From: Spirochaetia bacterium
GTDB taxonomy: Bacteria; Spirochaetota; Leptospiria; Turneriellales; JAOUOS01
NCBI GenBank assembly: GCA_029880265.1
Contig: JAOUOT010000001.1
Location: forward strand, 83,485-147,484
Length of the DNA stretch: 64,000 nt
Direction of reading: 5' to 3'
Of the stretch, positions 1 through 64,000 are shown piece after piece. Every line of letters begins with the position of its first letter. Within the stretch, counting starts at the first letter, position 1. Position numbers and translations under genes: made by a program. The notes beneath the pieces were generated by a model. That model ran no database searches and had not been told where the DNA came from. It saw only the letters and a list, made by a program, of their open reading frames with translations.

Positions 1-2
1 CA

Positions 3-257
3 TGGCAAGCCTCGGTCGACCCCGATACGGGCGAGACCGTAGATACGTATTTATTATACTGGTATGATAAACCGCCTTCAACCTATTATTTATATGAAGA
101 TCTGTTTCAAGAAATTAATAACCAACTTTATTATTCAATTGCGGCAGATATAACAAACGGAAAGCTCACAAACGGCGCGCATTATTTTACGATTACCGCT
201 TACCATGATTATAGAGAATCAGATCACTCAAATATTATTGAATTTATAATACCTTAA
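3..257 (+). CDS. C-terminal fragment of a protein of unknown function, possibly fibronectin type III-like (5' truncated by window edge)
   Basis: Open frame from the window edge: WQASVDPDTGETVDTYLLYWYDKPPSTYYLYEDLFQEINNQLYYSIAADITNGKLTNGAHYFTITAYHDYRESDHSNIIEFIIP*; the LTNGAHYFTITAYH pattern resembles an Fn3-type strand. Confidence 0.5.
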   Translation, partial: WQASVDPDTGETVDTYLLYWYDKPPSTYYLYEDLFQEINNQLYYSIAADITNGKLTNGAHYFTITAYHDYRESDHSNIIEFIIP

Positions 258-263
258 AAAAAT

Positions 264-336
264 TGGCCAGAGAGAGAATCGAACTCCCGACACGGGGATT
301 TTCAGTCCCCTGCTCTACCGACTGAGCTATCTGGCC
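264..336 (-). tRNA. tRNA-Phe (GAA)
   Basis: Reverse complement GGCCAGATAGCTCAGTCGGTAGAGCAGGGGACTGAAAATCCCCGTGTCGGGAGTTCGATTCTCTCTCTGGCCA folds as a cloverleaf with anticodon GAA; CCA not encoded. Confidence 0.96.
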
Positions 337-387
337 TATATAAATTGATCATTAATTTAAAAAAGAATATAGTGTAAATCAGAAAAA

Positions 388-975
388 TTATTCAGGTATA
401 GATTCAACCTGCTTGGGCTTATCTTGACTTTTCTTGCCTTTTGGTCTTAAAATCATAGACATAATTCGCCCTTCTAAAGATGGGGGCTTCTCAACCACGG
501 CATCTTCTTCAATATTTTTAGCAAAATTTTGAAGTTTCTCAAGACCAAGATCGGTATGGGCCATTTCTCTTCCCCGAAAACGCATCGACACTTTTACGTT
601 ATCTCCTTCTAGTAAGAAATTCTTTGCCATTAAACATTTTCTTTCAAAATCGCCCACGTCAATTTTGGGACCCATTTTAATTTCTTTAATTTGAATAACT
701 TTTTGCTTTTTCTTGCTTTCTTTATCTTTTTTTGCTTTTTCAAATTTATATTTACCGTAATCAATGATTTTTACAATGGGCCAGTCTTTTGATTTAGTGA
801 TTTCTACCAAATCTTCGCCGCTTTCTCTAGACATCTTTAGCGCTTCTTCTATAGAGATTAATTTAGCGCCGTCGTCTGTAATTAGACGAACCTTTTCTTC
901 TGTAATTTCATTATTAATTCGGGTGTCTCTAAAAACTCTGCCGTGTTTGCCAAATCGTTTTTTTATTTTACGCAT
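388..975 (-). CDS. infC: Translation initiation factor IF-3
   Basis: RDTRINNEITEEKVRLI..., IKEIKMGPKIDVGDFERKCLMAKNFLLEGDNVKVSMRFRGREMAHTDLG is diagnostic of IF-3. Confidence 0.97.
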   Translation of the reverse strand: MRKIKKRFGKHGRVFRDTRINNEITEEKVRLITDDGAKLISIEEALKMSRESGEDLVEITKSKDWPIVKIIDYGKYKFEKAKKDKESKKKQKVIQIKEIKMGPKIDVGDFERKCLMAKNFLLEGDNVKVSMRFRGREMAHTDLGLEKLQNFAKNIEEDAVVEKPPSLEGRIMSMILRPKGKKSQDKPKQVESIPE

Positions 976-1085
976 ACTTACTATACAATCTGATCGACGC
1001 TTTTAATAATGAATTGATCTTTTTTACTAGAAATGAATCTAACAGATTTGAGTTTATTTATCATTGATTTAAACTAATGATATTC

Positions 1086-2240
1086 TTATAGAAAGACATT
1101 TTTTTTATCGGTGTTTTCCCAGGTAAAGGAATCGCCTTCTCTGCCGAAATGCCCATAAGAGGCGGTTGGCAGGTATTTTATCTTTCTTAAGTTAAGAGTT
1201 TCGCGAATACCTTTTGGGGTAAGATCAAAGTTTTCTAATACTAATTTTTCAATTTTTTCATCGTCGAACTTTCCTGTACCGAATGTGTTTACCAACACTG
1301 AAACAGGTTTGGCCACCCCAATTGCGTATGCGGCCTGTATTTCGCACTTTTCGGCAATACCCGAAGCCACGATGTTTTTAGCCACATATCTTAGCATATA
1401 AGCCGCGCTTCTGTCTACTTTTGAGGGGTCTTTGCCGCTAAACGCGCCGCCGCCGTGTCTGGCGTAGCCGCCGTAAGTATCAACAATAATTTTTCTGCCC
1501 GTCAGCCCGCAATCTCCGTGGGGACCTCCGACGACAAATCTGCCTGTCGGGTTTATAAGATATTTAGTATTATTTAAAAATTCATGCGGTATTACCTTTT
1601 TAACGGCCATTTCAATGACCGCTTCTGAAATTTGCTCTCTTGTCGCGCTTTCAGAATGCTGAGTGCTTACCACTACAGTTTCAATACTTACCGGTTTATC
1701 GTCTACATATTTTACGGTAACCTGAGATTTTGAATCGGGACCCAGAAAATCTACAGTTTTATTGTGGCGAACTTTTGCGAGTTCCTGAAGAATACGATGA
1801 GAATAATAAATTGGCATCGGCATTAACGCGTCTGTTTCATTATTAGCGTATCCGAACATTAGGCCCTGATCGCCCGCGCCTTCTTCTTTATAAAGACCTT
1901 CGCCTATAACGCCCTGCGCTATATCGGGAGACTGAGTATGGGCTCTTACGTCAACATTTGCATTTTCGGAGTCAAAACCGAGTTCTTCAGAAGTATATCC
2001 TATATTTTTAACAACATTTCTGGCCAACTTTTCAATTTCTGTTTTAGAAATTTCTCCTTTAGACGATATTTCGCCGGCCACTACCAAGTGCCCTGTCGTT
2101 ATCAACGATTCACAGGCAACGCGCGAACTTTCGTCAAGAGCAAGATAAGCGTCTAAAACGGCGTCTGAAATTTGGTCGCATATTTTATCGGGATGACCTT
2201 CTGATACAGATTCAGAAGTAAAAAGATAGTTTTTATTCAT
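1086..2240 (-). CDS. metK: S-adenosylmethionine synthetase
   Basis: [66 protein letters not shown] motifs. Confidence 0.98.
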
Positions 2241-2386
2241 ATAAGAAGGTCAAATATATCAAGCGTTACAAAACGAAAACTCTTTTTTCTTTTTACTAAA
2301 AACCGCAAATAGACGAAAATATATTAGAAAGAAAAAAAATTATTAATTGGATATGCGATATATTTTCTTAATCTAGATGCATTTTT

Positions 2387-3706
2387 ATGATAGACCAACA
2401 TAATAAATTAAAACAAATTTGGAATATTATTATTTTCTTACTGGTGATGATAGAGGCTCTAGAGGTGCCGTCTAGGTTTGTTTTGAAATATGAATTAAGC
2501 GGATTTCTTTTGCTTATTGATTTTATAACGCCATTATTCTTGATTGCCGATATAATTTTAACGATACATACAAAAACGGTTATAAGCGGACGTCTTTCTG
2601 AAAATAAAAAAATTGTATTTCAAAATTATTTGCGAGGATGGTTTGTTTTTGACCTGCTTTCATCTCTGCCTTATAATTATTTTACGGGAGATTATCCAAT
2701 TTTTGGAGTCGATAAAAATGGAAACTTTGCTTTATTCATGGAAATAATGCTTTTTTTAAGACTACTTAGACTTATTCATATTCTTGATTCAAAAAATATA
2801 ACTCATCGCTGGAAAATATTAAAAATGATAAATCCAAGCGTATTAAGACTTGGTTTTTTTATTTTTTGGATCATGATTGTCGCTCACTGGATGGCATGCG
2901 GATGGCTTTATCTGGATGGTATTGAAAGAATTGGCTCAAGAGCAAACCAATACATAGTGTCTTTATATTGGACAATCACAACGCTTACAACCGTTGGCTA
3001 TGGGGATATTACGCCTAAAACCATCCCCCAAACAATATACACTATGATAACAATGATTCTTGGCGTTGGAATATACGGTTATGTTATTGGTAACGTGTCT
3101 TCTTTACTGGCGAATATTGATATATCAAAATCAAATTATCAAGAGAAAATGGAAAAAATAAACGCCTTTCTAAAATACCGCGAAGTGCCTGAAAATATAA
3201 AAGAAAGAGTTATTCATTATTATGAATATTTATGGGATAGCCGCCTAGGTTCAGACGAAACACAAATGATTTCTGACTTACCGCCTTCAATAAAAATAGA
3301 TATTTCAATGCACTTAAATAAAAATATTATTGAAAAAATACCCATGTTTAAGGGCGCTTCGCAAGAAATGATTAAAGCTCTGGTTCTAGAGCTTAAACCT
3401 GTTGTTTTTACTCCTGGAGATCTCGTAGTTGAGAAAGGCGAAATTGGCGAAGTTATGTACTTTATAAGCAAGGGAGATCTTGAAGTATTGGCTGAGCCGA
3501 ATAATAAAGTTGTAGCTTCGCTTTCTGAGGGCAACTTTTTTGGAGAAATCGCTCTTTTAGAAAGTTCGCCCCGAACAGCTACAATTCGAGCGGCAGATTA
3601 CTGCGATTTATATATGCTTCATAAAAACGCTTTTGAAAAAGTTTTAAAAGACTATCCTGATTTTGCCTCACAGATAAGAAAACAAGCAGCGAAAAGAAGA
3701 AAATAA
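2387..3706 (+). CDS. Cyclic-nucleotide-gated K+ channel-like protein (six TM, C-linker, C-terminal cNMP-binding domain; SthK/LliK-like)
   Basis: Filter TTLTTVGYGDITP (TVGYGD at 2990-3007), S4-like LFLRLLRLIHIL, phosphate-binding cassette FFGEIALLESSPRTATIRA. Confidence 0.9.
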   Translation: MIDQHNKLKQIWNIIIFLLVMIEALEVPSRFVLKYELSGFLLLIDFITPLFLIADIILTIHTKTVISGRLSENKKIVFQNYLRGWFVFDLLSSLPYNYFTGDYPIFGVDKNGNFALFMEIMLFLRLLRLIHILDSKNITHRWKILKMINPSVLRLGFFIFWIMIVAHWMACGWLYLDGIERIGSRANQYIVSLYWTITTLTTVGYGDITPKTIPQTIYTMITMILGVGIYGYVIGNVSSLLANIDISKSNYQEKMEKINAFLKYREVPENIKERVIHYYEYLWDSRLGSDETQMISDLPPSIKIDISMHLNKNIIEKIPMFKGASQEMIKALVLELKPVVFTPGDLVVEKGEIGEVMYFISKGDLEVLAEPNNKVVASLSEGNFFGEIALLESSPRTATIRAADYCDLYMLHKNAFEKVLKDYPDFASQIRKQAAKRRK

Positions 3707-3711
3707 AAACC

Positions 3712-4845
3712 TTATCCAAAATAAGTTACCGCTCGCGGAACAGGTATTTCTAGTACGAAGCTATTCTTTGATTCATGCACGGTCAAAATTTTATCAAAAG
3801 CCATAAATAAATCGTCAACGACTTCAGGCGTGACATGAAAATCAATCACCTCTCTCTCGTCATTTATCATGCGGCCGGTTATACTTTTCAGTTTTTCTCC
3901 GCCAATTAAATTTCCATAAACGCGCGTGGCCCCGTGAGCTCCGGTATGCATAGCGGTATTGATGAATTCATCGCCTAAACCGCGTCGCGTTATAAGTTTT
4001 AAGTTAATTAAATCAGATTTTTGTTTTCTTTTAAATTGCCTCACAGAAGCAAGTCCTATATCGGCCATGCGCCAGCTTTTACTTTCTTTTAGCTCGTCAA
4101 TAGCCTTGACAATCTGCTCTGTGGTAGCTTCTGTATGAGAAGAACTGACTGTAGTATGCAAATTTATAAACCCCGTGGGAACTTTAGTTGTATAGATAAA
4201 ACCCATGCCAGGAGCAAAAAGACGGCCCGCTTCAACCATTACATTGAAAATTCTATCGCACTCCATTTCGTCTACAACCACATCAATTATTTCTTTTTCA
4301 GGATTAACGGCAATCTTTAAGAGTCCCATTCGATCTCGAACGCCTTTACCTTCGCCAAAATGGATTATAGGCGCGGCCGCCCCTTCGCGCACTGCGGCTG
4401 CCGCAATTTCATCGGCTTTACCGCGCTGACAAACGCATGTTATCAAACTCAGATTTACCTGAGGCTTTACTTGAGCGCTTTTTTCTACAACTTCAAATTC
4501 TTTATGATTTGTAGATAAGTATTCTGTTGTCCATGCCTTAGAAAGAGGTATGCTTTTTACCGCGCCAATTGCTCTTTTATTAATTTCAGTTACGAGAATT
4601 GATTTCTGAAGAACATTCTCAGCCGTCTCTTTTGTTGTGAGAATTAACATACTTTCCATTTCCGGAGAAATTGAAAGCGGCTTAAACCATCCCTTTTTTC
4701 CCTGGCGCATACTGCCGCGAGCTTTAACAATGATACCAAACAAACCGCCGGCGGCCTGCACTTGACTGATTACTTTTTCGGCAAAACCTTTTCGAACAAT
4801 AATTGAAATCAAAGCCAATTTCTGATGTTTATTTAATACCGACAT
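3712..4845 (-). CDS. Protein with three tandem PII-like domains
   Basis: Three ~100-aa repeats with PII-like strands (LALISIIVRKGFAEKVI..., VNLSLITCVCQRGKADEIA..., INLKLITRRGLGDEFI...) and T-loop-like spacers. Confidence 0.75.
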   Translation of the reverse strand: MSVLNKHQKLALISIIVRKGFAEKVISQVQAAGGLFGIIVKARGSMRQGKKGWFKPLSISPEMESMLILTTKETAENVLQKSILVTEINKRAIGAVKSIPLSKAWTTEYLSTNHKEFEVVEKSAQVKPQVNLSLITCVCQRGKADEIAAAAVREGAAAPIIHFGEGKGVRDRMGLLKIAVNPEKEIIDVVVDEMECDRIFNVMVEAGRLFAPGMGFIYTTKVPTGFINLHTTVSSSHTEATTEQIVKAIDELKESKSWRMADIGLASVRQFKRKQKSDLINLKLITRRGLGDEFINTAMHTGAHGATRVYGNLIGGEKLKSITGRMINDEREVIDFHVTPEVVDDLFMAFDKILTVHESKNSFVLEIPVPRAVTYFG

Positions 4846-4850
4846 TGAAC

Positions 4851-6743
4851 TTAAGCCTCTACTTCTTCTTCAGTTTCTGACGATTCGCTCTGTTGTACTA
4901 GTTTGCCGACGATTAGAACCGTTAAAATCGGAAATACCGAAGCCATTGCAAGAACTCCAAAACCTTCGAGAGCGCCTATTGATTGACCTATTCCTAACCC
5001 CATGGCCAGCACCAAAGGAACCGTGATAGGTCCCGTTGTTACGCCGGCGCTATCCCAGGCAAAATTAACAAAGTCTTCTGACGATATAAAAGTTAAAACA
5101 AGCAGTATCATATATGGGGGCAACAGCATCCAGCTTAGGGGCAGATCAAAAACCAGCTTGGCGACGCCCGCGGCGATACCAATGCCAACGCCTGCGGCGA
5201 CAGATTGCATTAACAATGATTTTCTAAACGAACCGATAGTTATCTTTTCTACTGTCGCCCCTAAAGCATTTAAGGCGGGCTCGGCCAGTGTTGCGCTATA
5301 GCCCAAGGCAAAGCCGAATAAAATAACCGCAATTTGCCCAATAAATTTATTTTCAAACAAGGGGCCATGCATGCCAAGAGCACCATACGGTTTGATTGCG
5401 GTAAAACTTGAAGAAATATTCTGACCTACCTGACTACCCAGAGGCTCAAGGGCCAGAAATATTCCAAGCATAAAAAGCGACATACCAATAAGAGCGAAAA
5501 ATATTCCAATGGCTATTTCATCGCTGCCTTTAATCTTTTCTCTTAATATTCCTCTTAATACGAGAAATAACAGCAGACAAAGCGGCAATATCGCCCGAGC
5601 GGCGCCTATTAAAGAATCTTTAAGCTTCTCAAAAAAATCAAGAGCGTCATCCCAGAAACGCAAATCGGACATTTTTGCTCTAAAACCATATCGTTTCTTA
5701 ACAATGATCGAGGCGTTATCAATGATAATTTTGCCCTCGTCAAGTTTCATATCGCCTTTAAAAGACAACTCAGATCCTGCAGGCACCTTGCCGCTTTTTC
5801 TAAATTTTTCAAAGTCTTCAAAGCTATAACCCGTTTCTGCGAGTTCTTTTGGCTTGTTTTTTTCTTCGCTTAAAGCGACATGAGCGCTTGCTGCTTGCTT
5901 GTCAAATTTCAATTTCGAGTTTGGCCTTCCGTAATAATCATCAAGGCCCAAATGACCAAAGGCCAATGAAAAAACCGCTATAATAGGAAAAAGCGACGCC
6001 AATGTTACGATTCCAAATCCGGTTCCCCCTGAGCTGCCTGAAACAATTCGCGAAACTCCAATGCCGAGCGCCAGTACCAGGGGAACGGTTACCGGCCCGG
6101 TGGTTACCGCCCCGCAATCCCATGCAAGACCAATTACCGGGTTAAGCGCCTCATTAAAATTCGCAAAGACGGTAAAAAATGTTAACAATATGACAAGGGG
6201 GTAGATAAGTACTTTCAAGCTCCATGAATACAGAAATCGCAAAACGCCAAAAATTACCGCTATGCCAACGCCAACGCCTACGGCAATCACCAGTTGACCG
6301 GCAAACTCATTTAATAGAGAATAAAGAAGAGGAGCGCTATCGGGTTCTATATATCTTCCGGCTAGCTGCAAAGTGGCAATAGCCGGTTCTGCAAACGTGG
6401 CCCCAAGACCCAACATAAAAGCAAAACTTAAAATAATAATTAATCCGGCTTTTTGTGGCAAAGTAGCGCCGATAGTTTCGCCAAAGGGCATTAATCCCAG
6501 AGTGAGCCCTTCCATAAAAAGCATTAAGCCGAATAAAACGATAGCAATACCTACGGCAATCATAATAGAATCTACTATTGGCAGCCTTAAAATTATCAAC
6601 TGGAACAGAATAAGATATGTAATTATCAGCCAAACATTTTTTATCTGTTCATAAATACGATCGCCAAGATATGGTTTGAGAATGGTCAAGCGCTCTTTCC
6701 ATGTCATTTTTATTTTTGGCAATGTATTTTTAATCGCTTCCAT
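4851..6743 (-). CDS. DUF1538-family membrane protein, two DUF1538 repeats fused (putative cation/proton antiporter)
   Basis: Two homologous membrane halves, each with LGATFAEPA / YSATLAEPA and WDCGAVTTGPVTVPLVLALG / WDSAGVTTGPITVPLVLAMG signatures. Confidence 0.85.
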   Translation of the reverse strand: MEAIKNTLPKIKMTWKERLTILKPYLGDRIYEQIKNVWLIITYLILFQLIILRLPIVDSIMIAVGIAIVLFGLMLFMEGLTLGLMPFGETIGATLPQKAGLIIILSFAFMLGLGATFAEPAIATLQLAGRYIEPDSAPLLYSLLNEFAGQLVIAVGVGVGIAVIFGVLRFLYSWSLKVLIYPLVILLTFFTVFANFNEALNPVIGLAWDCGAVTTGPVTVPLVLALGIGVSRIVSGSSGGTGFGIVTLASLFPIIAVFSLAFGHLGLDDYYGRPNSKLKFDKQAASAHVALSEEKNKPKELAETGYSFEDFEKFRKSGKVPAGSELSFKGDMKLDEGKIIIDNASIIVKKRYGFRAKMSDLRFWDDALDFFEKLKDSLIGAARAILPLCLLLFLVLRGILREKIKGSDEIAIGIFFALIGMSLFMLGIFLALEPLGSQVGQNISSSFTAIKPYGALGMHGPLFENKFIGQIAVILFGFALGYSATLAEPALNALGATVEKITIGSFRKSLLMQSVAAGVGIGIAAGVAKLVFDLPLSWMLLPPYMILLVLTFISSEDFVNFAWDSAGVTTGPITVPLVLAMGLGIGQSIGALEGFGVLAMASVFPILTVLIVGKLVQQSESSETEEEVEA

Positions 6744-6949
6744 ATAATCTTGAAAAATTATGTATTACTTGTTCTTATTTTCAGTACTTATTTTCTAGTT
6801 ATATGTAATCTTATAGAACTTCGGGTGTAAAGAATTTTTTTTCGATAAGTAAAAATGGTATGGCTGCTATTTTCAATAAGATTGCGATTTTTGGAACTTT
6901 CTCAGAAGTTTAGGCTTTACAAATTGATTGAATAAATAAAGAAATACCC

Positions 6950-8335
6950 ATGAAAAAAATCGCCATTTTAGGAGCGGGTATAACCGGTCTTAGTACCGCT
7001 TATTTTTTAAAAAAAAGAGAAGACGCTCCCGATATTGAAATTTTTGAATCGGGCCAAATTGGCGGTCAGGTGCAGACAGAAATTTATGAAGACTGCATTA
7101 TTGAAAAAGGCCCTGAAACATTTCAAATGAGAACCCCCCTGCTAAAAGTATTGTGCGAAGAACTAAATATCAGCGATAAACTAAAACAGGCCCAAAAAGA
7201 GGCAGCTAAAAGATATATTATAAAAGAAGGTCAATTGGTAAAGCTTCCCGCAGGGCCGCTCTCTTTTCTTACGACTTCAGCCATGTCGTTTTTTCAAAAA
7301 ATTAAATTAATATTGGCCCTAAAAAAGAAATTTTCTCTTTGGCCGGGGATGTCTTTTTTTGACGGCACAAGAAATATTTTCGGACAAGAATTTGCCGAAT
7401 ATTTGTCGTCTTCGGTGGCCCGCGGCGTATATGGCACAGAAGCCGAAGATTTAGAATTTTCGTCGGCTTTTCCCGATGTTTATGAAGCCATTCAACATAC
7501 GCCGTCTTTAATAAAGGCTGTTAAGAAAATTATAGCCGAAAAAAAACAGTACTGGCAAAATGAACTTGGCGAAAACGCATTTGAAGGTTTTGAAAAGGGA
7601 ATGTATTCTTTTGAAGGCGGTCTGATAACCTTTGTTGAAGCCTTAAGAAACTCTATAAAAGAAAAAGGAGTAAAAATTGAAAATACAAAAATACAACGCG
7701 TGATAAACAAGCGAAATGAATATTATGTACATACAAAACAAAATAAATACGGTCCGTTTGATAAAGTAATCTCTACAGTATCGCCCGGCGAGTTATCGCA
7801 AATTATAAAAGAGATGAACAAGCCCGCCTCGGTAAGACTCAATGAAATGAAGTATTCGCCGATGACCGTGGTTGTTCAGGCATGGGATAAAAATAATTTC
7901 AGCTACCCTGGCTTTGGGTTTTTAGCTCCGCGCAAAGAAAAAATGCCCATGTTAGGAACTCTTTTCTCAAGCAATATATTTTCACACAAGGCTCCAAAGC
8001 ATTTATTCTTAACCAAAACGATGATTAGCGGAGACTCTGATTTGTTTAACGATGAAGAGGTGTCAACCATGCAATATGAGGGATTAAAAAAAATATTTAA
8101 AATAAAAAAACCTCCTTTATGGTATAAAATCTATCGTTACAAACAGGGTATGCCGAAGTATTTTTTAGGGTATCACGAATGGAAAGAAGACGTACTTTCT
8201 TTATTGTCTCCTTTTCCAGAGTTTCAACTTTCAGGATGGCATTTTTCGGGCATGGGACTTTCTGACGCGCTTGCAAACTCATACAAGATTGCCAAAAATT
8301 TCGATCAGAATAATACAAAAAATTCGGAAGAATAA
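6950..8335 (+). CDS. hemY: Protoporphyrinogen oxidase-like FAD-dependent oxidoreductase
   Basis: N-terminal Rossmann GAGITGLSTAYFL, IEKGPETFQ, EFAEYLSSSVARGVYGTEAEDLEFSSAFPD. Confidence 0.85.
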   Translation: MKKIAILGAGITGLSTAYFLKKREDAPDIEIFESGQIGGQVQTEIYEDCIIEKGPETFQMRTPLLKVLCEELNISDKLKQAQKEAAKRYIIKEGQLVKLPAGPLSFLTTSAMSFFQKIKLILALKKKFSLWPGMSFFDGTRNIFGQEFAEYLSSSVARGVYGTEAEDLEFSSAFPDVYEAIQHTPSLIKAVKKIIAEKKQYWQNELGENAFEGFEKGMYSFEGGLITFVEALRNSIKEKGVKIENTKIQRVINKRNEYYVHTKQNKYGPFDKVISTVSPGELSQIIKEMNKPASVRLNEMKYSPMTVVVQAWDKNNFSYPGFGFLAPRKEKMPMLGTLFSSNIFSHKAPKHLFLTKTMISGDSDLFNDEEVSTMQYEGLKKIFKIKKPPLWYKIYRYKQGMPKYFLGYHEWKEDVLSLLSPFPEFQLSGWHFSGMGLSDALANSYKIAKNFDQNNTKNSEE

Positions 8336-8337
8336 TA

Positions 8338-9195
8338 TTGAACGCCTTAAAAGCAAAAAAAAATATCGTCTGGAACTTTGCAGATACGGCCCCTCTGCTT
8401 TCGTTTGAAGAAGTTCATACCGTTTGCCAACAATCAAAATGCCCTAACCGAAGCGAATGCTCAAGTCAAAAATCGGCTACGTTCTTAATAGCGGGAGACT
8501 TGTGCACGCGAAATTGCGCTTTTTGCCATGTTCACGCGGGAAAACCTCTTTCTATAGAAGCGTTAAAAGAAAAAGAAACAAGCGCTATTTTATCGGCTGT
8601 TTCAAAATTAAATATGAAGTATGTCGTTTTAACCTCGGTCACAAGAGACGACAGCGAAAAAGAATTGGCAAACTATTTTGCGTTTCTCGTTAAGAAATTA
8701 AATCAGGCCGGATGTCTTGTCGAGGTATTAATACCTGATTTTCACGCAAAAGAAGAGTTTTTAAAAATAATTACAGAGGCGTCTCCCGCGGTTATAGCGC
8801 ATAATATTGAGACCGTATCAAGACTTTCAAAAAAGATGCGCCCCCAGGCCGACTATCAGACGTCGCTTTTAACTCTTAAAAAAATAAAAGAGATAAGCGG
8901 CCATATAATTACCAAAAGCTCTTTCATGACCGGCCTCGGAGAAAACAACGAAGACATAAATCAATTATTGATTGACCTTAAAGAAGCCAACGTAGACATA
9001 CTCATGATAGGTCAATATCTAAGACCCTCTGAAAAGCAGGCAATTGTGAAAAAAAATTACACAGAACAAGAATTCAATATATTAAGAGAGAAGGCAAATA
9101 AAATGGGCTTTTTGCATACCGAAGCGGGAACATTTGTTCGAAGCAGCTATAAAGCGCGCGAAGTCTTTTTAAAATTAACCAAAAAACAACGATGA
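8338..9195 (+). CDS. lipA: Lipoyl synthase (radical SAM), TTG start
   Basis: Auxiliary cluster CQQSKCPNRSEC, radical SAM CTRNCAFCHV, C-terminal FVRSSY. Confidence 0.95.
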   Translation: MNALKAKKNIVWNFADTAPLLSFEEVHTVCQQSKCPNRSECSSQKSATFLIAGDLCTRNCAFCHVHAGKPLSIEALKEKETSAILSAVSKLNMKYVVLTSVTRDDSEKELANYFAFLVKKLNQAGCLVEVLIPDFHAKEEFLKIITEASPAVIAHNIETVSRLSKKMRPQADYQTSLLTLKKIKEISGHIITKSSFMTGLGENNEDINQLLIDLKEANVDILMIGQYLRPSEKQAIVKKNYTEQEFNILREKANKMGFLHTEAGTFVRSSYKAREVFLKLTKKQR

Positions 9196-10130
9196 GCGAT
9201 AGTCAAAAAGAAATATTACACGCCGATTTTCAAAAGGCTGATTTTAAGTATCTAATAAGACTTCAAAGAGAAAATAAATTGTCCCAAGAAATATGCGAAA
9301 GACTGCTAGATTACTACAAGTCGCGTATATCAAATAAAAGCGATAAAATTTATACAAATTATTTTGAGTACTATTTATTTTTTGAGTTTATAAATTCGGC
9401 CGTTATAGGCGCCTTTTTTTACGGTATTGAAGAAAAAGATGTTTTTCTTCAATACGGAATACTTAACGACGTTAAATCTGAAATATTAAAAACATTGAAG
9501 AAAAAAGTTAATTTTGTCGCCGAAGAAAAAAAAGAGATAGATGAAACTTTAGATTTTTTGTATCATAGCGAAAATTTTGCGTGCAGGTTAAAAAAAGTAA
9601 CTTCACTGGAAAAAGAATATGTTTTAATTGTTTTATATCCTAAGGCGTTAGATATACGAGATAGACTTGAAAGATTAGAAAGAGTTTTTCTACGCTATTA
9701 TTTGCCCGACACGTTTAAGGCAGATAAACGCTTTTCTCCTTTATTTGAAGACGTCAATAAAACTATACTCGAAAAGATCAATCCGGCGCTTGAAAACGAC
9801 CAACCGGTCACTTTCTCTTTTTATAAATTTGAGAATTTTGAAAAATATATGGAATTTGGAGGCGAATTTTTCTCGAGACAGCTTATTGGCGAAATTCAAA
9901 AAGAATTTATTTCGCGCATGAAAGCTACTGATAAGTGTTTTATACTATCTCCCCGCGAATATCTAATTGTTTCTGTAAACTGTGAAATAGATGACATCAA
10001 AGACCGGTTTTCAAAAATGGCCTTTAAGGCTAAGAGCCTGATTTTAGCCTATAAGGTAAAATATTCAACTTTTTTTGAGCCGATAGAGCATTTATCAGAA
10101 AAGTGGAAGCAAATATCTATACAAAAATAA
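9192..10130 (+). CDS. Hypothetical protein with possible degenerate GGDEF-like C-terminal domain
   Basis: 312 aa; C-terminal pattern VTFSFYKFENFEKYMEFGGEFFSRQLIGEIQKEF..DKCFILSPREYLIVSV resembles a GGDEF fold without the signature. Confidence 0.45.
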   Translation: MSDSQKEILHADFQKADFKYLIRLQRENKLSQEICERLLDYYKSRISNKSDKIYTNYFEYYLFFEFINSAVIGAFFYGIEEKDVFLQYGILNDVKSEILKTLKKKVNFVAEEKKEIDETLDFLYHSENFACRLKKVTSLEKEYVLIVLYPKALDIRDRLERLERVFLRYYLPDTFKADKRFSPLFEDVNKTILEKINPALENDQPVTFSFYKFENFEKYMEFGGEFFSRQLIGEIQKEFISRMKATDKCFILSPREYLIVSVNCEIDDIKDRFSKMAFKAKSLILAYKVKYSTFFEPIEHLSEKWKQISIQK

Positions 10131-10144
10131 ATTAGGAGAAAAAA

Positions 10145-10675
10145 ATGGAACACGCGATAAGAAGTTTAATTCGAAATATACCCGACTTTCCCAAGCCTGG
10201 TATACAATTTAAAGATATAACGCCGGTCTTATCAGACAAAGAGGCGTTGAAAACCATGATTGAATGGTTTAAGATTAGCATCGAGGCCGCCGGAGAAATT
10301 GAACTCGTTGTCGGCATAGAGTCAAGGGGTTTTATCATAGGCTCGGCTTTGGCCCATGAAATGAACGTAGGCTTCGTGCCCATTCGCAAACCCGGAAAGC
10401 TGCCCTTTGATACAGAAAGCGCATCTTATGAGCTTGAGTACGGCGAAGATTCGGTAGAAATTCATATCGACGCCGTGCATCAGGGGCAGAAGGTAGCCTT
10501 AGTAGACGACTTGCTCGCGACAGGTGGTACGGCTGAAGCGGCCTTTAAGCTTTTGAGTAAATTGGGCGCCGATGTCGTCGCCTCAGCTTTCCTTATTGAA
10601 TTAGACGACCTAAAGGGCCGAAAGAGATTAAAATCTCTCGCCGGCGATAATATTTATTCGCTAATTCATTATTAA
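10145..10675 (+). CDS. apt: Adenine phosphoribosyltransferase
   Basis: IRNIPDFPKPGIQFKDITPVL, GIESRGFIIGSALAHE, VALVDDLLATGGTAEAAFKLL. Confidence 0.98.
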   Translation: MEHAIRSLIRNIPDFPKPGIQFKDITPVLSDKEALKTMIEWFKISIEAAGEIELVVGIESRGFIIGSALAHEMNVGFVPIRKPGKLPFDTESASYELEYGEDSVEIHIDAVHQGQKVALVDDLLATGGTAEAAFKLLSKLGADVVASAFLIELDDLKGRKRLKSLAGDNIYSLIHY

Positions 10676-10728
10676 CAATTATCGGGCGCGCATACTGCGC
10701 CCCGTACATATTCCGGAATTTTTATAAA

Positions 10729-11916
10729 ATGAAATCAAATACCGGCCTATATGTGCATATTCCCTATTGCGTTAAAAAATGCTCATACTGCGATTTTGTA
10801 TCGTTTCCCGTTGATAAAATCACCAAAGACTCGCAGCAAGAATATTTAAAACATCTTTTGAGAGATTTAGAATATAAAAAACTAAATTATTTTCAATATA
10901 ATATAAATTTAAAAAGTATCTTTTTTGGAGGCGGTACGCCTTCTTTGTTCTCTCCTGATTTTTATTATGTTTTTTTGCAAGAAGTAAAAGCAATTTTTAA
11001 TTTAAAAACATTATCAGATATTGAAATATCGATGGAAGCAAATCCCGAGTCTTTATATGAACAGGCGAAAAAATTAAATTTTTCTTTGAAAGAATATAAA
11101 CAAGCGGGAATTAACAGACTCAGTATCGGCGTACAATCTTTAAATGAAAAATTATTAAAATACCTTGGAAGGCTTTATATTCATAAAAATTCTCTTGAGA
11201 AAGTTTTTGACAATACGGCAGCCGCCGGCTTTACGAATATAAATGTTGATTTAATATACGGTATTGCGGGCCAAACCTTTCAAGATATTGAACAAAGCTT
11301 AAGCTATGTTTTAGGCAAAAATATAACGCACTTATCATTTTATGAATTAACAGTAGAGAAGAAAACTCCTTTATACAAAGAAACAATCAACAGAAAAAAG
11401 CCGCAAGCTTCAAATAAAAGAGCTTTATTGCATCATAATTATTTTTTACCGATTTTAGAAAAGGCAAAATTTGAGCGCTATGAAGTTTCAAATTATTGTC
11501 TAAGCGGTTTTGAATGCCGGCACAATATGATATACTGGTCCTATAATTCATATATCGGTATAGGATTGTCGGCGCATTCGTTTAACGGTAAAATTCGAAT
11601 AAAAAACGCCGATAATATAAAGAAATATGAAAAAGAGTTAACTGAAGAAATTTCAGAAGCCCAATATAATCCAGAGTTGTTTATCGGTTTTTTTCGTTTA
11701 TTGAGACCGGTCTTTTTCAAAGAAATAACCGAGTTTTTAACGATTAAGGAAAAATCTATTTTTCTTAAAGTATTAAAAACATTTCAAGAAAGGCTCTGGT
11801 TAAATTTATCGGATAATAATTTTTCGATTACAAAAGAAGGCATTTTATTTTCAGACTCTATGGTTTTTGAAATGTCTGAAGCGTTATCGGCGTCGACCAA
11901 TAAAACCAGAAGTTAA
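10729..11916 (+). CDS. hemW: Radical SAM heme chaperone HemW (coproporphyrinogen III oxidase-like)
   Basis: YVHIPYCVKKCSYCDFVS, FFGGGTPSLFSP, NRLSIGVQSLNEKLLKYLGR. Confidence 0.95.
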   Translation: MKSNTGLYVHIPYCVKKCSYCDFVSFPVDKITKDSQQEYLKHLLRDLEYKKLNYFQYNINLKSIFFGGGTPSLFSPDFYYVFLQEVKAIFNLKTLSDIEISMEANPESLYEQAKKLNFSLKEYKQAGINRLSIGVQSLNEKLLKYLGRLYIHKNSLEKVFDNTAAAGFTNINVDLIYGIAGQTFQDIEQSLSYVLGKNITHLSFYELTVEKKTPLYKETINRKKPQASNKRALLHHNYFLPILEKAKFERYEVSNYCLSGFECRHNMIYWSYNSYIGIGLSAHSFNGKIRIKNADNIKKYEKELTEEISEAQYNPELFIGFFRLLRPVFFKEITEFLTIKEKSIFLKVLKTFQERLWLNLSDNNFSITKEGILFSDSMVFEMSEALSASTNKTRS

Positions 11917-11927
11917 AAGATTTAGCC

Positions 11928-12173
11928 ATGGCGTTTGTTTATATATTAAAGTGCTCAGACAAGACTTATTACACGGGAGCGGCTTTAAATTTAGAAGAAA
12001 GAATTGAAAAACATCAATCGGGCAGGGCCGCGAAATATACTTCAGGAAGAAGACCGGTAAAACTTATATATCATGAAGAGTTAGAAAATTTAAGCGCCGC
12101 ATACAAAAGAGAAGCGGCAATAAAAAGATTATCTAGAAAAGAAAAGGAATTGTTGATTAAAAAGGCTAAGTAA
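11928..12173 (+). CDS. GIY-YIG nuclease superfamily protein
   Basis: FVYILKCSDKTYYTGAALNLEERIEKHQSGRAAKYTSGRRPVKLIY. Confidence 0.9.
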   Translation: MAFVYILKCSDKTYYTGAALNLEERIEKHQSGRAAKYTSGRRPVKLIYHEELENLSAAYKREAAIKRLSRKEKELLIKKAK

Positions 12174-12185
12174 TCATATTTGTTC

Positions 12186-12214
12186 TTGACGAGACCAAAT
12201 AGAAAATATATATT
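12186..12214 (+). promoter_or_regulatory. Candidate sigma70 promoter for the acyl-CoA synthetase operon
   Basis: TTGACG - 17 bp - TATATT, upstream of the 12302 ATG with RBS gggaga. Confidence 0.5.
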
Positions 12215-12301
12215 AGAAAAGTTTTATAAATATATTGTTGAATTTGAAATATATTTTATAAATTGGCAATTAGAATATAAACAAAAAGGGAGAATTAAAT
12301 T

Positions 12302-14203
12302 ATGTATACGACATTAACTGAAGCGTTAAAAACAGCTTTTGTTTCGCATTCAGGCAGAATTGCTGTCAGATGGCGCGAGGGAAAAAACTATAAAGAACTT
12401 ACTTTTGCAGAGCTTGAAAAAAAAGTAAACGAGTTTGCGATAGGCCTGATTTCATTTGGCGTTAAGGCCAAAGAAAATGTAGGTTTAATCGCAGACGTTT
12501 CGCATGAATGGAGCCTGGGCGATTTCGCATTGCAAATGATAGGCGCCGTAGACGTACCAAGAGGAACAGATTCGACGGCCGACGAACTTGCGTTTATACT
12601 AAAGCATGCGGGATGCAAAACGGCTCTGGTTATCAATACTGCAGAAATTGAAAAAATTGAAAAAGCTCTTAAAAAAGCAAAACATACGATTAAAAAATAT
12701 ATTGTTCTTGATAATAAAAAGCCAAAAAAGAAAATTTCAAAAGCCGTAATGCTAGACGAGCTACTTGAAAAGGGTCGAAAAATTATAGAAAAAAGCGGCA
12801 AAGAAGTCAAAGAAATTGAGAAGCGGCAGAAAAATATAAAGCCAGAAGATATTGCAACAATCATTTACACATCAGGCACTACAGGAGAGCCAAAAGGGGC
12901 CATGCTTACGCAGGCAAACTTTGCTTCACAGCTAAATGAAATACAAAAAATAATTCATTTTAAACCGGAACATAAAGCGTTAACCCTGCTGCCTCCGTGG
13001 CACATTTTTGGCAGAACGTCAGAATATCTTTTTTATACATATGGTTTATCAATAACATATACCGATATCAAAAATATTGGCGAAGATATGAGAAATATTA
13101 AACCTACTCATGTTCCGGCGGTGCCTAGAATTTGGGAGGGGGTTTATAATAAAATTATAGGCAATATTAAAAAAAGCGGCAAAGAAGGTATCTTTAACGT
13201 TTTTAAAAGTATAGGAGTACTTTATTTTCACAGTAAGAAGAGACTCTTAAACCAGGAAAGACTGTTTAAGAAAAGAAACCCTGTCTCTGATATCATTTTA
13301 AAAATCATTGCTTTTATTTTAGTCGTTTTAACCGCTCCTTTAAATGCATTGGGCAATATTTTAGTTTTCAAGAAAATTCGAGCGGCTACAGGCGGCAATT
13401 TGATCGCTTCAATTTCAGGCGGCGGAGCTTTACCCGGCCATATTGACGATTTTTTTGCGGCTATAGGCATAAATATTTTAGAAGGATACGGATTAACAGA
13501 AACGTCTCCGGTAATTTCGGTTAGACCTTCGAAACATTTAGTGGTGGGCACCGTAGGACCTCCGTTATCGGGAACTGAAATAAAGCTAATTGACCCGATT
13601 ACCGGTAAAGACGTTACAAAGATACCTAACGCTCGGGGAACTTTATACATAAAAGGGCCTCAGGTTATGAAGGGTTATTATAAAAATCCGAAAAAAACAG
13701 CCGAAGTAATCGATAAAGGCTGGTTTAATACAGGTGATCTTGTTGCGCTTACCGTTGATAAACATATTTGTATCGTGGGAAGAACAAAAGACACCATAGT
13801 TCTTTTAGGCGGAGAAAATATCGAACCGACCCCGATTGAAGAAAGATTAAAGCAAAGCTCTTATATCGATCAGAATATGGTAGTGGGGCAAGACAAAAAA
13901 AATATCGGCGCATTAATTGTTCCAAACGAAGAGGAACTGAAAGGCTTTGTAAAACAAAATCAAATTAAAGGAGCGGGCCTAAATGAATGGATAGAAGATC
14001 CGGCCGTTATCGCTTTATATAAATCTGAAATATCTAAACTTATAAACGCGAATACCGGGTTTAAAACATTTGAGAGAATTTCGACTTTTCGGCTTATTCC
14101 TAAACCCTTTGAAAAAGGACTTGAGCTTACAAATAAATTAAGCGTTAAAAGGCATGTTGTTACAGAAATGTACAGTAAGCTTATAGACGAAATGTTTAAA
14201 TGA
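12302..14203 (+). CDS. Long-chain acyl-CoA synthetase (AMP-binding)
   Basis: ATIIYTSGTTGEPKGAMLTQ, GYGLTETSPVIS, GWFNTGDLVALTVDKHICIVGRTKD. Confidence 0.93.
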   Translation: MYTTLTEALKTAFVSHSGRIAVRWREGKNYKELTFAELEKKVNEFAIGLISFGVKAKENVGLIADVSHEWSLGDFALQMIGAVDVPRGTDSTADELAFILKHAGCKTALVINTAEIEKIEKALKKAKHTIKKYIVLDNKKPKKKISKAVMLDELLEKGRKIIEKSGKEVKEIEKRQKNIKPEDIATIIYTSGTTGEPKGAMLTQANFASQLNEIQKIIHFKPEHKALTLLPPWHIFGRTSEYLFYTYGLSITYTDIKNIGEDMRNIKPTHVPAVPRIWEGVYNKIIGNIKKSGKEGIFNVFKSIGVLYFHSKKRLLNQERLFKKRNPVSDIILKIIAFILVVLTAPLNALGNILVFKKIRAATGGNLIASISGGGALPGHIDDFFAAIGINILEGYGLTETSPVISVRPSKHLVVGTVGPPLSGTEIKLIDPITGKDVTKIPNARGTLYIKGPQVMKGYYKNPKKTAEVIDKGWFNTGDLVALTVDKHICIVGRTKDTIVLLGGENIEPTPIEERLKQSSYIDQNMVVGQDKKNIGALIVPNEEELKGFVKQNQIKGAGLNEWIEDPAVIALYKSEISKLINANTGFKTFERISTFRLIPKPFEKGLELTNKLSVKRHVVTEMYSKLIDEMFK

Positions 14204-16137
14204 GCATAAACGAACAGCCTCTTATTACAGTCATTGTCGATAGGGTAGGCAATACAAATATCTTTAATATTATTAAAGACAACCTTATCGACAATCCGTT
14301 TCTTGAAGATATACAAGACATGCAGTCTGTCGTAGACGACGACTTAATAGAAGAATTTATTGAAGAGCTGCATTATGTGGCCCAACTGGCGCGGTCGGTA
14401 TCGACAATGCCGCCCGAAAACGAAGAAAAGCAGGCGGCGGTTTTTCAAAATTTAAAATTAAACAAGAAACTAAAAGAAATAGGAGAAGCTTTTTTTAGAC
14501 AGTTTTTTCCCGAAGCGATACAAAAACTATTTCAGAGACTTGAAAACGCTTATCTTTTTTTTCATATAGATTCAAAACTCGCTTCTCTTCCCTTAGAGAT
14601 ACTTCACGACGGAGATTCTTTCTTATGGCAAAAATTTTATCTGGGAAAAAGCGTAAAGGGCCAGCATAGTTCTTTTGGGAACATTCTCGCCAAAGAAACC
14701 GTCAATATGCTTATCATTGCCGACCCTACCGAAGATTTAGAATGGGCACGCATTGAGGGCGAAAATCTTTTTGAACATCTAAGCTCAAACTTTCCCGAAA
14801 AAAAATTAAACATAGAGCTTACGGGCGGAAAACAAATTACAAAATTAAATTTGTTGAATTTTATAAAAAACAAAGATATAATTCATTACTGCGGTCATCT
14901 TCATTATACCAGCGCGACATCAGAAAACGGATGGATTCTATACGGAAACAAAATCGCTAGAGCCAGAGAAATTCAGCTTTCTGGGGCGTCGCCTACGCTC
15001 ATTTTTTCAAATTCATGTATAAGCGGCAGAGACATCGCCAAAGACGAACACGGTAAAGAATGGTATTCAAATTTTGCCAGCTCTTTTCTAAAAACGGGAA
15101 AGACTAATTACATAGGAACGATATGGGAAGTGCCCGACAACAGGCAGACCATAGATTTTACCATTCGATTTTATAATGAAATATTAAAAGGAGAGCCGTT
15201 AGGCGTCGCGCTTCAGAAATCAAGGCATTTTGCATGGGAAAATTTTCATTCTACGGATCTCACATGGGCGGGATATTTATTAATGGGAAATCCCAGCGTA
15301 AAAATATTTGAGACAAAATCGAAAACTCCCGATATTACAAAAAATATTTTAGATAATAACATTGTTTTACACGAGTATCCTTTTCCCATTGCAGAATCAT
15401 ATAAAGATTTTTTAGACGCCGAAAAAGAAAAAAAATCTCCTTCAATTCTTTTAAATCATTTATTTGAATGCGCTTCGAATGTCATTTTCATATTTGCCGC
15501 TATTGTAATTCAGAATTTTCGATACTTAAAATTATCAAAGCCCGTTTTATTTGAATATCCCGATTTGAAAAAAACTCTTGATTCGATTTTCAGCGCCCTT
15601 AGGCACATGAATACAATGAAAATTTATCCGGTGGTAAATAACCTTGCCGAAACTTTGTATATGCAAAAAGAGAGTTTATATAAAATCGCCAAATTGCGCG
15701 AAGAAATAGAGTCAAAAAATAATCCAATAAAAGACGACTTAATTGAAAGTTATCAAATTACGGTTCAATACTTTTTAGAGCTTATTCTGATGGAAATTGA
15801 ATTCTTAAAAAATTACGGTTTCTATAAGATAACCGAACCGGGAAGCAGGCAGTTATCGCTTGCCGGTTTAATTGAAAATCATAAAATAAAAGATATTATA
15901 TTGCCGACACAGCAAAATTTAATTTCAGAAGAAGAAATTCTAAAAAAAACATCGGATCTCGTAGGAAACCTTGTATTTTATAATCCGGTTAAAAAAATAT
16001 TCTTAGATTTAAGCTCTTATATGGATATTGATATTACAACTTCAAAAGATAAAAAATATTCAATTCAATATTTTTCTGACAAAAAAGACGCGAAAATAAT
16101 TAAACAGAATTTAAAATATACAAACATTAAAAATTAA
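14200..16137 (+). CDS. CHAT-domain protein (caspase-like clan CD) with C-terminal region of unknown function
   Basis: CHAT signatures DIIHYCGHLHY (His codon at 14896-14898) and LIFSNSCISGRD (Cys codon at 15016-15018), C-terminal LTWAGYLLMGNPSVKIF. Confidence 0.8.
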   Translation: MSINEQPLITVIVDRVGNTNIFNIIKDNLIDNPFLEDIQDMQSVVDDDLIEEFIEELHYVAQLARSVSTMPPENEEKQAAVFQNLKLNKKLKEIGEAFFRQFFPEAIQKLFQRLENAYLFFHIDSKLASLPLEILHDGDSFLWQKFYLGKSVKGQHSSFGNILAKETVNMLIIADPTEDLEWARIEGENLFEHLSSNFPEKKLNIELTGGKQITKLNLLNFIKNKDIIHYCGHLHYTSATSENGWILYGNKIARAREIQLSGASPTLIFSNSCISGRDIAKDEHGKEWYSNFASSFLKTGKTNYIGTIWEVPDNRQTIDFTIRFYNEILKGEPLGVALQKSRHFAWENFHSTDLTWAGYLLMGNPSVKIFETKSKTPDITKNILDNNIVLHEYPFPIAESYKDFLDAEKEKKSPSILLNHLFECASNVIFIFAAIVIQNFRYLKLSKPVLFEYPDLKKTLDSIFSALRHMNTMKIYPVVNNLAETLYMQKESLYKIAKLREEIESKNNPIKDDLIESYQITVQYFLELILMEIEFLKNYGFYKITEPGSRQLSLAGLIENHKIKDIILPTQQNLISEEEILKKTSDLVGNLVFYNPVKKIFLDLSSYMDIDITTSKDKKYSIQYFSDKKDAKIIKQNLKYTNIKN

Positions 16138-16146
16138 TATAACAAT

Positions 16147-16230
16147 TGCCGAAGGCCGGAATCGAACCGGCACGAGGTTGCCCTCACTGGATTTTGAGTC
16201 CAGCGCGTCTACCAGTTTCACCACTTCGGC
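16147..16230 (-). tRNA. tRNA-Leu (CAA)
   Basis: Reverse complement GCCGAAGTGGTGAAACTGGTAGACGCGCTGGACTCAAAATCCAGTGAGGGCAACCTCGTGCCGGTTCGATTCCGGCCTTCGGCA; class II with variable arm, anticodon CAA. Confidence 0.95.
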
Positions 16231-16253
16231 TGTTTATATTTTGATTTGCGTTA

Positions 16254-16676
16254 TCACGCTTCGTCAAGGGGATCAATTTCTATGTATTTACCCTTTGCTC
16301 TCGCGATGATTTTACCGATATCGTCCTCAAGTTCCGCCCGATTTTCGATTATTTTCTTATTTTTTTTAACAAAATAGCCTCTAAGATAGACAGGCTCGTT
16401 TGTTTTAGCTTGCTGAAGATATCTCACGGTAAACTCGCCGGTTTGCACTTCAAGATTCATTGATTGGTTTATTTTCATCATCACTTCGTCAAGCATCAGA
16501 GCTATAATGCCGGGATGCACACGATCTGCCTTATGACCCTGAAAGTGAGCCGCCAAAGTTGTTTCGCCGTAAGCCGTTTTAGTATCTTCATCAAACTCAA
16601 GATTTAATTTTAACCCTTGATCATTATCGGGGCTAGTACCGAAACTCAAATCTTTTTGTTTTCTTAGTACTTTCAT
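16254..16676 (-). CDS. 4HBT-fold thioesterase family protein
   Basis: [18 protein letters not shown] and hotdog pattern [22 protein letters not shown]. Confidence 0.7.
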
Positions 16677-16724
16677 TTTGGTTATATTAAAGGATTTATT
16701 CAGTTTGTCAAGAACTTTATGATT

Positions 16725-17975
16725 TTAGGTCTTCTTTTTCTTTTTTTTCGCCGCCGGAAGCAGTATATTATTTAATATCAATCTATAACCCGCCGAGTCT
16801 TTATGAAGATTCAAGTTTGTAGGCGGGTCTCCTACAAGGTGCTGGTAATCTTCAGGATCATGGCCCGCGTAAAAACTGAAAAATCCGTTTTTATAGCCGC
16901 CATATATATATTTCACCCTTGATGTTCCGAGCGTTTGACCTAAAATTAAAATTCGGGGCTTTATTTTCTCAATATGAAACGCCGTAGTCTGCCCTAAGAA
17001 GCCCTTGATTCTTTTTTCATGATTTTGCGTCAATAAAGACGGTATCGGATCTATATGCGCGTTAAATTCAAATAGCGAAAAAGAGTCTTTATTTTGCAAT
17101 ATGCCCTCGGCCTGCGGATTTATATCGATATCTGAAAATTCATAAAGATAGGGGTCTGAATAAACTTTGAAGTTTTCAAAGGCGAAAGTAAATTCATATT
17201 TTAACTTATCCTGAAAGTTTGGTGTAACAGGCGTTTGATCAATTAACGGATCGACAATGTCAACGTTCTGGGCGGCCAAAGCTATATCAAGAGTATCCGT
17301 AGCCGAACACATCGCGAAAAGAAATCCTCCCTCTGCGACAAACCTTTGAATAGATATGGCCACGTCTTTTTTTTGGTCGGCCACTCTTTTATAGCCCATC
17401 GACGCCGCCGTCTTTTCAAAAAGAAGCCTTCTTGATTCATACCACTGCATATTTTTTGCGTAAGCGTAAAATTTGCCGTATTGTCCGGTAAAGTCTTCGT
17501 GATGAAGATGCAGCCAGTCATATTTTAGCAGTTCGCCCGATAAAACTTCTTTATCCCAAAGTTGTTTATAAGGAATTCCCGAATATTCAAGCGCCATGGT
17601 GACGGCGTCGTCCCATGGTTCGGTTGAAGGCGGCTTATAAATGGCAATTTTAGGAGCTTTCTCAAACTCAAGCTCAGATACATTTTCTGTTTCAATTTTA
17701 TTTTTTACAATTCTTTTTTCTTCTTCTGAATAACGCTCATAACTGATATTGCTCAAAACGGCGTTTTTTTTGACAAACCTGGTTTCAGGCAAAAGAAAAG
17801 AGCCGCCCCTGTAATTTAACAGTATCTTTGCCTTATCGCCTGTTTCAAGAGTCTGATATACCAACCCATACGCCTTTAAATGATCTTTTTGGCCCTCATC
17901 CATGGGTATAAATATTTCTGCATTCAAAGAGAACGAAATTATAGAAAATAATACAATAGCCGTTAATTTTTTCAT
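16725..17975 (-). CDS. Exported protein resembling Bacteroidota proteins commonly labelled asparagine synthetase B (label probably not functional)
   Basis: Signal peptide MKKLTAIVLFSIISFSLNA; IFIPMDEGQKDHLKAYGLVYQTLETGDKAKILLNYRGGSFLLP; poly-Lys C-terminus. Confidence 0.5.
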   Translation of the reverse strand: MKKLTAIVLFSIISFSLNAEIFIPMDEGQKDHLKAYGLVYQTLETGDKAKILLNYRGGSFLLPETRFVKKNAVLSNISYERYSEEEKRIVKNKIETENVSELEFEKAPKIAIYKPPSTEPWDDAVTMALEYSGIPYKQLWDKEVLSGELLKYDWLHLHHEDFTGQYGKFYAYAKNMQWYESRRLLFEKTAASMGYKRVADQKKDVAISIQRFVAEGGFLFAMCSATDTLDIALAAQNVDIVDPLIDQTPVTPNFQDKLKYEFTFAFENFKVYSDPYLYEFSDIDINPQAEGILQNKDSFSLFEFNAHIDPIPSLLTQNHEKRIKGFLGQTTAFHIEKIKPRILILGQTLGTSRVKYIYGGYKNGFFSFYAGHDPEDYQHLVGDPPTNLNLHKDSAGYRLILNNILLPAAKKKKKKT

Positions 17976-18288
17976 AATAGTACAGGCATTTGAATTTAAA
18001 CATTCTTATCCGTAAAGATAAAAAAATTAAATACAACAGGGCCTCTGTTAGATAATAAAAATCGAGTGATCGATTATCTTTCTACAATTACAAATATCAA
18101 AACAATTAATATCTTTAATTGGATAATTTAATACTTAAATAAATATTAATTATATTTTCAATTAACTCTATAAATTCCTTAGCTGAAAATTTTTCCATAA
18201 AAACCAAGGTTGAATCTACTTTTACAGATGTACCGGTCTTTTTATTAAAATATACGCCTCGATCTGTAGATTTACTTCTTTATACAAA

Positions 18289-19413
18289 TTGACAAATCAT
18301 GTGCATTCTAAAATAATGCTTTTAGAAGAGAAGAAAGAATACTTAAAAATAATGAACGAGAATAACAAGTACCATAACGCCAAAATTCTAATTGTCGACG
18401 ATAATGAAATTAATATCATACTTATTGAAAAAGTGCTTAGAAAAAGCGGATATAAAAACATTAAAACGACTACCGATTCGACAAATGTATTAAATTTATA
18501 TCAAAGCAATAATTTTGATCTTATCTTGCTTGATCTTCGAATGCCAAATATGGACGGTTTTGAGGTATTAGACGCTTTAAAAAAAGCGGAACAAAATAGT
18601 TATCTGCCTGTTATTGTTTTGACCGCCGACTCTGACAGAGACGTTCGAATAAACGCTCTCGCTAAAGGCGCGAAAGATTTTATTACAAAACCGATAGATC
18701 AGCTTGAAACGTTGACAAGAATTGAAAATATGCTTGAGGTAAGATTTTTACACAATCAAATAAGAAATCAGAATATTATTCTTGAAGAGAAAGTGGCAGA
18801 AAGAACAGCAGAGCTTTATGAGTCTCGTCTTGAGATTATTCAAAAGATGACAAAGGCGTCTGAATACAGAGATAACGAAACGGGAAATCATATTCTTAGA
18901 ATAAGTAAGTATTCAGAAATTCTCGGAAAAAAAATGAACTTAACCGCGAAAGAAATTGACTTGATTATTAACGCAAGCCCAATGCATGATGTGGGCAAAA
19001 TCGGCATTTCTGATAATATTTTACTAAAGCCCGGCAAGCTAACCGAAGAAGAATGGGATATTATGAGAAAACATACGATTATAGGGCATGATATTTTAGC
19101 CGACTCGAGGTCAGATTTACTGAAACAAGCCGCTGAAATTGCGTTATACCATCATGAAAAATGGGACGGTACGGGGTATCCTTACGGTAAAAAAAGTCTT
19201 GAAATACCTCTTTTTGCCAGAATTGTGGCCGTCGTAGACGTTTTTGACGCCTTGACCAGCGAGAGGCCCTATAAAAAAGGCTGGCCCGTTGAAGAGGCCG
19301 TTGATGAGATTATAAAATTAAAAGGAATTCACTTTGATCCTGAAATTATAGATGTTTTTCAACAGAGCGTCGACGACTTTAGAAATATTCAAGCAACCTA
19401 CAAAGATAAATAA
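18289..19413 (+). CDS. Response regulator with HD-GYP phosphodiesterase output (RpfG-like)
   Basis: REC DLILLDLRMPNMDGFEVL; HD-GYP MHDVGKIGI and HHEKWDGTGYPYGKK. Confidence 0.93.
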   Translation: MTNHVHSKIMLLEEKKEYLKIMNENNKYHNAKILIVDDNEINIILIEKVLRKSGYKNIKTTTDSTNVLNLYQSNNFDLILLDLRMPNMDGFEVLDALKKAEQNSYLPVIVLTADSDRDVRINALAKGAKDFITKPIDQLETLTRIENMLEVRFLHNQIRNQNIILEEKVAERTAELYESRLEIIQKMTKASEYRDNETGNHILRISKYSEILGKKMNLTAKEIDLIINASPMHDVGKIGISDNILLKPGKLTEEEWDIMRKHTIIGHDILADSRSDLLKQAAEIALYHHEKWDGTGYPYGKKSLEIPLFARIVAVVDVFDALTSERPYKKGWPVEEAVDEIIKLKGIHFDPEIIDVFQQSVDDFRNIQATYKDK

Positions 19414-19436
19414 CGGAAATCATTCAGAGGAAAACA

Positions 19437-20444
19437 ATAAATACAATAGATAAAGAAGTCATTGAAAATCAAATTCATAAAAAAAATCTTGCCTTCTTAG
19501 AAAAGGCGTCTGCGGCGACTATCGCGGCGTTATCTTTTTTATTTATTTTTTTAAAAAGCGGCGAAATCGCGCCCGCTTTATTTTTTGCAATTGTAAACTT
19601 CGCGGCGTCTTGGCTTTATTTTTTTCTATTAAAAAAAGAACTTAACAAATTTATTGCGCATACGGCTGGCGTTGTTTTTTTATTAAATATTTTAATTTTT
19701 TCTTACATGCCGGTTTCAATTTATTTGATTTTAGCGTCTGTTTTATATTTTCTTTTCTTTTTTTTTGCAAACTATTTCGCGAAAAAAAAGAAACTGATAG
19801 GCAAACTAGCCGCTCAAACGGCCTGGATTTTTTTGCTTTTTACAAATTTTTTGCTCACGGGTTTTTTTTATAAAACCAGAGGAGATTATTATGCGAATTC
19901 TTCTTCGATAAACAGCGAGCTTAAGCTTTCAAATAATATAATAAAAACCAACCGTATTCAATGGAAGACCCCCGACTTATGGAATCTCGAAAAATTTCAT
20001 TTCATAGAAAAATTTTTTATGCCGTCTCGGCTTATTTTTCAAATACAGCCCTTTTCTTCGCAGTATCTTATTCGACTTCCCGCAGAGCGCGCCGGAGGAT
20101 GGATTGGCTGCGTTACAATGAGTTCTGAAGTAGTTATCAATTATATTGACGATTACATAAAAAAACAAAATTTTTATTTTTGGCATCCTCTGATTTCTTC
20201 TGAAAATGAAGAAAATTTAATGAAACGCTATACTGAAGATAAATTTTATTTTCGGCCCACATTAAAAAAATATGTTTTTTTAGATTTTATCAATTTAAAA
20301 CCGAAAATATTATATATATTGACCGTTTCAATAAAGCATGAAAATAAAATAAACACGCTTGTTTGGGCGCTAGAGCCTTCCGAAAATACAAGTATAGATT
20401 TTTATATGACTAAAATTATAAAAAATATATCTATAATCAAATGA
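19437..20444 (+). CDS. Membrane protein of unknown function; probable ATA start, N-terminus extended relative to the ORF track (19707)
   Basis: Frame open from 19410; upstream translation NTIDKEVIENQIHKKNLAFLEKASAATIAALSFLFIFLKSGEIAPALFFAIVNFAASWLYFFLLKKELNKFIAHTAGVVFLLNILIFSY continues into MPVSIYL; SD-like AGAGGA 7 nt before ATA. Confidence 0.5.
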   Translation: MNTIDKEVIENQIHKKNLAFLEKASAATIAALSFLFIFLKSGEIAPALFFAIVNFAASWLYFFLLKKELNKFIAHTAGVVFLLNILIFSYMPVSIYLILASVLYFLFFFFANYFAKKKKLIGKLAAQTAWIFLLFTNFLLTGFFYKTRGDYYANSSSINSELKLSNNIIKTNRIQWKTPDLWNLEKFHFIEKFFMPSRLIFQIQPFSSQYLIRLPAERAGGWIGCVTMSSEVVINYIDDYIKKQNFYFWHPLISSENEENLMKRYTEDKFYFRPTLKKYVFLDFINLKPKILYILTVSIKHENKINTLVWALEPSENTSIDFYMTKIIKNISIIK

Positions 20445-21601
20445 CAATACTTTTTCAAAACAGATTATTGCGATATTTTTTTGTATATCTTTTGTTGATT
20501 ACCGGTTTCTATGCATTGAACCCTTTTCTCTTTTCAGATGCATCCAAAGATAAGACCAAAGAAATAAACGCCCCAAAAAAAGAATTTTTAAAAATACTGG
20601 CCGTAGGAGATTTCGTGCATCCCGACAACTTTGAATCGTCAGAAATATCCAACAAGCTCGGCAAAAGAAAATACCGGTATGTAAGACCCATCATTCAAGA
20701 AGCCGATATCGCTTTTATCAATCTTGAATCTCCTTTTACCGAGATAAAACCAAAAATTAAAAAAGAATACGCTTTCGTTTCAAAGCCCGAAGAGCTGGAT
20801 CATATTTTATGGGCGGGTTTTAATTTATTTTCGTTGGCCAATAATCATATGTTTGACGCTGGTCTTGAGGGAACACAAGAAACATTGCGGCATCTTAAAG
20901 AAAAAACATTATTATACAATAACAATATTCCCTACGCCTGGGCGGGCGCCGGATTATCTGCAGAAGAAGCTTCGGCCCCCGCATATATAAATATTAAAGA
21001 TAAATATAAAATAGCTTTTTTGGCTTACGGCAATAATGACACTATTTATAATAATATATTCGAAGCAAAGAAAGCGGCCAAAGATATAAAATCATTAAAA
21101 GAAAATAATCTTATTATTGTTTCAATTCATGACGGCGAAGAATATACCCACTGGCCGAGAAAAAAATATAGAAACGCTTATAGAAAAGTCATTGATGCGG
21201 GAGCCGATATCGTATTTGGCCATCACCCTCATGTGGTGCAGGGCATTGAACGATACAAGCATGGCGTTATTTTTTATTCGTTAGGAAACTTCAGCATGGG
21301 AACTTTGCATCCTGAAAACTATAAAGAATATTTATTTTCGATAATCGCCTTGATTAAATGCGAATTAAACGAAACGATAACGCCGGTATCGGTAGAAATA
21401 CTGCCTCTTTATGTCGACAATAAGCAGGCAATGACTTTCGGCGAAGAAAGTTTCGATTTAAGACAATTTATACCGATTGTGCCAAACGAACCTTTCGCGT
21501 CTTTTATATTAGAGAAAATAATAAAACGTTCCAAAGAAATAAAAGGAAATCAAACTATTTATAAAATTGAAAACTCGCGAATTAAGATCAATATAAAATA
21601 A
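20441..21601 (+). CDS. CapA-family (PGA_cap) metallophosphatase-like protein
   Basis: LAVGDFVHP, INLESPFTE, FSLANNHMFDAGLEGTQETL, FGHHPHVVQGIERYKHGVIFYSLGNF. Confidence 0.93.
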   Translation: MTILFQNRLLRYFFVYLLLITGFYALNPFLFSDASKDKTKEINAPKKEFLKILAVGDFVHPDNFESSEISNKLGKRKYRYVRPIIQEADIAFINLESPFTEIKPKIKKEYAFVSKPEELDHILWAGFNLFSLANNHMFDAGLEGTQETLRHLKEKTLLYNNNIPYAWAGAGLSAEEASAPAYINIKDKYKIAFLAYGNNDTIYNNIFEAKKAAKDIKSLKENNLIIVSIHDGEEYTHWPRKKYRNAYRKVIDAGADIVFGHHPHVVQGIERYKHGVIFYSLGNFSMGTLHPENYKEYLFSIIALIKCELNETITPVSVEILPLYVDNKQAMTFGEESFDLRQFIPIVPNEPFASFILEKIIKRSKEIKGNQTIYKIENSRIKINIK

Positions 21602-21680
21602 ATTTTTTTTCTTACTTAAAAGAGAGCAGGGTTAAAAAGTTTACAATACCATTAGTTTTTAAGCTTAGTCTTTCTAAAGT

Positions 21681-22127
21681 TTGAATAGATTTGTAATTAT
21701 GAGCAATAAAAACGCATATAATATACTTTTTACCGGTTGGCTTATAGCGCTGATTGCCTCTTTGGGAAGTTTATTTTTTAGTGAAATTATGGAATTTGTT
21801 CCTTGTACTCTTTGTTGGTATCAAAGAGTTTTTATGTATCCCCTGGTTTTTATTTTCTTCGTTTCAATATATAAAATAGAAAAAAATATACTATTATACG
21901 CCGGTCCTCTAATTATAATCGGATGGATTTTCTCTTTTTACCATAATCTCGTACAGTTAAAAATCATTCCTGAAGAGGCCTCGCCGTGCGTTCAAGGCAT
22001 ACCATGCTCTATAAAATATATCAATTGGCTTGGTTTTATAACAATACCGGCTCTTTCTCTTTTTGCCTTTACTTTATTAATTATAACAATGATTGTTTTT
22101 TACAGGAGAGTTTATCATGAAAAATAG
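21681..22127 (+). CDS. Disulfide bond formation protein DsbB/BdbC-like
   Basis: Four-TM protein; PCTLCWYQRVFMYPL and SPCVQGIPCSIKYINWLGFITIPALSL. Confidence 0.93.
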   Translation: MNRFVIMSNKNAYNILFTGWLIALIASLGSLFFSEIMEFVPCTLCWYQRVFMYPLVFIFFVSIYKIEKNILLYAGPLIIIGWIFSFYHNLVQLKIIPEEASPCVQGIPCSIKYINWLGFITIPALSLFAFTLLIITMIVFYRRVYHEK

Positions 22128-22770
22128 AGAGAAAATGATTGCCCTAACGGCTTTTATTATGGTGGCTTTGTTTGCAGGGGCCGCCTACTATTTCAAAAAC
22201 AAAAAAGCTGAAGAGCAAAGGCTTATATTAGAGAATAATAGAAAAAGACTGGTAAAAGACTACAGTCCGGTTTATGGAAATACCAATGCTCCCGTTGAAA
22301 TTGTAGAGTTTCTGGATCCCGAATGCGAGTCTTGTAAAAAATTTTATCCCTTTGTAAAAAAAATTCTTAATAATTTTAATGGTAAAGTAAAGCTTGTAGT
22401 TCGATACGCTCCCTTTCATAAAAATTCGATTTTTGCCCTAAAGATACTTGAGGCTGCTCGAAATCAGAATAAATACTGGGAAACAATGACTACCCTCTTT
22501 GAAATGCAGCCGCAATGGGGCGACCACCATAATCCAAAACCTATGCTTATATGGAACTATCTTCCCGATCTTGGTCTGGATATTAGTCAAATAAAAATAG
22601 ACATGGAATCTGATGAAATTATGAATAGAATAAATACTGATATAGAAGACGGTAAGTTTTTGAATGTGAAAAAGACGCCTACATTTTTTGTAAATGGGCG
22701 CCCTCTTCAGGAATTTGGCTACAGACAGCTCTTTGATCTGGTAAAGAAAACTGTTGAAGAATTAGATTAA
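22117..22770 (+). CDS. DsbA/BdbD-like thioredoxin-fold thiol oxidoreductase (internal start preferred over track 22093)
   Basis: Signal anchor; EFLDPECESCKKFYPF; VKKTPTFFVNGRPL with cis-Pro. Confidence 0.88.
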   Translation: MKNREKMIALTAFIMVALFAGAAYYFKNKKAEEQRLILENNRKRLVKDYSPVYGNTNAPVEIVEFLDPECESCKKFYPFVKKILNNFNGKVKLVVRYAPFHKNSIFALKILEAARNQNKYWETMTTLFEMQPQWGDHHNPKPMLIWNYLPDLGLDISQIKIDMESDEIMNRINTDIEDGKFLNVKKTPTFFVNGRPLQEFGYRQLFDLVKKTVEELD

Positions 22771-22856
22771 ATCAACAGTTAAAAAACCTGGTTAAATTAC
22801 GAGGTTTCTCAGGTTTATAATTATTTACAAATTGTCCAATAATAACAAATTTACGC

Positions 22857-23147
22857 ATGAGCAAAAAATTATTGCCCTCAAATCTGGTTTTTGAAGAAGC
22901 CTTAAAAGAATTAGAAGAGATAGCCGGCATTCTAGAAGAAGGGAAAGAATCTCTTGAAAAATCAATAGAGTTATATGAGAAAGGCGTTCTCTTGAAAGAA
23001 TTTTGTGAGAAAAAACTAAAAGAGGCCGAAGGCAAGTGGATGGTTTTAAAAAAGAAGAAAAACGGCGAGGTTGTCGCCGAAGAAATCGCTAACGATAGAA
23101 TACCCGATTCTAATGAAATTCAGGGCGTTCAAGAAGAAATGTTTTAA
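22857..23147 (+). CDS. xseB: Exodeoxyribonuclease VII small subunit
   Basis: FEEALKELEEIAGILEEGKESLEKSIELYEKGVLLKEFCEKKLKEAE. Confidence 0.9.
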   Translation: MSKKLLPSNLVFEEALKELEEIAGILEEGKESLEKSIELYEKGVLLKEFCEKKLKEAEGKWMVLKKKKNGEVVAEEIANDRIPDSNEIQGVQEEMF

Positions 23148-24128
23148 ATGGCCGAAAATCAAACCGAAACCATTATTAATACGTTGACCGACCAGGTTGA
23201 GTCGCTGCGAATAAATCTTGAAAATAATCGATTTATTTTACAAATTCAAAAAGCCGCCGAACTGTTGGCCTCAAGCTCAAACCGAATCATTGTTACCGGC
23301 ATGGGGAAATCGGGTCTTATTGCCCGCAAGACCGCGGCAACCCTTACATCAACCGGAACGCCCGCCGTATTTTTACATCCTGCTGACGCTCTTCACGGCG
23401 ACATGGGCAATATTCTGCCTAAAGAAGTTGTTTTGGCCTTCAGCAATTCAGGAGAAACCAGAGAAATTATAGAGCTTCTTCCCAATATTAAAGTTTTAGG
23501 CGCAAAACTGGTCGCTGTAACTCAAGTAGAAAACAGCGCTTTAGCCAAAGAAGCCGAAGCGCCAGTGATATTTAAGATCACAAAAGAAGGATGTCCGCTC
23601 AATTTGGCTCCTATGGCTTCAACAACAGTTTCGCTATGTATAGGAGACGCTATCGCATCTGCTCTTATCAAAATAAAAAAATTTGAAGTCAAAGACTTTG
23701 GCCGGTTTCATCCGTCGGGCTCTTTGGGAAAAAAAATCTTAACAAAAGTTTCAGACGTGATGCCGAGCGCTAAAAACTTTGCGGTTTCAAAAAAAGAAAC
23801 TTTTAAGAACGTGCTTTCTGAAATGGTTTCGAGCAATTTAGGGGCGCTTTTAGTTACAGGCTCTAAAGGTCATTTAAGAGGCATAATAACCGACGGCGAC
23901 TTAAAGCGCCTTCTTGACAAATATGAATTAAGTTTAGAGCGATTAATGTCAAAATCTGCCGAAGAAATCATGAGCCCAGAGCCCGCTTTTGTGTATCCTG
24001 AAATTCTGGTTGAAGAAGCTTTAGCGATTATGCACGAGAAGAAAACTTATATATTGCCGGTTGTCGATAAATCAAAGAAGCCTACGGGCGTCATTCGAAT
24101 GCATGATATTATAGCGTATTCAAAATAG
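23148..24128 (+). CDS. kdsD: Arabinose-5-phosphate isomerase (KpsF/GutQ family)
   Basis: SIS domain VTGMGKSGLIARKTAATLTSTGTPAVFLHPADALHGDMG plus two CBS repeats. Confidence 0.95.
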   Translation: MAENQTETIINTLTDQVESLRINLENNRFILQIQKAAELLASSSNRIIVTGMGKSGLIARKTAATLTSTGTPAVFLHPADALHGDMGNILPKEVVLAFSNSGETREIIELLPNIKVLGAKLVAVTQVENSALAKEAEAPVIFKITKEGCPLNLAPMASTTVSLCIGDAIASALIKIKKFEVKDFGRFHPSGSLGKKILTKVSDVMPSAKNFAVSKKETFKNVLSEMVSSNLGALLVTGSKGHLRGIITDGDLKRLLDKYELSLERLMSKSAEEIMSPEPAFVYPEILVEEALAIMHEKKTYILPVVDKSKKPTGVIRMHDIIAYSK

Positions 24129-24131
24129 ATT

Positions 24132-25256
24132 TTAAAGAGAATCTTCTTCCATCGAATTCTGCAATTCGTCTATAGCGGTAATGATTTCGTTTACCATGCT
24201 TTCATTAAGCGAAGAAAAATTTTGTTTCATATTATGAAGAACCTTTTCAAGATTGTGGGTCTTACGAACTAAAAAGGTTAAGCCAAGATTCAGGGCCTTT
24301 ACCCTAAACTGCGATAAAAAGAGAAGGGCTTCGTTAATTCTTGAAACGTCTCTTTGAGAAAATAATCCTTTTAATGACGTTTTTATCTGCTTTATGAGAT
24401 TGTTTCCTTCTTGTATAAACTGCTGGTATAATTCAATGCCTGCGTTAAGTATTTGAGCCGTTTTATCAAGCTCAGTGCGGGCAGAAGCGGCCGCTTCTTC
24501 AAGCTGTTTCTTTAAGTTTACGGTTTCGGTGATATCTTCTATGTGCACCATAACTTTTTTAATGATAACATCGTTCCATACGCGATAGAATTCTACGGCG
24601 AGAATTTTTTTATTAGAGCCGTCTTCGCTCTCATATTCGATGATATTAAAAGGATTATGTTCATTGATATCTTCATTTATAAACATTTCATGATTAAATA
24701 TTTCATTGAGATAATTTGTTAAAAATTGTCTGCTGCCCTCTTTTGAAGGGAAAAGTAAATTTTCAATTTTTTTACCCGCGAGTTTTTTTGTGCCGAAGAT
24801 CTTTTCGCATATAGACGAATAATCAGATTCAATATTAAACTGGGGATCAATCAGCATTATGCCTATATGTATATTATTTAAAATATCGGCCATTTTTTTA
24901 CGCTGTATATTTCTGTTAATTGTACCCAATGCTCCGAAAACAATCGCTAATGCAATTGTTGCGATATCAAAAACAGCCATGAAAACCGGCTGAGACAGAT
25001 GAAGGTCTACCCAATGCTTAAAAAATACAAAAAAATGTTTTACGTCATGCTCGCGCAAACCTATGGAGCCAAAATAATCTCCCACAACATAGGCGGCCGG
25101 CACCTGTAAACCGGCTAAAAATCCGAAAAAAATATACGGATTCTTAAATATGTTATAGGTAAACGATTCGGTCAAAAGAGCCTTTATAAAAAGCTTAAAC
25201 ATATTAAATATGTTCAAGCTTGCTGTAGGCGATTTTATTTTTTGTTCCATGGGCAA
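24132..25256 (-). CDS. Membrane PAS-domain protein with possible degenerate HPt-like C-terminus
   Basis: Two TM helices, PAS IHIGIMLIDPQFNIES..., then helical tail LFLSQFRVKALNLGLTFLVRKTHNLEKVL. Confidence 0.6.
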   Translation of the reverse strand: MPMEQKIKSPTASLNIFNMFKLFIKALLTESFTYNIFKNPYIFFGFLAGLQVPAAYVVGDYFGSIGLREHDVKHFFVFFKHWVDLHLSQPVFMAVFDIATIALAIVFGALGTINRNIQRKKMADILNNIHIGIMLIDPQFNIESDYSSICEKIFGTKKLAGKKIENLLFPSKEGSRQFLTNYLNEIFNHEMFINEDINEHNPFNIIEYESEDGSNKKILAVEFYRVWNDVIIKKVMVHIEDITETVNLKKQLEEAAASARTELDKTAQILNAGIELYQQFIQEGNNLIKQIKTSLKGLFSQRDVSRINEALLFLSQFRVKALNLGLTFLVRKTHNLEKVLHNMKQNFSSLNESMVNEIITAIDELQNSMEEDSL

Positions 25257-25382
25257 ATCTCTATAAGTACTTCGCTAAGACTTCAAGCTTTTTTTGCGAA
25301 TATTATGACAAAACCGGCATTATTTTGACGGCGTCAATAAAAAATTGTTTTACATAGTTTTTCGATTCGCTTATTTGACATT

Positions 25383-26633
25383 ATGATAAACAGAGAACTC
25401 TTAAAAACCGACGAAGGCATAGCTATAATATTAGAAAATATTCAAAAAAGGCAAATGAACGATATTTCAATGAATATCGAAAAAATAATTAATAGTTATA
25501 AAATAAATCAACTGGAACTTGAGCGGCTTCAATCTCAAAGAAATAAAATATCCAAAGAAATAGGCTCTCTTGGCGGCGGCGAAAAAACGCAGACCCTTAA
25601 AGAAGAAGTAAAAATCATATCGGATAAAATTAAAAATCTTAAAGAAGAAACTCTCAATGCAGAAGAAAAATATAATAACCTGCAATTAAATCTGCCGAAT
25701 ATTCTTCATGAAAAAGTTCCTTTGGGAAAAACCGAAGAAGATAATCAAGTTGTAAGAGAATTCGGTAAAAAGCCCGAGTTTAATTTTACGCCCATGCCCC
25801 ATTATGAAATAGGCGAAAAAAACAATTTATTTGATTTTGAAAGAGCCGCAAAATTATCAGGCTCTCGTTTTTATGTTTACAACGAGAGACTGGCCCGGCT
25901 CGAAAGAGATTTAATATCTTTTATGCTCAAAGAGCATGAAAAAAAAAGTTATAAAGAAAGACTTGTTCCCTTTCTGGTTAACGACGAGTGCATGATAAAT
26001 ACGGGCCAATACCCAAAGTTTAAAGAAGAGTATTATAGACTTGAAAGAGACGATTTGAATTTAATTCCTACCGCTGAAGTTCCCTTGACCAACCTATATT
26101 CAAATGAAATTTTCAAAGAAGAAGACTTGCCGTTATATTTAACGGCGGCAACCCCTTGCTTCAGACGAGAAGCCGGTAGCGCAGGTAAAGATACCAGGGG
26201 CCTTATACGCGTTCATCAGTTCAATAAAGTTGAGCTGGTAAAATTCTGCAAGCCCGAAAACTCAGACGAAGAGCTTGAAAGCCTTCTGGCGGACGCAGAA
26301 TCAATTTTACAAAAACTGAATTTGCATTACAGGGTCGCGCTTTTATGTTCGGCTGATACATCTTTTTCTTCTTCTATAACGTATGATTTAGAAATTTGGA
26401 TGCCGGGCGCAAAAAGATGGCTCGAGATATCGTCTTGTTCAAACTTTAAAGATTTTCAGGCGCGGCGGGGTTTAATTCGGTATAAAAATTCCAAAACGGG
26501 AAAAAATGATCTTGTGCATACTTTAAATGGTTCAGGCGTCGCCGCAGGCAGGCTTATGGCCGCCTTGCTTGAATATTATCAAACAGAATCTGGCGATATA
26601 AAATGGAGCGAGATCTATGATAAAATACAGTAA
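25383..26633 (+). CDS. serS: Seryl-tRNA synthetase
   Basis: LIPTAEVPLTNLY, FRREAGSAGKDTRGLIRVHQFNKVELVKF, LNGSGVAAGRLMAALLEYYQ. Confidence 0.98.
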   Translation: MINRELLKTDEGIAIILENIQKRQMNDISMNIEKIINSYKINQLELERLQSQRNKISKEIGSLGGGEKTQTLKEEVKIISDKIKNLKEETLNAEEKYNNLQLNLPNILHEKVPLGKTEEDNQVVREFGKKPEFNFTPMPHYEIGEKNNLFDFERAAKLSGSRFYVYNERLARLERDLISFMLKEHEKKSYKERLVPFLVNDECMINTGQYPKFKEEYYRLERDDLNLIPTAEVPLTNLYSNEIFKEEDLPLYLTAATPCFRREAGSAGKDTRGLIRVHQFNKVELVKFCKPENSDEELESLLADAESILQKLNLHYRVALLCSADTSFSSSITYDLEIWMPGAKRWLEISSCSNFKDFQARRGLIRYKNSKTGKNDLVHTLNGSGVAAGRLMAALLEYYQTESGDIKWSEIYDKIQ

Positions 26634-26976
26634 AATATTTTTATGTATATTTCTTTTCTCTTGCTCAAAGGCTGTTGAAAAGAAGTACATAATGCCAAAA
26701 TGCGAAATAAAAAAAGAGGCTGCCTATACGGTTGACGAATTTATTGAAGTTGCCGTCAGCGCGCCCGCTTCTCGAGACGCAAATGGAAAAGTAAAAAGGA
26801 AGACAACGGCTCAAGAGAACGCTCTTTTATGCGCGCAAAGAGAAGTCGTAAAATTTAAAACCGGAAAACAAAGTTTTAACGTCCATATTCAAGGCGGAGA
26901 GATCATAAACAAAGAATTTGACGATTCTCAAAATTGCACTTTAACTTATAGAATAAAAAATAATTTAGTGCGCTAA
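26617..26976 (+). CDS. Putative small lipoprotein of unknown function
   Basis: MIKYSKIFLCIFLFSCSK lipobox-like N-terminus; overlaps serS by 17 bp. Confidence 0.6.
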   Translation: MIKYSKIFLCIFLFSCSKAVEKKYIMPKCEIKKEAAYTVDEFIEVAVSAPASRDANGKVKRKTTAQENALLCAQREVVKFKTGKQSFNVHIQGGEIINKEFDDSQNCTLTYRIKNNLVR

Positions 26977-27560
26977 GAAAGAAGGCTTTCAATGTATTTA
27001 TATAACCTTTTTTTTTCGTCTGTCGAAATCTTCTTTTCACTCTCAAGAGTATTGACTATGCCAATTAAGAATTTTTCTTTGTCTTTATCTGCGTCTTTTT
27101 TAAATAACGTTTTCCATTTCTGTTTTGGATTTTGCCCCGATTGCAAATAAACATACTCTCTCATCATTCTTTCGCGTAACGCCGGAATATTCAATGATAA
27201 TTCCAGTATTTTTCTGAAAAGCTCGTCATAATTTTTTGTTTGAAACTGCAATATATTGCTGATATCGTTCTTAAGACCAATTTGTGAATAGCAAGAAAAA
27301 GTTTTATCTAAAATATTATAAATAATGCTGAAAGAAAGCGGCTTTTCTGATAATACGTCAATTTCATAGACCCATTTTATTGTATCCGGTTCTTTTTTGG
27401 CCCAAACTCCGCTTTTTCGTAAATTACCAAATTCAATCAAAGATTTATTTTGAACCTTAATCTTTTCAGAAATTTCAGAATGAAGATGGTTTATAAATTT
27501 TTTTATGCGAAAAATCCGCAATTTTTGTAACAGCGCTTTCATTCGTTTTGTTTTAAGCAA
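26973..27560 (-). CDS. Hypothetical protein
   Basis: 195-aa ORF, convergent with the 26617 ORF; no family recognised. Confidence 0.55.
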   Translation of the reverse strand: MLKTKRMKALLQKLRIFRIKKFINHLHSEISEKIKVQNKSLIEFGNLRKSGVWAKKEPDTIKWVYEIDVLSEKPLSFSIIYNILDKTFSCYSQIGLKNDISNILQFQTKNYDELFRKILELSLNIPALRERMMREYVYLQSGQNPKQKWKTLFKKDADKDKEKFLIGIVNTLESEKKISTDEKKRLYKYIESLLS

Positions 27561-27677
27561 TTCATAAGAAAAGTTATTTTTTTCTTTTATACTATGCCTT
27601 TGCTATGTATACGCTTGAACTTTATAATAAAAGTCTATTGTCAAGATATTTTCAAAATTAGCCGAAAATATGCACAA

Positions 27678-29186
27678 ATGAGCTATCGTTTGTTAACAAT
27701 ATTCTTTTCTATTTGGATATTTTTATTAATTTCCCTGATTTTTGTTTATAAAAAATCGACACCTACAGATATTAACGCATTAGAGCGTGAAATAAGAAAG
27801 TTGTCGCAATATAAAGACTCTCAAGAAATATTTGATCAATTTTCTTCTTTGTTTGATAAAGACATCTCTCTGTTGGCCCTTATTTTAACCGACTCAAAAG
27901 GTTATGTCAAAGGCAGTATGTTTGAACCGGGACGTTTTACCGCTGAGGAATACAACAATTTATTGAGAAATTTTTCGAATATAAAATCAAAATCTCATTG
28001 GAAAAACCATAAGCTGATAAAATTTGATATACAATCCCAAAATAATCACGCCTATCTTTTAATGAAAACCGAAAAAAATCTTACGGATAGTTTTTTTATC
28101 GCTGTAAGAAGCGTACCGCTTTTAAGATATTTAACTTTTTCGGCTGTTTTATGGAGCGTATTTGTATTTTTATCGTATATGTATTTTTTTCTTCGAAACG
28201 AGAAAATAAAACATCCTTCGAATAATACCGATTTCATAAAGAATAAGACTTTTTCTACCAAGAAATCTCAAATACAAAACAATGATGCAGGGCTTATCGA
28301 TTCGTTTAAATATTTAAATGAAAAACAATTATTAAACTTTATTGATCTTTTGAGTAAAAAATATTTTTGTCCAAAAACGGCATTTTTTTCCCGCGAAAAA
28401 AACAGGTGGTTGCCGGTATTACAAAAGCGGGGCGAAATATACGTTAAAGGAGAAAGCATAAAAATTCCCGACTTTTTAGAGGAGTTTGGAGAGCCTGAAA
28501 ACTGGAACACGCCTATTCTAAGAGAAAGCGGTTCAGAATATTATCTACCTGTTATGCATAAAGAAATTCTAACAGGCGTATTTTGGTGTAAATTTTCTAA
28601 CATGAACATACCCGAAATTCATATGATACATGATATGCAAGAGACGGTATCGTCTTTTGCCCGATCTGTTTTTGTGCAAAAAGTTTATGAAAAGGCTGTC
28701 ATTGACGAAGAAACGGGATTTTATAATTATCCGTATTTTTATTTTTTACTTAAAGAAAGAATTCAGTTTGAAAAAAATATTGCCGCTATAATCTTTAAAA
28801 TAGAGCCGTTTTTAGAAAATATAAGCGGCATAAATGAATGGGGCAGAAAAATTTATTCTATTTTAGACAAAAAGAGAGACTCAAAAACAGTCATTTGCAG
28901 ATTAGAGCAAGGCAAATTTATCGCTTTATTTAATGTAAGCAATTTAAGTAAATCTGAACAACATTTAGAATATGAATTTTATAAATCGGTCGCTGCTCAA
29001 ATAAGAGAATCTGTATACGAGGCATTTTCTTCTCATACCGCCGTTTATGGTGCCGTTGTTCCCAAAGAAAAAGTAAAGGGCAGCGTTGATTCTTTTCTTT
29101 CAACTTTAGAATTGGCTTTAAAAATTGCGGTAGAAAATAAAACAATGGGATACATTATGTCAGAAATAGGAGGCGGTATTTTATGA
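27678..29186 (+). CDS. Membrane protein with GAF-like region and degenerate GGDEF-like C-terminus (track start 27594 possible)
   Basis: Two TM segments; DEETGFYNYPYFYFLLKERIQFEKNIAAIIFKIEPF resembles GGDEF N-terminal DxxTGxxNRxxF, but no GGDEF motif. Confidence 0.55.
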   Translation: MSYRLLTIFFSIWIFLLISLIFVYKKSTPTDINALEREIRKLSQYKDSQEIFDQFSSLFDKDISLLALILTDSKGYVKGSMFEPGRFTAEEYNNLLRNFSNIKSKSHWKNHKLIKFDIQSQNNHAYLLMKTEKNLTDSFFIAVRSVPLLRYLTFSAVLWSVFVFLSYMYFFLRNEKIKHPSNNTDFIKNKTFSTKKSQIQNNDAGLIDSFKYLNEKQLLNFIDLLSKKYFCPKTAFFSREKNRWLPVLQKRGEIYVKGESIKIPDFLEEFGEPENWNTPILRESGSEYYLPVMHKEILTGVFWCKFSNMNIPEIHMIHDMQETVSSFARSVFVQKVYEKAVIDEETGFYNYPYFYFLLKERIQFEKNIAAIIFKIEPFLENISGINEWGRKIYSILDKKRDSKTVICRLEQGKFIALFNVSNLSKSEQHLEYEFYKSVAAQIRESVYEAFSSHTAVYGAVVPKEKVKGSVDSFLSTLELALKIAVENKTMGYIMSEIGGGIL

Positions 29187-30052
29187 TAAAAAAATATTTA
29201 ATATTATCTTTTTTATGCTTTGTCTTTTATTGTAAAAGCTTTGGGAAAGAACTTCCCTACGATGTCAAGAACTGGGAAGTCAAAGAACAAAAAGAGCCCC
29301 ATAAAATTGAAAACTGGGCGGGATACACTATTGAGAAGAGAGAATCAGTAAAATTTATTCAAAAAGAAACAGGAACAGAAATCGTGGTTGAAATGGCGGA
29401 GTTTGAATCTGAAAATCATGCTCTGGGCGCTTATTTAGAATTAAGAAAAAATAAAATCGATAATTTACGCTCTCTAAATGTTCAAAGGGCCCGCTGGAGC
29501 CATTTTCTGGTTCCCGGCGAAGAAGCCGGTTTTTGGCAGGGCTTTCGTTCGGTTAGCGCATATTCTAACCGATCTTTAGAAAGAAAAGAATGGGAAGAGT
29601 TTCTGGATATTCTATCAATAAGCATGCCAGAAGGCACGGCAAGACCTTCTGAGTTCAGTCTTCTTTTGCGCGAAGAAACCAGCATAAAAAATGTTTTATT
29701 TGCGCTTAATGAGCCTGTTCCTAATACTGACCATCTTAAAGAATTCTTTTATGCTCCATGGCAAAGCGCAAAAAGAGAAATTATTTTTGGTTTTCGAATA
29801 TTCGAAGACTCTTCTGAGGCTCAAAACTATCTTATATCGCAAACCATAGTCTCAGAAAAAAACATTAAAAGCGGCATTTTAACGCAGTGGGATTATAAAA
29901 ATAAATCTTATCCGGTGATTTTGAAAGAAAATGAAATACAAAGTCAATATTTGTTTAGAAAAGACGGCGTTATATTTTTATTTGCGGGAAATCTATCTGA
30001 GACCGACGCAAAAAACGAGGCAATAAAATTATGGGAAGCCTGGGAATTTTAG
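29183..30052 (+). CDS. Exported protein (possible lipoprotein) of unknown function
   Basis: N-terminus MIKKYLILSFLCFVFYCKS; 4-bp overlap with upstream gene. Confidence 0.5.
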   Translation: MIKKYLILSFLCFVFYCKSFGKELPYDVKNWEVKEQKEPHKIENWAGYTIEKRESVKFIQKETGTEIVVEMAEFESENHALGAYLELRKNKIDNLRSLNVQRARWSHFLVPGEEAGFWQGFRSVSAYSNRSLERKEWEEFLDILSISMPEGTARPSEFSLLLREETSIKNVLFALNEPVPNTDHLKEFFYAPWQSAKREIIFGFRIFEDSSEAQNYLISQTIVSEKNIKSGILTQWDYKNKSYPVILKENEIQSQYLFRKDGVIFLFAGNLSETDAKNEAIKLWEAWEF

Positions 30053-30068
30053 GTTAATATATAAAATA

Positions 30069-30566
30069 ATGGATCCCTTTCAGGATGAAAAATTTATACT
30101 AACCGTTTCGTCGTCTTTTATTGAAGTTTCTGCAGACTGGCTTGATATCAATATGATGAGAGAAGCCTATGGCCAAACCAATAATGAGGGTCTCTGTTAT
30201 GAATTTTGCGCATCTTTAGGTTTCAAGGGCGATATCAACGGCAAAATTTTTATCGGTATGGATGGATATACCAAACTATTAGTGTTGCCATATATTGCCG
30301 CTAAATTTAATCTTACCCAGTTTCATTGGGAAGCGGCCGAAAGCTCTCTTTTATCTTATATCAATCAAATTGGCGGAAAAATTCTGACGGAATTAGAAGA
30401 TTATTATAAAGATTTTGAAATAGAATCGCCTGAATTATTCAGTAATAAATTTGTTCCGCTTTCTAAAGACGATTATAGAAAATATACCGTAATCTTCTTT
30501 TTAAAAGACGATAATCTTAAAAAATATTTAGGACGCCTTTATGCAACTATAGCGTTTCTAAAATAA
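30069..30566 (+). CDS. CheX-like protein
   Basis: CASLGFKGDINGKIFIGMDGYTKLLVLPYIA...ESSLLSYINQIGGKILTELEDYYKDFEIESPELF follows the CheX/CheC fold pattern. Confidence 0.5.
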   Translation: MDPFQDEKFILTVSSSFIEVSADWLDINMMREAYGQTNNEGLCYEFCASLGFKGDINGKIFIGMDGYTKLLVLPYIAAKFNLTQFHWEAAESSLLSYINQIGGKILTELEDYYKDFEIESPELFSNKFVPLSKDDYRKYTVIFFLKDDNLKKYLGRLYATIAFLK

Positions 30567-30568
30567 AA

Positions 30569-32509
30569 TTAAAAATCAAGAAAATCTTTTAATTTGCGCA
30601 TTCTAGTGGGCGCTCTTAATCGTCTTAACGCTTTCGCCTCAATCTGACGTATTCTTTCTCGGGTTACCTTAAAAACATAACCTACTTCTTCAAGAGTATG
30701 AGTATACCCGTCGTCAAGACCAAAACGCATTCTTATTACTTTTTGTTCGCGCGCCGGTAGGGTAGCTAGAACCTGCTGTATTTGTTCGGCAAGAATTGAT
30801 TGAGCCGTTGCCGCCATCGGGCTTTCGGCTTTTTTATCTTCAATAAAGTCTCCTAACTCAGAGTCTTCGTCTTCGCCGATAGGAGTTTCTAAACTTACCG
30901 GATCTTTCGCTACATTTTTAACCTGTTTAACCTTCGCTGGGGGCCATCCGAGTCTTTCGGCAATTTCATCGTCATTGGGTTCCCTGCCTGTTTCTTGCAG
31001 AAAAAGCCTTATTTCACGATTTACTTTATTTATTTGCTCGATCATATGGCTTGGTATTCTAATTGTTCTGGCCTGTTCTGAAATGCTTCTCGTAATAGCC
31101 TGACGTATCCACCATGTGGCATAGGTAGAGAACTTGTATCCTTTTCGATATTCAAACTTTTCAACAGCCTTCATCAGACCAATATTGCCCTCTTGAATTA
31201 AATCATAAAAATGCATTCCTCTGTTGGCAAAACGCTTTGCGATAGAAACAACAAGGCGAAGATTTGCGTTAATTAATTCTTTTTTTGCGGTTTCAATTTC
31301 GCGTTGTCCCCGCGCTATTTTTTCACCCCATGATAATATAATAAGAGTCGGCGACCCTGCTTCTTGCTCCATTCTTCTTAGTTTTCTCTCGTTATTTCTA
31401 ATATCTTTGATGATATTTTTTACGTCTTCTATGGTGCAGTCCATTTCTTTCTCGACAACGTCAAGATCCTCATTTTTTTCAATGTGCCTGTTATAAGCTT
31501 TTATAGCTTTCACATCGCGGCCATATTTTTCTTTCAAGCGCAAAAAGTGTCTTTTTATTTCTTTAATACGAAAAACCATACTCTTTATTTTATTTACATG
31601 TTTAATTAATTCTTTTTGCGAAATTCCAACCTTTAAAACATGTTTAGATGATTTATCTTCTAATTTTAATATTTCTGCCCAAATTTCCTGATGTTTTTTG
31701 CTTTTATGGGTATATCTTTTTAGTTTTGATTTTAGCTGCAATATTTCTTTATCGATATCTATCACGGGCTTCATTTCTTTTAAGAAATTTTCTCTAAGAA
31801 GTTCCTGCTCGCTCTGGGGAATATAATATGTTTTAGACGCGCGGCATATTTCGGTTATGCGTATATGTCTTTTTTCAATTTTATTGTAATATCTGATAAA
31901 AGACTGTCTTAAAAGCGAAGACTTCAATACCGCTTCTTCTATAATAATTTCGCCTTTTTCTATTCTTTTTGCAAGTTCAACTTCTTTATCTCCCGATATT
32001 AAAGAAATTTTTCCGATTTCTTTTAAATATAACTTCATCGGGTCGTCAGCTTCGCTTACCGAGGCGGCCGTTTTCTTTTTTGGCATAGCCGGTCTGAGTT
32101 TCGGGTTACTTAAAAGCTGCGAAAGTATTTCAAGTTCGTATCCGTTATTCATTAATTGAATGGCAAGATCTTGCACCGTAAAGACTTTGCTTTCGGGTAA
32201 TTTTACTTCATAACCCAACTCGGTTAGCTGGGTTATTAATGCCTTAGGAACTTTTTGCTCTCCTAAGATCGACACTTGAACAGAATAATTTGTTGTCTGT
32301 TTTTCGCTTTTCTCAGAAAGCGCTTTTTTATCGTATTCTTCAACAATTTCAATACCATATTGGTTTAAAAGTATGAAAACATCGTCAATTTTATCAGAAT
32401 TAATAAGTTTTTCGGGCAAAATATCATTAATCTCGTCATATGTTATTTCGCCGTTTGACTTTCCTATATTTATTATTTTTTGAATTTCGGGCAGTTGTTC
32501 TAGTTCCAC
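30569..32509 (-). CDS. rpoD: RNA polymerase primary sigma factor
   Basis: [54 protein letters not shown] and region 4 [28 protein letters not shown]. Confidence 0.97.
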
Positions 32510-32785
32510 TAATTTTTCTCCACTTATTTTACTTTATTAAAAAGGCCAAAACAATTATTTTTCAAGTCTTTTTAATTACGGTTATTACGTATCTCTCTCT
32601 TTTAAAAAACATATTTTGCATAATTCGAACATAAAGCCTTGTTTCGTCGTCTTATTTACAACAAAGTTTTAGAGGTTTATAATACTACGTATTATATATC
32701 GGATTTATACAATGCGATAGATTCCTTATGCGGGAAGAATATATAAGATATTAAAAAAAAAAGCAACTTTTTTTTATTTTTTTTA

Positions 32786-33025
32786 TTAATTTGCGTAACT
32801 GCCCGTTCTTTTGGGCATATTTGTGTCTAAAGACGCGATTAATTCTTTAGGATTTATATTATAGCCAAGATCGTGAGCGGTTTCAGCGTAAAATAAAATT
32901 ACTTTTTTTATTCGCGCGCGTGCTTGATTATAATTCAAACCATAACAAAATATATCTAATTCGGGACAATTGGCCACATATTCGCCGTTTTTTTCCCATA
33001 TTTTAATTGAAAGTTCCATTTTCAT
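32786..33025 (-). CDS. HicB-like small protein (solitary, no adjacent HicA seen)
   Basis: MELSIKIWEKNGEYVANCPELDIFCYGLNYNQARARIKKVILFYAE matches HicB N-terminal pattern. Confidence 0.6.
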   Translation of the reverse strand: MKMELSIKIWEKNGEYVANCPELDIFCYGLNYNQARARIKKVILFYAETAHDLGYNINPKELIASLDTNMPKRTGSYAN

Positions 33026-33130
33026 TAATGTCGGATGCTTCTATAATTTTTTTGATGATTTTTATAAAAAATGTCAAAAGACAGCTTTATAAACTATGGG
33101 ACAGATAAAAAAAGGGCATTATAATTTTTT

Positions 33131-33157
33131 TAATATATTTTAAACCAATGCCGATAA
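33131..33157 (+). promoter_or_regulatory. Candidate sigma28 (FliA-type) promoter for the MCP
   Basis: TAAT - N15 - GCCGATAA (exact -10 consensus at 33150-33157), 10 nt before the ATG. Confidence 0.55.
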
Positions 33158-33167
33158 TATCAATTAT

Positions 33168-35453
33168 ATGTCGACATCTGAAAAAACAAGAATAGAATCA
33201 GACCAAGAATTTTCAAACGTAGAAATAATGGAAAACGAAAAAAACACAGAAAATTCTAATCAAGAAGATTCTTCTAAAGTCGAAGAAACGCTGTTTGAGC
33301 AAAAAAAATCGTTGAGAATTCGACTTGTAATGTGGTTTCTTCTTGTGGCCCTTATGATTCCAATAGTCGCCGGAGGCTTTACATTATTATCATATAATAA
33401 AGTTGTTGAAAATGAAATAACTCAAAACTTTGCTAAAACCGCCGCTCATTTGAAAGATTTTATCAGCCATAATATGGCCGAGCGCTATACTGATATTCAG
33501 CTTTTATCTGAAGAGAATTTTGTTAAAAAAGGTGTCGACCAGACAAATTCTTCAGACGTTATCAATGAATTGAATTCTTATGTAAGTTATAAAACAATGT
33601 ATTCAAATATAATGATATTTGACGAAAACGGTAGGCTGCGAAATATAAATACAAAATCATCTAACGGAGATAATATTAAGTCAAGCGCGCTGCTAGGATC
33701 TTTACAACAAAACTGGAAGACGGTAATCATCGCCGGAGATAAAGACTCTGAGATAGACTGGTTTACCAGATGTAAAGAAAAAGACAGAAAAATTCCTTTT
33801 TATACACGAACCATCAGGCAGAACAAAAGTTTTTTAGATTTAAAACTTTCTTCAAATAATATAATTTTTGCAATGCCCGTAAAAAAAAGAGGCGTTGTTG
33901 AAGGCTGTGTCGCGGCGGCGATACCTATTGAAAACTTAGAGCCTGTTTTTATAGACAACCTTAAATTATTGAAAAATAATCTTAATACTTTTGAAGTCAG
34001 TCTCGTAGACAGAGAAGGTTTAGTGATATGGGAGAGTTTTCAATCGAATAACCGAGCTTTTTTAGATAACTTGAGACTGTCAAACGATAATTTGTATCAC
34101 CAATGGAAAGATAATAAATTCAAACCTCTTATAGAAGAAATGTTTGATATGCGTATGAACAAAAAAGTTCTGGCTTCTATAGAAACTGAATCAGGGGTCG
34201 GCGAATTTAGCGGTTTAGGGTGGGCCGTCATAGCAAGAGCCGATAACAACGAAGTAAGAAAAGATTCGACAAATACCCTGCTTTTATCGTTGATTATTTC
34301 AACTCTTCTGTTGATTATAAACTCTATTTTAATATATCTATTTACCAAAAAAATTACAATGCCTATTCAAAATTCGGCTTCGGCCATTGAAAAAATCGGC
34401 TACGGAGATTTAACAAAAGAACTAATCGTTCACGGGAATGACGAACTGGGTAAGCTTGAGTTTTTTATCAACGAAACCACGAAACATTTAAGAATTCTCG
34501 TAAGCGCTTTGACCGGTTCGCGAACCGCGTCAACAACATATTCGCATGACGCGGCAAAAAGAGTAAGAGAAGTTTTAAGATCAAATCAAGAGCAGGCTGC
34601 TCTTTTAGAAGAAGCCTCGGCGGCCGTTGAAGAACTTTCTGCTTCGACACAGAGCATTTTAGAAGCTTCGCAGCAACAGCTTAACGGCGCAGAAACAAAC
34701 AGCAAAGCGATGGAAGATCTTCAAGATTCGTTTTCAAAATCAGAAGAAATTCAGCGTCAAATTAGCAAAGAGGCCTCGCAGACAATGGATCAAGCCCGTT
34801 CGGGAGGCGAAGCCGTACAATTGCTTGTGCTAAGTATGGAAGAAATCTTTGAAACTTCGCAGCGCATTTTAGGCATCATTGACGTAATTAACGACATAGC
34901 CGATCAAACGGACCTTCTAGCCTTGAACGCTTCTATAGAAGCCGCCAGAGCCGGCGAGCATGGCAAAGGCTTTGCCGTTGTGGCCCATGAAATCAGCGAA
35001 CTTGCAGAAAGAAGTTCGGCTTCGGCAAAAGAAATATCAAGGCTTTTAAGAACAGCGAATCAAAAAGTAGAAACTGGAACTGAAAAGGTAAGAGGCACTC
35101 GCGAAATATTTAATAAAATTATCGCTTCAATGGAAGTCTTGGCTAAAGATATTAAGGTTGTAAGAGAATTTGACGCCTTGCAAAGCGATGCTGTTAATGA
35201 AACGGCTCAAAGGGCCAAAAGAGTAGCCGTTTTGGCGCGCGAAATCTCTGACGCCACAAGACTTCAAAATCAGTCTGCCGAAGAAATAACAGAAGATATG
35301 AGCCGGGCAAATGAAATTACGTCTGATAACGTAGATCAAATTGAAAAACTTGAGTCTCAATTAAAACAGCTTGAAACTCTAATGGAAGAAGGTCTTAAAC
35401 TTGTTCATAAATTCAAGCTTCCGAGAGTAGTCGAGGGTAACGTAATCGAATAA
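33168..35453 (+). CDS. Methyl-accepting chemotaxis protein (extracellular sensor, HAMP, MA domain)
   Basis: DIADQTDLLALNASIEAARAGEHGKGFAVVAHEISELAERSSASAKEI hairpin; two TM segments. Confidence 0.96.
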   Translation: MSTSEKTRIESDQEFSNVEIMENEKNTENSNQEDSSKVEETLFEQKKSLRIRLVMWFLLVALMIPIVAGGFTLLSYNKVVENEITQNFAKTAAHLKDFISHNMAERYTDIQLLSEENFVKKGVDQTNSSDVINELNSYVSYKTMYSNIMIFDENGRLRNINTKSSNGDNIKSSALLGSLQQNWKTVIIAGDKDSEIDWFTRCKEKDRKIPFYTRTIRQNKSFLDLKLSSNNIIFAMPVKKRGVVEGCVAAAIPIENLEPVFIDNLKLLKNNLNTFEVSLVDREGLVIWESFQSNNRAFLDNLRLSNDNLYHQWKDNKFKPLIEEMFDMRMNKKVLASIETESGVGEFSGLGWAVIARADNNEVRKDSTNTLLLSLIISTLLLIINSILIYLFTKKITMPIQNSASAIEKIGYGDLTKELIVHGNDELGKLEFFINETTKHLRILVSALTGSRTASTTYSHDAAKRVREVLRSNQEQAALLEEASAAVEELSASTQSILEASQQQLNGAETNSKAMEDLQDSFSKSEEIQRQISKEASQTMDQARSGGEAVQLLVLSMEEIFETSQRILGIIDVINDIADQTDLLALNASIEAARAGEHGKGFAVVAHEISELAERSSASAKEISRLLRTANQKVETGTEKVRGTREIFNKIIASMEVLAKDIKVVREFDALQSDAVNETAQRAKRVAVLAREISDATRLQNQSAEEITEDMSRANEITSDNVDQIEKLESQLKQLETLMEEGLKLVHKFKLPRVVEGNVIE

Positions 35454-35503
35454 AGTTAAGATAATATCGAAGCTTATAGTCTTAAAACTTAACTTTTCAA
35501 AGC

Positions 35504-36148
35504 TTAAATCAAAGATAAATAAAGTCGTACCCATTCTTGTAAAACGCCTTTTTCTTCAGCCGGAAGTTTTGTTTTATCTAGCCTTAAAATTTTATTTTTT
35601 GCGTTTTCAATTTCTTTTTTTTGAAATCCTAACGAAACCAAAGCTTCTTCAATTTGATTTTCAAACGACGTCTCTAAGCTTGCTTGCGGCGAAACATCCC
35701 CAGAGATATCTTCTGCGGCAATAGATTGCTTGAGACTTTCTAACTTTTTAATTTTTTGTTTAGACTCAAACAGTATTTTTTCTGCCTTTAATTTACCGAT
35801 GCCCGGAATTTTCAAAAGGGCCTCTTTTTGCTCCAGAATCAACATATTGATTAAATTGTAAGATCCGCCGGTTGACATAAGATTAAGAGCCATTTTAGGG
35901 CCTATACCCTGCAGGTTTCTTAAAAAATCAAAAAGCTTAACCTCTACTTCTTTTAAAAATCCGAATAAATGCTGCTCGGTTTCGTTTTGAATAAAGCGGG
36001 TATACAGAAGTATTTCTTTTTGATTTTCTTTGCTTAATTTATCGTGAACTTCTATCGGTATATGCAGCCCGTACCCTACGCCGCCCGACTCGATAATGGC
36101 AAAAAACGGCGACAACGATATTATTTTACCTTTTATAGAATATATCAT
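35504..36148 (-). CDS. ruvA: Holliday junction helicase subunit RuvA
   Basis: MIYSIKGKIISLSPFFAIIESGGVGYGLHIP, LQGIGPKMALNLMS, IPGIGKLKAEKIL. Confidence 0.95.
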   Translation of the reverse strand: MIYSIKGKIISLSPFFAIIESGGVGYGLHIPIEVHDKLSKENQKEILLYTRFIQNETEQHLFGFLKEVEVKLFDFLRNLQGIGPKMALNLMSTGGSYNLINMLILEQKEALLKIPGIGKLKAEKILFESKQKIKKLESLKQSIAAEDISGDVSPQASLETSFENQIEEALVSLGFQKKEIENAKNKILRLDKTKLPAEEKGVLQEWVRLYLSLI

Positions 36149-36636
36149 TTAAGTCTGTTATTTTTTGTTCTCAGCCACGAACATATGGCCAGCCCGAGCG
36201 CGTCGGCTGCGTCGTCGGGTTTTGGCATTGAAGAAAGCCCCAGTATTCTGGCTATCATTTTCTGCATTTGTCTTTTATCGGCCGCGCCGTAGCCGGTAAT
36301 CATTTTTTTCATGCTTGTCGGCGAAATTTCAATGAGAGGAATATTTTTTTTATGCAAAGTAAGAATAATGACCCCTCTTGCCTGAAGAAGTTTTACTCCG
36401 GTTGTCAGATTTTTCTTGAAAAAGACTTCTTCTACCGCGCATGCGAAGATTTTCTTTTTTTTTAAGAGCTCCGCTGTTTTTTTTTCTATAATTTCTAATC
36501 TCTCGCCTATAGGCAAATTTGAAGCAGTTTCAACGACGCCGGCGTCTATAAATTCTGGCTTGCCGGCTTTTGGGGTTTGCTTGATTAACCCATAACCCAT
36601 GCGCCCGTAACCGGGGTCTATGCCAAGATAAAGCAT
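36145..36636 (-). CDS. ruvC: Crossover junction endodeoxyribonuclease RuvC
   Basis: LGIDPGYGRMGYGLI, AVEEVFFKKNLTTGVKLLQARGVI, DAADALGLAIC. Confidence 0.96.
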   Translation of the reverse strand: MLYLGIDPGYGRMGYGLIKQTPKAGKPEFIDAGVVETASNLPIGERLEIIEKKTAELLKKKKIFACAVEEVFFKKNLTTGVKLLQARGVIILTLHKKNIPLIEISPTSMKKMITGYGAADKRQMQKMIARILGLSSMPKPDDAADALGLAICSWLRTKNNRLK

Positions 36637-37391
36637 TAGCCTGAAATTAACTCTTCGGATATTTCAAGATTGCTGAAGACATTTTGTACGTCGTCGTGAT
36701 TTTCGAGATTTTCAATCAGTTTCATTACGGCGCCGCCTTTATCTACATCTAGGGCAATTTGCGTTTTAGGAACATACTGAAGCTCAGATTCGAGAATTTC
36801 CCAGCCTTTGGTTTCAATAATTTTATAAAAAGCCTCTAATACCGCATGAAAATCTTCTTTAGCCGATTTTATGACATAAATATTTTCTTCGTCTTTTTCA
36901 AAGTCTTCGGCGCCGCATTCTACTACCTGTTCTAAGAGTTCTTCTTCGTTAATATTTTCGCCTTTTATTAAAATAACGCCTTTATGATCAAATAAATAGC
37001 TGACAGAGCCCGATTCTGCCATAGAGCCGCCCGCTTTTGATAAAATGTTTTTGATTTCAGGCACCGTGCGAGTTTTTTTATCGGTTAATACTTCAATGAT
37101 AATGGCTATGCCCCCCGGCGCGTACCCTTCATAGACAAGCTCTTCATAATTATCGCTCTCTAATTCGCCCGTGCCTTTTTTAACGGCTCTTTCAATATTA
37201 TCTTTGGGAACGTTGCTTTCGCGGGCTTTTAAGATAGCGGCTCTAAGCCGTGGATTGCTGTTTTCGTCGCCGCCGCCAAGCTTTGCTGAAACCGTAATTT
37301 CTTTCGCTAAGCGGGTAAAAATCTTGCCTCTTTTTGCGTCGGCAGCCTGCTTTCGGTGTTTGATATTCGCCCATTTTGAATGACCAGCCAT
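36636..37391 (-). CDS. yebC: YebC/PmpR-family regulator
   Basis: MAGHSKWANIKHRKQAADAKRGKIFTRLAKEITVSAKLGG. Confidence 0.98.
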   Translation of the reverse strand: MAGHSKWANIKHRKQAADAKRGKIFTRLAKEITVSAKLGGGDENSNPRLRAAILKARESNVPKDNIERAVKKGTGELESDNYEELVYEGYAPGGIAIIIEVLTDKKTRTVPEIKNILSKAGGSMAESGSVSYLFDHKGVILIKGENINEEELLEQVVECGAEDFEKDEENIYVIKSAKEDFHAVLEAFYKIIETKGWEILESELQYVPKTQIALDVDKGGAVMKLIENLENHDDVQNVFSNLEISEELISG

Positions 37392-37545
37392 GGTTCCAGT
37401 TTTTATATATTTTACGCTTCGACAACTGTTTTTCTAACTATTTCTATAAAAGAAAACAAGCGATTAACGTTTATTGCGCGGTCACAACAAGAAAACAGGT
37501 TGACGCCTTAAATTGTATTTTATAGGTTTATATCTAATTAATAGT

Positions 37546-38010
37546 ATGAACGAAACTAAAATTTGCAGGCTTTTATCTTCTCTTTCTTCTTCAAAAGAAA
37601 ACATAGAAATATTATGCGCTCTCGATAAAGCTCTTTTTAACCCTTCGTGGAATGAGACGCAGTGGCAAAACGAGTTTGATAACCCCTCTGTAGAAATCTA
37701 TATTATGCAAAATTCTAAAGACGAACCGATTGGTTTTTTATCGGCGTCTATTGTCGATAAAAATATTGAAATTAGAAAGGTAGGAATACTGCCCGAATTT
37801 CAAAGAAAGGGATATGCCTCGCTTTTAATGAACAAGGTCTATGAATTAAGCAAGAATTATAACGCTGAAACGATAATTTTAGAAGTCAACGAGACAAACC
37901 ATCCGGCTGTGATGTTTTATCAAAAAAACGGATTTTCTGTCTTTCACGAAAGGAGAAACTACTATGCGAACCACCAAAAAGCTTTTTGTATGCAAAAAAA
38001 TATTGCTTAG
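37546..38010 (+). CDS. GNAT N-acetyltransferase, RimI-like
   Basis: IEIRKVGILPEFQRKGYASLLMNKVYELSKNYNAETIILEVNETNHPAVMFYQKNGFSVFHERRNYY. Confidence 0.85.
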   Translation: MNETKICRLLSSLSSSKENIEILCALDKALFNPSWNETQWQNEFDNPSVEIYIMQNSKDEPIGFLSASIVDKNIEIRKVGILPEFQRKGYASLLMNKVYELSKNYNAETIILEVNETNHPAVMFYQKNGFSVFHERRNYYANHQKAFCMQKNIA

Positions 38011-38479
38011 CCTGCCTTTTCTTTTTTTTCTTTTGTTTTCTTCGCATGCCGAAAACAATAATAAAAACAAAGAAGAAAAATTAACCACCGCAGAAAGCAC
38101 ATGCGAAATAATCGCTTCTTCTCTAGGCAAGGGAGAGAAAAAAAGAAGAGCAAGAATCGGGCTAAAAAATAAAATATACTTATGTCGCGGAACAGTTGAA
38201 AAGGTTTTAGAAGATTTTTCGCAGCTTCCCGATGAGTTGATATCAAAATCAAGATGGATAGCCAAGCTTAAAAAACCTTATCTTTTAATCTTGAAGCCCG
38301 AAAGCCGCAAACTAGAAAAAGTAAAGTTCTACCTGTTCAGCTCAAAAGAAGAAGTAGCCGAGGTATTAACCGAGGGAACCAGTATTGAATTCAGCGGCCA
38401 GCTTTTATTCGAGCCCTTTTTAAATGAAAATATCTGGCGGATGGTTTTTATAAACCAGGAAGCCGCCATAAAAATATAA
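37964..38479 (+). CDS. Exported hypothetical protein
   Basis: Signal peptide KKILLSLPFLFFLLFSSHAE; overlaps rimI end. Confidence 0.55.
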   Translation: MRTTKKLFVCKKILLSLPFLFFLLFSSHAENNNKNKEEKLTTAESTCEIIASSLGKGEKKRRARIGLKNKIYLCRGTVEKVLEDFSQLPDELISKSRWIAKLKKPYLLILKPESRKLEKVKFYLFSSKEEVAEVLTEGTSIEFSGQLLFEPFLNENIWRMVFINQEAAIKI

Positions 38480-38483
38480 AATA

Positions 38484-38846
38484 TTGTTATTTAAGATCAT
38501 GTTTTGCGCAAAAAAAAAGGCTTCTTTAAAATTAAAAAGATATGGCGATAAATTTATTCATAGATTTTATTTTCATCGTTTTCTTATAATCTTTTTTTTG
38601 CTGCAAATAAATATTGTTGCCGCCGGCGAAAATAAAATCTGGAAAGGAAAACTTGACGATAAGGGCAAGGCAAAAATCGAATACAAGATATCTGCCGAAA
38701 AAACCGTCTTTTTACAGGCCTTTATTTTTTATAAAGACAACTGGCGCCCCGTATCTGTATTCTGGAACGACAAAGAAATCTGGATAGACTTGGGCCCGGC
38801 ATTTAAAGAATTAGAATACCGCGTGCATTTGCTCATCGACGGGTAA
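38484..38846 (+). CDS. Exported hypothetical protein
   Basis: Hydrophobic N-terminus FHRFLIIFFLLQINIVAAGE; directly follows the 38479 stop. Confidence 0.45.
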   Translation: MLFKIMFCAKKKASLKLKRYGDKFIHRFYFHRFLIIFFLLQINIVAAGENKIWKGKLDDKGKAKIEYKISAEKTVFLQAFIFYKDNWRPVSVFWNDKEIWIDLGPAFKELEYRVHLLIDG

Positions 38847-38890
38847 GGGTTAATATTCTTAAGTCTTATAATGGCGGCTTGCACAAAGCC

Positions 38891-38932
38891 CATTCTGTTA
38901 GCCACAGGTTTAAACCTGTGGCTAACAGAATG
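38891..38932. repeat. Perfect 42-bp palindrome
   Basis: CATTCTGTTAGCCACAGGTTTAAACCTGTGGCTAACAGAATG equals its own reverse complement; overlaps the hicA 3' end. Confidence 0.97.
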
Positions 38933-39155
38933 ACTTATCAAGAAATTCATCCGGTTCAATATTTGCCTGCTTAAGAATTGCCCTTAGGGTACCTTCTGGC
39001 ATATTTGAGGCATGATTTGGGATGGTAGTATCTTTATTTGTTGCCGGATTATACCAGATTTCATGTGAACCAGCCGCCTGACGGTCAAAATAAAAACCTA
39101 ATTTTTTTAATTTTCTGATTATCTGGCGATATTTAAATCCTGATAATCTGCCCAT
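38922..39155 (-). CDS. hicA: HicA-family mRNA interferase toxin
   Basis: YRQIIRKLKKLGFYFDRQAAGSHEIWYNPATNKDTTIPNHASNMPEGTLRAILKQANI (GSHxxw and IPxH motifs). Confidence 0.9.
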   Translation of the reverse strand: MGRLSGFKYRQIIRKLKKLGFYFDRQAAGSHEIWYNPATNKDTTIPNHASNMPEGTLRAILKQANIEPDEFLDKSFC

Positions 39156-39389
39156 TTAATAGTTTACTATGAGTGAATAATCAAAGCTGTCGGTAACAGG
39201 TTTTAAATCTTTTAGTTTTTCTTCTTTACTGATTTTTGATTCGATTATTTTGCGGGCAACATCTCTTGCAATTTCAAGGGTTTCTGCAATGGTTCTGCCT
39301 TGGGCAATAAGACCCTGCAAAGAAGGCGAGGTTGCCAGATAGACACCTTCAGGTAGTTTTTCGATATGAATATCAATTGAAGCTTTCAT
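39156..39389 (-). CDS. hicB: HicB-family antitoxin (partner of hicA, encoded first)
   Basis: DIHIEKLPEGVYLATSPSLQGLIAQGRTIAETLEIARDVARKIIES; adjacent to hicA. Confidence 0.85.
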   Translation of the reverse strand: MKASIDIHIEKLPEGVYLATSPSLQGLIAQGRTIAETLEIARDVARKIIESKISKEEKLKDLKPVTDSFDYSLIVNY

Positions 39390-39563
39390 TTATTTACACA
39401 ATATAAAATTTACACAGTTTTTAAACAAAAAAATAAGCGCTAGAATTTTATAAAGAGGTCATATTTAGGCTGCGCTCAATACAGATGAACGCTGAAAGAA
39501 AGATTGTATAATCTTAAATAAATATACCTTTACAAAATGTATCAATTCTATTTCATGGTAATG

Positions 39564-39585
39564 AATGTTGACAAATGTCAACATT
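39564..39585. repeat. Inverted repeat, possible operator or promoter element
   Basis: AATGTTGACA-AA-TGTCAACATT, 10-bp perfect arms. Confidence 0.6.
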
Positions 39586-39866
39586 TGCAAAATGGGTGAA
39601 ACTAAGTCCCATATAGATTTGAATAATTCTATTAACTCGAAATTCAAGAGGCTCTAATTTTATAAAGCGGCTCTTAAATAGTCTAAATAAAGTCAACTCT
39701 ATTACCTGCTAGACCATTAACACGATTATATTAGATACGGCGCAAATGATTTCGGTTCATCTGTGTTTCGGTTAAACCTATCAAATTTATTGCGATTGGC
39801 TCGCATATTGTTGAACTTCGACTGTATTTTGTAAGATCGATTTTTAAAGAAAAAGGAAAAATAAAT

Positions 39867-41051
39867 ATGAACATACTTCAAATAGCTACGCTGAACAGGC
39901 CAATTAAGCAAGACATTGGTTATGGGCCCATTGAAACAGTTATTTATAATATAGATAAAGGGCTGCATGATCTAGGGCACCATTCTATTGTTGCCTGCTC
40001 CGGCGATTCTTCTATTACCGGCGATCACGTTACAACCATAGATAAAAGCTTCAGTGAATACTGGAGTAAAAATACGCGCGAGCAGCGCAAAAACATGAAA
40101 TATCACCTGTCGGCATCGCTTGATCGCATAAAAAAGGGCGACATTGATATCATTCATGTGCACGACGCTGTCATGATGGAATATATTTATAAAGGAATTA
40201 CTAAAAGCTCCGTTCCGATAGTGATGACTCTTCATGTGCCAGCGCAAGAGAAGGGGCAATTTAACAAGTGGAACGAGTCTTTGCATTCTACATCTGCCGC
40301 TTATTTTGTTCCTATCAGCGAATACCAGAATAAACAACATCATAGCCTGGTTAACGGTCAAAAGGTAATACACCATGGCATTGACCTTGAGGACTATCCG
40401 TTTAATAAGAACATCGAAAAAGAAAATTATTTGTTTTCTATTGGCAGAATTACCCCAGACAAAGGGCAAGATAAAGCCATAGAGGTTGCAAAAAAAACCG
40501 GTTCTCGTCTTATCATCGCCGGCAATATACAAAACAAAGAAGCAGACAGAGCATTTTTCGCGAAAATAAGAAAATCCATTGATCTGGTAGTTGAATCTCA
40601 AGGCTCTATTAATGAAAGCGATCAAAACGATTATTATGAACGCGTCATGAAACCCATTCTTGAGAGCGACGCACAGATTATCTTTATTGGCGAAGTAAAC
40701 GCCTCGCAGAAAAAACTTTGGTACCATTTTGCGCGGGCGACTCTTTTTCCTATTCAATGGGGCGAACCATTTGGTCTTGTTTTGATAGAATCGATGGCTT
40801 GCGGCGCCCCGGTTGTGGCCCTTAATAAAGGGTCTGTGCCTGAAATTGTCATGCATGGCAAAACCGGATTCGTAGTCGACACTATAGAAGAGATGGCGAA
40901 AGCCGTAATGGAGATTGACAAAATTAATTCGAATGATTGTCGAAATCATATTAAAGACAATTTTTCTATAGCGAGTATGTCCCGAAAATATGCAGAGCTT
41001 TATAAATGGATTATTAACGAGAGAACCTTATGCCAAAAGATATCCCTGTAA
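39867..41051 (+). CDS. Glycosyltransferase family 4
   Basis: YGPIETVIYNIDKGLHDLGHH, SIGRITPDKGQDKAIEVAKKT, FPIQWGEPFGLVLIESMACGAPVVALNKGSVPEIV. Confidence 0.92.
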   Translation: MNILQIATLNRPIKQDIGYGPIETVIYNIDKGLHDLGHHSIVACSGDSSITGDHVTTIDKSFSEYWSKNTREQRKNMKYHLSASLDRIKKGDIDIIHVHDAVMMEYIYKGITKSSVPIVMTLHVPAQEKGQFNKWNESLHSTSAAYFVPISEYQNKQHHSLVNGQKVIHHGIDLEDYPFNKNIEKENYLFSIGRITPDKGQDKAIEVAKKTGSRLIIAGNIQNKEADRAFFAKIRKSIDLVVESQGSINESDQNDYYERVMKPILESDAQIIFIGEVNASQKKLWYHFARATLFPIQWGEPFGLVLIESMACGAPVVALNKGSVPEIVMHGKTGFVVDTIEEMAKAVMEIDKINSNDCRNHIKDNFSIASMSRKYAELYKWIINERTLCQKISL

Positions 41052-42991
41052 GTAACGGCTCTTTTCTGCTGAACTTTGATTCAGATTATCAGATTCGCGA
41101 TATTTATTTTCCTTTTATCGGGCAGGAAAACCACGCCAGCGGTCATCCCTTTCGTTTTGGCGTTTGGGTAGACGGCCATTATTCCTGGATGGGCCCAGAG
41201 TGGGAAAAAAATATCAGATATCATAACGACAGTCTTGTTACAAACGTTTTTCTAAGAAACGCATCTTTAGGCATTGAACTTAGATGTTCTGATGTGGTAG
41301 ATATAGATATAAACGTCTATGTTAAGAAAATTGAAGTCGCCAACCTTGAAGACAAACCCCGTCAGGTCAGGCTATTTTTTAGTCACGATTTTAACCTTTA
41401 CGGTAACGACATTGGCGGCACCGCCTATTTTGATCCGCGAAGCGCCTCTATAATTCACTATAAAGTACATCGCTATTTTTTAATTAGCTGCTGGGCGCAG
41501 CACAAGTGGGGCATGCAGCACTATACCTGCGGCAGAAAAAATTCGCCCACAGATCTTGCAACCGCTGAAGAGGCCGAAACCGGCGAACTAAGCGGCGAGC
41601 CGACTGCATGGGGTTCGCCTCATTCTACCGTCGGAATCTGGCTAAATCTGGACGCAAAAGGCAAAGAAATAACATATTACTGGATAGCGGCAGGTATGAA
41701 CTATGACGAAGTGGCAAAGCTGAACCTTGAGGTTCACAAAAAAACGCCTGAAGAGCTGCTCAATCGTTCGTCGAAGTATTGGGAAGCATGGGTGCGAAAA
41801 AGTTTAATTGATTTAAACGATCTGCCTGAATCAATCACTGATATTTTTAACCGAAGCCTGCTTGTGCTTAGAACACAAATTGACAACACCGGGGCCATTA
41901 TAGCGGCCACCGATTCAGATATAATCCGTTTCGGAAAAGACACCTACTCTTATTCCTGGGGACGCGACGGGGCTTTTGTCGCGGCGGCGCTGTCAAAATC
42001 TGGTCACTACCATATATGCATAAAGTATTTTGACTATTGCGCCCGCATTTTATCAGAAGAAGGATATTTATTCCAGCATTATAATCCTGACGGATCGCTT
42101 GCGAGCAATTGGCATTCATGGCTGGTAGACGGAAAAGAGGTTCTTCCCATTCAGGAAGATTCTACGGCCCTGACTCTATGGTCCCTATGGATACATTATC
42201 AGGGTTTGCGGGATATTGAATTTATTCGGCCCCTTTATGAGACGCTTATTAAAAAAGCGGCCGATTTTTTAGTAAGCTACAGAGATACTGAAACATTGCT
42301 GCCTTTACCTTCGTATGATCTATGGGAAGAGCGTTACGCGACGCATACATATACTGCTGCAACCGTCATAGCCGGGCTTAGAGCCGCGGCCAACTTTGCG
42401 CGAATTTTTAAGGATATTGAACTATCTGAAAATTATGATAATGTCGCAAATGAAATGACCGAAGCGATTAAAAAATACCTGTACCATGACGGTCTTAAGC
42501 GTTATGCCCGTTCAGGCTCTCGAATAGAGGGAGGATACAAACTCGATGAAGTCATTGATATTAGCCTTTTAAGTTTGACCACAATGGGAGTTTTAAGCCC
42601 CAAAGACGAGCGAATGAAAGAAACAGCCAAAGCAATAAAAGAAAAGCTGTGGCTTAAAACGCCTATTGAAGGCTGCGCCAGATACGAGGGCGACGTATAC
42701 CAGCGAAGCGAAGATTGCCCCAAAGACATTCCGGGGAACCCATGGTTTATTTCAACGCTATGGCTGGCAGATTATATTATCGAGAAATCAGAAAATCATG
42801 AACAACTTAAAGAAGCCCTGCCTTATATTGAATGGTGCGGGAAAAATGCTTTTGCCTCAGGGGTATTAGCCGAGCAGGTGCATCCCGTTAACGGTTCTGC
42901 TCTTTGCGTTTCGCCTCTTACATGGAGCCACTCTGCTTTTGTCTGGACGGTCTTGCTTTATACAGAGAAACGAAAAAAATTAAATTCATAG
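41030..42991 (+). CDS. Glycoside hydrolase family 15-like (glucoamylase/trehalase-like)
   Basis: (alpha/alpha)6 region DTYSYSWGRDGAFVAAALSKSGH, PIQEDSTALTLWSLWIHYQ, DLWEERYATHTYTAATVIAGL; 22-bp overlap with GT4. Confidence 0.88.
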   Translation: MPKDIPVSNGSFLLNFDSDYQIRDIYFPFIGQENHASGHPFRFGVWVDGHYSWMGPEWEKNIRYHNDSLVTNVFLRNASLGIELRCSDVVDIDINVYVKKIEVANLEDKPRQVRLFFSHDFNLYGNDIGGTAYFDPRSASIIHYKVHRYFLISCWAQHKWGMQHYTCGRKNSPTDLATAEEAETGELSGEPTAWGSPHSTVGIWLNLDAKGKEITYYWIAAGMNYDEVAKLNLEVHKKTPEELLNRSSKYWEAWVRKSLIDLNDLPESITDIFNRSLLVLRTQIDNTGAIIAATDSDIIRFGKDTYSYSWGRDGAFVAAALSKSGHYHICIKYFDYCARILSEEGYLFQHYNPDGSLASNWHSWLVDGKEVLPIQEDSTALTLWSLWIHYQGLRDIEFIRPLYETLIKKAADFLVSYRDTETLLPLPSYDLWEERYATHTYTAATVIAGLRAAANFARIFKDIELSENYDNVANEMTEAIKKYLYHDGLKRYARSGSRIEGGYKLDEVIDISLLSLTTMGVLSPKDERMKETAKAIKEKLWLKTPIEGCARYEGDVYQRSEDCPKDIPGNPWFISTLWLADYIIEKSENHEQLKEALPYIEWCGKNAFASGVLAEQVHPVNGSALCVSPLTWSHSAFVWTVLLYTEKRKKLNS

Positions 42992-43026
42992 TATTAATAA
43001 TTTTCTATACCGGCCAACGCCTTAGT

Positions 43027-45078
43027 TTACGCTCCTAAGCCAGAGCCGACCGTTTTATCAATTCGGCTGATTTTATCTAAATATAATTCGATAGCCTTGT
43101 CGTTTATTTTTGATTCAGATTTTATTTTATTGAATACCGCGGCCGCCTCGTCAAATTTTCTTGAGTAATATAAATTAATAGCGGTTTCAAACACTTCTTT
43201 GTTTGCAAGTTTTTCTTGCTTTATATCGTCGCGCTCTGAAGTAAACACGTCATAAATAGCAAGAGGAAGAGTTCTCCCTTTAACTCTTACGTTACCCAAT
43301 AATCTTATATGAGACTCGTCTTCATGGCAGGCTGCAATAATATCATCGCTAACGATAATATGACAGCCAAACTTTTTTGTAAGACTTTCAAGGCGCGAGG
43401 CAATGTTTACCGAATCAGAAATTACCGTGCCTTCAAGCCTTTCTTTTTCGCCTATTGTTCCTAAGATTAAAGAGCCGGTATGAATTCCTATGCCGATATC
43501 AATGGGGTTGTATCCCTGCCTTTCTCTTATTTTATTATATCGTCTTAACATCACAAAAATTTCTTCAGCCGCGGTTAATGCCTGCGCGGGACTTTCAGGA
43601 AACAGGGCCATTACGGCATCGCCGATATATTTATCGATAAAGCCATTATTTTTTCTAATAATAGGGCTAATTCTTTTCAGGTAGGAATTTAAAAAATTAA
43701 AGTTTTCTTCAGGCGTCATCGATTCAGATAAAGTCGCAAATGAGCGAATATCTACAAACATAACGGTCATATATTTTTCAACCTGATCGCCTAATTCAAC
43801 GTCAATAATGCTTTTTTTATTTAAAAACTGTAAAAACTGCATGGGAACAAATCTGCTGTATGCCTTATTTGTTCTTGTTATCTGCTCTTCTCTTTCTTTT
43901 CTTTCAAAATTTATTTTATCGCCCAAACCTAATGAAAGCAAGATTACCTGAGCAGTCGCCCCTAAAGGAATCGCGTTGTTTGTAATAAAATTTGCGGGTA
44001 AAGTACCCAAAGATTTTAGCGCATATAGCACAATTCCCGTTAATAGCCCCCCCCATGCCAGCAAATAAAAGCGAGACGGATGATATTTTAATTTGTAAGA
44101 TCGAAAACCTAAGAATAATAATAACGGAGAGGTTAATATTGCCATTACAATAGCCAATATAATGCTAACTCGATAGGGCATCATGAAAGATATAAACGCG
44201 AAGAGAAAAAAGACGCCAATAATATAATTTGTAATTTTATGCCATTTTGGCATAAAATAAGAAACTACAAGATAAGAACGTGTAAACAAAATTGCCGTCG
44301 CCAATGGAGTCAGAATTAAAAAAGGAATAGAAAGGTCGTTCCATTTAGGACTTTCTGGCCATAAATATTGCATACCCATGCCCGATAGCCCGGCTTCAAA
44401 TAAAATGAAACTGCTTATAAAAAATACATAAAAAAGGTAGCTTCTATCTTTCACCGAAAAGAAAAGAATTAAATTATATAAAATCATGATAATCAAGAAC
44501 CCGTAGTATAAACCATTTATGAACATATCAGTCGTTTTAGTTTCCATAAAACCGACTGTTGACCAAAGCGTTACGGGAAGTTGAACTGAGCTTGTTGTTG
44601 TAACCTTTATGTAGTATTCGGCTATTTGACCCGGCAGAGACGAAAACTCAAAAACATAATATCTGTATTTAATATCTCTTTCTGAAAACGCTTTTCTATC
44701 GCCTGAAACCTTTTTTATGTAACTGCCGTTTTTATCTGGAAAATAAAACTCTATATTATCTGTCGGAGGATAAGCATATTCTAAAAATAAAGAGACAGGC
44801 TCTGTAGTTTCTTTTTGAAAATCAATTTTAAATCTTGCCCAGTATGAAGATTTTGAATAGCCAAAATTAGGCGTATCTCTTCCGTCGATTTGCCAAGAGA
44901 AATTGTCTTTGCTTTTTATGATCTCTTCAATTGATAAATTATTTTTATCTTCATAAAATTCAAAATAGGGCCCTAGTTTATATGATTCAGTTTGTTTATC
45001 ATAATTTAAAGGAACTGCAAAGATTGCTTTTACCGATACAAAAACGATTATACAAATAATTTTTCTCAGATAATACAT
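43027..45078 (-). CDS. Class III adenylate cyclase with 7TMR-DISM-type N-terminal sensor
   Basis: Extracellular DISMED2-like domain, seven TM helices, VMFVDIRSFATLSESMTPEE, GFIDKYIGDAVMALF, GTVISDSVNIASRLESLTKKF. Confidence 0.92.
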   Translation of the reverse strand: MYYLRKIICIIVFVSVKAIFAVPLNYDKQTESYKLGPYFEFYEDKNNLSIEEIIKSKDNFSWQIDGRDTPNFGYSKSSYWARFKIDFQKETTEPVSLFLEYAYPPTDNIEFYFPDKNGSYIKKVSGDRKAFSERDIKYRYYVFEFSSLPGQIAEYYIKVTTTSSVQLPVTLWSTVGFMETKTTDMFINGLYYGFLIIMILYNLILFFSVKDRSYLFYVFFISSFILFEAGLSGMGMQYLWPESPKWNDLSIPFLILTPLATAILFTRSYLVVSYFMPKWHKITNYIIGVFFLFAFISFMMPYRVSIILAIVMAILTSPLLLFLGFRSYKLKYHPSRFYLLAWGGLLTGIVLYALKSLGTLPANFITNNAIPLGATAQVILLSLGLGDKINFERKEREEQITRTNKAYSRFVPMQFLQFLNKKSIIDVELGDQVEKYMTVMFVDIRSFATLSESMTPEENFNFLNSYLKRISPIIRKNNGFIDKYIGDAVMALFPESPAQALTAAEEIFVMLRRYNKIRERQGYNPIDIGIGIHTGSLILGTIGEKERLEGTVISDSVNIASRLESLTKKFGCHIIVSDDIIAACHEDESHIRLLGNVRVKGRTLPLAIYDVFTSERDDIKQEKLANKEVFETAINLYYSRKFDEAAAVFNKIKSESKINDKAIELYLDKISRIDKTVGSGLGA

Positions 45079-45217
45079 TTTATTATTAACTTAATCTTCT
45101 ATACCCGCATTCATTTTATTAGATATCGCGTCAATATTTGGATTTAATATCGATTTTTTTAATTTACATTATATTAACCGCATAATTTTGTATCTTATTA
45201 TTTTATAGGGGTATATT

Positions 45218-45982
45218 ATGTTAAAATTTTACAAGCTGTTCGTTTTCTTAATTTTTATCACGACAAGCGTCGTGGCTGATGAAATATTCATTAAAGAAAA
45301 TGGCAAAGAGAAAATCATCAAAGGCAAGGTCATAAAAGTAACAAACGACAATATTGAATATGACCCTGAGGGCGATATACCGTTTAATATGGTTGAGCGC
45401 ATTAAAGTCGTCAAAATTGTATATCATACTCAAGAAACCGTATATTTTAATAAAGATAAAGATGTCTCAAGCGCTATAAATGCCTCAGATAAATGGCTTG
45501 CCATTGAATTTGAATCGGGGTATAACGGTTTTACGGGTCTATTTGGTTTAAGAACAGATTTTCATTTATTTGGTCCGATTTCGTTAAATTTAGGTATGGG
45601 GGCCGGTCTGTGGGGCGCAAGACTATCAACTGCCTTAAGATATTATTTTAATTACCCTTTTAATAGCGCTATTTGCATAGGCGCCTCTTACAACTCGGGC
45701 GCAAAAGACGGTATTGAAGATTATGAAACAGCATCGGGAACGGTTGAAAAAGTAACGATGGATTTAACCCCGGTAACCGTAATAAATTTTAGTTACTTGT
45801 ATAATTTTAAGATATCGCGCAGCGTAAGATTTCAACTTGAAATTGGGTATGGTCATCCCTTGAAAAAGGGCGATTATACAATTAAAAACGAGATGGTTTT
45901 ATCTGACAAAGCAAAAGAGCAATTAAAAAAAAGACAACCTGGCGGCGGCATGTTAAGCCTGGCCTTCGCATTTTTGATTTAA
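45218..45982 (+). CDS. Exported protein, possible outer-membrane beta-barrel
   Basis: Signal peptide MLKFYKLFVFLIFITTSVVADE; alternating aromatic/hydrophobic strands; C-terminal LSLAFAFLI. Confidence 0.6.
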   Translation: MLKFYKLFVFLIFITTSVVADEIFIKENGKEKIIKGKVIKVTNDNIEYDPEGDIPFNMVERIKVVKIVYHTQETVYFNKDKDVSSAINASDKWLAIEFESGYNGFTGLFGLRTDFHLFGPISLNLGMGAGLWGARLSTALRYYFNYPFNSAICIGASYNSGAKDGIEDYETASGTVEKVTMDLTPVTVINFSYLYNFKISRSVRFQLEIGYGHPLKKGDYTIKNEMVLSDKAKEQLKKRQPGGGMLSLAFAFLI

Positions 45983-46016
45983 TAGTTCGTTTTATTTAAA
46001 AAAAGACGGTTGGTTT

Positions 46017-47072
46017 TTATAAATCAGATTTATCAAATAAATTTCTTAAATCTTTTATTTTATCAATCTCGTTTTGGTTGGCAATCAGCAAAAGACCGTC
46101 TTTTTCTACGATAATTAAATCGCTTACGCCTAATAAGGCAATCTTTTTAATATTCTGACTTGTATATAAAATATTTTTTGATGAATCAATTGATTTATAA
46201 TTAGGTTTCGGATAGCAAACTGTTTCGAATTTGTCGGCTTTATTTACTCTAAAAAAAGAAATATAGCTTCCTACGTCGTCCCAGCTGAAATCGGCGGCCG
46301 CGACGGCAAGATTTTTTGATTTTTCAAGAACCGCGTGATCGACAGAGATATTCGGCATCATGGGAAAATACTGATTCAATTCTTTTGAGCTTTTGGCGCA
46401 TTTTTCGGCGCAATCGGCAATTTTCATATCGGCCTTTTTTAACTCTTCCCAAAAGACGTCAACATTGAAGATAAACATGCCGCTGTTCCATAAAAACTTT
46501 TTTGATTTAATATATTTTTTAGCGGTTTTTAAATCGGGCTTTTCTTTAAAACCGTCAATTTCGAAAAACCGGTTTTCAAGCAGGGTTCTTCCTGTTTCAA
46601 TATAACCGTAATTTGTTTCTTCGCGCGTCGGTTTAATTCCCAGTAGATAAATTTTTTTATCGTCTCGGTTAATGATTTGCTTGATAACCGAGGCCCATTT
46701 ATCGGCTGGTTCAATGAAATGGTCGGCCGATAAAACTACAATCGACGCGTTTTCTTTGCTTTGCTTTTTTAAAAGCGCGCAAAAATAAGCGATGATAGGT
46801 GCCGTGTTTTTCCCTTCGGGTTCTACAATAAAATTTGAGTTTTTTAGCCATGAAATTTGTTTTTGTATGGCTTTTTTCAGTTTTGCCGATGTTCCTATAA
46901 ACAACCTTTCTTTCGAGGTCAGTTTTAATGAACGGCTTACGGTTTCTTCAATTAAAGATTTTTTACCGTATAAATTCAAAAGCTGTTTGGGAATGTTTTC
47001 TCGACTTAACGGCCAAAGCCTGGTGCCCGAGCCGCCGGCTAAAATTAATATATATGGATTTTTATTTTTCAT
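46017..47072 (-). CDS. manC: Mannose-1-phosphate guanylyltransferase
   Basis: ILAGGSGTRLWPLSRENIPKQLLNL, VVLSADHFI, FKEKPDLKTAKKYI, FLWNSGMFIF. Confidence 0.95.
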   Translation of the reverse strand: MKNKNPYILILAGGSGTRLWPLSRENIPKQLLNLYGKKSLIEETVSRSLKLTSKERLFIGTSAKLKKAIQKQISWLKNSNFIVEPEGKNTAPIIAYFCALLKKQSKENASIVVLSADHFIEPADKWASVIKQIINRDDKKIYLLGIKPTREETNYGYIETGRTLLENRFFEIDGFKEKPDLKTAKKYIKSKKFLWNSGMFIFNVDVFWEELKKADMKIADCAEKCAKSSKELNQYFPMMPNISVDHAVLEKSKNLAVAAADFSWDDVGSYISFFRVNKADKFETVCYPKPNYKSIDSSKNILYTSQNIKKIALLGVSDLIIVEKDGLLLIANQNEIDKIKDLRNLFDKSDL

Positions 47073-48013
47073 TGCTTGTTTAAAGGGGGCACCTTGCCTT
47101 CTGTATCTTCGGAAGATGCTTCATTAGAGCTTGAGACGCCAAGGCTTCTATTCACGTTTGATTTTTTTGACTCGCCGTCAATATAAACAACTTTCGTGTT
47201 TTTATTGATCTCTTCAAATTTTAAATAATCTAAAATGGCGGGGTTTTCTTTGATTAACTCTGAAATCTTTCGCGCCTTTTCAACGGCCGCTTCGTTTTCA
47301 AAACGAATTTTTTCGACCGCGCTTTCGTTAAAAATTTTATTGATAGATGCCTCGCGCCGCGCTTTAAACAGTTCGCCAATATTTTTTATTTGTTCGGCGT
47401 AAATATCTTCGTCAGGAACATATGTTTTTAAGACGTCTATTTTTATAAGGTTGATTTTTTCATGCGAGAAAATATTCTTAAAGTCGGCAGAAAAAGAATT
47501 TTCTTCTCTGTTAGCGGTAAGATAATCAAGAAATTTTACTCTCAAAACGGGTATATCGGTCTGCTCTTTATAAAATTCATAAAATTTGAAATCTAATAAG
47601 ATTTTGATTTTTTCTCTTATTCTTTCTGATAAAGACGCAATATCGCCTTCTAAATATTCTAAAAGCTGATAAGAACTTTCTTGATTTATGGTATATTTGA
47701 CGCGAAGAGATATCTGCAGATTAAACGCCTCTGAAAGCTTAAGATATCCCGAATATTTCAAACCTTTTGAATAGTCAACGGTAATAGCGGGAGGCGATAA
47801 ATCAACCAGATAGAGTTTCCATTTTTCGGGAATAAAGCCTGTCGATATCCAGTGATACCCTTCTTCTAACGGAGGCTTTTGCCAACCGTCAATTTTTTCG
47901 TATAGAATGCCGCTGTAACCGTAAGGTACTGTCAAAATGTTCAGGTATAAAGCCGCGCTAATTGCTGACACCGCCAGCAGTCTAATGGTAACTTTAACGA
48001 AACTCGATACCAT
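47069..48013 (-). CDS. SPFH/Band 7-like (prohibitin/HflK-C-like) membrane protein
   Basis: N-terminal TM, VPYGYSGILYEKIDGWQKPPLEEGYHWI, LQISLRVKYTIN; long helical region EASINKIFNESAVEKIRFENEAAVEKARKI. Confidence 0.65.
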   Translation of the reverse strand: MVSSFVKVTIRLLAVSAISAALYLNILTVPYGYSGILYEKIDGWQKPPLEEGYHWISTGFIPEKWKLYLVDLSPPAITVDYSKGLKYSGYLKLSEAFNLQISLRVKYTINQESSYQLLEYLEGDIASLSERIREKIKILLDFKFYEFYKEQTDIPVLRVKFLDYLTANREENSFSADFKNIFSHEKINLIKIDVLKTYVPDEDIYAEQIKNIGELFKARREASINKIFNESAVEKIRFENEAAVEKARKISELIKENPAILDYLKFEEINKNTKVVYIDGESKKSNVNRSLGVSSSNEASSEDTEGKVPPLNKQ

Positions 48014-48022
48014 TCAATAGGT

Positions 48023-48304
48023 TTATTTTTCTTCCGCTGGTTTTTCTTTAGATTCTGACCCTGCAGGATTATCTTCTATCTCGGGCAGATGAAACCTTAT
48101 GGGCTTCGACGGGCTGACCGTTGTTATTGCGTGTTTATAAACAAGGCTTTGTTTACCCTCGCTGCCAGATATTACAATGGTAAAATTATCAAAGCTTATG
48201 ACCTTGCCCTTTAAGGGAACGCCATTGCTAAGGTAAATGGTTATTTCTATTTTATCTTTTCGGGCGTGATTCAGCACAAAATCCTGGATGTTATTTTTTA
48301 TCAT
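48023..48304 (-). CDS. hfq: RNA chaperone Hfq (start at 48304 behind GGAGG preferred)
   Basis: [68 protein letters not shown], Sm1/Sm2. Confidence 0.93.
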
Positions 48305-48404
48305 GTCGCCTCCGAGTGACATATGTCCTTTTTTATTTCTCATGTCAAGCTACAAAAATTGACAACGGCTCATAGGAGCGATTGTGATTTATGAATTTAT
48401 GGGC

Positions 48405-51400
48405 CTAAAATACTTTATGTATTTGATGATTATCTTTGATTTTCAAATTTAATGACGAAGAAACTATTTTTATTATTTCATCGATATCAAAGGGTTTTGT
48501 GATATATCCGTCAAACCCGGCTTTCATTGCGTTTTCAATGTCTGTTTTCATAACATTTGCCGAAACGGCTACGACCGGAATTTTATTTAACATATCATAT
48601 TCTCGTAATTTCTTGAGGGCCTCTATACCGTTCATACCCGGCAGGTTTATATCCATCAAAACGAGATCTGGTTTTTCTTTTTCTATAAGAACAAGCCCTA
48701 TTTCTGCGTTATGCGCCGAAAGCATCTTTGTAGAATTTATATTGCTAAAAATTTGCTGCATCAGATATAAATTGCCCGGATTATCTTCAATATAAACGAC
48801 TTTCTTGTCGACTGACGCCGCAGCTTTACCGGTAAGCATATTTTGGCTCTTTTTTTTCTTATTGACAGATAAATTATTTTCTCTTTTTGTCATAGTAAAT
48901 TCAATATAAAATTCTGAGCCCTTGTTTACTTTGCTTGAAAATCCTATTTTGCCGCCCATCAGTTCGGTTAAGGTTTTCGAGATAGAAAGCCCTATGCCGT
49001 TTCCCTCGATATCGCTTGTGTTCGGTTCAACCCTGTAAAAAGGCTTAAATATATCGCTTTGTTTTTCTTTAGGAATACCCCTGCCCGTATCGGTCACCGT
49101 AAAACGAATCTGATCTTCACTATCTACTTCGCATAAAAGACCATAGCTGCCGCCTTCTTGATTATACTTGACGGCGTTGCTGAGAAGGTTCAGCAAAATC
49201 TGGCGAAAACGCACAGGGTCGGCGTTTATGGCGCAGGGTATAGAGCAGTCTGTACAATTTAAGCTTGATTTCAAGTCAAAGCTTACGTTTCTTTTCTTGG
49301 CCATGGTTTCAATAATAGGCAACGTTTCAAATATTATTAATTCAGGAATCATGTTTTCAACGGCAAGCGAAATTTTTCCTGATTCAATTTTTGACAGATC
49401 TAAAATATCGTCGATTAACTCGAGAAGATGCTCTGAACTGTTTTGAATAAAATTAACCCATTTTAACTGCTCTTCTGATAGGGGGTGCGCGTCGCTGCCG
49501 CTTAAAAGCTGGCCAAACCCCATGATAACATTTAACGGGGTGCGAAGTTCATGGCTCATAACCGATAAAAAATCTGACTTGGCCCGGCTGGCTTTTTCTG
49601 CCTCGGTTTGCGCGCTTACGCGCTCTGTGACATCGGTTAATATGGCAATGTACTGAAAGACTTTGCCGTCTTTATCGGTGAAAGGAACGATGGTAGAATC
49701 GGCCCAGAAAAGACTGCCGTCTTTTTTTTGATTTATTATGTTCTTTTGGCAAATTTTGCCGGTTTCAATGGTTTTTAGCACAGCCTCATAAAGGCCCTTT
49801 GAATCTTCGTTTGTTTTAAATATATTATATTTTTTACCCAACAGTTCTTTTTCGGTATAGCCGGTTATTTCGCAGAATTTCTTGTTAACGTAAATGATTT
49901 CTCCTTTATCGTTAAAAGAAACTACCTTGGCGTGATTGTCAAGGGCAAGTTTTTGAAAGTCAAGCTCTCTTATTTTATCGTTTAACTTTTTTTTAGTTTC
50001 TTCTCTTTCAGAAATATCGCGCACTACGGCTAAGTATAAATAATCATTTTCATGCGGAATAAGATTGATTCTAACCTCTATGGGAAAAACAGAGCCGTCT
50101 TTGCGGCGATGGGCCGTTTCAATATTCAGCGGATATTTTTCAGGATCAGCGGGGCCCATATCCCATGTTTTTCGCAAATCAGAAAAATCGATGCCAACGT
50201 CTAACTGGGCCACAGAAAGAGTGACCATTTCTTCGCGCGTGTAACCGGTTTGTTCAAGCGCGACCTTGTTTACATCGATTATTTTGCCAAACCGGTCATG
50301 AATATAAATGGCGTCGCCTGCGTTTTCTACCATCGAACGAAATCGAACTTCGCTTTCTTCAATGGCTTTTTGCGCGGCCGCCCGTTCTGTGATATCTTGT
50401 ATGTTGATAATGGCGCCGCCGTCTGTTTCGGTCTGTTTGTGTTTATAGGGAAATATCTCAAGCTCACAAAAGCGGTTAGCAATTTGAAACTGAGATTTGT
50501 GCGACTTTCCGTTTTTGTTTGCGCTTCTTACTGCTTGTATAAATGTTTCGTTTTCAAATAATAACGGAGTGGTTGTTAAATTAGGAGTCTTTAAACCCGA
50601 ATCTATCTTAAAATATAGAAATGAATTATTATTAAAACGTCTTATGTTCAGACTGTTGTCTACAACAAGAATGGCCCTGTCTGAACTATTTTGAATGATT
50701 TCCATATCGTCAAGGGCCTCGGCTAATAAGTTAGTTTTAAATGAAAGTTCATCATTTACCGTGGTAAGCTCTTCGTTTGTGGCCTGCAGTTCTTCATTTG
50801 AAGTTTCAAGTTCTTCGTTAGAGGCCTGAAGTTCTTCATTGGCGGCCTGAGATTCTTCATTCAATGACTGCAGTTCTTCGTTTGAGGTTTCAAGCTCTTC
50901 GATAACTGTCTGCAGAGATTCTCTGGTTATCGTAAGTTCATGTTCTAATTCTGCCATTTTTTCTGCGGCAGCTTTATCGAGCCGTACTTCTTTTTTGGAG
51001 TTTTGCGAAACTAAGCGCATGGCTTCAAAGCTTACCAGAACAGCTTCATTTTTCAATTCACTTTCATCAAGGGGAACCACAACAGCTCGGTATATTTTTT
51101 TTTCATTATTTGCCGTAATTTCAAAAGAGTTTGTATAGGTTTTACTGCCCGATCTCATGGCTTTTTGCATAATGGCCCTGAGCTCTGCCCTTATAGACGC
51201 ATTTATAATGGTAAACAGGCTGAAATCGGCTTTACCTGATTTGAATTTAATAAAAGGAGAAAGGTCTCCGAATAATTCCAGAATATCGCCGTTTTTATTT
51301 GCTAAAATGCTGGGCGGTACAAAATGATTCTTCAATGTTTTATCGGCAATTTCTGTTAGAGAAAGTTCTTTCTCTACGGTTTTCTTGATTTCGAGCCGGT

Positions 51401-52967
51401 TTAGCCCCGGTAATACGGCTAAAGGGCTGTTTTTAAATGTAGATTCAGGAATTTTTATATCAATGTTAATTCTTTTGAAGATTTTTAACTTTTTATTGAT
51501 TTCTGTGAAAAATCTAAGATTTTGCCCAACAGACTCTGATTTGCCCAAAAATAAAATACCGTTATGGTTCAATGAATAATGAAATATTCGAAATATTTTT
51601 TCTTGCAGACCGGGCTTAAAATAAATTAAAAGATTTCTGCAGCTTATGGCGTCTACACGCACAAAAGGAGGGTCTTGTACCAAATCGTGGTTCGCGAATA
51701 CCACCATATCGCGAATTTTTCTATCTAGCATAAAAAAACGTTCTTTTTGCTTAAAGTATTTTTTTAACAAAACAGGCGAAATACCTTCTATAGAAGTTTC
51801 GAGATACAGCCCTTTTCGGCCGGTTTGTATTGATTCAAGGTTCGCGTCTGTGGCAAAAATCTGAACCTGATATTTTTCAAGCGCTGCGCCTAATTCTTCG
51901 GCTAAAAGTATCGCGATGCTGTAGGGTTCTTCGCCTGTGGCGCAGCCGGGCGCCCATATTCTAATGTGGTCTCCCGGTTTTTTTGTTTTTAAGATTTCTT
52001 TTAAGTTTATACGAAAAGCTTCAAAAGCCTCGGGGTCGCGAAAAAAAGAGGTTACGCAAATCATAAAATTAGAAGCAAGGGCCGCGAGTTCTGTTTTGGT
52101 AGACTCTGCGTATTTTATGTAAGAAGCCAAATCTTCAATTTGAAAAACGGTCATTCTACGCTGTATTTGACGGCTTAATGTGGCCTCTTTATAATTTGAA
52201 AAATCTAATTTTGTATGCTCATAGATCATTCGAATTAATTTTTGCATGGTATTCTCAGATTCTTCAATGTCTTTTACCGCAGAAACAGGCAAGCGGGGAC
52301 GCGAGATAATATCTAAAAGCTGGGTTCCTATTTCTGCCGGTTCAAGCACGAGGTCGGCCCCGGCTTTTATTGCCGAAACCGGCATGCTGTCAAATTTAGC
52401 CGTCTCGGGTTTTTGGGCTATGCTTATACCGCCTGCGGCAATGATGGCGCGCATGCCGTGCGACCCGTCTGAGCCGGTACCTGACAAAACTACGCCAATC
52501 GCTTTTTCGCCAAGCTCTTCGGCCATGCTTAAAAATAAATAGTCAACAGAAGGTTTGGGGCTGAATTCAGCAAGAGGCTTTCTTAGCTGCAAGCGGCCGT
52601 TTTTAATGAATACATCTGTATTGGGCGGAGTTACGTAAATAGTATCGGGCTCTGGTTTTAGGCCCGCTTTAATGCCCATAACCGGCAGTTTGGTTTGTCT
52701 TGAGAGTAAATCGGTCATCATTGACTTATGATGCGGCGACATATGCTGGGCTACAATGTAAGCAATATTCGCGTTGATTGGCGCCATAGATACAAACTGC
52801 GAAAGGGCCTCAAGACCCCCCGCCGAAGAGCCTATGCCCACTAAAACTAAATCATTATCTTTGAACTTTTTTTTGTTTGAAGAGCTTTGTTTAGGTTTTA
52901 ATTTTGTATCTTTTTTCTTGTTTTCAGATTTCTTATCTGTTTCGGTTTTCTTTTCAGTTTTTGCCAT
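48405..52967 (-). CDS. CheB-CheR-coiled coil-PAS-HisKA-HATPase-REC fusion protein (1520 aa)
   Basis: CheB VGIGSSAGGLEAL, VAQHMSPHH, SGTGSDGSHG; CheR IRIWAPGCATGEEPYSIAIL; PAS repeats; SHELRTPLNVIMGF; REC PDLVLMDINLPGMNGIEAL. Confidence 0.95.
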   Translation of the reverse strand: MAKTEKKTETDKKSENKKKDTKLKPKQSSSNKKKFKDNDLVLVGIGSSAGGLEALSQFVSMAPINANIAYIVAQHMSPHHKSMMTDLLSRQTKLPVMGIKAGLKPEPDTIYVTPPNTDVFIKNGRLQLRKPLAEFSPKPSVDYLFLSMAEELGEKAIGVVLSGTGSDGSHGMRAIIAAGGISIAQKPETAKFDSMPVSAIKAGADLVLEPAEIGTQLLDIISRPRLPVSAVKDIEESENTMQKLIRMIYEHTKLDFSNYKEATLSRQIQRRMTVFQIEDLASYIKYAESTKTELAALASNFMICVTSFFRDPEAFEAFRINLKEILKTKKPGDHIRIWAPGCATGEEPYSIAILLAEELGAALEKYQVQIFATDANLESIQTGRKGLYLETSIEGISPVLLKKYFKQKERFFMLDRKIRDMVVFANHDLVQDPPFVRVDAISCRNLLIYFKPGLQEKIFRIFHYSLNHNGILFLGKSESVGQNLRFFTEINKKLKIFKRINIDIKIPESTFKNSPLAVLPGLNRLEIKKTVEKELSLTEIADKTLKNHFVPPSILANKNGDILELFGDLSPFIKFKSGKADFSLFTIINASIRAELRAIMQKAMRSGSKTYTNSFEITANNEKKIYRAVVVPLDESELKNEAVLVSFEAMRLVSQNSKKEVRLDKAAAEKMAELEHELTITRESLQTVIEELETSNEELQSLNEESQAANEELQASNEELETSNEELQATNEELTTVNDELSFKTNLLAEALDDMEIIQNSSDRAILVVDNSLNIRRFNNNSFLYFKIDSGLKTPNLTTTPLLFENETFIQAVRSANKNGKSHKSQFQIANRFCELEIFPYKHKQTETDGGAIINIQDITERAAAQKAIEESEVRFRSMVENAGDAIYIHDRFGKIIDVNKVALEQTGYTREEMVTLSVAQLDVGIDFSDLRKTWDMGPADPEKYPLNIETAHRRKDGSVFPIEVRINLIPHENDYLYLAVVRDISEREETKKKLNDKIRELDFQKLALDNHAKVVSFNDKGEIIYVNKKFCEITGYTEKELLGKKYNIFKTNEDSKGLYEAVLKTIETGKICQKNIINQKKDGSLFWADSTIVPFTDKDGKVFQYIAILTDVTERVSAQTEAEKASRAKSDFLSVMSHELRTPLNVIMGFGQLLSGSDAHPLSEEQLKWVNFIQNSSEHLLELIDDILDLSKIESGKISLAVENMIPELIIFETLPIIETMAKKRNVSFDLKSSLNCTDCSIPCAINADPVRFRQILLNLLSNAVKYNQEGGSYGLLCEVDSEDQIRFTVTDTGRGIPKEKQSDIFKPFYRVEPNTSDIEGNGIGLSISKTLTELMGGKIGFSSKVNKGSEFYIEFTMTKRENNLSVNKKKKSQNMLTGKAAASVDKKVVYIEDNPGNLYLMQQIFSNINSTKMLSAHNAEIGLVLIEKEKPDLVLMDINLPGMNGIEALKKLREYDMLNKIPVVAVSANVMKTDIENAMKAGFDGYITKPFDIDEIIKIVSSSLNLKIKDNHQIHKVF

Positions 52968-53099
52968 TCATAAGTCTCGCCACGCTTAATTTGTAATATC
53001 TTTACGGCATATAAATTATACTAATATGTTTTTTATAATGTATATAAGAAATTTTCGTGGGGGTCAAATTATTTATGAATTTTTTAAAAAAAAAGAAAA

Positions 53100-53336
53100 C
53101 TAAAGCCCTCTATGCGTACCGTCGCAAAAAGGAGGATTTTTGGTATGCTTGCACAAACACAAAGAATAGTTTTTTTTCTCTTCAATAGTAAAAGCGACAG
53201 GCAAAAAATCTGTTCCCTGATGACTGCCGTCGCAGAAAGGCTGGCTCTTCGATTCGCCGCATTTACACCAGTATTTTTCGCCCGGCTCAAGTTCAAGATG
53301 CATTGATTTTTTATCGTATATTTTTGGATTGCTCAT
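53100..53336 (-). CDS. Tandem CDGSH iron-sulfur domain protein
   Basis: KYWCKCGESKSQPFCDGSH and SLCLCKHTKNPPFCDGTH. Confidence 0.93.
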   Translation of the reverse strand: MSNPKIYDKKSMHLELEPGEKYWCKCGESKSQPFCDGSHQGTDFLPVAFTIEEKKNYSLCLCKHTKNPPFCDGTHRGL

Positions 53337-53406
53337 AGTGTTAATATGCAATAAATTTTACAAATAGCAAAATAAATATTAAACGGCCCGCGTAATTTAC
53401 TCTAAC

Positions 53407-53736
53407 TTAAGCGCACTTTACGCAAAGCTCAGCTTCGGGAACGGCCAGTATTCTTTCTATGGGTATGCTTTTGCCGCATTTGGCGCATATGCCGAACTCA
53501 GGGTCAGATAAGCGACCAAGCGTACTTTCAAGTTTAACAAGTTTTTCTTGCTGGGCCCTTAAGTTTTTTTCGCGTACTCCTTTTTCGCCTAATGCTTCAA
53601 GGCGCGATAACCTGCCAATGGCAATATCGGGCGATATCGGTTTCAGGGCGTCTTGTAAAAGTTCTATGTTCTTTTTTCTTTCATTTATTGATTCTTTAAT
53701 TTGCTTTTCAAGTTCTTTTAATTCGTTTACAGTCAT
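53407..53736 (-). CDS. DksA/TraR C4 zinc-finger family protein
   Basis: FGICAKCGKSIPIERILAVPEAELCVKCA. Confidence 0.92.
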   Translation of the reverse strand: MTVNELKELEKQIKESINERKKNIELLQDALKPISPDIAIGRLSRLEALGEKGVREKNLRAQQEKLVKLESTLGRLSDPEFGICAKCGKSIPIERILAVPEAELCVKCA

Positions 53737-53747
53737 AATCTAAACCC

Positions 53748-54290
53748 CTAATATACAAAAGGCAATAGCCTTTTACTTTTTTTCATATAATCAAGATAAC
53801 TATCGCCAAACTTTTCTATATTTTCTTTTTCTTCAATCTTGGCAATTAGGCCAAGCAAAATGGTTACGCCGAAGGTAAGCATGGCCCCTAAAATAGAAAT
53901 ATTTTTCAAGAAAGAACCCCAGCATAAATAAAAAAGAGAAGCATACATAGGATGTCTTATATACTTGTAAACTGCCCTGTCGACAAGTTTTGTTGTCGTT
54001 TCAATACCTTTTACCGGAGCGCCTTTTTTATGCAAATTATAAACGGCAGTGATTACCAGAATAACAGATACAGAAAGCAAGATCCATGAAAGAATCTGAA
54101 ATAATGAGAAAGGGTTTTCAAACCAGTATTTTGAATTAATAAGTATTAAAATTAAAATGCTCTCAAAAACAAAAAACCGATAAAAGCCCCGTGACGAAAA
54201 TTTTCTTAAATAGGGCCATGATACATAAATAAAAATTATAGAAAAAAAGGCAAAAATAATTATATTAATAACCATATTGACGGGCAGCAT
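53748..54290 (-). CDS. Isoprenylcysteine carboxyl/phospholipid methyltransferase-like membrane protein
   Basis: VYKYIRHPMYASLFYLCWGSFLK...KIEEKENIEKFGDSYLDYMKK. Confidence 0.88.
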   Translation of the reverse strand: MLPVNMVINIIIFAFFSIIFIYVSWPYLRKFSSRGFYRFFVFESILILILINSKYWFENPFSLFQILSWILLSVSVILVITAVYNLHKKGAPVKGIETTTKLVDRAVYKYIRHPMYASLFYLCWGSFLKNISILGAMLTFGVTILLGLIAKIEEKENIEKFGDSYLDYMKKSKRLLPFVY

Positions 54291-54361
54291 ATAAACTAAT
54301 AATGATCCTGTCTATTAAAATTAAGCTTAACTTATAAAACAAACGATATTATTGTTAACCC

Positions 54362-57300
54362 ATGAAATCGGTAAAAAAATATTTCTTGCTTCGTTCGGCA
54401 GGGGCCTTTCTTTTTTTGGCGGCCTTATTTTATATAGTCTTTTTGGTTCGATATAACTATAATTACGGCCTTTTAAAAAATCATGCCGAAGAAGACGTAG
54501 CCAATCATTCTAAACTGCTACAAAACAGAGTTTACAATATAATTTCTGATCTGATGATTCTTTCAAAATCAGAAGAGATTTTAGAGTTTTCTTCAGCCGG
54601 GCGCCGGCATAATAAACAAAAAGCCGCCCAGAATATTTTCAGGTTTTTACAATATAAAAATATTTACGATCAAATACGCTTTATTGACAATAACGGTCTT
54701 GAGCAAATCAGAATCAATTACAATTACGGCGGCACAGCGATTATTGAAAATCATAAACTGCAAGATAAAAGCGACAGATATTATTTTAAAGAGAGCATCA
54801 TATTAAATAAAAATGAAATTTATATTTCGCCGATGGATTTAAACATAGAGAACCGAGAAATTGAAAAACCATTAAAACCCGTACTTAGAATCGCGACCGT
54901 GATTTTTGATAAAAACGACAATAAAAAGGGAATACTTATCATAAACGTGTTGGCAGATTATATATTAAAAAGCCTCAACTCTCATGGCAAAGAAGAATCA
55001 GATATTCACAGTTTAATAAACGCTGAAGGATACTGGCTAAAGAGCGATTTAAAAGAAAAAGAATGGGGGTTTATGTATGCCGACAAAAAAGACGTTAAAT
55101 TTCAAAAGGAATTTCCCGAAGAATGGGAAAAAATAACTTCCTTAAAAGAAGCAACCATTGAAACAGAAAACGGTATTTTTGTTTTTAAAAAAATATACCC
55201 GGTTCAGTTTATGGCAGACCTTCAAAAAAACAAGGCTGTCTCTATTGATCACAAAGCCCATGAATATCACTGGTACCTTATTTCGCGGGTTCCCATATTA
55301 AAATTAAGCGAAAAAAGTAAAAGTATTCGAAATGAATTAATACTTATATTCATAATTGTTTATCTTATAATCTTACTTTTTAATTATTTGATGACGAAAC
55401 ATCAAGAGAAAGAACGTTTATTTGAAGAAAAATACGCTCTTCATGTAAAGCAGACGCCTCTGGGGGTTATTCAATGGGATCACGATTTTAAGGTTCTGGA
55501 ATGGAACCCGGCAGCCGAAGAAATTTTCGGTTTTTCTAAAGAAGAGGCCATGGGCCGGCATCCTACAGAAATCATTCTGCCTGAAAACGTCAAAGACGAC
55601 GCTGTCGACGAGATTTGGCAGGCGCTCATAGAACAAAAAGGCGGCTCTAGAAGCACAAATAATAATCTTACAAAAGACGGCAGAACCATTACCTGCGAAT
55701 GGTACAACACTACTCTTGTTAACAACGAAGGTAAAGTTGTCGGAGTTGCCTCTATCGTTCAAGATATTACAGAAAAAGAAATAAACCGCGAAGAACTTGA
55801 ACTTTACCGCCAGATGATTGAAAAAACCGCCGACCCGGTTTTTATGATTGACGATGACGACAATTGTCGAATGACCTTTGTCAATGAGGCGGCGGTAAAA
55901 CATTTTGGGGCCCCAAGAGAAGAAATACTGACCTGGCGAATTCCCGATTGGGATCCCAATTTTACGTATGAAAAACTGCCGGAACACGTAAAAGAAATTA
56001 AATCGATAAAAAATCTTACTATCGAATCGCTTCATCGAAAAAAATCGGGAGAAATTGTGCCGGTAGAAATTTCAATCAACTATATTTTATATCATGGCAG
56101 AATTTGTCACTTTGGCTACTTTAGAAACATATCTCAAAGAAAACAATCTGAAGAAGATTTAAAAACGGCCCAAACGCAGCTGACTGAAATCAATAACGCG
56201 TTTTTAACGTTCACGCACAACCATGAAGATAACATGAATAAAATTACGGCTCTGGCGGGTAACCTGCTTGGCGGCGTCTGCGCTTTATATAACCGTATTT
56301 CTGACGGAATGCTTTGCTCTCTGGGAACATGGAACGCTCCGCCCGATTATAATCCGTTTGATAAGCCAGAAGGGCACATCTGTTATGACGTAATTCAGCA
56401 GAAAAGAGAAGGCGTCTTTTTAATTCGCGATCTGCAAAATACATCTTACGCGAAAACCGACCCGAATGTGGCGCCTTATAAACTTGAAACGTATGCCGGT
56501 CACGCTGTAAAACGCTACGGCGAAACGGTTGGCTCTTTGTGCGTGGTGTTTGAGCGCGACGTTCAACTTACCAATAACCAGACAGAAATTCTCGGCATTT
56601 TAGCCTCGGCCATAGGGCTTGAAGAAGAAAGAATGCAAGACGACGCCCAACTTGTAAACGCCCGCATGGCCGCCGAAAACGCCAACCGCGCCAAAAGCGA
56701 ATTTTTAGCGAATATGAGTCATGAGATAAGAACCCCCATGAACGCCATTATGGGTTTTACCAGTCTTTTATCTGAGCATATAATCGAAGAAAAGCAGAAA
56801 TCATATTTAAATTCGGTACAACTTGCAAGCAAAACACTGCTGAAATTAATTAACGATATTCTTGATTTGTCAAAAATTGAAGCCGGGGCTTTAAGTATCG
56901 AAAAGAATAATTTTAATGTGCATGATCTTTTTAGTGAAATGAAAATTATTTTTTCGCAAAAAACTTCTGAAAAAAATATAGATTTTATTCTCGAAATAGA
57001 AAAAGATCTGCCGACGGCAATCGTTCAAGACGAAATTCGACTCAGGCAAATACTCTTAAACCTGCTTGGCAACGCGATAAAATTTACAGACAGGGGCCAT
57101 GTCAAATTATCGGTCGCCAAAGAATATGTTGACGACGACGAAAGCATGTTGAATCTGAAATTTTCTGTTGAAGATTCGGGCATAGGCATAAGAGAAGAAG
57201 ACCAAAAAGCGGTATTTGACGCGTTTTTACAATCTAAAGAACAATCTCATTCAAAATACGGCGGTACGGGTTTGGGCCTTACGATAACAAAAAGGCTCGT

Positions 57301-58168
57301 AGAAATGATGGATGGATCCATTTCAATGCAAAGTACCCCCGGCAAAGGAACAACTTTTTCTGTATTGATAAAAAATGTCGCCGTGGCCGCTTTTGAAACA
57401 GAATCTAAACAGAGAAAAGAAAAAACTCCAAATTATGTCTTTGAAAAAGCCAATATTCTTGTAGTTGACGACATTCTCGAGAACAGAGAATTGATAAAAG
57501 GATATCTTGAAAAATACGGTTTTGAAATTTTTGAGGCTGAAAACGGCAAAGAAGCCGTAGATTTTGCCGAAAAATTTTCTCCTGATTTGATATTCATGGA
57601 TATGCGTATGCCCGTAATGGACGGTCATCAAGCCGTTAAAATCTTAAAAGAAAACGAAAAAACCCGACAAATTCCGATTGTCGTTTTAACCGCCTCTGTG
57701 GTAAAAAGCGAACAAAGCCAAATTAGAGAAATCTGCGAAGGATATTTAAGAAAACCAATTCATAAAAAAGATTTAATAGAAGAAACGGCAAAATATCTTT
57801 CTAACCGCATTGAAGAGACAAAACCGGCTTCAGAAAAAGAAGACGCTGTTTCAAATTTTGAAAAATATATTATAGGCGATAAGAGCTTCGATGTTGCATG
57901 GCAAAATAATGACCTAAAATCTGAATTATTACGACAGATAGAACAAGAAATAGAGCCAGAGGGCAAAAATCTTTCAGACGCTTCTTCAATTAGCGATTTT
58001 AGAGAGTTTTCAGAAAAAATAAAAGAAATGAATAAAAGATATGAAAACAAACATCTGATATATTTTGCCGATAAACTTGATTTTCATGTCAACAAATATG
58101 ACGTCTCGGGTTTGCTAGAAACCTTAAAAGCGATACCTTTAGTTATAGACAGAATAAAAACAAGTTAG
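54362..58168 (+). CDS. Hybrid histidine kinase 1 (Cache-like sensor, 2x PAS, GAF, HisKA, HATPase, REC, C-terminal extension)
   Basis: NMSHEIRTPMNAIMGFTSLL, VEDSGIGIREEDQKAVFDAF, GGTGLGLTITKRLVEMM, PDLIFMDMRMPVMDGHQAV. Confidence 0.95.
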   Translation: MKSVKKYFLLRSAGAFLFLAALFYIVFLVRYNYNYGLLKNHAEEDVANHSKLLQNRVYNIISDLMILSKSEEILEFSSAGRRHNKQKAAQNIFRFLQYKNIYDQIRFIDNNGLEQIRINYNYGGTAIIENHKLQDKSDRYYFKESIILNKNEIYISPMDLNIENREIEKPLKPVLRIATVIFDKNDNKKGILIINVLADYILKSLNSHGKEESDIHSLINAEGYWLKSDLKEKEWGFMYADKKDVKFQKEFPEEWEKITSLKEATIETENGIFVFKKIYPVQFMADLQKNKAVSIDHKAHEYHWYLISRVPILKLSEKSKSIRNELILIFIIVYLIILLFNYLMTKHQEKERLFEEKYALHVKQTPLGVIQWDHDFKVLEWNPAAEEIFGFSKEEAMGRHPTEIILPENVKDDAVDEIWQALIEQKGGSRSTNNNLTKDGRTITCEWYNTTLVNNEGKVVGVASIVQDITEKEINREELELYRQMIEKTADPVFMIDDDDNCRMTFVNEAAVKHFGAPREEILTWRIPDWDPNFTYEKLPEHVKEIKSIKNLTIESLHRKKSGEIVPVEISINYILYHGRICHFGYFRNISQRKQSEEDLKTAQTQLTEINNAFLTFTHNHEDNMNKITALAGNLLGGVCALYNRISDGMLCSLGTWNAPPDYNPFDKPEGHICYDVIQQKREGVFLIRDLQNTSYAKTDPNVAPYKLETYAGHAVKRYGETVGSLCVVFERDVQLTNNQTEILGILASAIGLEEERMQDDAQLVNARMAAENANRAKSEFLANMSHEIRTPMNAIMGFTSLLSEHIIEEKQKSYLNSVQLASKTLLKLINDILDLSKIEAGALSIEKNNFNVHDLFSEMKIIFSQKTSEKNIDFILEIEKDLPTAIVQDEIRLRQILLNLLGNAIKFTDRGHVKLSVAKEYVDDDESMLNLKFSVEDSGIGIREEDQKAVFDAFLQSKEQSHSKYGGTGLGLTITKRLVEMMDGSISMQSTPGKGTTFSVLIKNVAVAAFETESKQRKEKTPNYVFEKANILVVDDILENRELIKGYLEKYGFEIFEAENGKEAVDFAEKFSPDLIFMDMRMPVMDGHQAVKILKENEKTRQIPIVVLTASVVKSEQSQIREICEGYLRKPIHKKDLIEETAKYLSNRIEETKPASEKEDAVSNFEKYIIGDKSFDVAWQNNDLKSELLRQIEQEIEPEGKNLSDASSISDFREFSEKIKEMNKRYENKHLIYFADKLDFHVNKYDVSGLLETLKAIPLVIDRIKTS

Positions 58169-58219
58169 AATAATATAACAGCATAACGCGAGATTCGACC
58201 ATACTTTAGACAATCAACG

Positions 58220-58315
58220 CTACAGCTCTTTATGTTTACCGTCGCAAAAAGGCATTCTTTTCGATTCGCCGCAATGGCGCCAGTACTTTTCAAAAAGGTC
58301 AAGCTTAATAAACAT
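58220..58315 (-). pseudogene. CDGSH domain relic
   Basis: Translates as MFIKLDLFEKYWRHCGESKRMPFCDGKHKEL*; aligns with KYWCKCGESKSQPFCDGSHQG of the intact CDGSH gene but lost the first cluster Cys (C to R) and the second CDGSH domain. Confidence 0.75.
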
Positions 58316-58448
58316 ATTGACGCAGAGCATAAATAATGAGAACATTCCATATAAAAAAAGCTAAATAACTCTTATTTAAGAGATTAGTTGTTTAAAATGC
58401 GCAATTTGGGGGGTGTTATTTGTTTAAGAATGAAGAAAAAAAAGATAT

Positions 58449-61202
58449 ATGCCTAAGTTCATAAGAAATGCAAAGAATTTTTTTCTATTTCAATCTGTAG
58501 CAATTTTTCTTTCTTTATCGGGTTTATTTTATACAATTTTTTTAATTAGGTATAACAATTACTATAATTTTTACAAGGCCCACGCCGAAGAAGACACGGC
58601 CAATCGCTTAAAAAGTCTTAAGCACAGCGTTAACACTATATTTTCAGATCTTATGATTCTTTCAGAATCAGACGAGCTGATAGAGTTTTCTGCAACCGAA
58701 CGCAAACATGATAAACTAAAAACGACACAGACTTTTTTAAAATTTTTGCGATATAAAAATATTTACGATCAAATACGCTATATTGATAATACGGGGCTTG
58801 AGAAAATCAGGGTTAATTACAATTACGGCAATTCTTCTATTATTGAAACGGCGAAGCTTCAAAATAAAAATCAAAGATATTATTTTAAAGAAAGTATAAA
58901 ATTAAATAAAAATGAAATATATATTTCGCCGATTGATTTAAACATAGAAAACGAAGAAATTCAAATACCATTAAAACCCATGCTTAGAATCGCCACTGTC
59001 ATTTTTGATAAAAATCAAAACAAGAGGGGGGTACTTATAATAAATATATTGGCCGATTATATCTTAAAAGATTTCGATTCTAATAATAAAGAAGATTCAG
59101 ACATACACAGTCTCTTAAACGCCGAAGGATACTGGCTAAAAAGCGATTTAAAAGAAAATGAATGGGGTTTCATGTATGCCGAAAAAAAAGATCTTACGTT
59201 TCAAAATAGATTTCCCAAAGAATGGAGCGAAATCATATCAGGCAAAGAAGGAACCATTGAAACCGAAAACGGCATTTTTGTTTTTATAAAAATTTATCCG
59301 GTTCAATTAATGGGAGATTTTTCAAAAAACTCGGCTGTCTTTAATGATAAAAAAATCGAAAACCGACTATGGTATATGATTTCACAGGTTCCTGATTCTA
59401 AATTAAATGAAAAAAGAAAAAGCATTCAGCATGAGCTAATCGTTATCTTTTTAATCGTTTATATCATAATCTTAATATTCAATTATTTGATGTCAAAGTA
59501 TAAAGAAAAAGAGCGTTTATCTGAAGAAGATTTAAAAGCCGCCCAATTACAGTTGACCCAAATCAATTTAACATTCTTAACTTTCACGCAAAACCATGAA
59601 GAAAATATAAATAAAATAACCGCTTTAGCCGGTGAGCTGCTTGAAGGCGTTTGCGCCTTATATAACCGAATTTCTGAGGGCATGCTTTGTTCGCTGGGAA
59701 TGTGGAACGCTCCGGCCGATTATAACCCGTATGATAAACCCGATGGTCATATCTGCTATGACGTAATTAAACTGAAGAAAGACGGCGTTTTTCTGGTTCA
59801 AGATCTGCAAAAATCAATCTACGCGAAAACCGACCCGAATGTGACCGCGTATAAACTTGAAACCTATGCGGGTCACGCGATAAAGCGTTATGACGAAACA
59901 ATAGGCTCTTTATGCGTAGTCTTTCAGCGTAATATTCAACTGACCGAAAACCAGAGAGAAATTCTTGGCATCTTAGCTTCAGCCATTGGGCTTGAAGAAG
60001 AAAGAATGAAAGACGACGCCGATCTTGTAAACGCTCGCATGGCGGCCGAAAACGCGAACCGGGCCAAGAGCAAATTTCTCGCCAACATGAGCCATGAAAT
60101 AAGAACCCCCATGAACGCCATTATGGGGTTTACGAGTATTTTATTTGAAGAAATTGAAGATCCTGAACATAAATCGTATCTTAATTCGGTACAACTTGCG
60201 GGCAAAACTTTGCTGCATCTTATTAATGATATTTTAGATTTATCTAAAATAGAAGCCGGAGCTTTTCATCTTGAAAACAAGGCCTTTAACGCGCACGAAT
60301 TATTTAACGAAATAAAAACCATTTTTTCTCAAAAGGCGTCTGAAAAAAATCTTGATCTTCTGGTAAATATTGACGAGAATCTTCCCGAGGTGATTGTTCA
60401 TGACGAAATTCGTTTGAGGCAGGTATTATTAAACCTGGTAAGCAACGCCATAAAATTTACCGAAAAGGGATATGTCAGGCTATCGGCTTCTAAAGAAATT
60501 TTCGAAAATGATAACAATAGGTTTAACCTGAAATTTTCGGTTGAAGATACGGGCATAGGCATTAAAGAAAAAGATCAGAAGTTAATATTCGATCCGTTTT
60601 TGCAGGCTACAGATCAGTCTCACTCAAAATACGGCGGCACCGGGCTGGGGCTTTCTATAACCAAAAGGCTTATAGAAATAATGGAAGGGAGCATTTTTCT
60701 TGAAAGCGCGGTTGATAAAGGGTCTATTTTTTCGGTTACCATAAAAAATATTGCCGCTAAAGTTTTTGAATCTGACGAAAAAGAAGATAAAAAGACATTA
60801 AAAGATTTGGTTTTTAAGAAATCGAAAATACTGATTGTCGACGATGTGCATGAAAGCAGAGCGAAAATCAGGGGCTTTCTTGAAAAATATAATTTTGAAA
60901 TTTATGAAGCCGAAAACGGCAAAGAGGGAGTAGATTTTGCCCTTGAATTTCGACCTGATTTAATCTTTATAGCGTTAAAAATGCAGGTTATAGAAGAATA
61001 TGTGGCCGTAAAGATACTGAAAGAAAATTCGAAAACAAAGCTGATACCCATTGTTGTTTTAATCGCCCCTGACATGAAGAATGATGAAATTGAAATAAAA
61101 GATATTTGCGATGGTCATCTGAGAAAACCTATTGATAAAAATGAACTATTGAAAGAAACGGCCAAATTTCTCGCGCATCGCGACGACAACGAAAATATAT
61201 AA
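58449..61202 (+). CDS. Hybrid histidine kinase 2, paralog of kinase 1 lacking both PAS domains and with a degenerate receiver
   Basis: Long parallel identity with the 54362 gene; intact NMSHEIRTPMNAIMGF and GGTGLGLSITKRL; REC reads PDLIFIALKMQVIEEYVAV. Confidence 0.94.
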   Translation: MPKFIRNAKNFFLFQSVAIFLSLSGLFYTIFLIRYNNYYNFYKAHAEEDTANRLKSLKHSVNTIFSDLMILSESDELIEFSATERKHDKLKTTQTFLKFLRYKNIYDQIRYIDNTGLEKIRVNYNYGNSSIIETAKLQNKNQRYYFKESIKLNKNEIYISPIDLNIENEEIQIPLKPMLRIATVIFDKNQNKRGVLIINILADYILKDFDSNNKEDSDIHSLLNAEGYWLKSDLKENEWGFMYAEKKDLTFQNRFPKEWSEIISGKEGTIETENGIFVFIKIYPVQLMGDFSKNSAVFNDKKIENRLWYMISQVPDSKLNEKRKSIQHELIVIFLIVYIIILIFNYLMSKYKEKERLSEEDLKAAQLQLTQINLTFLTFTQNHEENINKITALAGELLEGVCALYNRISEGMLCSLGMWNAPADYNPYDKPDGHICYDVIKLKKDGVFLVQDLQKSIYAKTDPNVTAYKLETYAGHAIKRYDETIGSLCVVFQRNIQLTENQREILGILASAIGLEEERMKDDADLVNARMAAENANRAKSKFLANMSHEIRTPMNAIMGFTSILFEEIEDPEHKSYLNSVQLAGKTLLHLINDILDLSKIEAGAFHLENKAFNAHELFNEIKTIFSQKASEKNLDLLVNIDENLPEVIVHDEIRLRQVLLNLVSNAIKFTEKGYVRLSASKEIFENDNNRFNLKFSVEDTGIGIKEKDQKLIFDPFLQATDQSHSKYGGTGLGLSITKRLIEIMEGSIFLESAVDKGSIFSVTIKNIAAKVFESDEKEDKKTLKDLVFKKSKILIVDDVHESRAKIRGFLEKYNFEIYEAENGKEGVDFALEFRPDLIFIALKMQVIEEYVAVKILKENSKTKLIPIVVLIAPDMKNDEIEIKDICDGHLRKPIDKNELLKETAKFLAHRDDNENI

Positions 61203-61356
61203 AAGAGAAATTAGACCAACCGCCATTTTTTTCTATTAGTTCCTATAAAATATAGACGATTCACGCGTAATAATTTATAATAAATAAAATAATAGAATCA
61301 AATAAATCGACGCTGTTCTGTAACCAACTATTACATTATTAGAGAGAGGTAAGCTA

Positions 61357-63219
61357 ATGGAACAAGAAAGTTTGAATAAAACTGAAGAAAGAGATTTGCG
61401 TACAAACATGAACAATTTGAAAATATCAGAAGAAAAATACAGGCTTCATCTTAAACTAACTCCGCTGGGCATCATTGAATGGGATAAAAACTTCAGGGTT
61501 ATCGAATGGAACCCCGCTGCAGAAAAAATATTTGGTTATACCAGAAAAGAAGCTTTGGGTAAACATCCGGCAGATATAATCATACCCGTATATGTTAAAG
61601 AACATGTTGATAAACTCTGGGCCTCTCTATTAAAGAAAAAAGGCGGCGAAAGCAGCGTAAACCAGAATTTGACAAAAAAGGGCCAAGTCATTACATGCGA
61701 ATGGCACAACACTACGTTAACAAACGATGAAGGCAATGTGGTTGCCGTTGTTTCTATTGTCAAAGACATTACCGGTAGAATAAAAATCGAAGAAGCTTTG
61801 GCCGAAAGCGAAAGAAGATACCGCGAAATAATTGGTACTACTCTTGAAGGCTATTGGCTCATCAATACAAATCTTGAAACTATTGACGTTAACGAGTCTC
61901 TCTGTAAAATGCTGGGCTACAGCCGCGAAGAAATGCTGGGTAAAAAGCCCGTTGATTTTGTAGATGAAGAAAACGCGAAAATATTCAGGGCCCAGACGTC
62001 GAAAATATCTACAACGCTCAATCGAAGTTATGAGATTGTATTAAAATCTAAATCTGGCGAAGATATTAACGCCCTGTTTAACGCGACAACAATAAAAGAC
62101 AAAAACGGAAAACCGGCGGGCGGGGTCGCTTTTGTTACCGATATAACTGAACTTAAAAAATCTAAATTTGAGGCAGAAGAAGCAAATATGCTAAAAGATA
62201 AATTTCTGGCCCTTGTTTCGCATGACTTGAAAAACCCTCTTAATGGCGTTATGGGATATTTTCAGATGCTTGAAGACGTAAAATCTCTTACAAACGAAGA
62301 AAAAGATTGGGTTCACGAAGGTTTAAGAGCCGCTGAAGAAATGAATGATTTAATAACGCAAGTATTAAATGTCAGCAGAATTAAAAGCGGCAAAATAAAA
62401 ACAAAGCCTGTTTTCTTTTCGGCAGAAAGAATTGTTCAAAAAATTATTAAAAGTTTTACCAGAAGATTAGAACAAAAAGGCATAAAAATAGTTAATGAGC
62501 TGCCTCTAAATACAAGAATATACGCCGACGAACATCTTTTTTTACAGGCGTTATCAAATGTAATATCAAACGCGATAAAATTTTGTTCAAACGCAGATAC
62601 CATTAGAATTTATGAACATAAAGAAAATCCCGTTACTATTGCGGTAGAAGACACGGGCGCAGGCATTGGTCCTGAAAACCTTCCTTTATTATTTAAGTAT
62701 GAAGAAAAAACGTCTACCCGCGGCACTCATGGCGAAAGCGGAACAGGCCTGGGCCTGCCTTTAGTAAATGATATTATGAGAGCCCATAAAGGCAGAGTTT
62801 ACGCAGAATCTGCGCCAAAAGAAGGCAGTACTTTTTATCTTCAAGTTCCCAAAGTAACGCCGCGCATTTTGCTTGTAGACGACAGCAAGGCCGAGAGAGA
62901 GTTCATAAAGAAATCGCTTGAAAAGCTTGATCTTCATTTCTCAGAAGCTGAAACCGGTCTTCAGGCCTTAGAGGCTCTCGAAAAAGAAATTCCCCATTTA
63001 ATATTATTAGACGTTAAAATGCCCGATATGGACGGTTTTGAATTTTTAGAGATTATCAGAGAAAAAGAATTATCAAAAACTATTCCGGTTCTGGTAATAA
63101 CCATAGACGACAGAATAGAAACAAGAAACAAGATATTTGCCCTTGGCGCCGACGATTTTATCGCAAAACCGATGACAATGGAAAATTTTGAGCCCCGCAT
63201 TCGAAGATTTACCGGTTAA
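61357..63219 (+). CDS. Hybrid histidine kinase 3 (PAS-PAS-HisKA-HATPase-REC)
   Basis: LVSHDLKNPLNGVMGYF, VEDTGAGIGPENLPLLF, GTGLGLPLVNDIM, PHLILLDVKMPDMDGFEFL. Confidence 0.95.
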   Translation: MEQESLNKTEERDLRTNMNNLKISEEKYRLHLKLTPLGIIEWDKNFRVIEWNPAAEKIFGYTRKEALGKHPADIIIPVYVKEHVDKLWASLLKKKGGESSVNQNLTKKGQVITCEWHNTTLTNDEGNVVAVVSIVKDITGRIKIEEALAESERRYREIIGTTLEGYWLINTNLETIDVNESLCKMLGYSREEMLGKKPVDFVDEENAKIFRAQTSKISTTLNRSYEIVLKSKSGEDINALFNATTIKDKNGKPAGGVAFVTDITELKKSKFEAEEANMLKDKFLALVSHDLKNPLNGVMGYFQMLEDVKSLTNEEKDWVHEGLRAAEEMNDLITQVLNVSRIKSGKIKTKPVFFSAERIVQKIIKSFTRRLEQKGIKIVNELPLNTRIYADEHLFLQALSNVISNAIKFCSNADTIRIYEHKENPVTIAVEDTGAGIGPENLPLLFKYEEKTSTRGTHGESGTGLGLPLVNDIMRAHKGRVYAESAPKEGSTFYLQVPKVTPRILLVDDSKAEREFIKKSLEKLDLHFSEAETGLQALEALEKEIPHLILLDVKMPDMDGFEFLEIIREKELSKTIPVLVITIDDRIETRNKIFALGADDFIAKPMTMENFEPRIRRFTG

Positions 63220-63450
63220 AGCTATAAAATATTGCCGTTTTTCTTTGGTTATTATATAAATGAAAAGTAAAAAAGTGCGAGATGGGCGAATATAAATTAA
63301 CAAGAAATCTGATAAACGATATAAAATGATAATTTAATAGAAAATTTCGTATCTATAATCAATTGTCTTATTGTTCTTTGTTTATTTCGTGACTTCCTAA
63401 ATCGCACGTTTCTTATTAAAAGAAAACTAATAAGGTCGAAAGCAAGCAAA

Positions 63451-64000
63451 ATGAAAACGATGTCTGAAAAAGTATACAATGAACTGTCGGCCTTATTTAA
63501 CATAAGCCATACCCTTACAAAAACGTTAAACCTTGAAACTGTGCTGCAAACGACCATTGACAGCGTTTCTCGCCTAGCCAAGCTTGACAGCGGCGCTATT
63601 TATCTCATTAGAGGCGACAAATTATATCTCGGCGCTGCCACGCCGCCTTTACCTGATGAATTTCCTGAAACTTTCAGAAGAGCCAAACTGAACGATCACC
63701 CGCATATACAAAAAGCCATAACTGAATCATATCCGGTTACTATACCCGAGACTGAAGAAGCCGAGTTATCTGCGGCAGAACGAGAAATTGTTACGTCCCG
63801 TAATTTGCGTTCGCTTTTATATATTCCGCTGATTATAGAAAACCGCGTTATCGGCATTTTTATTCTCGGCACAGTGGGCAAGCCCAGAGAATTCTCTGAT
63901 TCAGAATTGAGGCTTTACTATACGGTATCAAACCAGACCGCTTTAGCCGTTGAAAACGCGATTCTTTTTCGAGAAAACCAGAACTATACGGCCAACCTTG
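63451..64000 (+). CDS. GAF-domain signalling protein (3' truncated by window end)
   Basis: MKTMSEKVYNELSALFNISHTLTKTLNLETVLQTTIDSVSRLAKLDSGAIYLI...LRSLLYIPLIIENRVIGIFILG...QTALAVENAILF. Confidence 0.85.
   Translation, partial: MKTMSEKVYNELSALFNISHTLTKTLNLETVLQTTIDSVSRLAKLDSGAIYLIRGDKLYLGAATPPLPDEFPETFRRAKLNDHPHIQKAITESYPVTIPETEEAELSAAEREIVTSRNLRSLLYIPLIIENRVIGIFILGTVGKPREFSDSELRLYYTVSNQTALAVENAILFRENQNYTANL

Follow-up and report, generated by a model that had tools for sequence, protein, structure and literature searches.

DUF1538 transporter genes are paired across bacteria with genes for PII-like proteins of one, two, or three domains

PII-type proteins are a textbook case of control over nitrogen and carbon uptake. 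In the 64,000-nucleotide stretch of Spirochaetia DNA that we analyzed (the window), a gene for a PII-like protein follows directly on one for a membrane protein of the DUF1538 family. This arrangement raises the question of whether DUF1538 proteins have a dedicated PII-type partner, how far such a partnership extends beyond this locus, and what the partner might do.

A fused DUF1538 protein and its three-domain partner

Both open reading frames reported in the initial annotation are present and lie on the minus strand, the gene for a 630-aa membrane protein (4851..6743) coming first and the gene for a 377-aa protein (3712..4845) lying 5 bp downstream. The 630-aa protein matched the Pfam DUF1538 family (PF07556) over two domains (E 2.4e-104, 347.7 bits), and both the whole protein and each of its halves exceeded the gathering cut-off of 22.6 bits. 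Half 1 (5961..6626, minus strand; E 1.1e-51; G000:C37:89445-90110) carries FAEPA and WDCGAVTTGPVTVPLV motifs, and half 2 (4905..5573, minus strand; E 9.1e-55; G000:C37:88389-89057) carries LAEPA and WDSAGVTTGPITVPLV motifs. The paired signatures are WDCGAVTTGPVTVPLVLALG and WDSAGVTTGPITVPLVLAMG; the WDxxAVTTGP form originally ascribed to both was found in the first, whereas the second reads WDSAGVTT.

The identification of this protein as a single-chain fusion of the UmpA-UmpB type was borne out by NCBIfam, in which the best match was UmpA for residues 31-265 and UmpB for residues 378-620. The scores fell below both equivalog cut-offs (UmpA, NF041627, 215.6 versus 490 bits; UmpB, NF041628, 185.4 versus 500 bits), and the UmpA cut-off is a very narrow one, since none of the 399 Pseudomonadota genomes searched reached it. 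The AlphaFold model (pLDDT 84.5, pTM 0.83; alignment of 50 sequences) placed between the halves the soluble segment that had been described there (residues ~268-370; 5634..5942, minus strand), consisting of a short helix and then a beta hairpin (strands 324-335 and 338-350). This segment is weakly conserved and is missing from short-form relatives. Comparison with solved structures in the PDB, by sequence and by fold, gave no match for the DUF1538 protein, the best Foldseek probability being 0.23; matches to Na+-PPase, CLC, and MATE proteins, all at or below that value, were set aside. The Borrelia protein BB0017 was also dismissed as a DUF1538 relative, being a YitT/DUF2179 protein.

Searched alone, the 377-aa sequence gave no Pfam or NCBIfam match and weak PDB matches (0.036), and we therefore turned to profiles. 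A profile of 79 relatives matched PDB entries for PII chains (3.6e-6). Of these relatives, 55 had a Pfam P-II match at E ≤0.1 (best, 1.1e-14), the window protein itself having none. The AlphaFold model (pLDDT 87.9, pTM 0.86; alignment of 79 sequences) contains three beta-alpha-beta-beta-alpha-beta domains, at residues 10-100, 129-228, and 276-374, and matched single PII chains in Foldseek with a probability of 1.00 and target TM scores of 0.6-0.74. The top Foldseek ranks by E-value were other ferredoxin-like repeats, with rmsd values of 15-22, and were uninformative. Profiles of domains 1, 2, and 3 matched each other with HHalign probabilities of 97.7-99.2, and matched PII partners with one or two domains (see below) with probabilities of 97.8-99.3. 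The 377-aa protein is made of three ferredoxin-like PII domains, as first proposed, and the resemblance is not due to chance. The rigid three-domain model is also compatible with a covalent pseudo-trimer. A separate, canonical GlnB is encoded in the same genome (C37:334725-335042).

Pairing across bacteria and the neighbors of the pair

Among 298 Spirochaetota genomes, DUF1538 proteins were found in 86 and relatives of the PII protein in 82, in near-identical sets and at the same places. We read the operons at 60 Spirochaetota loci, at the best 80 DUF1538 matches in a bacteria-wide scan that took one genome per species, and at 35 plasmid or Pseudomonadota loci. A PII-type gene lay directly 3' of the transporter gene and on the same strand in ~167 of 174 DUF1538 operons, a proportion that is not a population frequency, since the 80-locus set was picked by likeness to the three-domain type and a few records are duplicated between sets. 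The 80 loci come from Bacteroidota, Chloroherpetonaceae, Gammaproteobacteria, Verrucomicrobia, Planctomycetes genera, Desulfobacterales, Gemmatimonadetes, Latescibacterota, Cloacimonadota, Zixibacteria, Bdellovibrionales, and others. Operons truly without a 3' PII gene were found at three loci (L095, L096, and L110); two more (L140 and L232) are possibly cut by the end of the sequence stretch, and in two clusters (L083 and L103) the PII gene lies between or before transporter genes. The partnership seen at the window locus thus extends beyond close relatives and is a family-wide feature, not a local one. PII-transporter pairs are already known as a kind; of DUF1538 paired with PII proteins we found no description in the open-access papers searched.

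The PII partners differ in domain number, a feature that goes beyond the initial annotation, as does the recurring channel gene described below. Where umpA and umpB are separate genes, the next gene encodes a one-domain PII protein of ~116 aa, in at least 27 cases, all in Pseudomonadota; these operons resemble the window pair in gene order, and the PII proteins of two of them (L202 and L205) are annotated as P-II family nitrogen regulators. Fused transporters of ~500 aa form a clade with two-domain PII proteins, found in Clostridia and in many Spirochaetota. A second clade of fused transporters, 495-740 aa in length, has three-domain PII proteins of 365-436 aa and spans more than 10 phyla. A fused transporter with a one-domain PII protein was seen in three Pseudomonadota cases (L210, L215, and L236). 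The two-domain "P-II family nitrogen regulator" pairs share with the window the transporter family and the gene order, and in HHalign the second of their two domains corresponds to domain 2 of the three-domain protein (99.3); they differ in having a shorter transporter that lacks the long linker and in forming a separate clade. A strict association of the long linker with three-domain PII proteins was rejected, because one genus (g5; L065-L068) combines a short transporter with a three-domain PII protein. Three apparent transporter-PII fusions (L116, L126, and L143) were also rejected, as over-long overlapping frames.

In a tree of 78 transporters, made by a quick method and having long branches, so that we used its coarse pattern alone, transporters with three-domain partners grouped in a single starred clade (SH-aLRT 99) and those with two-domain partners in a second one. 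Over the 78 rows, 3 changes in PII domain number were counted, or 2 without an artifact at L216, where an apparent two-domain PII protein was rejected as an over-long ORF of a one-domain protein. Because domain number changes only about twice on the transporter tree, transporter and PII protein have been inherited together. For the three-domain type, the transporter tree and the PII tree were correlated (Mantel r 0.55, a value reached by 0 of 2,000 permutations), in a test that does not tell co-evolution apart from a common species history. In both trees the nearest relatives of the window proteins are in two genomes of its own order and then in a Chloroherpetonaceae genome, not in other Spirochaetota, suggesting that transporter and PII genes have been transferred between phyla as a unit.

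These results bear on whether the PII-like protein acts on the transporter at all. Canonical PII proteins have many soluble targets, and the genes lie apart in a few genomes (G283 and G297), as might be expected if the protein were a separate metabolic sensor, merely cotranscribed with the transporter gene and acting on an enzyme, a transcription factor, or the K+ channel without ever contacting the transporter. The near-universal adjacency over more than 10 phyla argues against this idea, as does the inheritance of domain number with the transporter clade, and we think it very improbable. The surroundings of the pair are otherwise unconserved, the flanks varying across phyla, with no common family that would mark a conserved third gene. 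No riboswitch or other RNA was found upstream at gathering score in 12 related loci, and the window itself gave only chance-level matches.

A possible third partner is encoded beside the pair in the window, where a gene for a voltage-gated-type K+ channel with a C-terminal cNMP-binding domain (2387..3706, plus strand; Pfam Ion_trans 4.1e-20, cNMP_binding 1e-18) is convergent with the PII gene and 5 bp from its stop codon. Genes for such a channel immediately adjoin the pair in five Spirochaetota lineages, including that of the window. They are on the same strand ~1-80 bp after the PII gene in genus g5, on the same strand at distances of 129 bp (L070) and 61 bp (L075), and convergent at 17 bp (L074/L185). 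At L072/L197, the homologue is ~4 kb upstream. None was found beside two-domain loci. Because such a channel was found in 56 of the 248 Spirochaetota genomes, mostly in 1 or 2 copies each, our informal estimate is that chance falls well short of explaining its place beside the pair in five lineages. It was the sole recurring flanking gene of the pair, and in Spirochaetota only.

Elsewhere, the gene directly upstream of one pair (L200) overlaps the start of the transporter gene and encodes a Na+/H+ exchanger of the CPA1 type that carries a cNMP domain. In the genome in which the DUF1538 gene at L110 lacks a PII partner, a two-domain PII gene of the same family is found at L111, 28 bp upstream of the gene for a Na+/H+ antiporter of the NhaC/Tet(35) type. 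The K+ channel, CPA1 exchanger, and NhaC-type neighbors support a role in monovalent-cation homeostasis.

The same neighbors help in judging what the fused protein transports. PII proteins usually report the carbon, nitrogen, or energy state of the cell, and the transporter might instead move an organic acid, ammonium, bicarbonate, or a divalent metal, in which case the PII protein would still act as its gate while the reading as a UmpAB-like antiporter would fail for the fused long form. The substrate could differ from that of UmpAB because the window protein scores well below the UmpA and UmpB cut-offs; long branches also separate it from the split UmpAB clade, its fold has no counterpart in the PDB, and a single DUF1538 pair has been assayed so far (PMC5484666). 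On the other side, AEP and WDxxxVTTGP motifs are common to most of the DUF1538 family, and K+ channel and Na+/H+ exchanger genes recur beside the pair. We regard a substrate other than Na+ or K+ as unlikely, and by homology to UmpAB of Halomonas the window protein would most probably be a monovalent cation/proton antiporter, moving Na+ and K+ out and H+ in.

Unequal PII domains and the ligand site

The three domains and the segment between the last two, all encoded on the minus strand, have not been conserved alike. We counted columns of at least 90% identity across 79 three-domain proteins. Domain 2 (residues ~127-232; 4150..4467) has 12 such columns out of 106, at G155, P159, G166, G168, R170, R177, K184, E185, G207, P212, G213, and G215, which include the motifs GxGxR (166-170), KE (184-185), and PGxGF (212-216). 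Domain 1 (residues ~5-112; 4510..4833) has 2 besides the start Met, and domain 3 (residues ~273-374; 3724..4029) also has 2. The B-loop-like PGxG motif is present in domain 2 of 72 of the 79 proteins and in domain 3 of none. Domain 1 has the strict form of the pattern in 38 of the 79, most of the others retaining GxG; in the window protein, the PGxG/GxG motif of domain 1 has been lost, the sequence at that position reading NKRAIGAV, and domain 3 retains a GAxGA turn. Two-domain PII proteins are biased in the same way, with a degenerate first domain and an intact second one.

A further 7 conserved columns (A240, Q244, A248, D250, G254, W258, and R259) lie in the segment between domains 2 and 3 (residues ~240-264; 4054..4128), which has the consensus ASxEQIIxAIDxLKGxxxWR, is modeled as helices at 242-253 and 258-264, and falls outside the PII fold. 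We infer that this element, added to the PII fold, is a candidate for docking.

The initial annotation had foreseen three non-equivalent ligand sites. Because conservation centers on domain 2 and the motif is absent from domain 3 in all of the proteins and from domain 1 in the window protein, a single site is likelier than three, and the protein probably has one main ligand site around domain 2, with the other domains acting as degenerate scaffolding. The canonical GlnB/GlnK motifs (the B-loop TGxxGDGKI, the C-loop RxR, and Tyr51 of the T-loop) are absent from all three domains; the B-loop region of domain 2 reads LFAPGMGFIY with no RxR after it, and no domain has a Tyr in its strand 2-3 loop. 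That absence, together with the loss of the B-loop motif from two of the three domains of the window protein, would also be expected if the ligand sites had decayed and the protein served as an obligate structural subunit or assembly factor and not as a ligand-driven switch. The tight conservation of GxGxR, KE, and PGxG in domain 2 speaks instead for selection on a putative binding site, and UmpAB is active in E. coli without its PII protein (PMC5484666). An obligate structural role seems to us improbable.

Known PII-transporter pairs and a proposed mechanism

The closest assayed system is UmpAB of Halomonas zhaodongensis, which catalyzed Na+ > K+ > Li+ /H+ antiport in everted E. coli vesicles when umpA and umpB were subcloned alone, with no PII gene (PMC5484666). 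We found no mention of a PII gene in that paper (PMC5484666). Since antiport occurs in E. coli without the PII gene, the PII partner is dispensable for transport itself, which fits a regulatory role. The window transporter resembles UmpAB in having two homologous DUF1538 halves (a heterodimer in UmpAB) with AEP and WDxxxVTTGP motifs. It differs in that both halves are in one chain joined by a soluble linker, in scoring below the equivalog cut-offs, and in having a three-domain PII partner.

Blocking or locking of a transporter by a PII-type protein encoded next to it is known from GlnK with AmtB and from SbtB with SbtA (PMC8352866, PMC10710835). As in the window, the GlnK gene is in an operon with that for a membrane transporter, and GlnK blocks AmtB through its T-loops. 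GlnK is, however, a one-domain homotrimer with ATP, ADP, and 2-oxoglutarate sites and a uridylylated Tyr, whereas the window protein has three fused domains and its transporter is unrelated to AmtB. SbtB is likewise a PII-like partner of a secondary transporter, which it docks on from the cytosol, and it binds an adenine nucleotide. Unlike the window protein, which ends in PVPRAVTYFG, it is a one-domain homotrimer, and some SbtB proteins carry a C-terminal CGPxGC R-loop (redox), a motif that the window protein lacks; SbtA, a trimer, did not come up as a relative of the window transporter by either sequence or fold. The PII-NG gene adjoins that for a proton/cation antiporter, CzcABC (PMC7726332), as the PII gene of the window adjoins that for a putative one, although PII-NG has one domain and CzcABC is a heavy-metal pump, while the neighbors in the window are DUF1538 and K+ channel genes.

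Taken together, we think it fairly probable that the pair forms a transporter-regulator unit, in which a single-chain, UmpAB-type antiporter is combined with a dedicated, ligand-responsive PII-like regulator in the cytosol. The three PII domains, probably packed like the usual PII trimer, would do in one chain the job of the one-domain homotrimer in umpA-umpB-PII operons. A ligand, most plausibly an adenine nucleotide, would be held in a cleft built around domain 2, and the strand 2-3 loops, the helix between domains 2 and 3, or both would dock on the cytosolic face of the transporter. Docking would switch transporter activity, probably by inhibition, as GlnK acts on AmtB and SbtB on SbtA. The computations show the genes, their folds, the pairing, the joint inheritance, and the asymmetry of the domains, whereas we infer the antiport substrate, direct binding, the direction of control, and the ligand. 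A single three-fold ring cannot be closed by a chain of two domains, so docking in the manner of a trimer may not apply throughout; either three two-domain chains would make two rings, or the docking geometry would be different.

More tentatively, the channel and the antiporter may together make up a nucleotide-sensing cation module, with a cyclic-nucleotide-gated K+ channel serving K+ entry and the PII-gated antiporter serving exit. The DUF1538/UmpAB family would then be under direct PII-type control, and one ancient clade would have a single-chain pseudo-trimer with one working ligand site. If this reading were true, the two-domain form would imply an assembly other than the usual PII trimer.

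A conserved PII partner for a family of cation/proton antiporters would extend PII control to ion and pH homeostasis and would give a function to many proteins named only DUF1538 or "P-II family nitrogen regulator." Because DUF1538 matches no solved structure, the structure of a complex would reveal a new fold for a transporter and, at the same time, how it is regulated. Nature's series of forms with one, two, and three domains is an experiment on why PII proteins are trimers, the single chain allowing each site or loop to be mutated separately, and, if the proposal is true, the series would show how a symmetric sensor becomes an asymmetric one. The pairing suggests that the DUF1538 proteins are a metabolically gated ion transporter family.

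A K+ channel gene beside the DUF1538-PII pair

Directly beside the DUF1538-PII pair in the window lies a gene for a cNMP-binding K+ channel (2387-3706, + strand), and such a gene directly adjoins the pair in five Spirochaetota lineages, the other loci being L065-L068, L070, L074 and L075. Its orientation varies, such that it follows the PII gene immediately 3' on the same strand at some loci and is convergent at others.

Separated and clustered genes, and Na+/H+ antiporter neighbours

We found two DUF1538 genes without PII neighbours in the single-contig genome G283 (loci L095, L096 and L097), which encodes one two-domain PII protein elsewhere on that contig. G283 is a natural case of separated DUF1538 and PII partners. 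At two further loci, L083 (genome G225) and L103 (G263), a PII gene lies between or before clustered DUF1538 genes, an arrangement which suggests that the transporter gene was duplicated in tandem around a single regulator.

At L111 (4058-6368), a gene for an NhaC/Tet(35)-type Na+/H+ antiporter is preceded, at a distance of 28 bp, by one for a two-domain PII protein of this family. That genome also carries a DUF1538 gene (L110), with no PII gene next to it. At L200 (2360-7477), the DUF1538 gene overlaps at its start with the gene of a Na+/H+ exchanger that carries a cNMP domain. The reading frame for PII that follows the DUF1538 gene is split in two.

Origin of the pair

The nearest relatives of the window's pair (3712-6743) outside its own order were found in the Chloroherpetonaceae (Chlorobiota; L122) and not in other Spirochaetota, suggesting that the DUF1538 and PII genes moved together by horizontal transfer.
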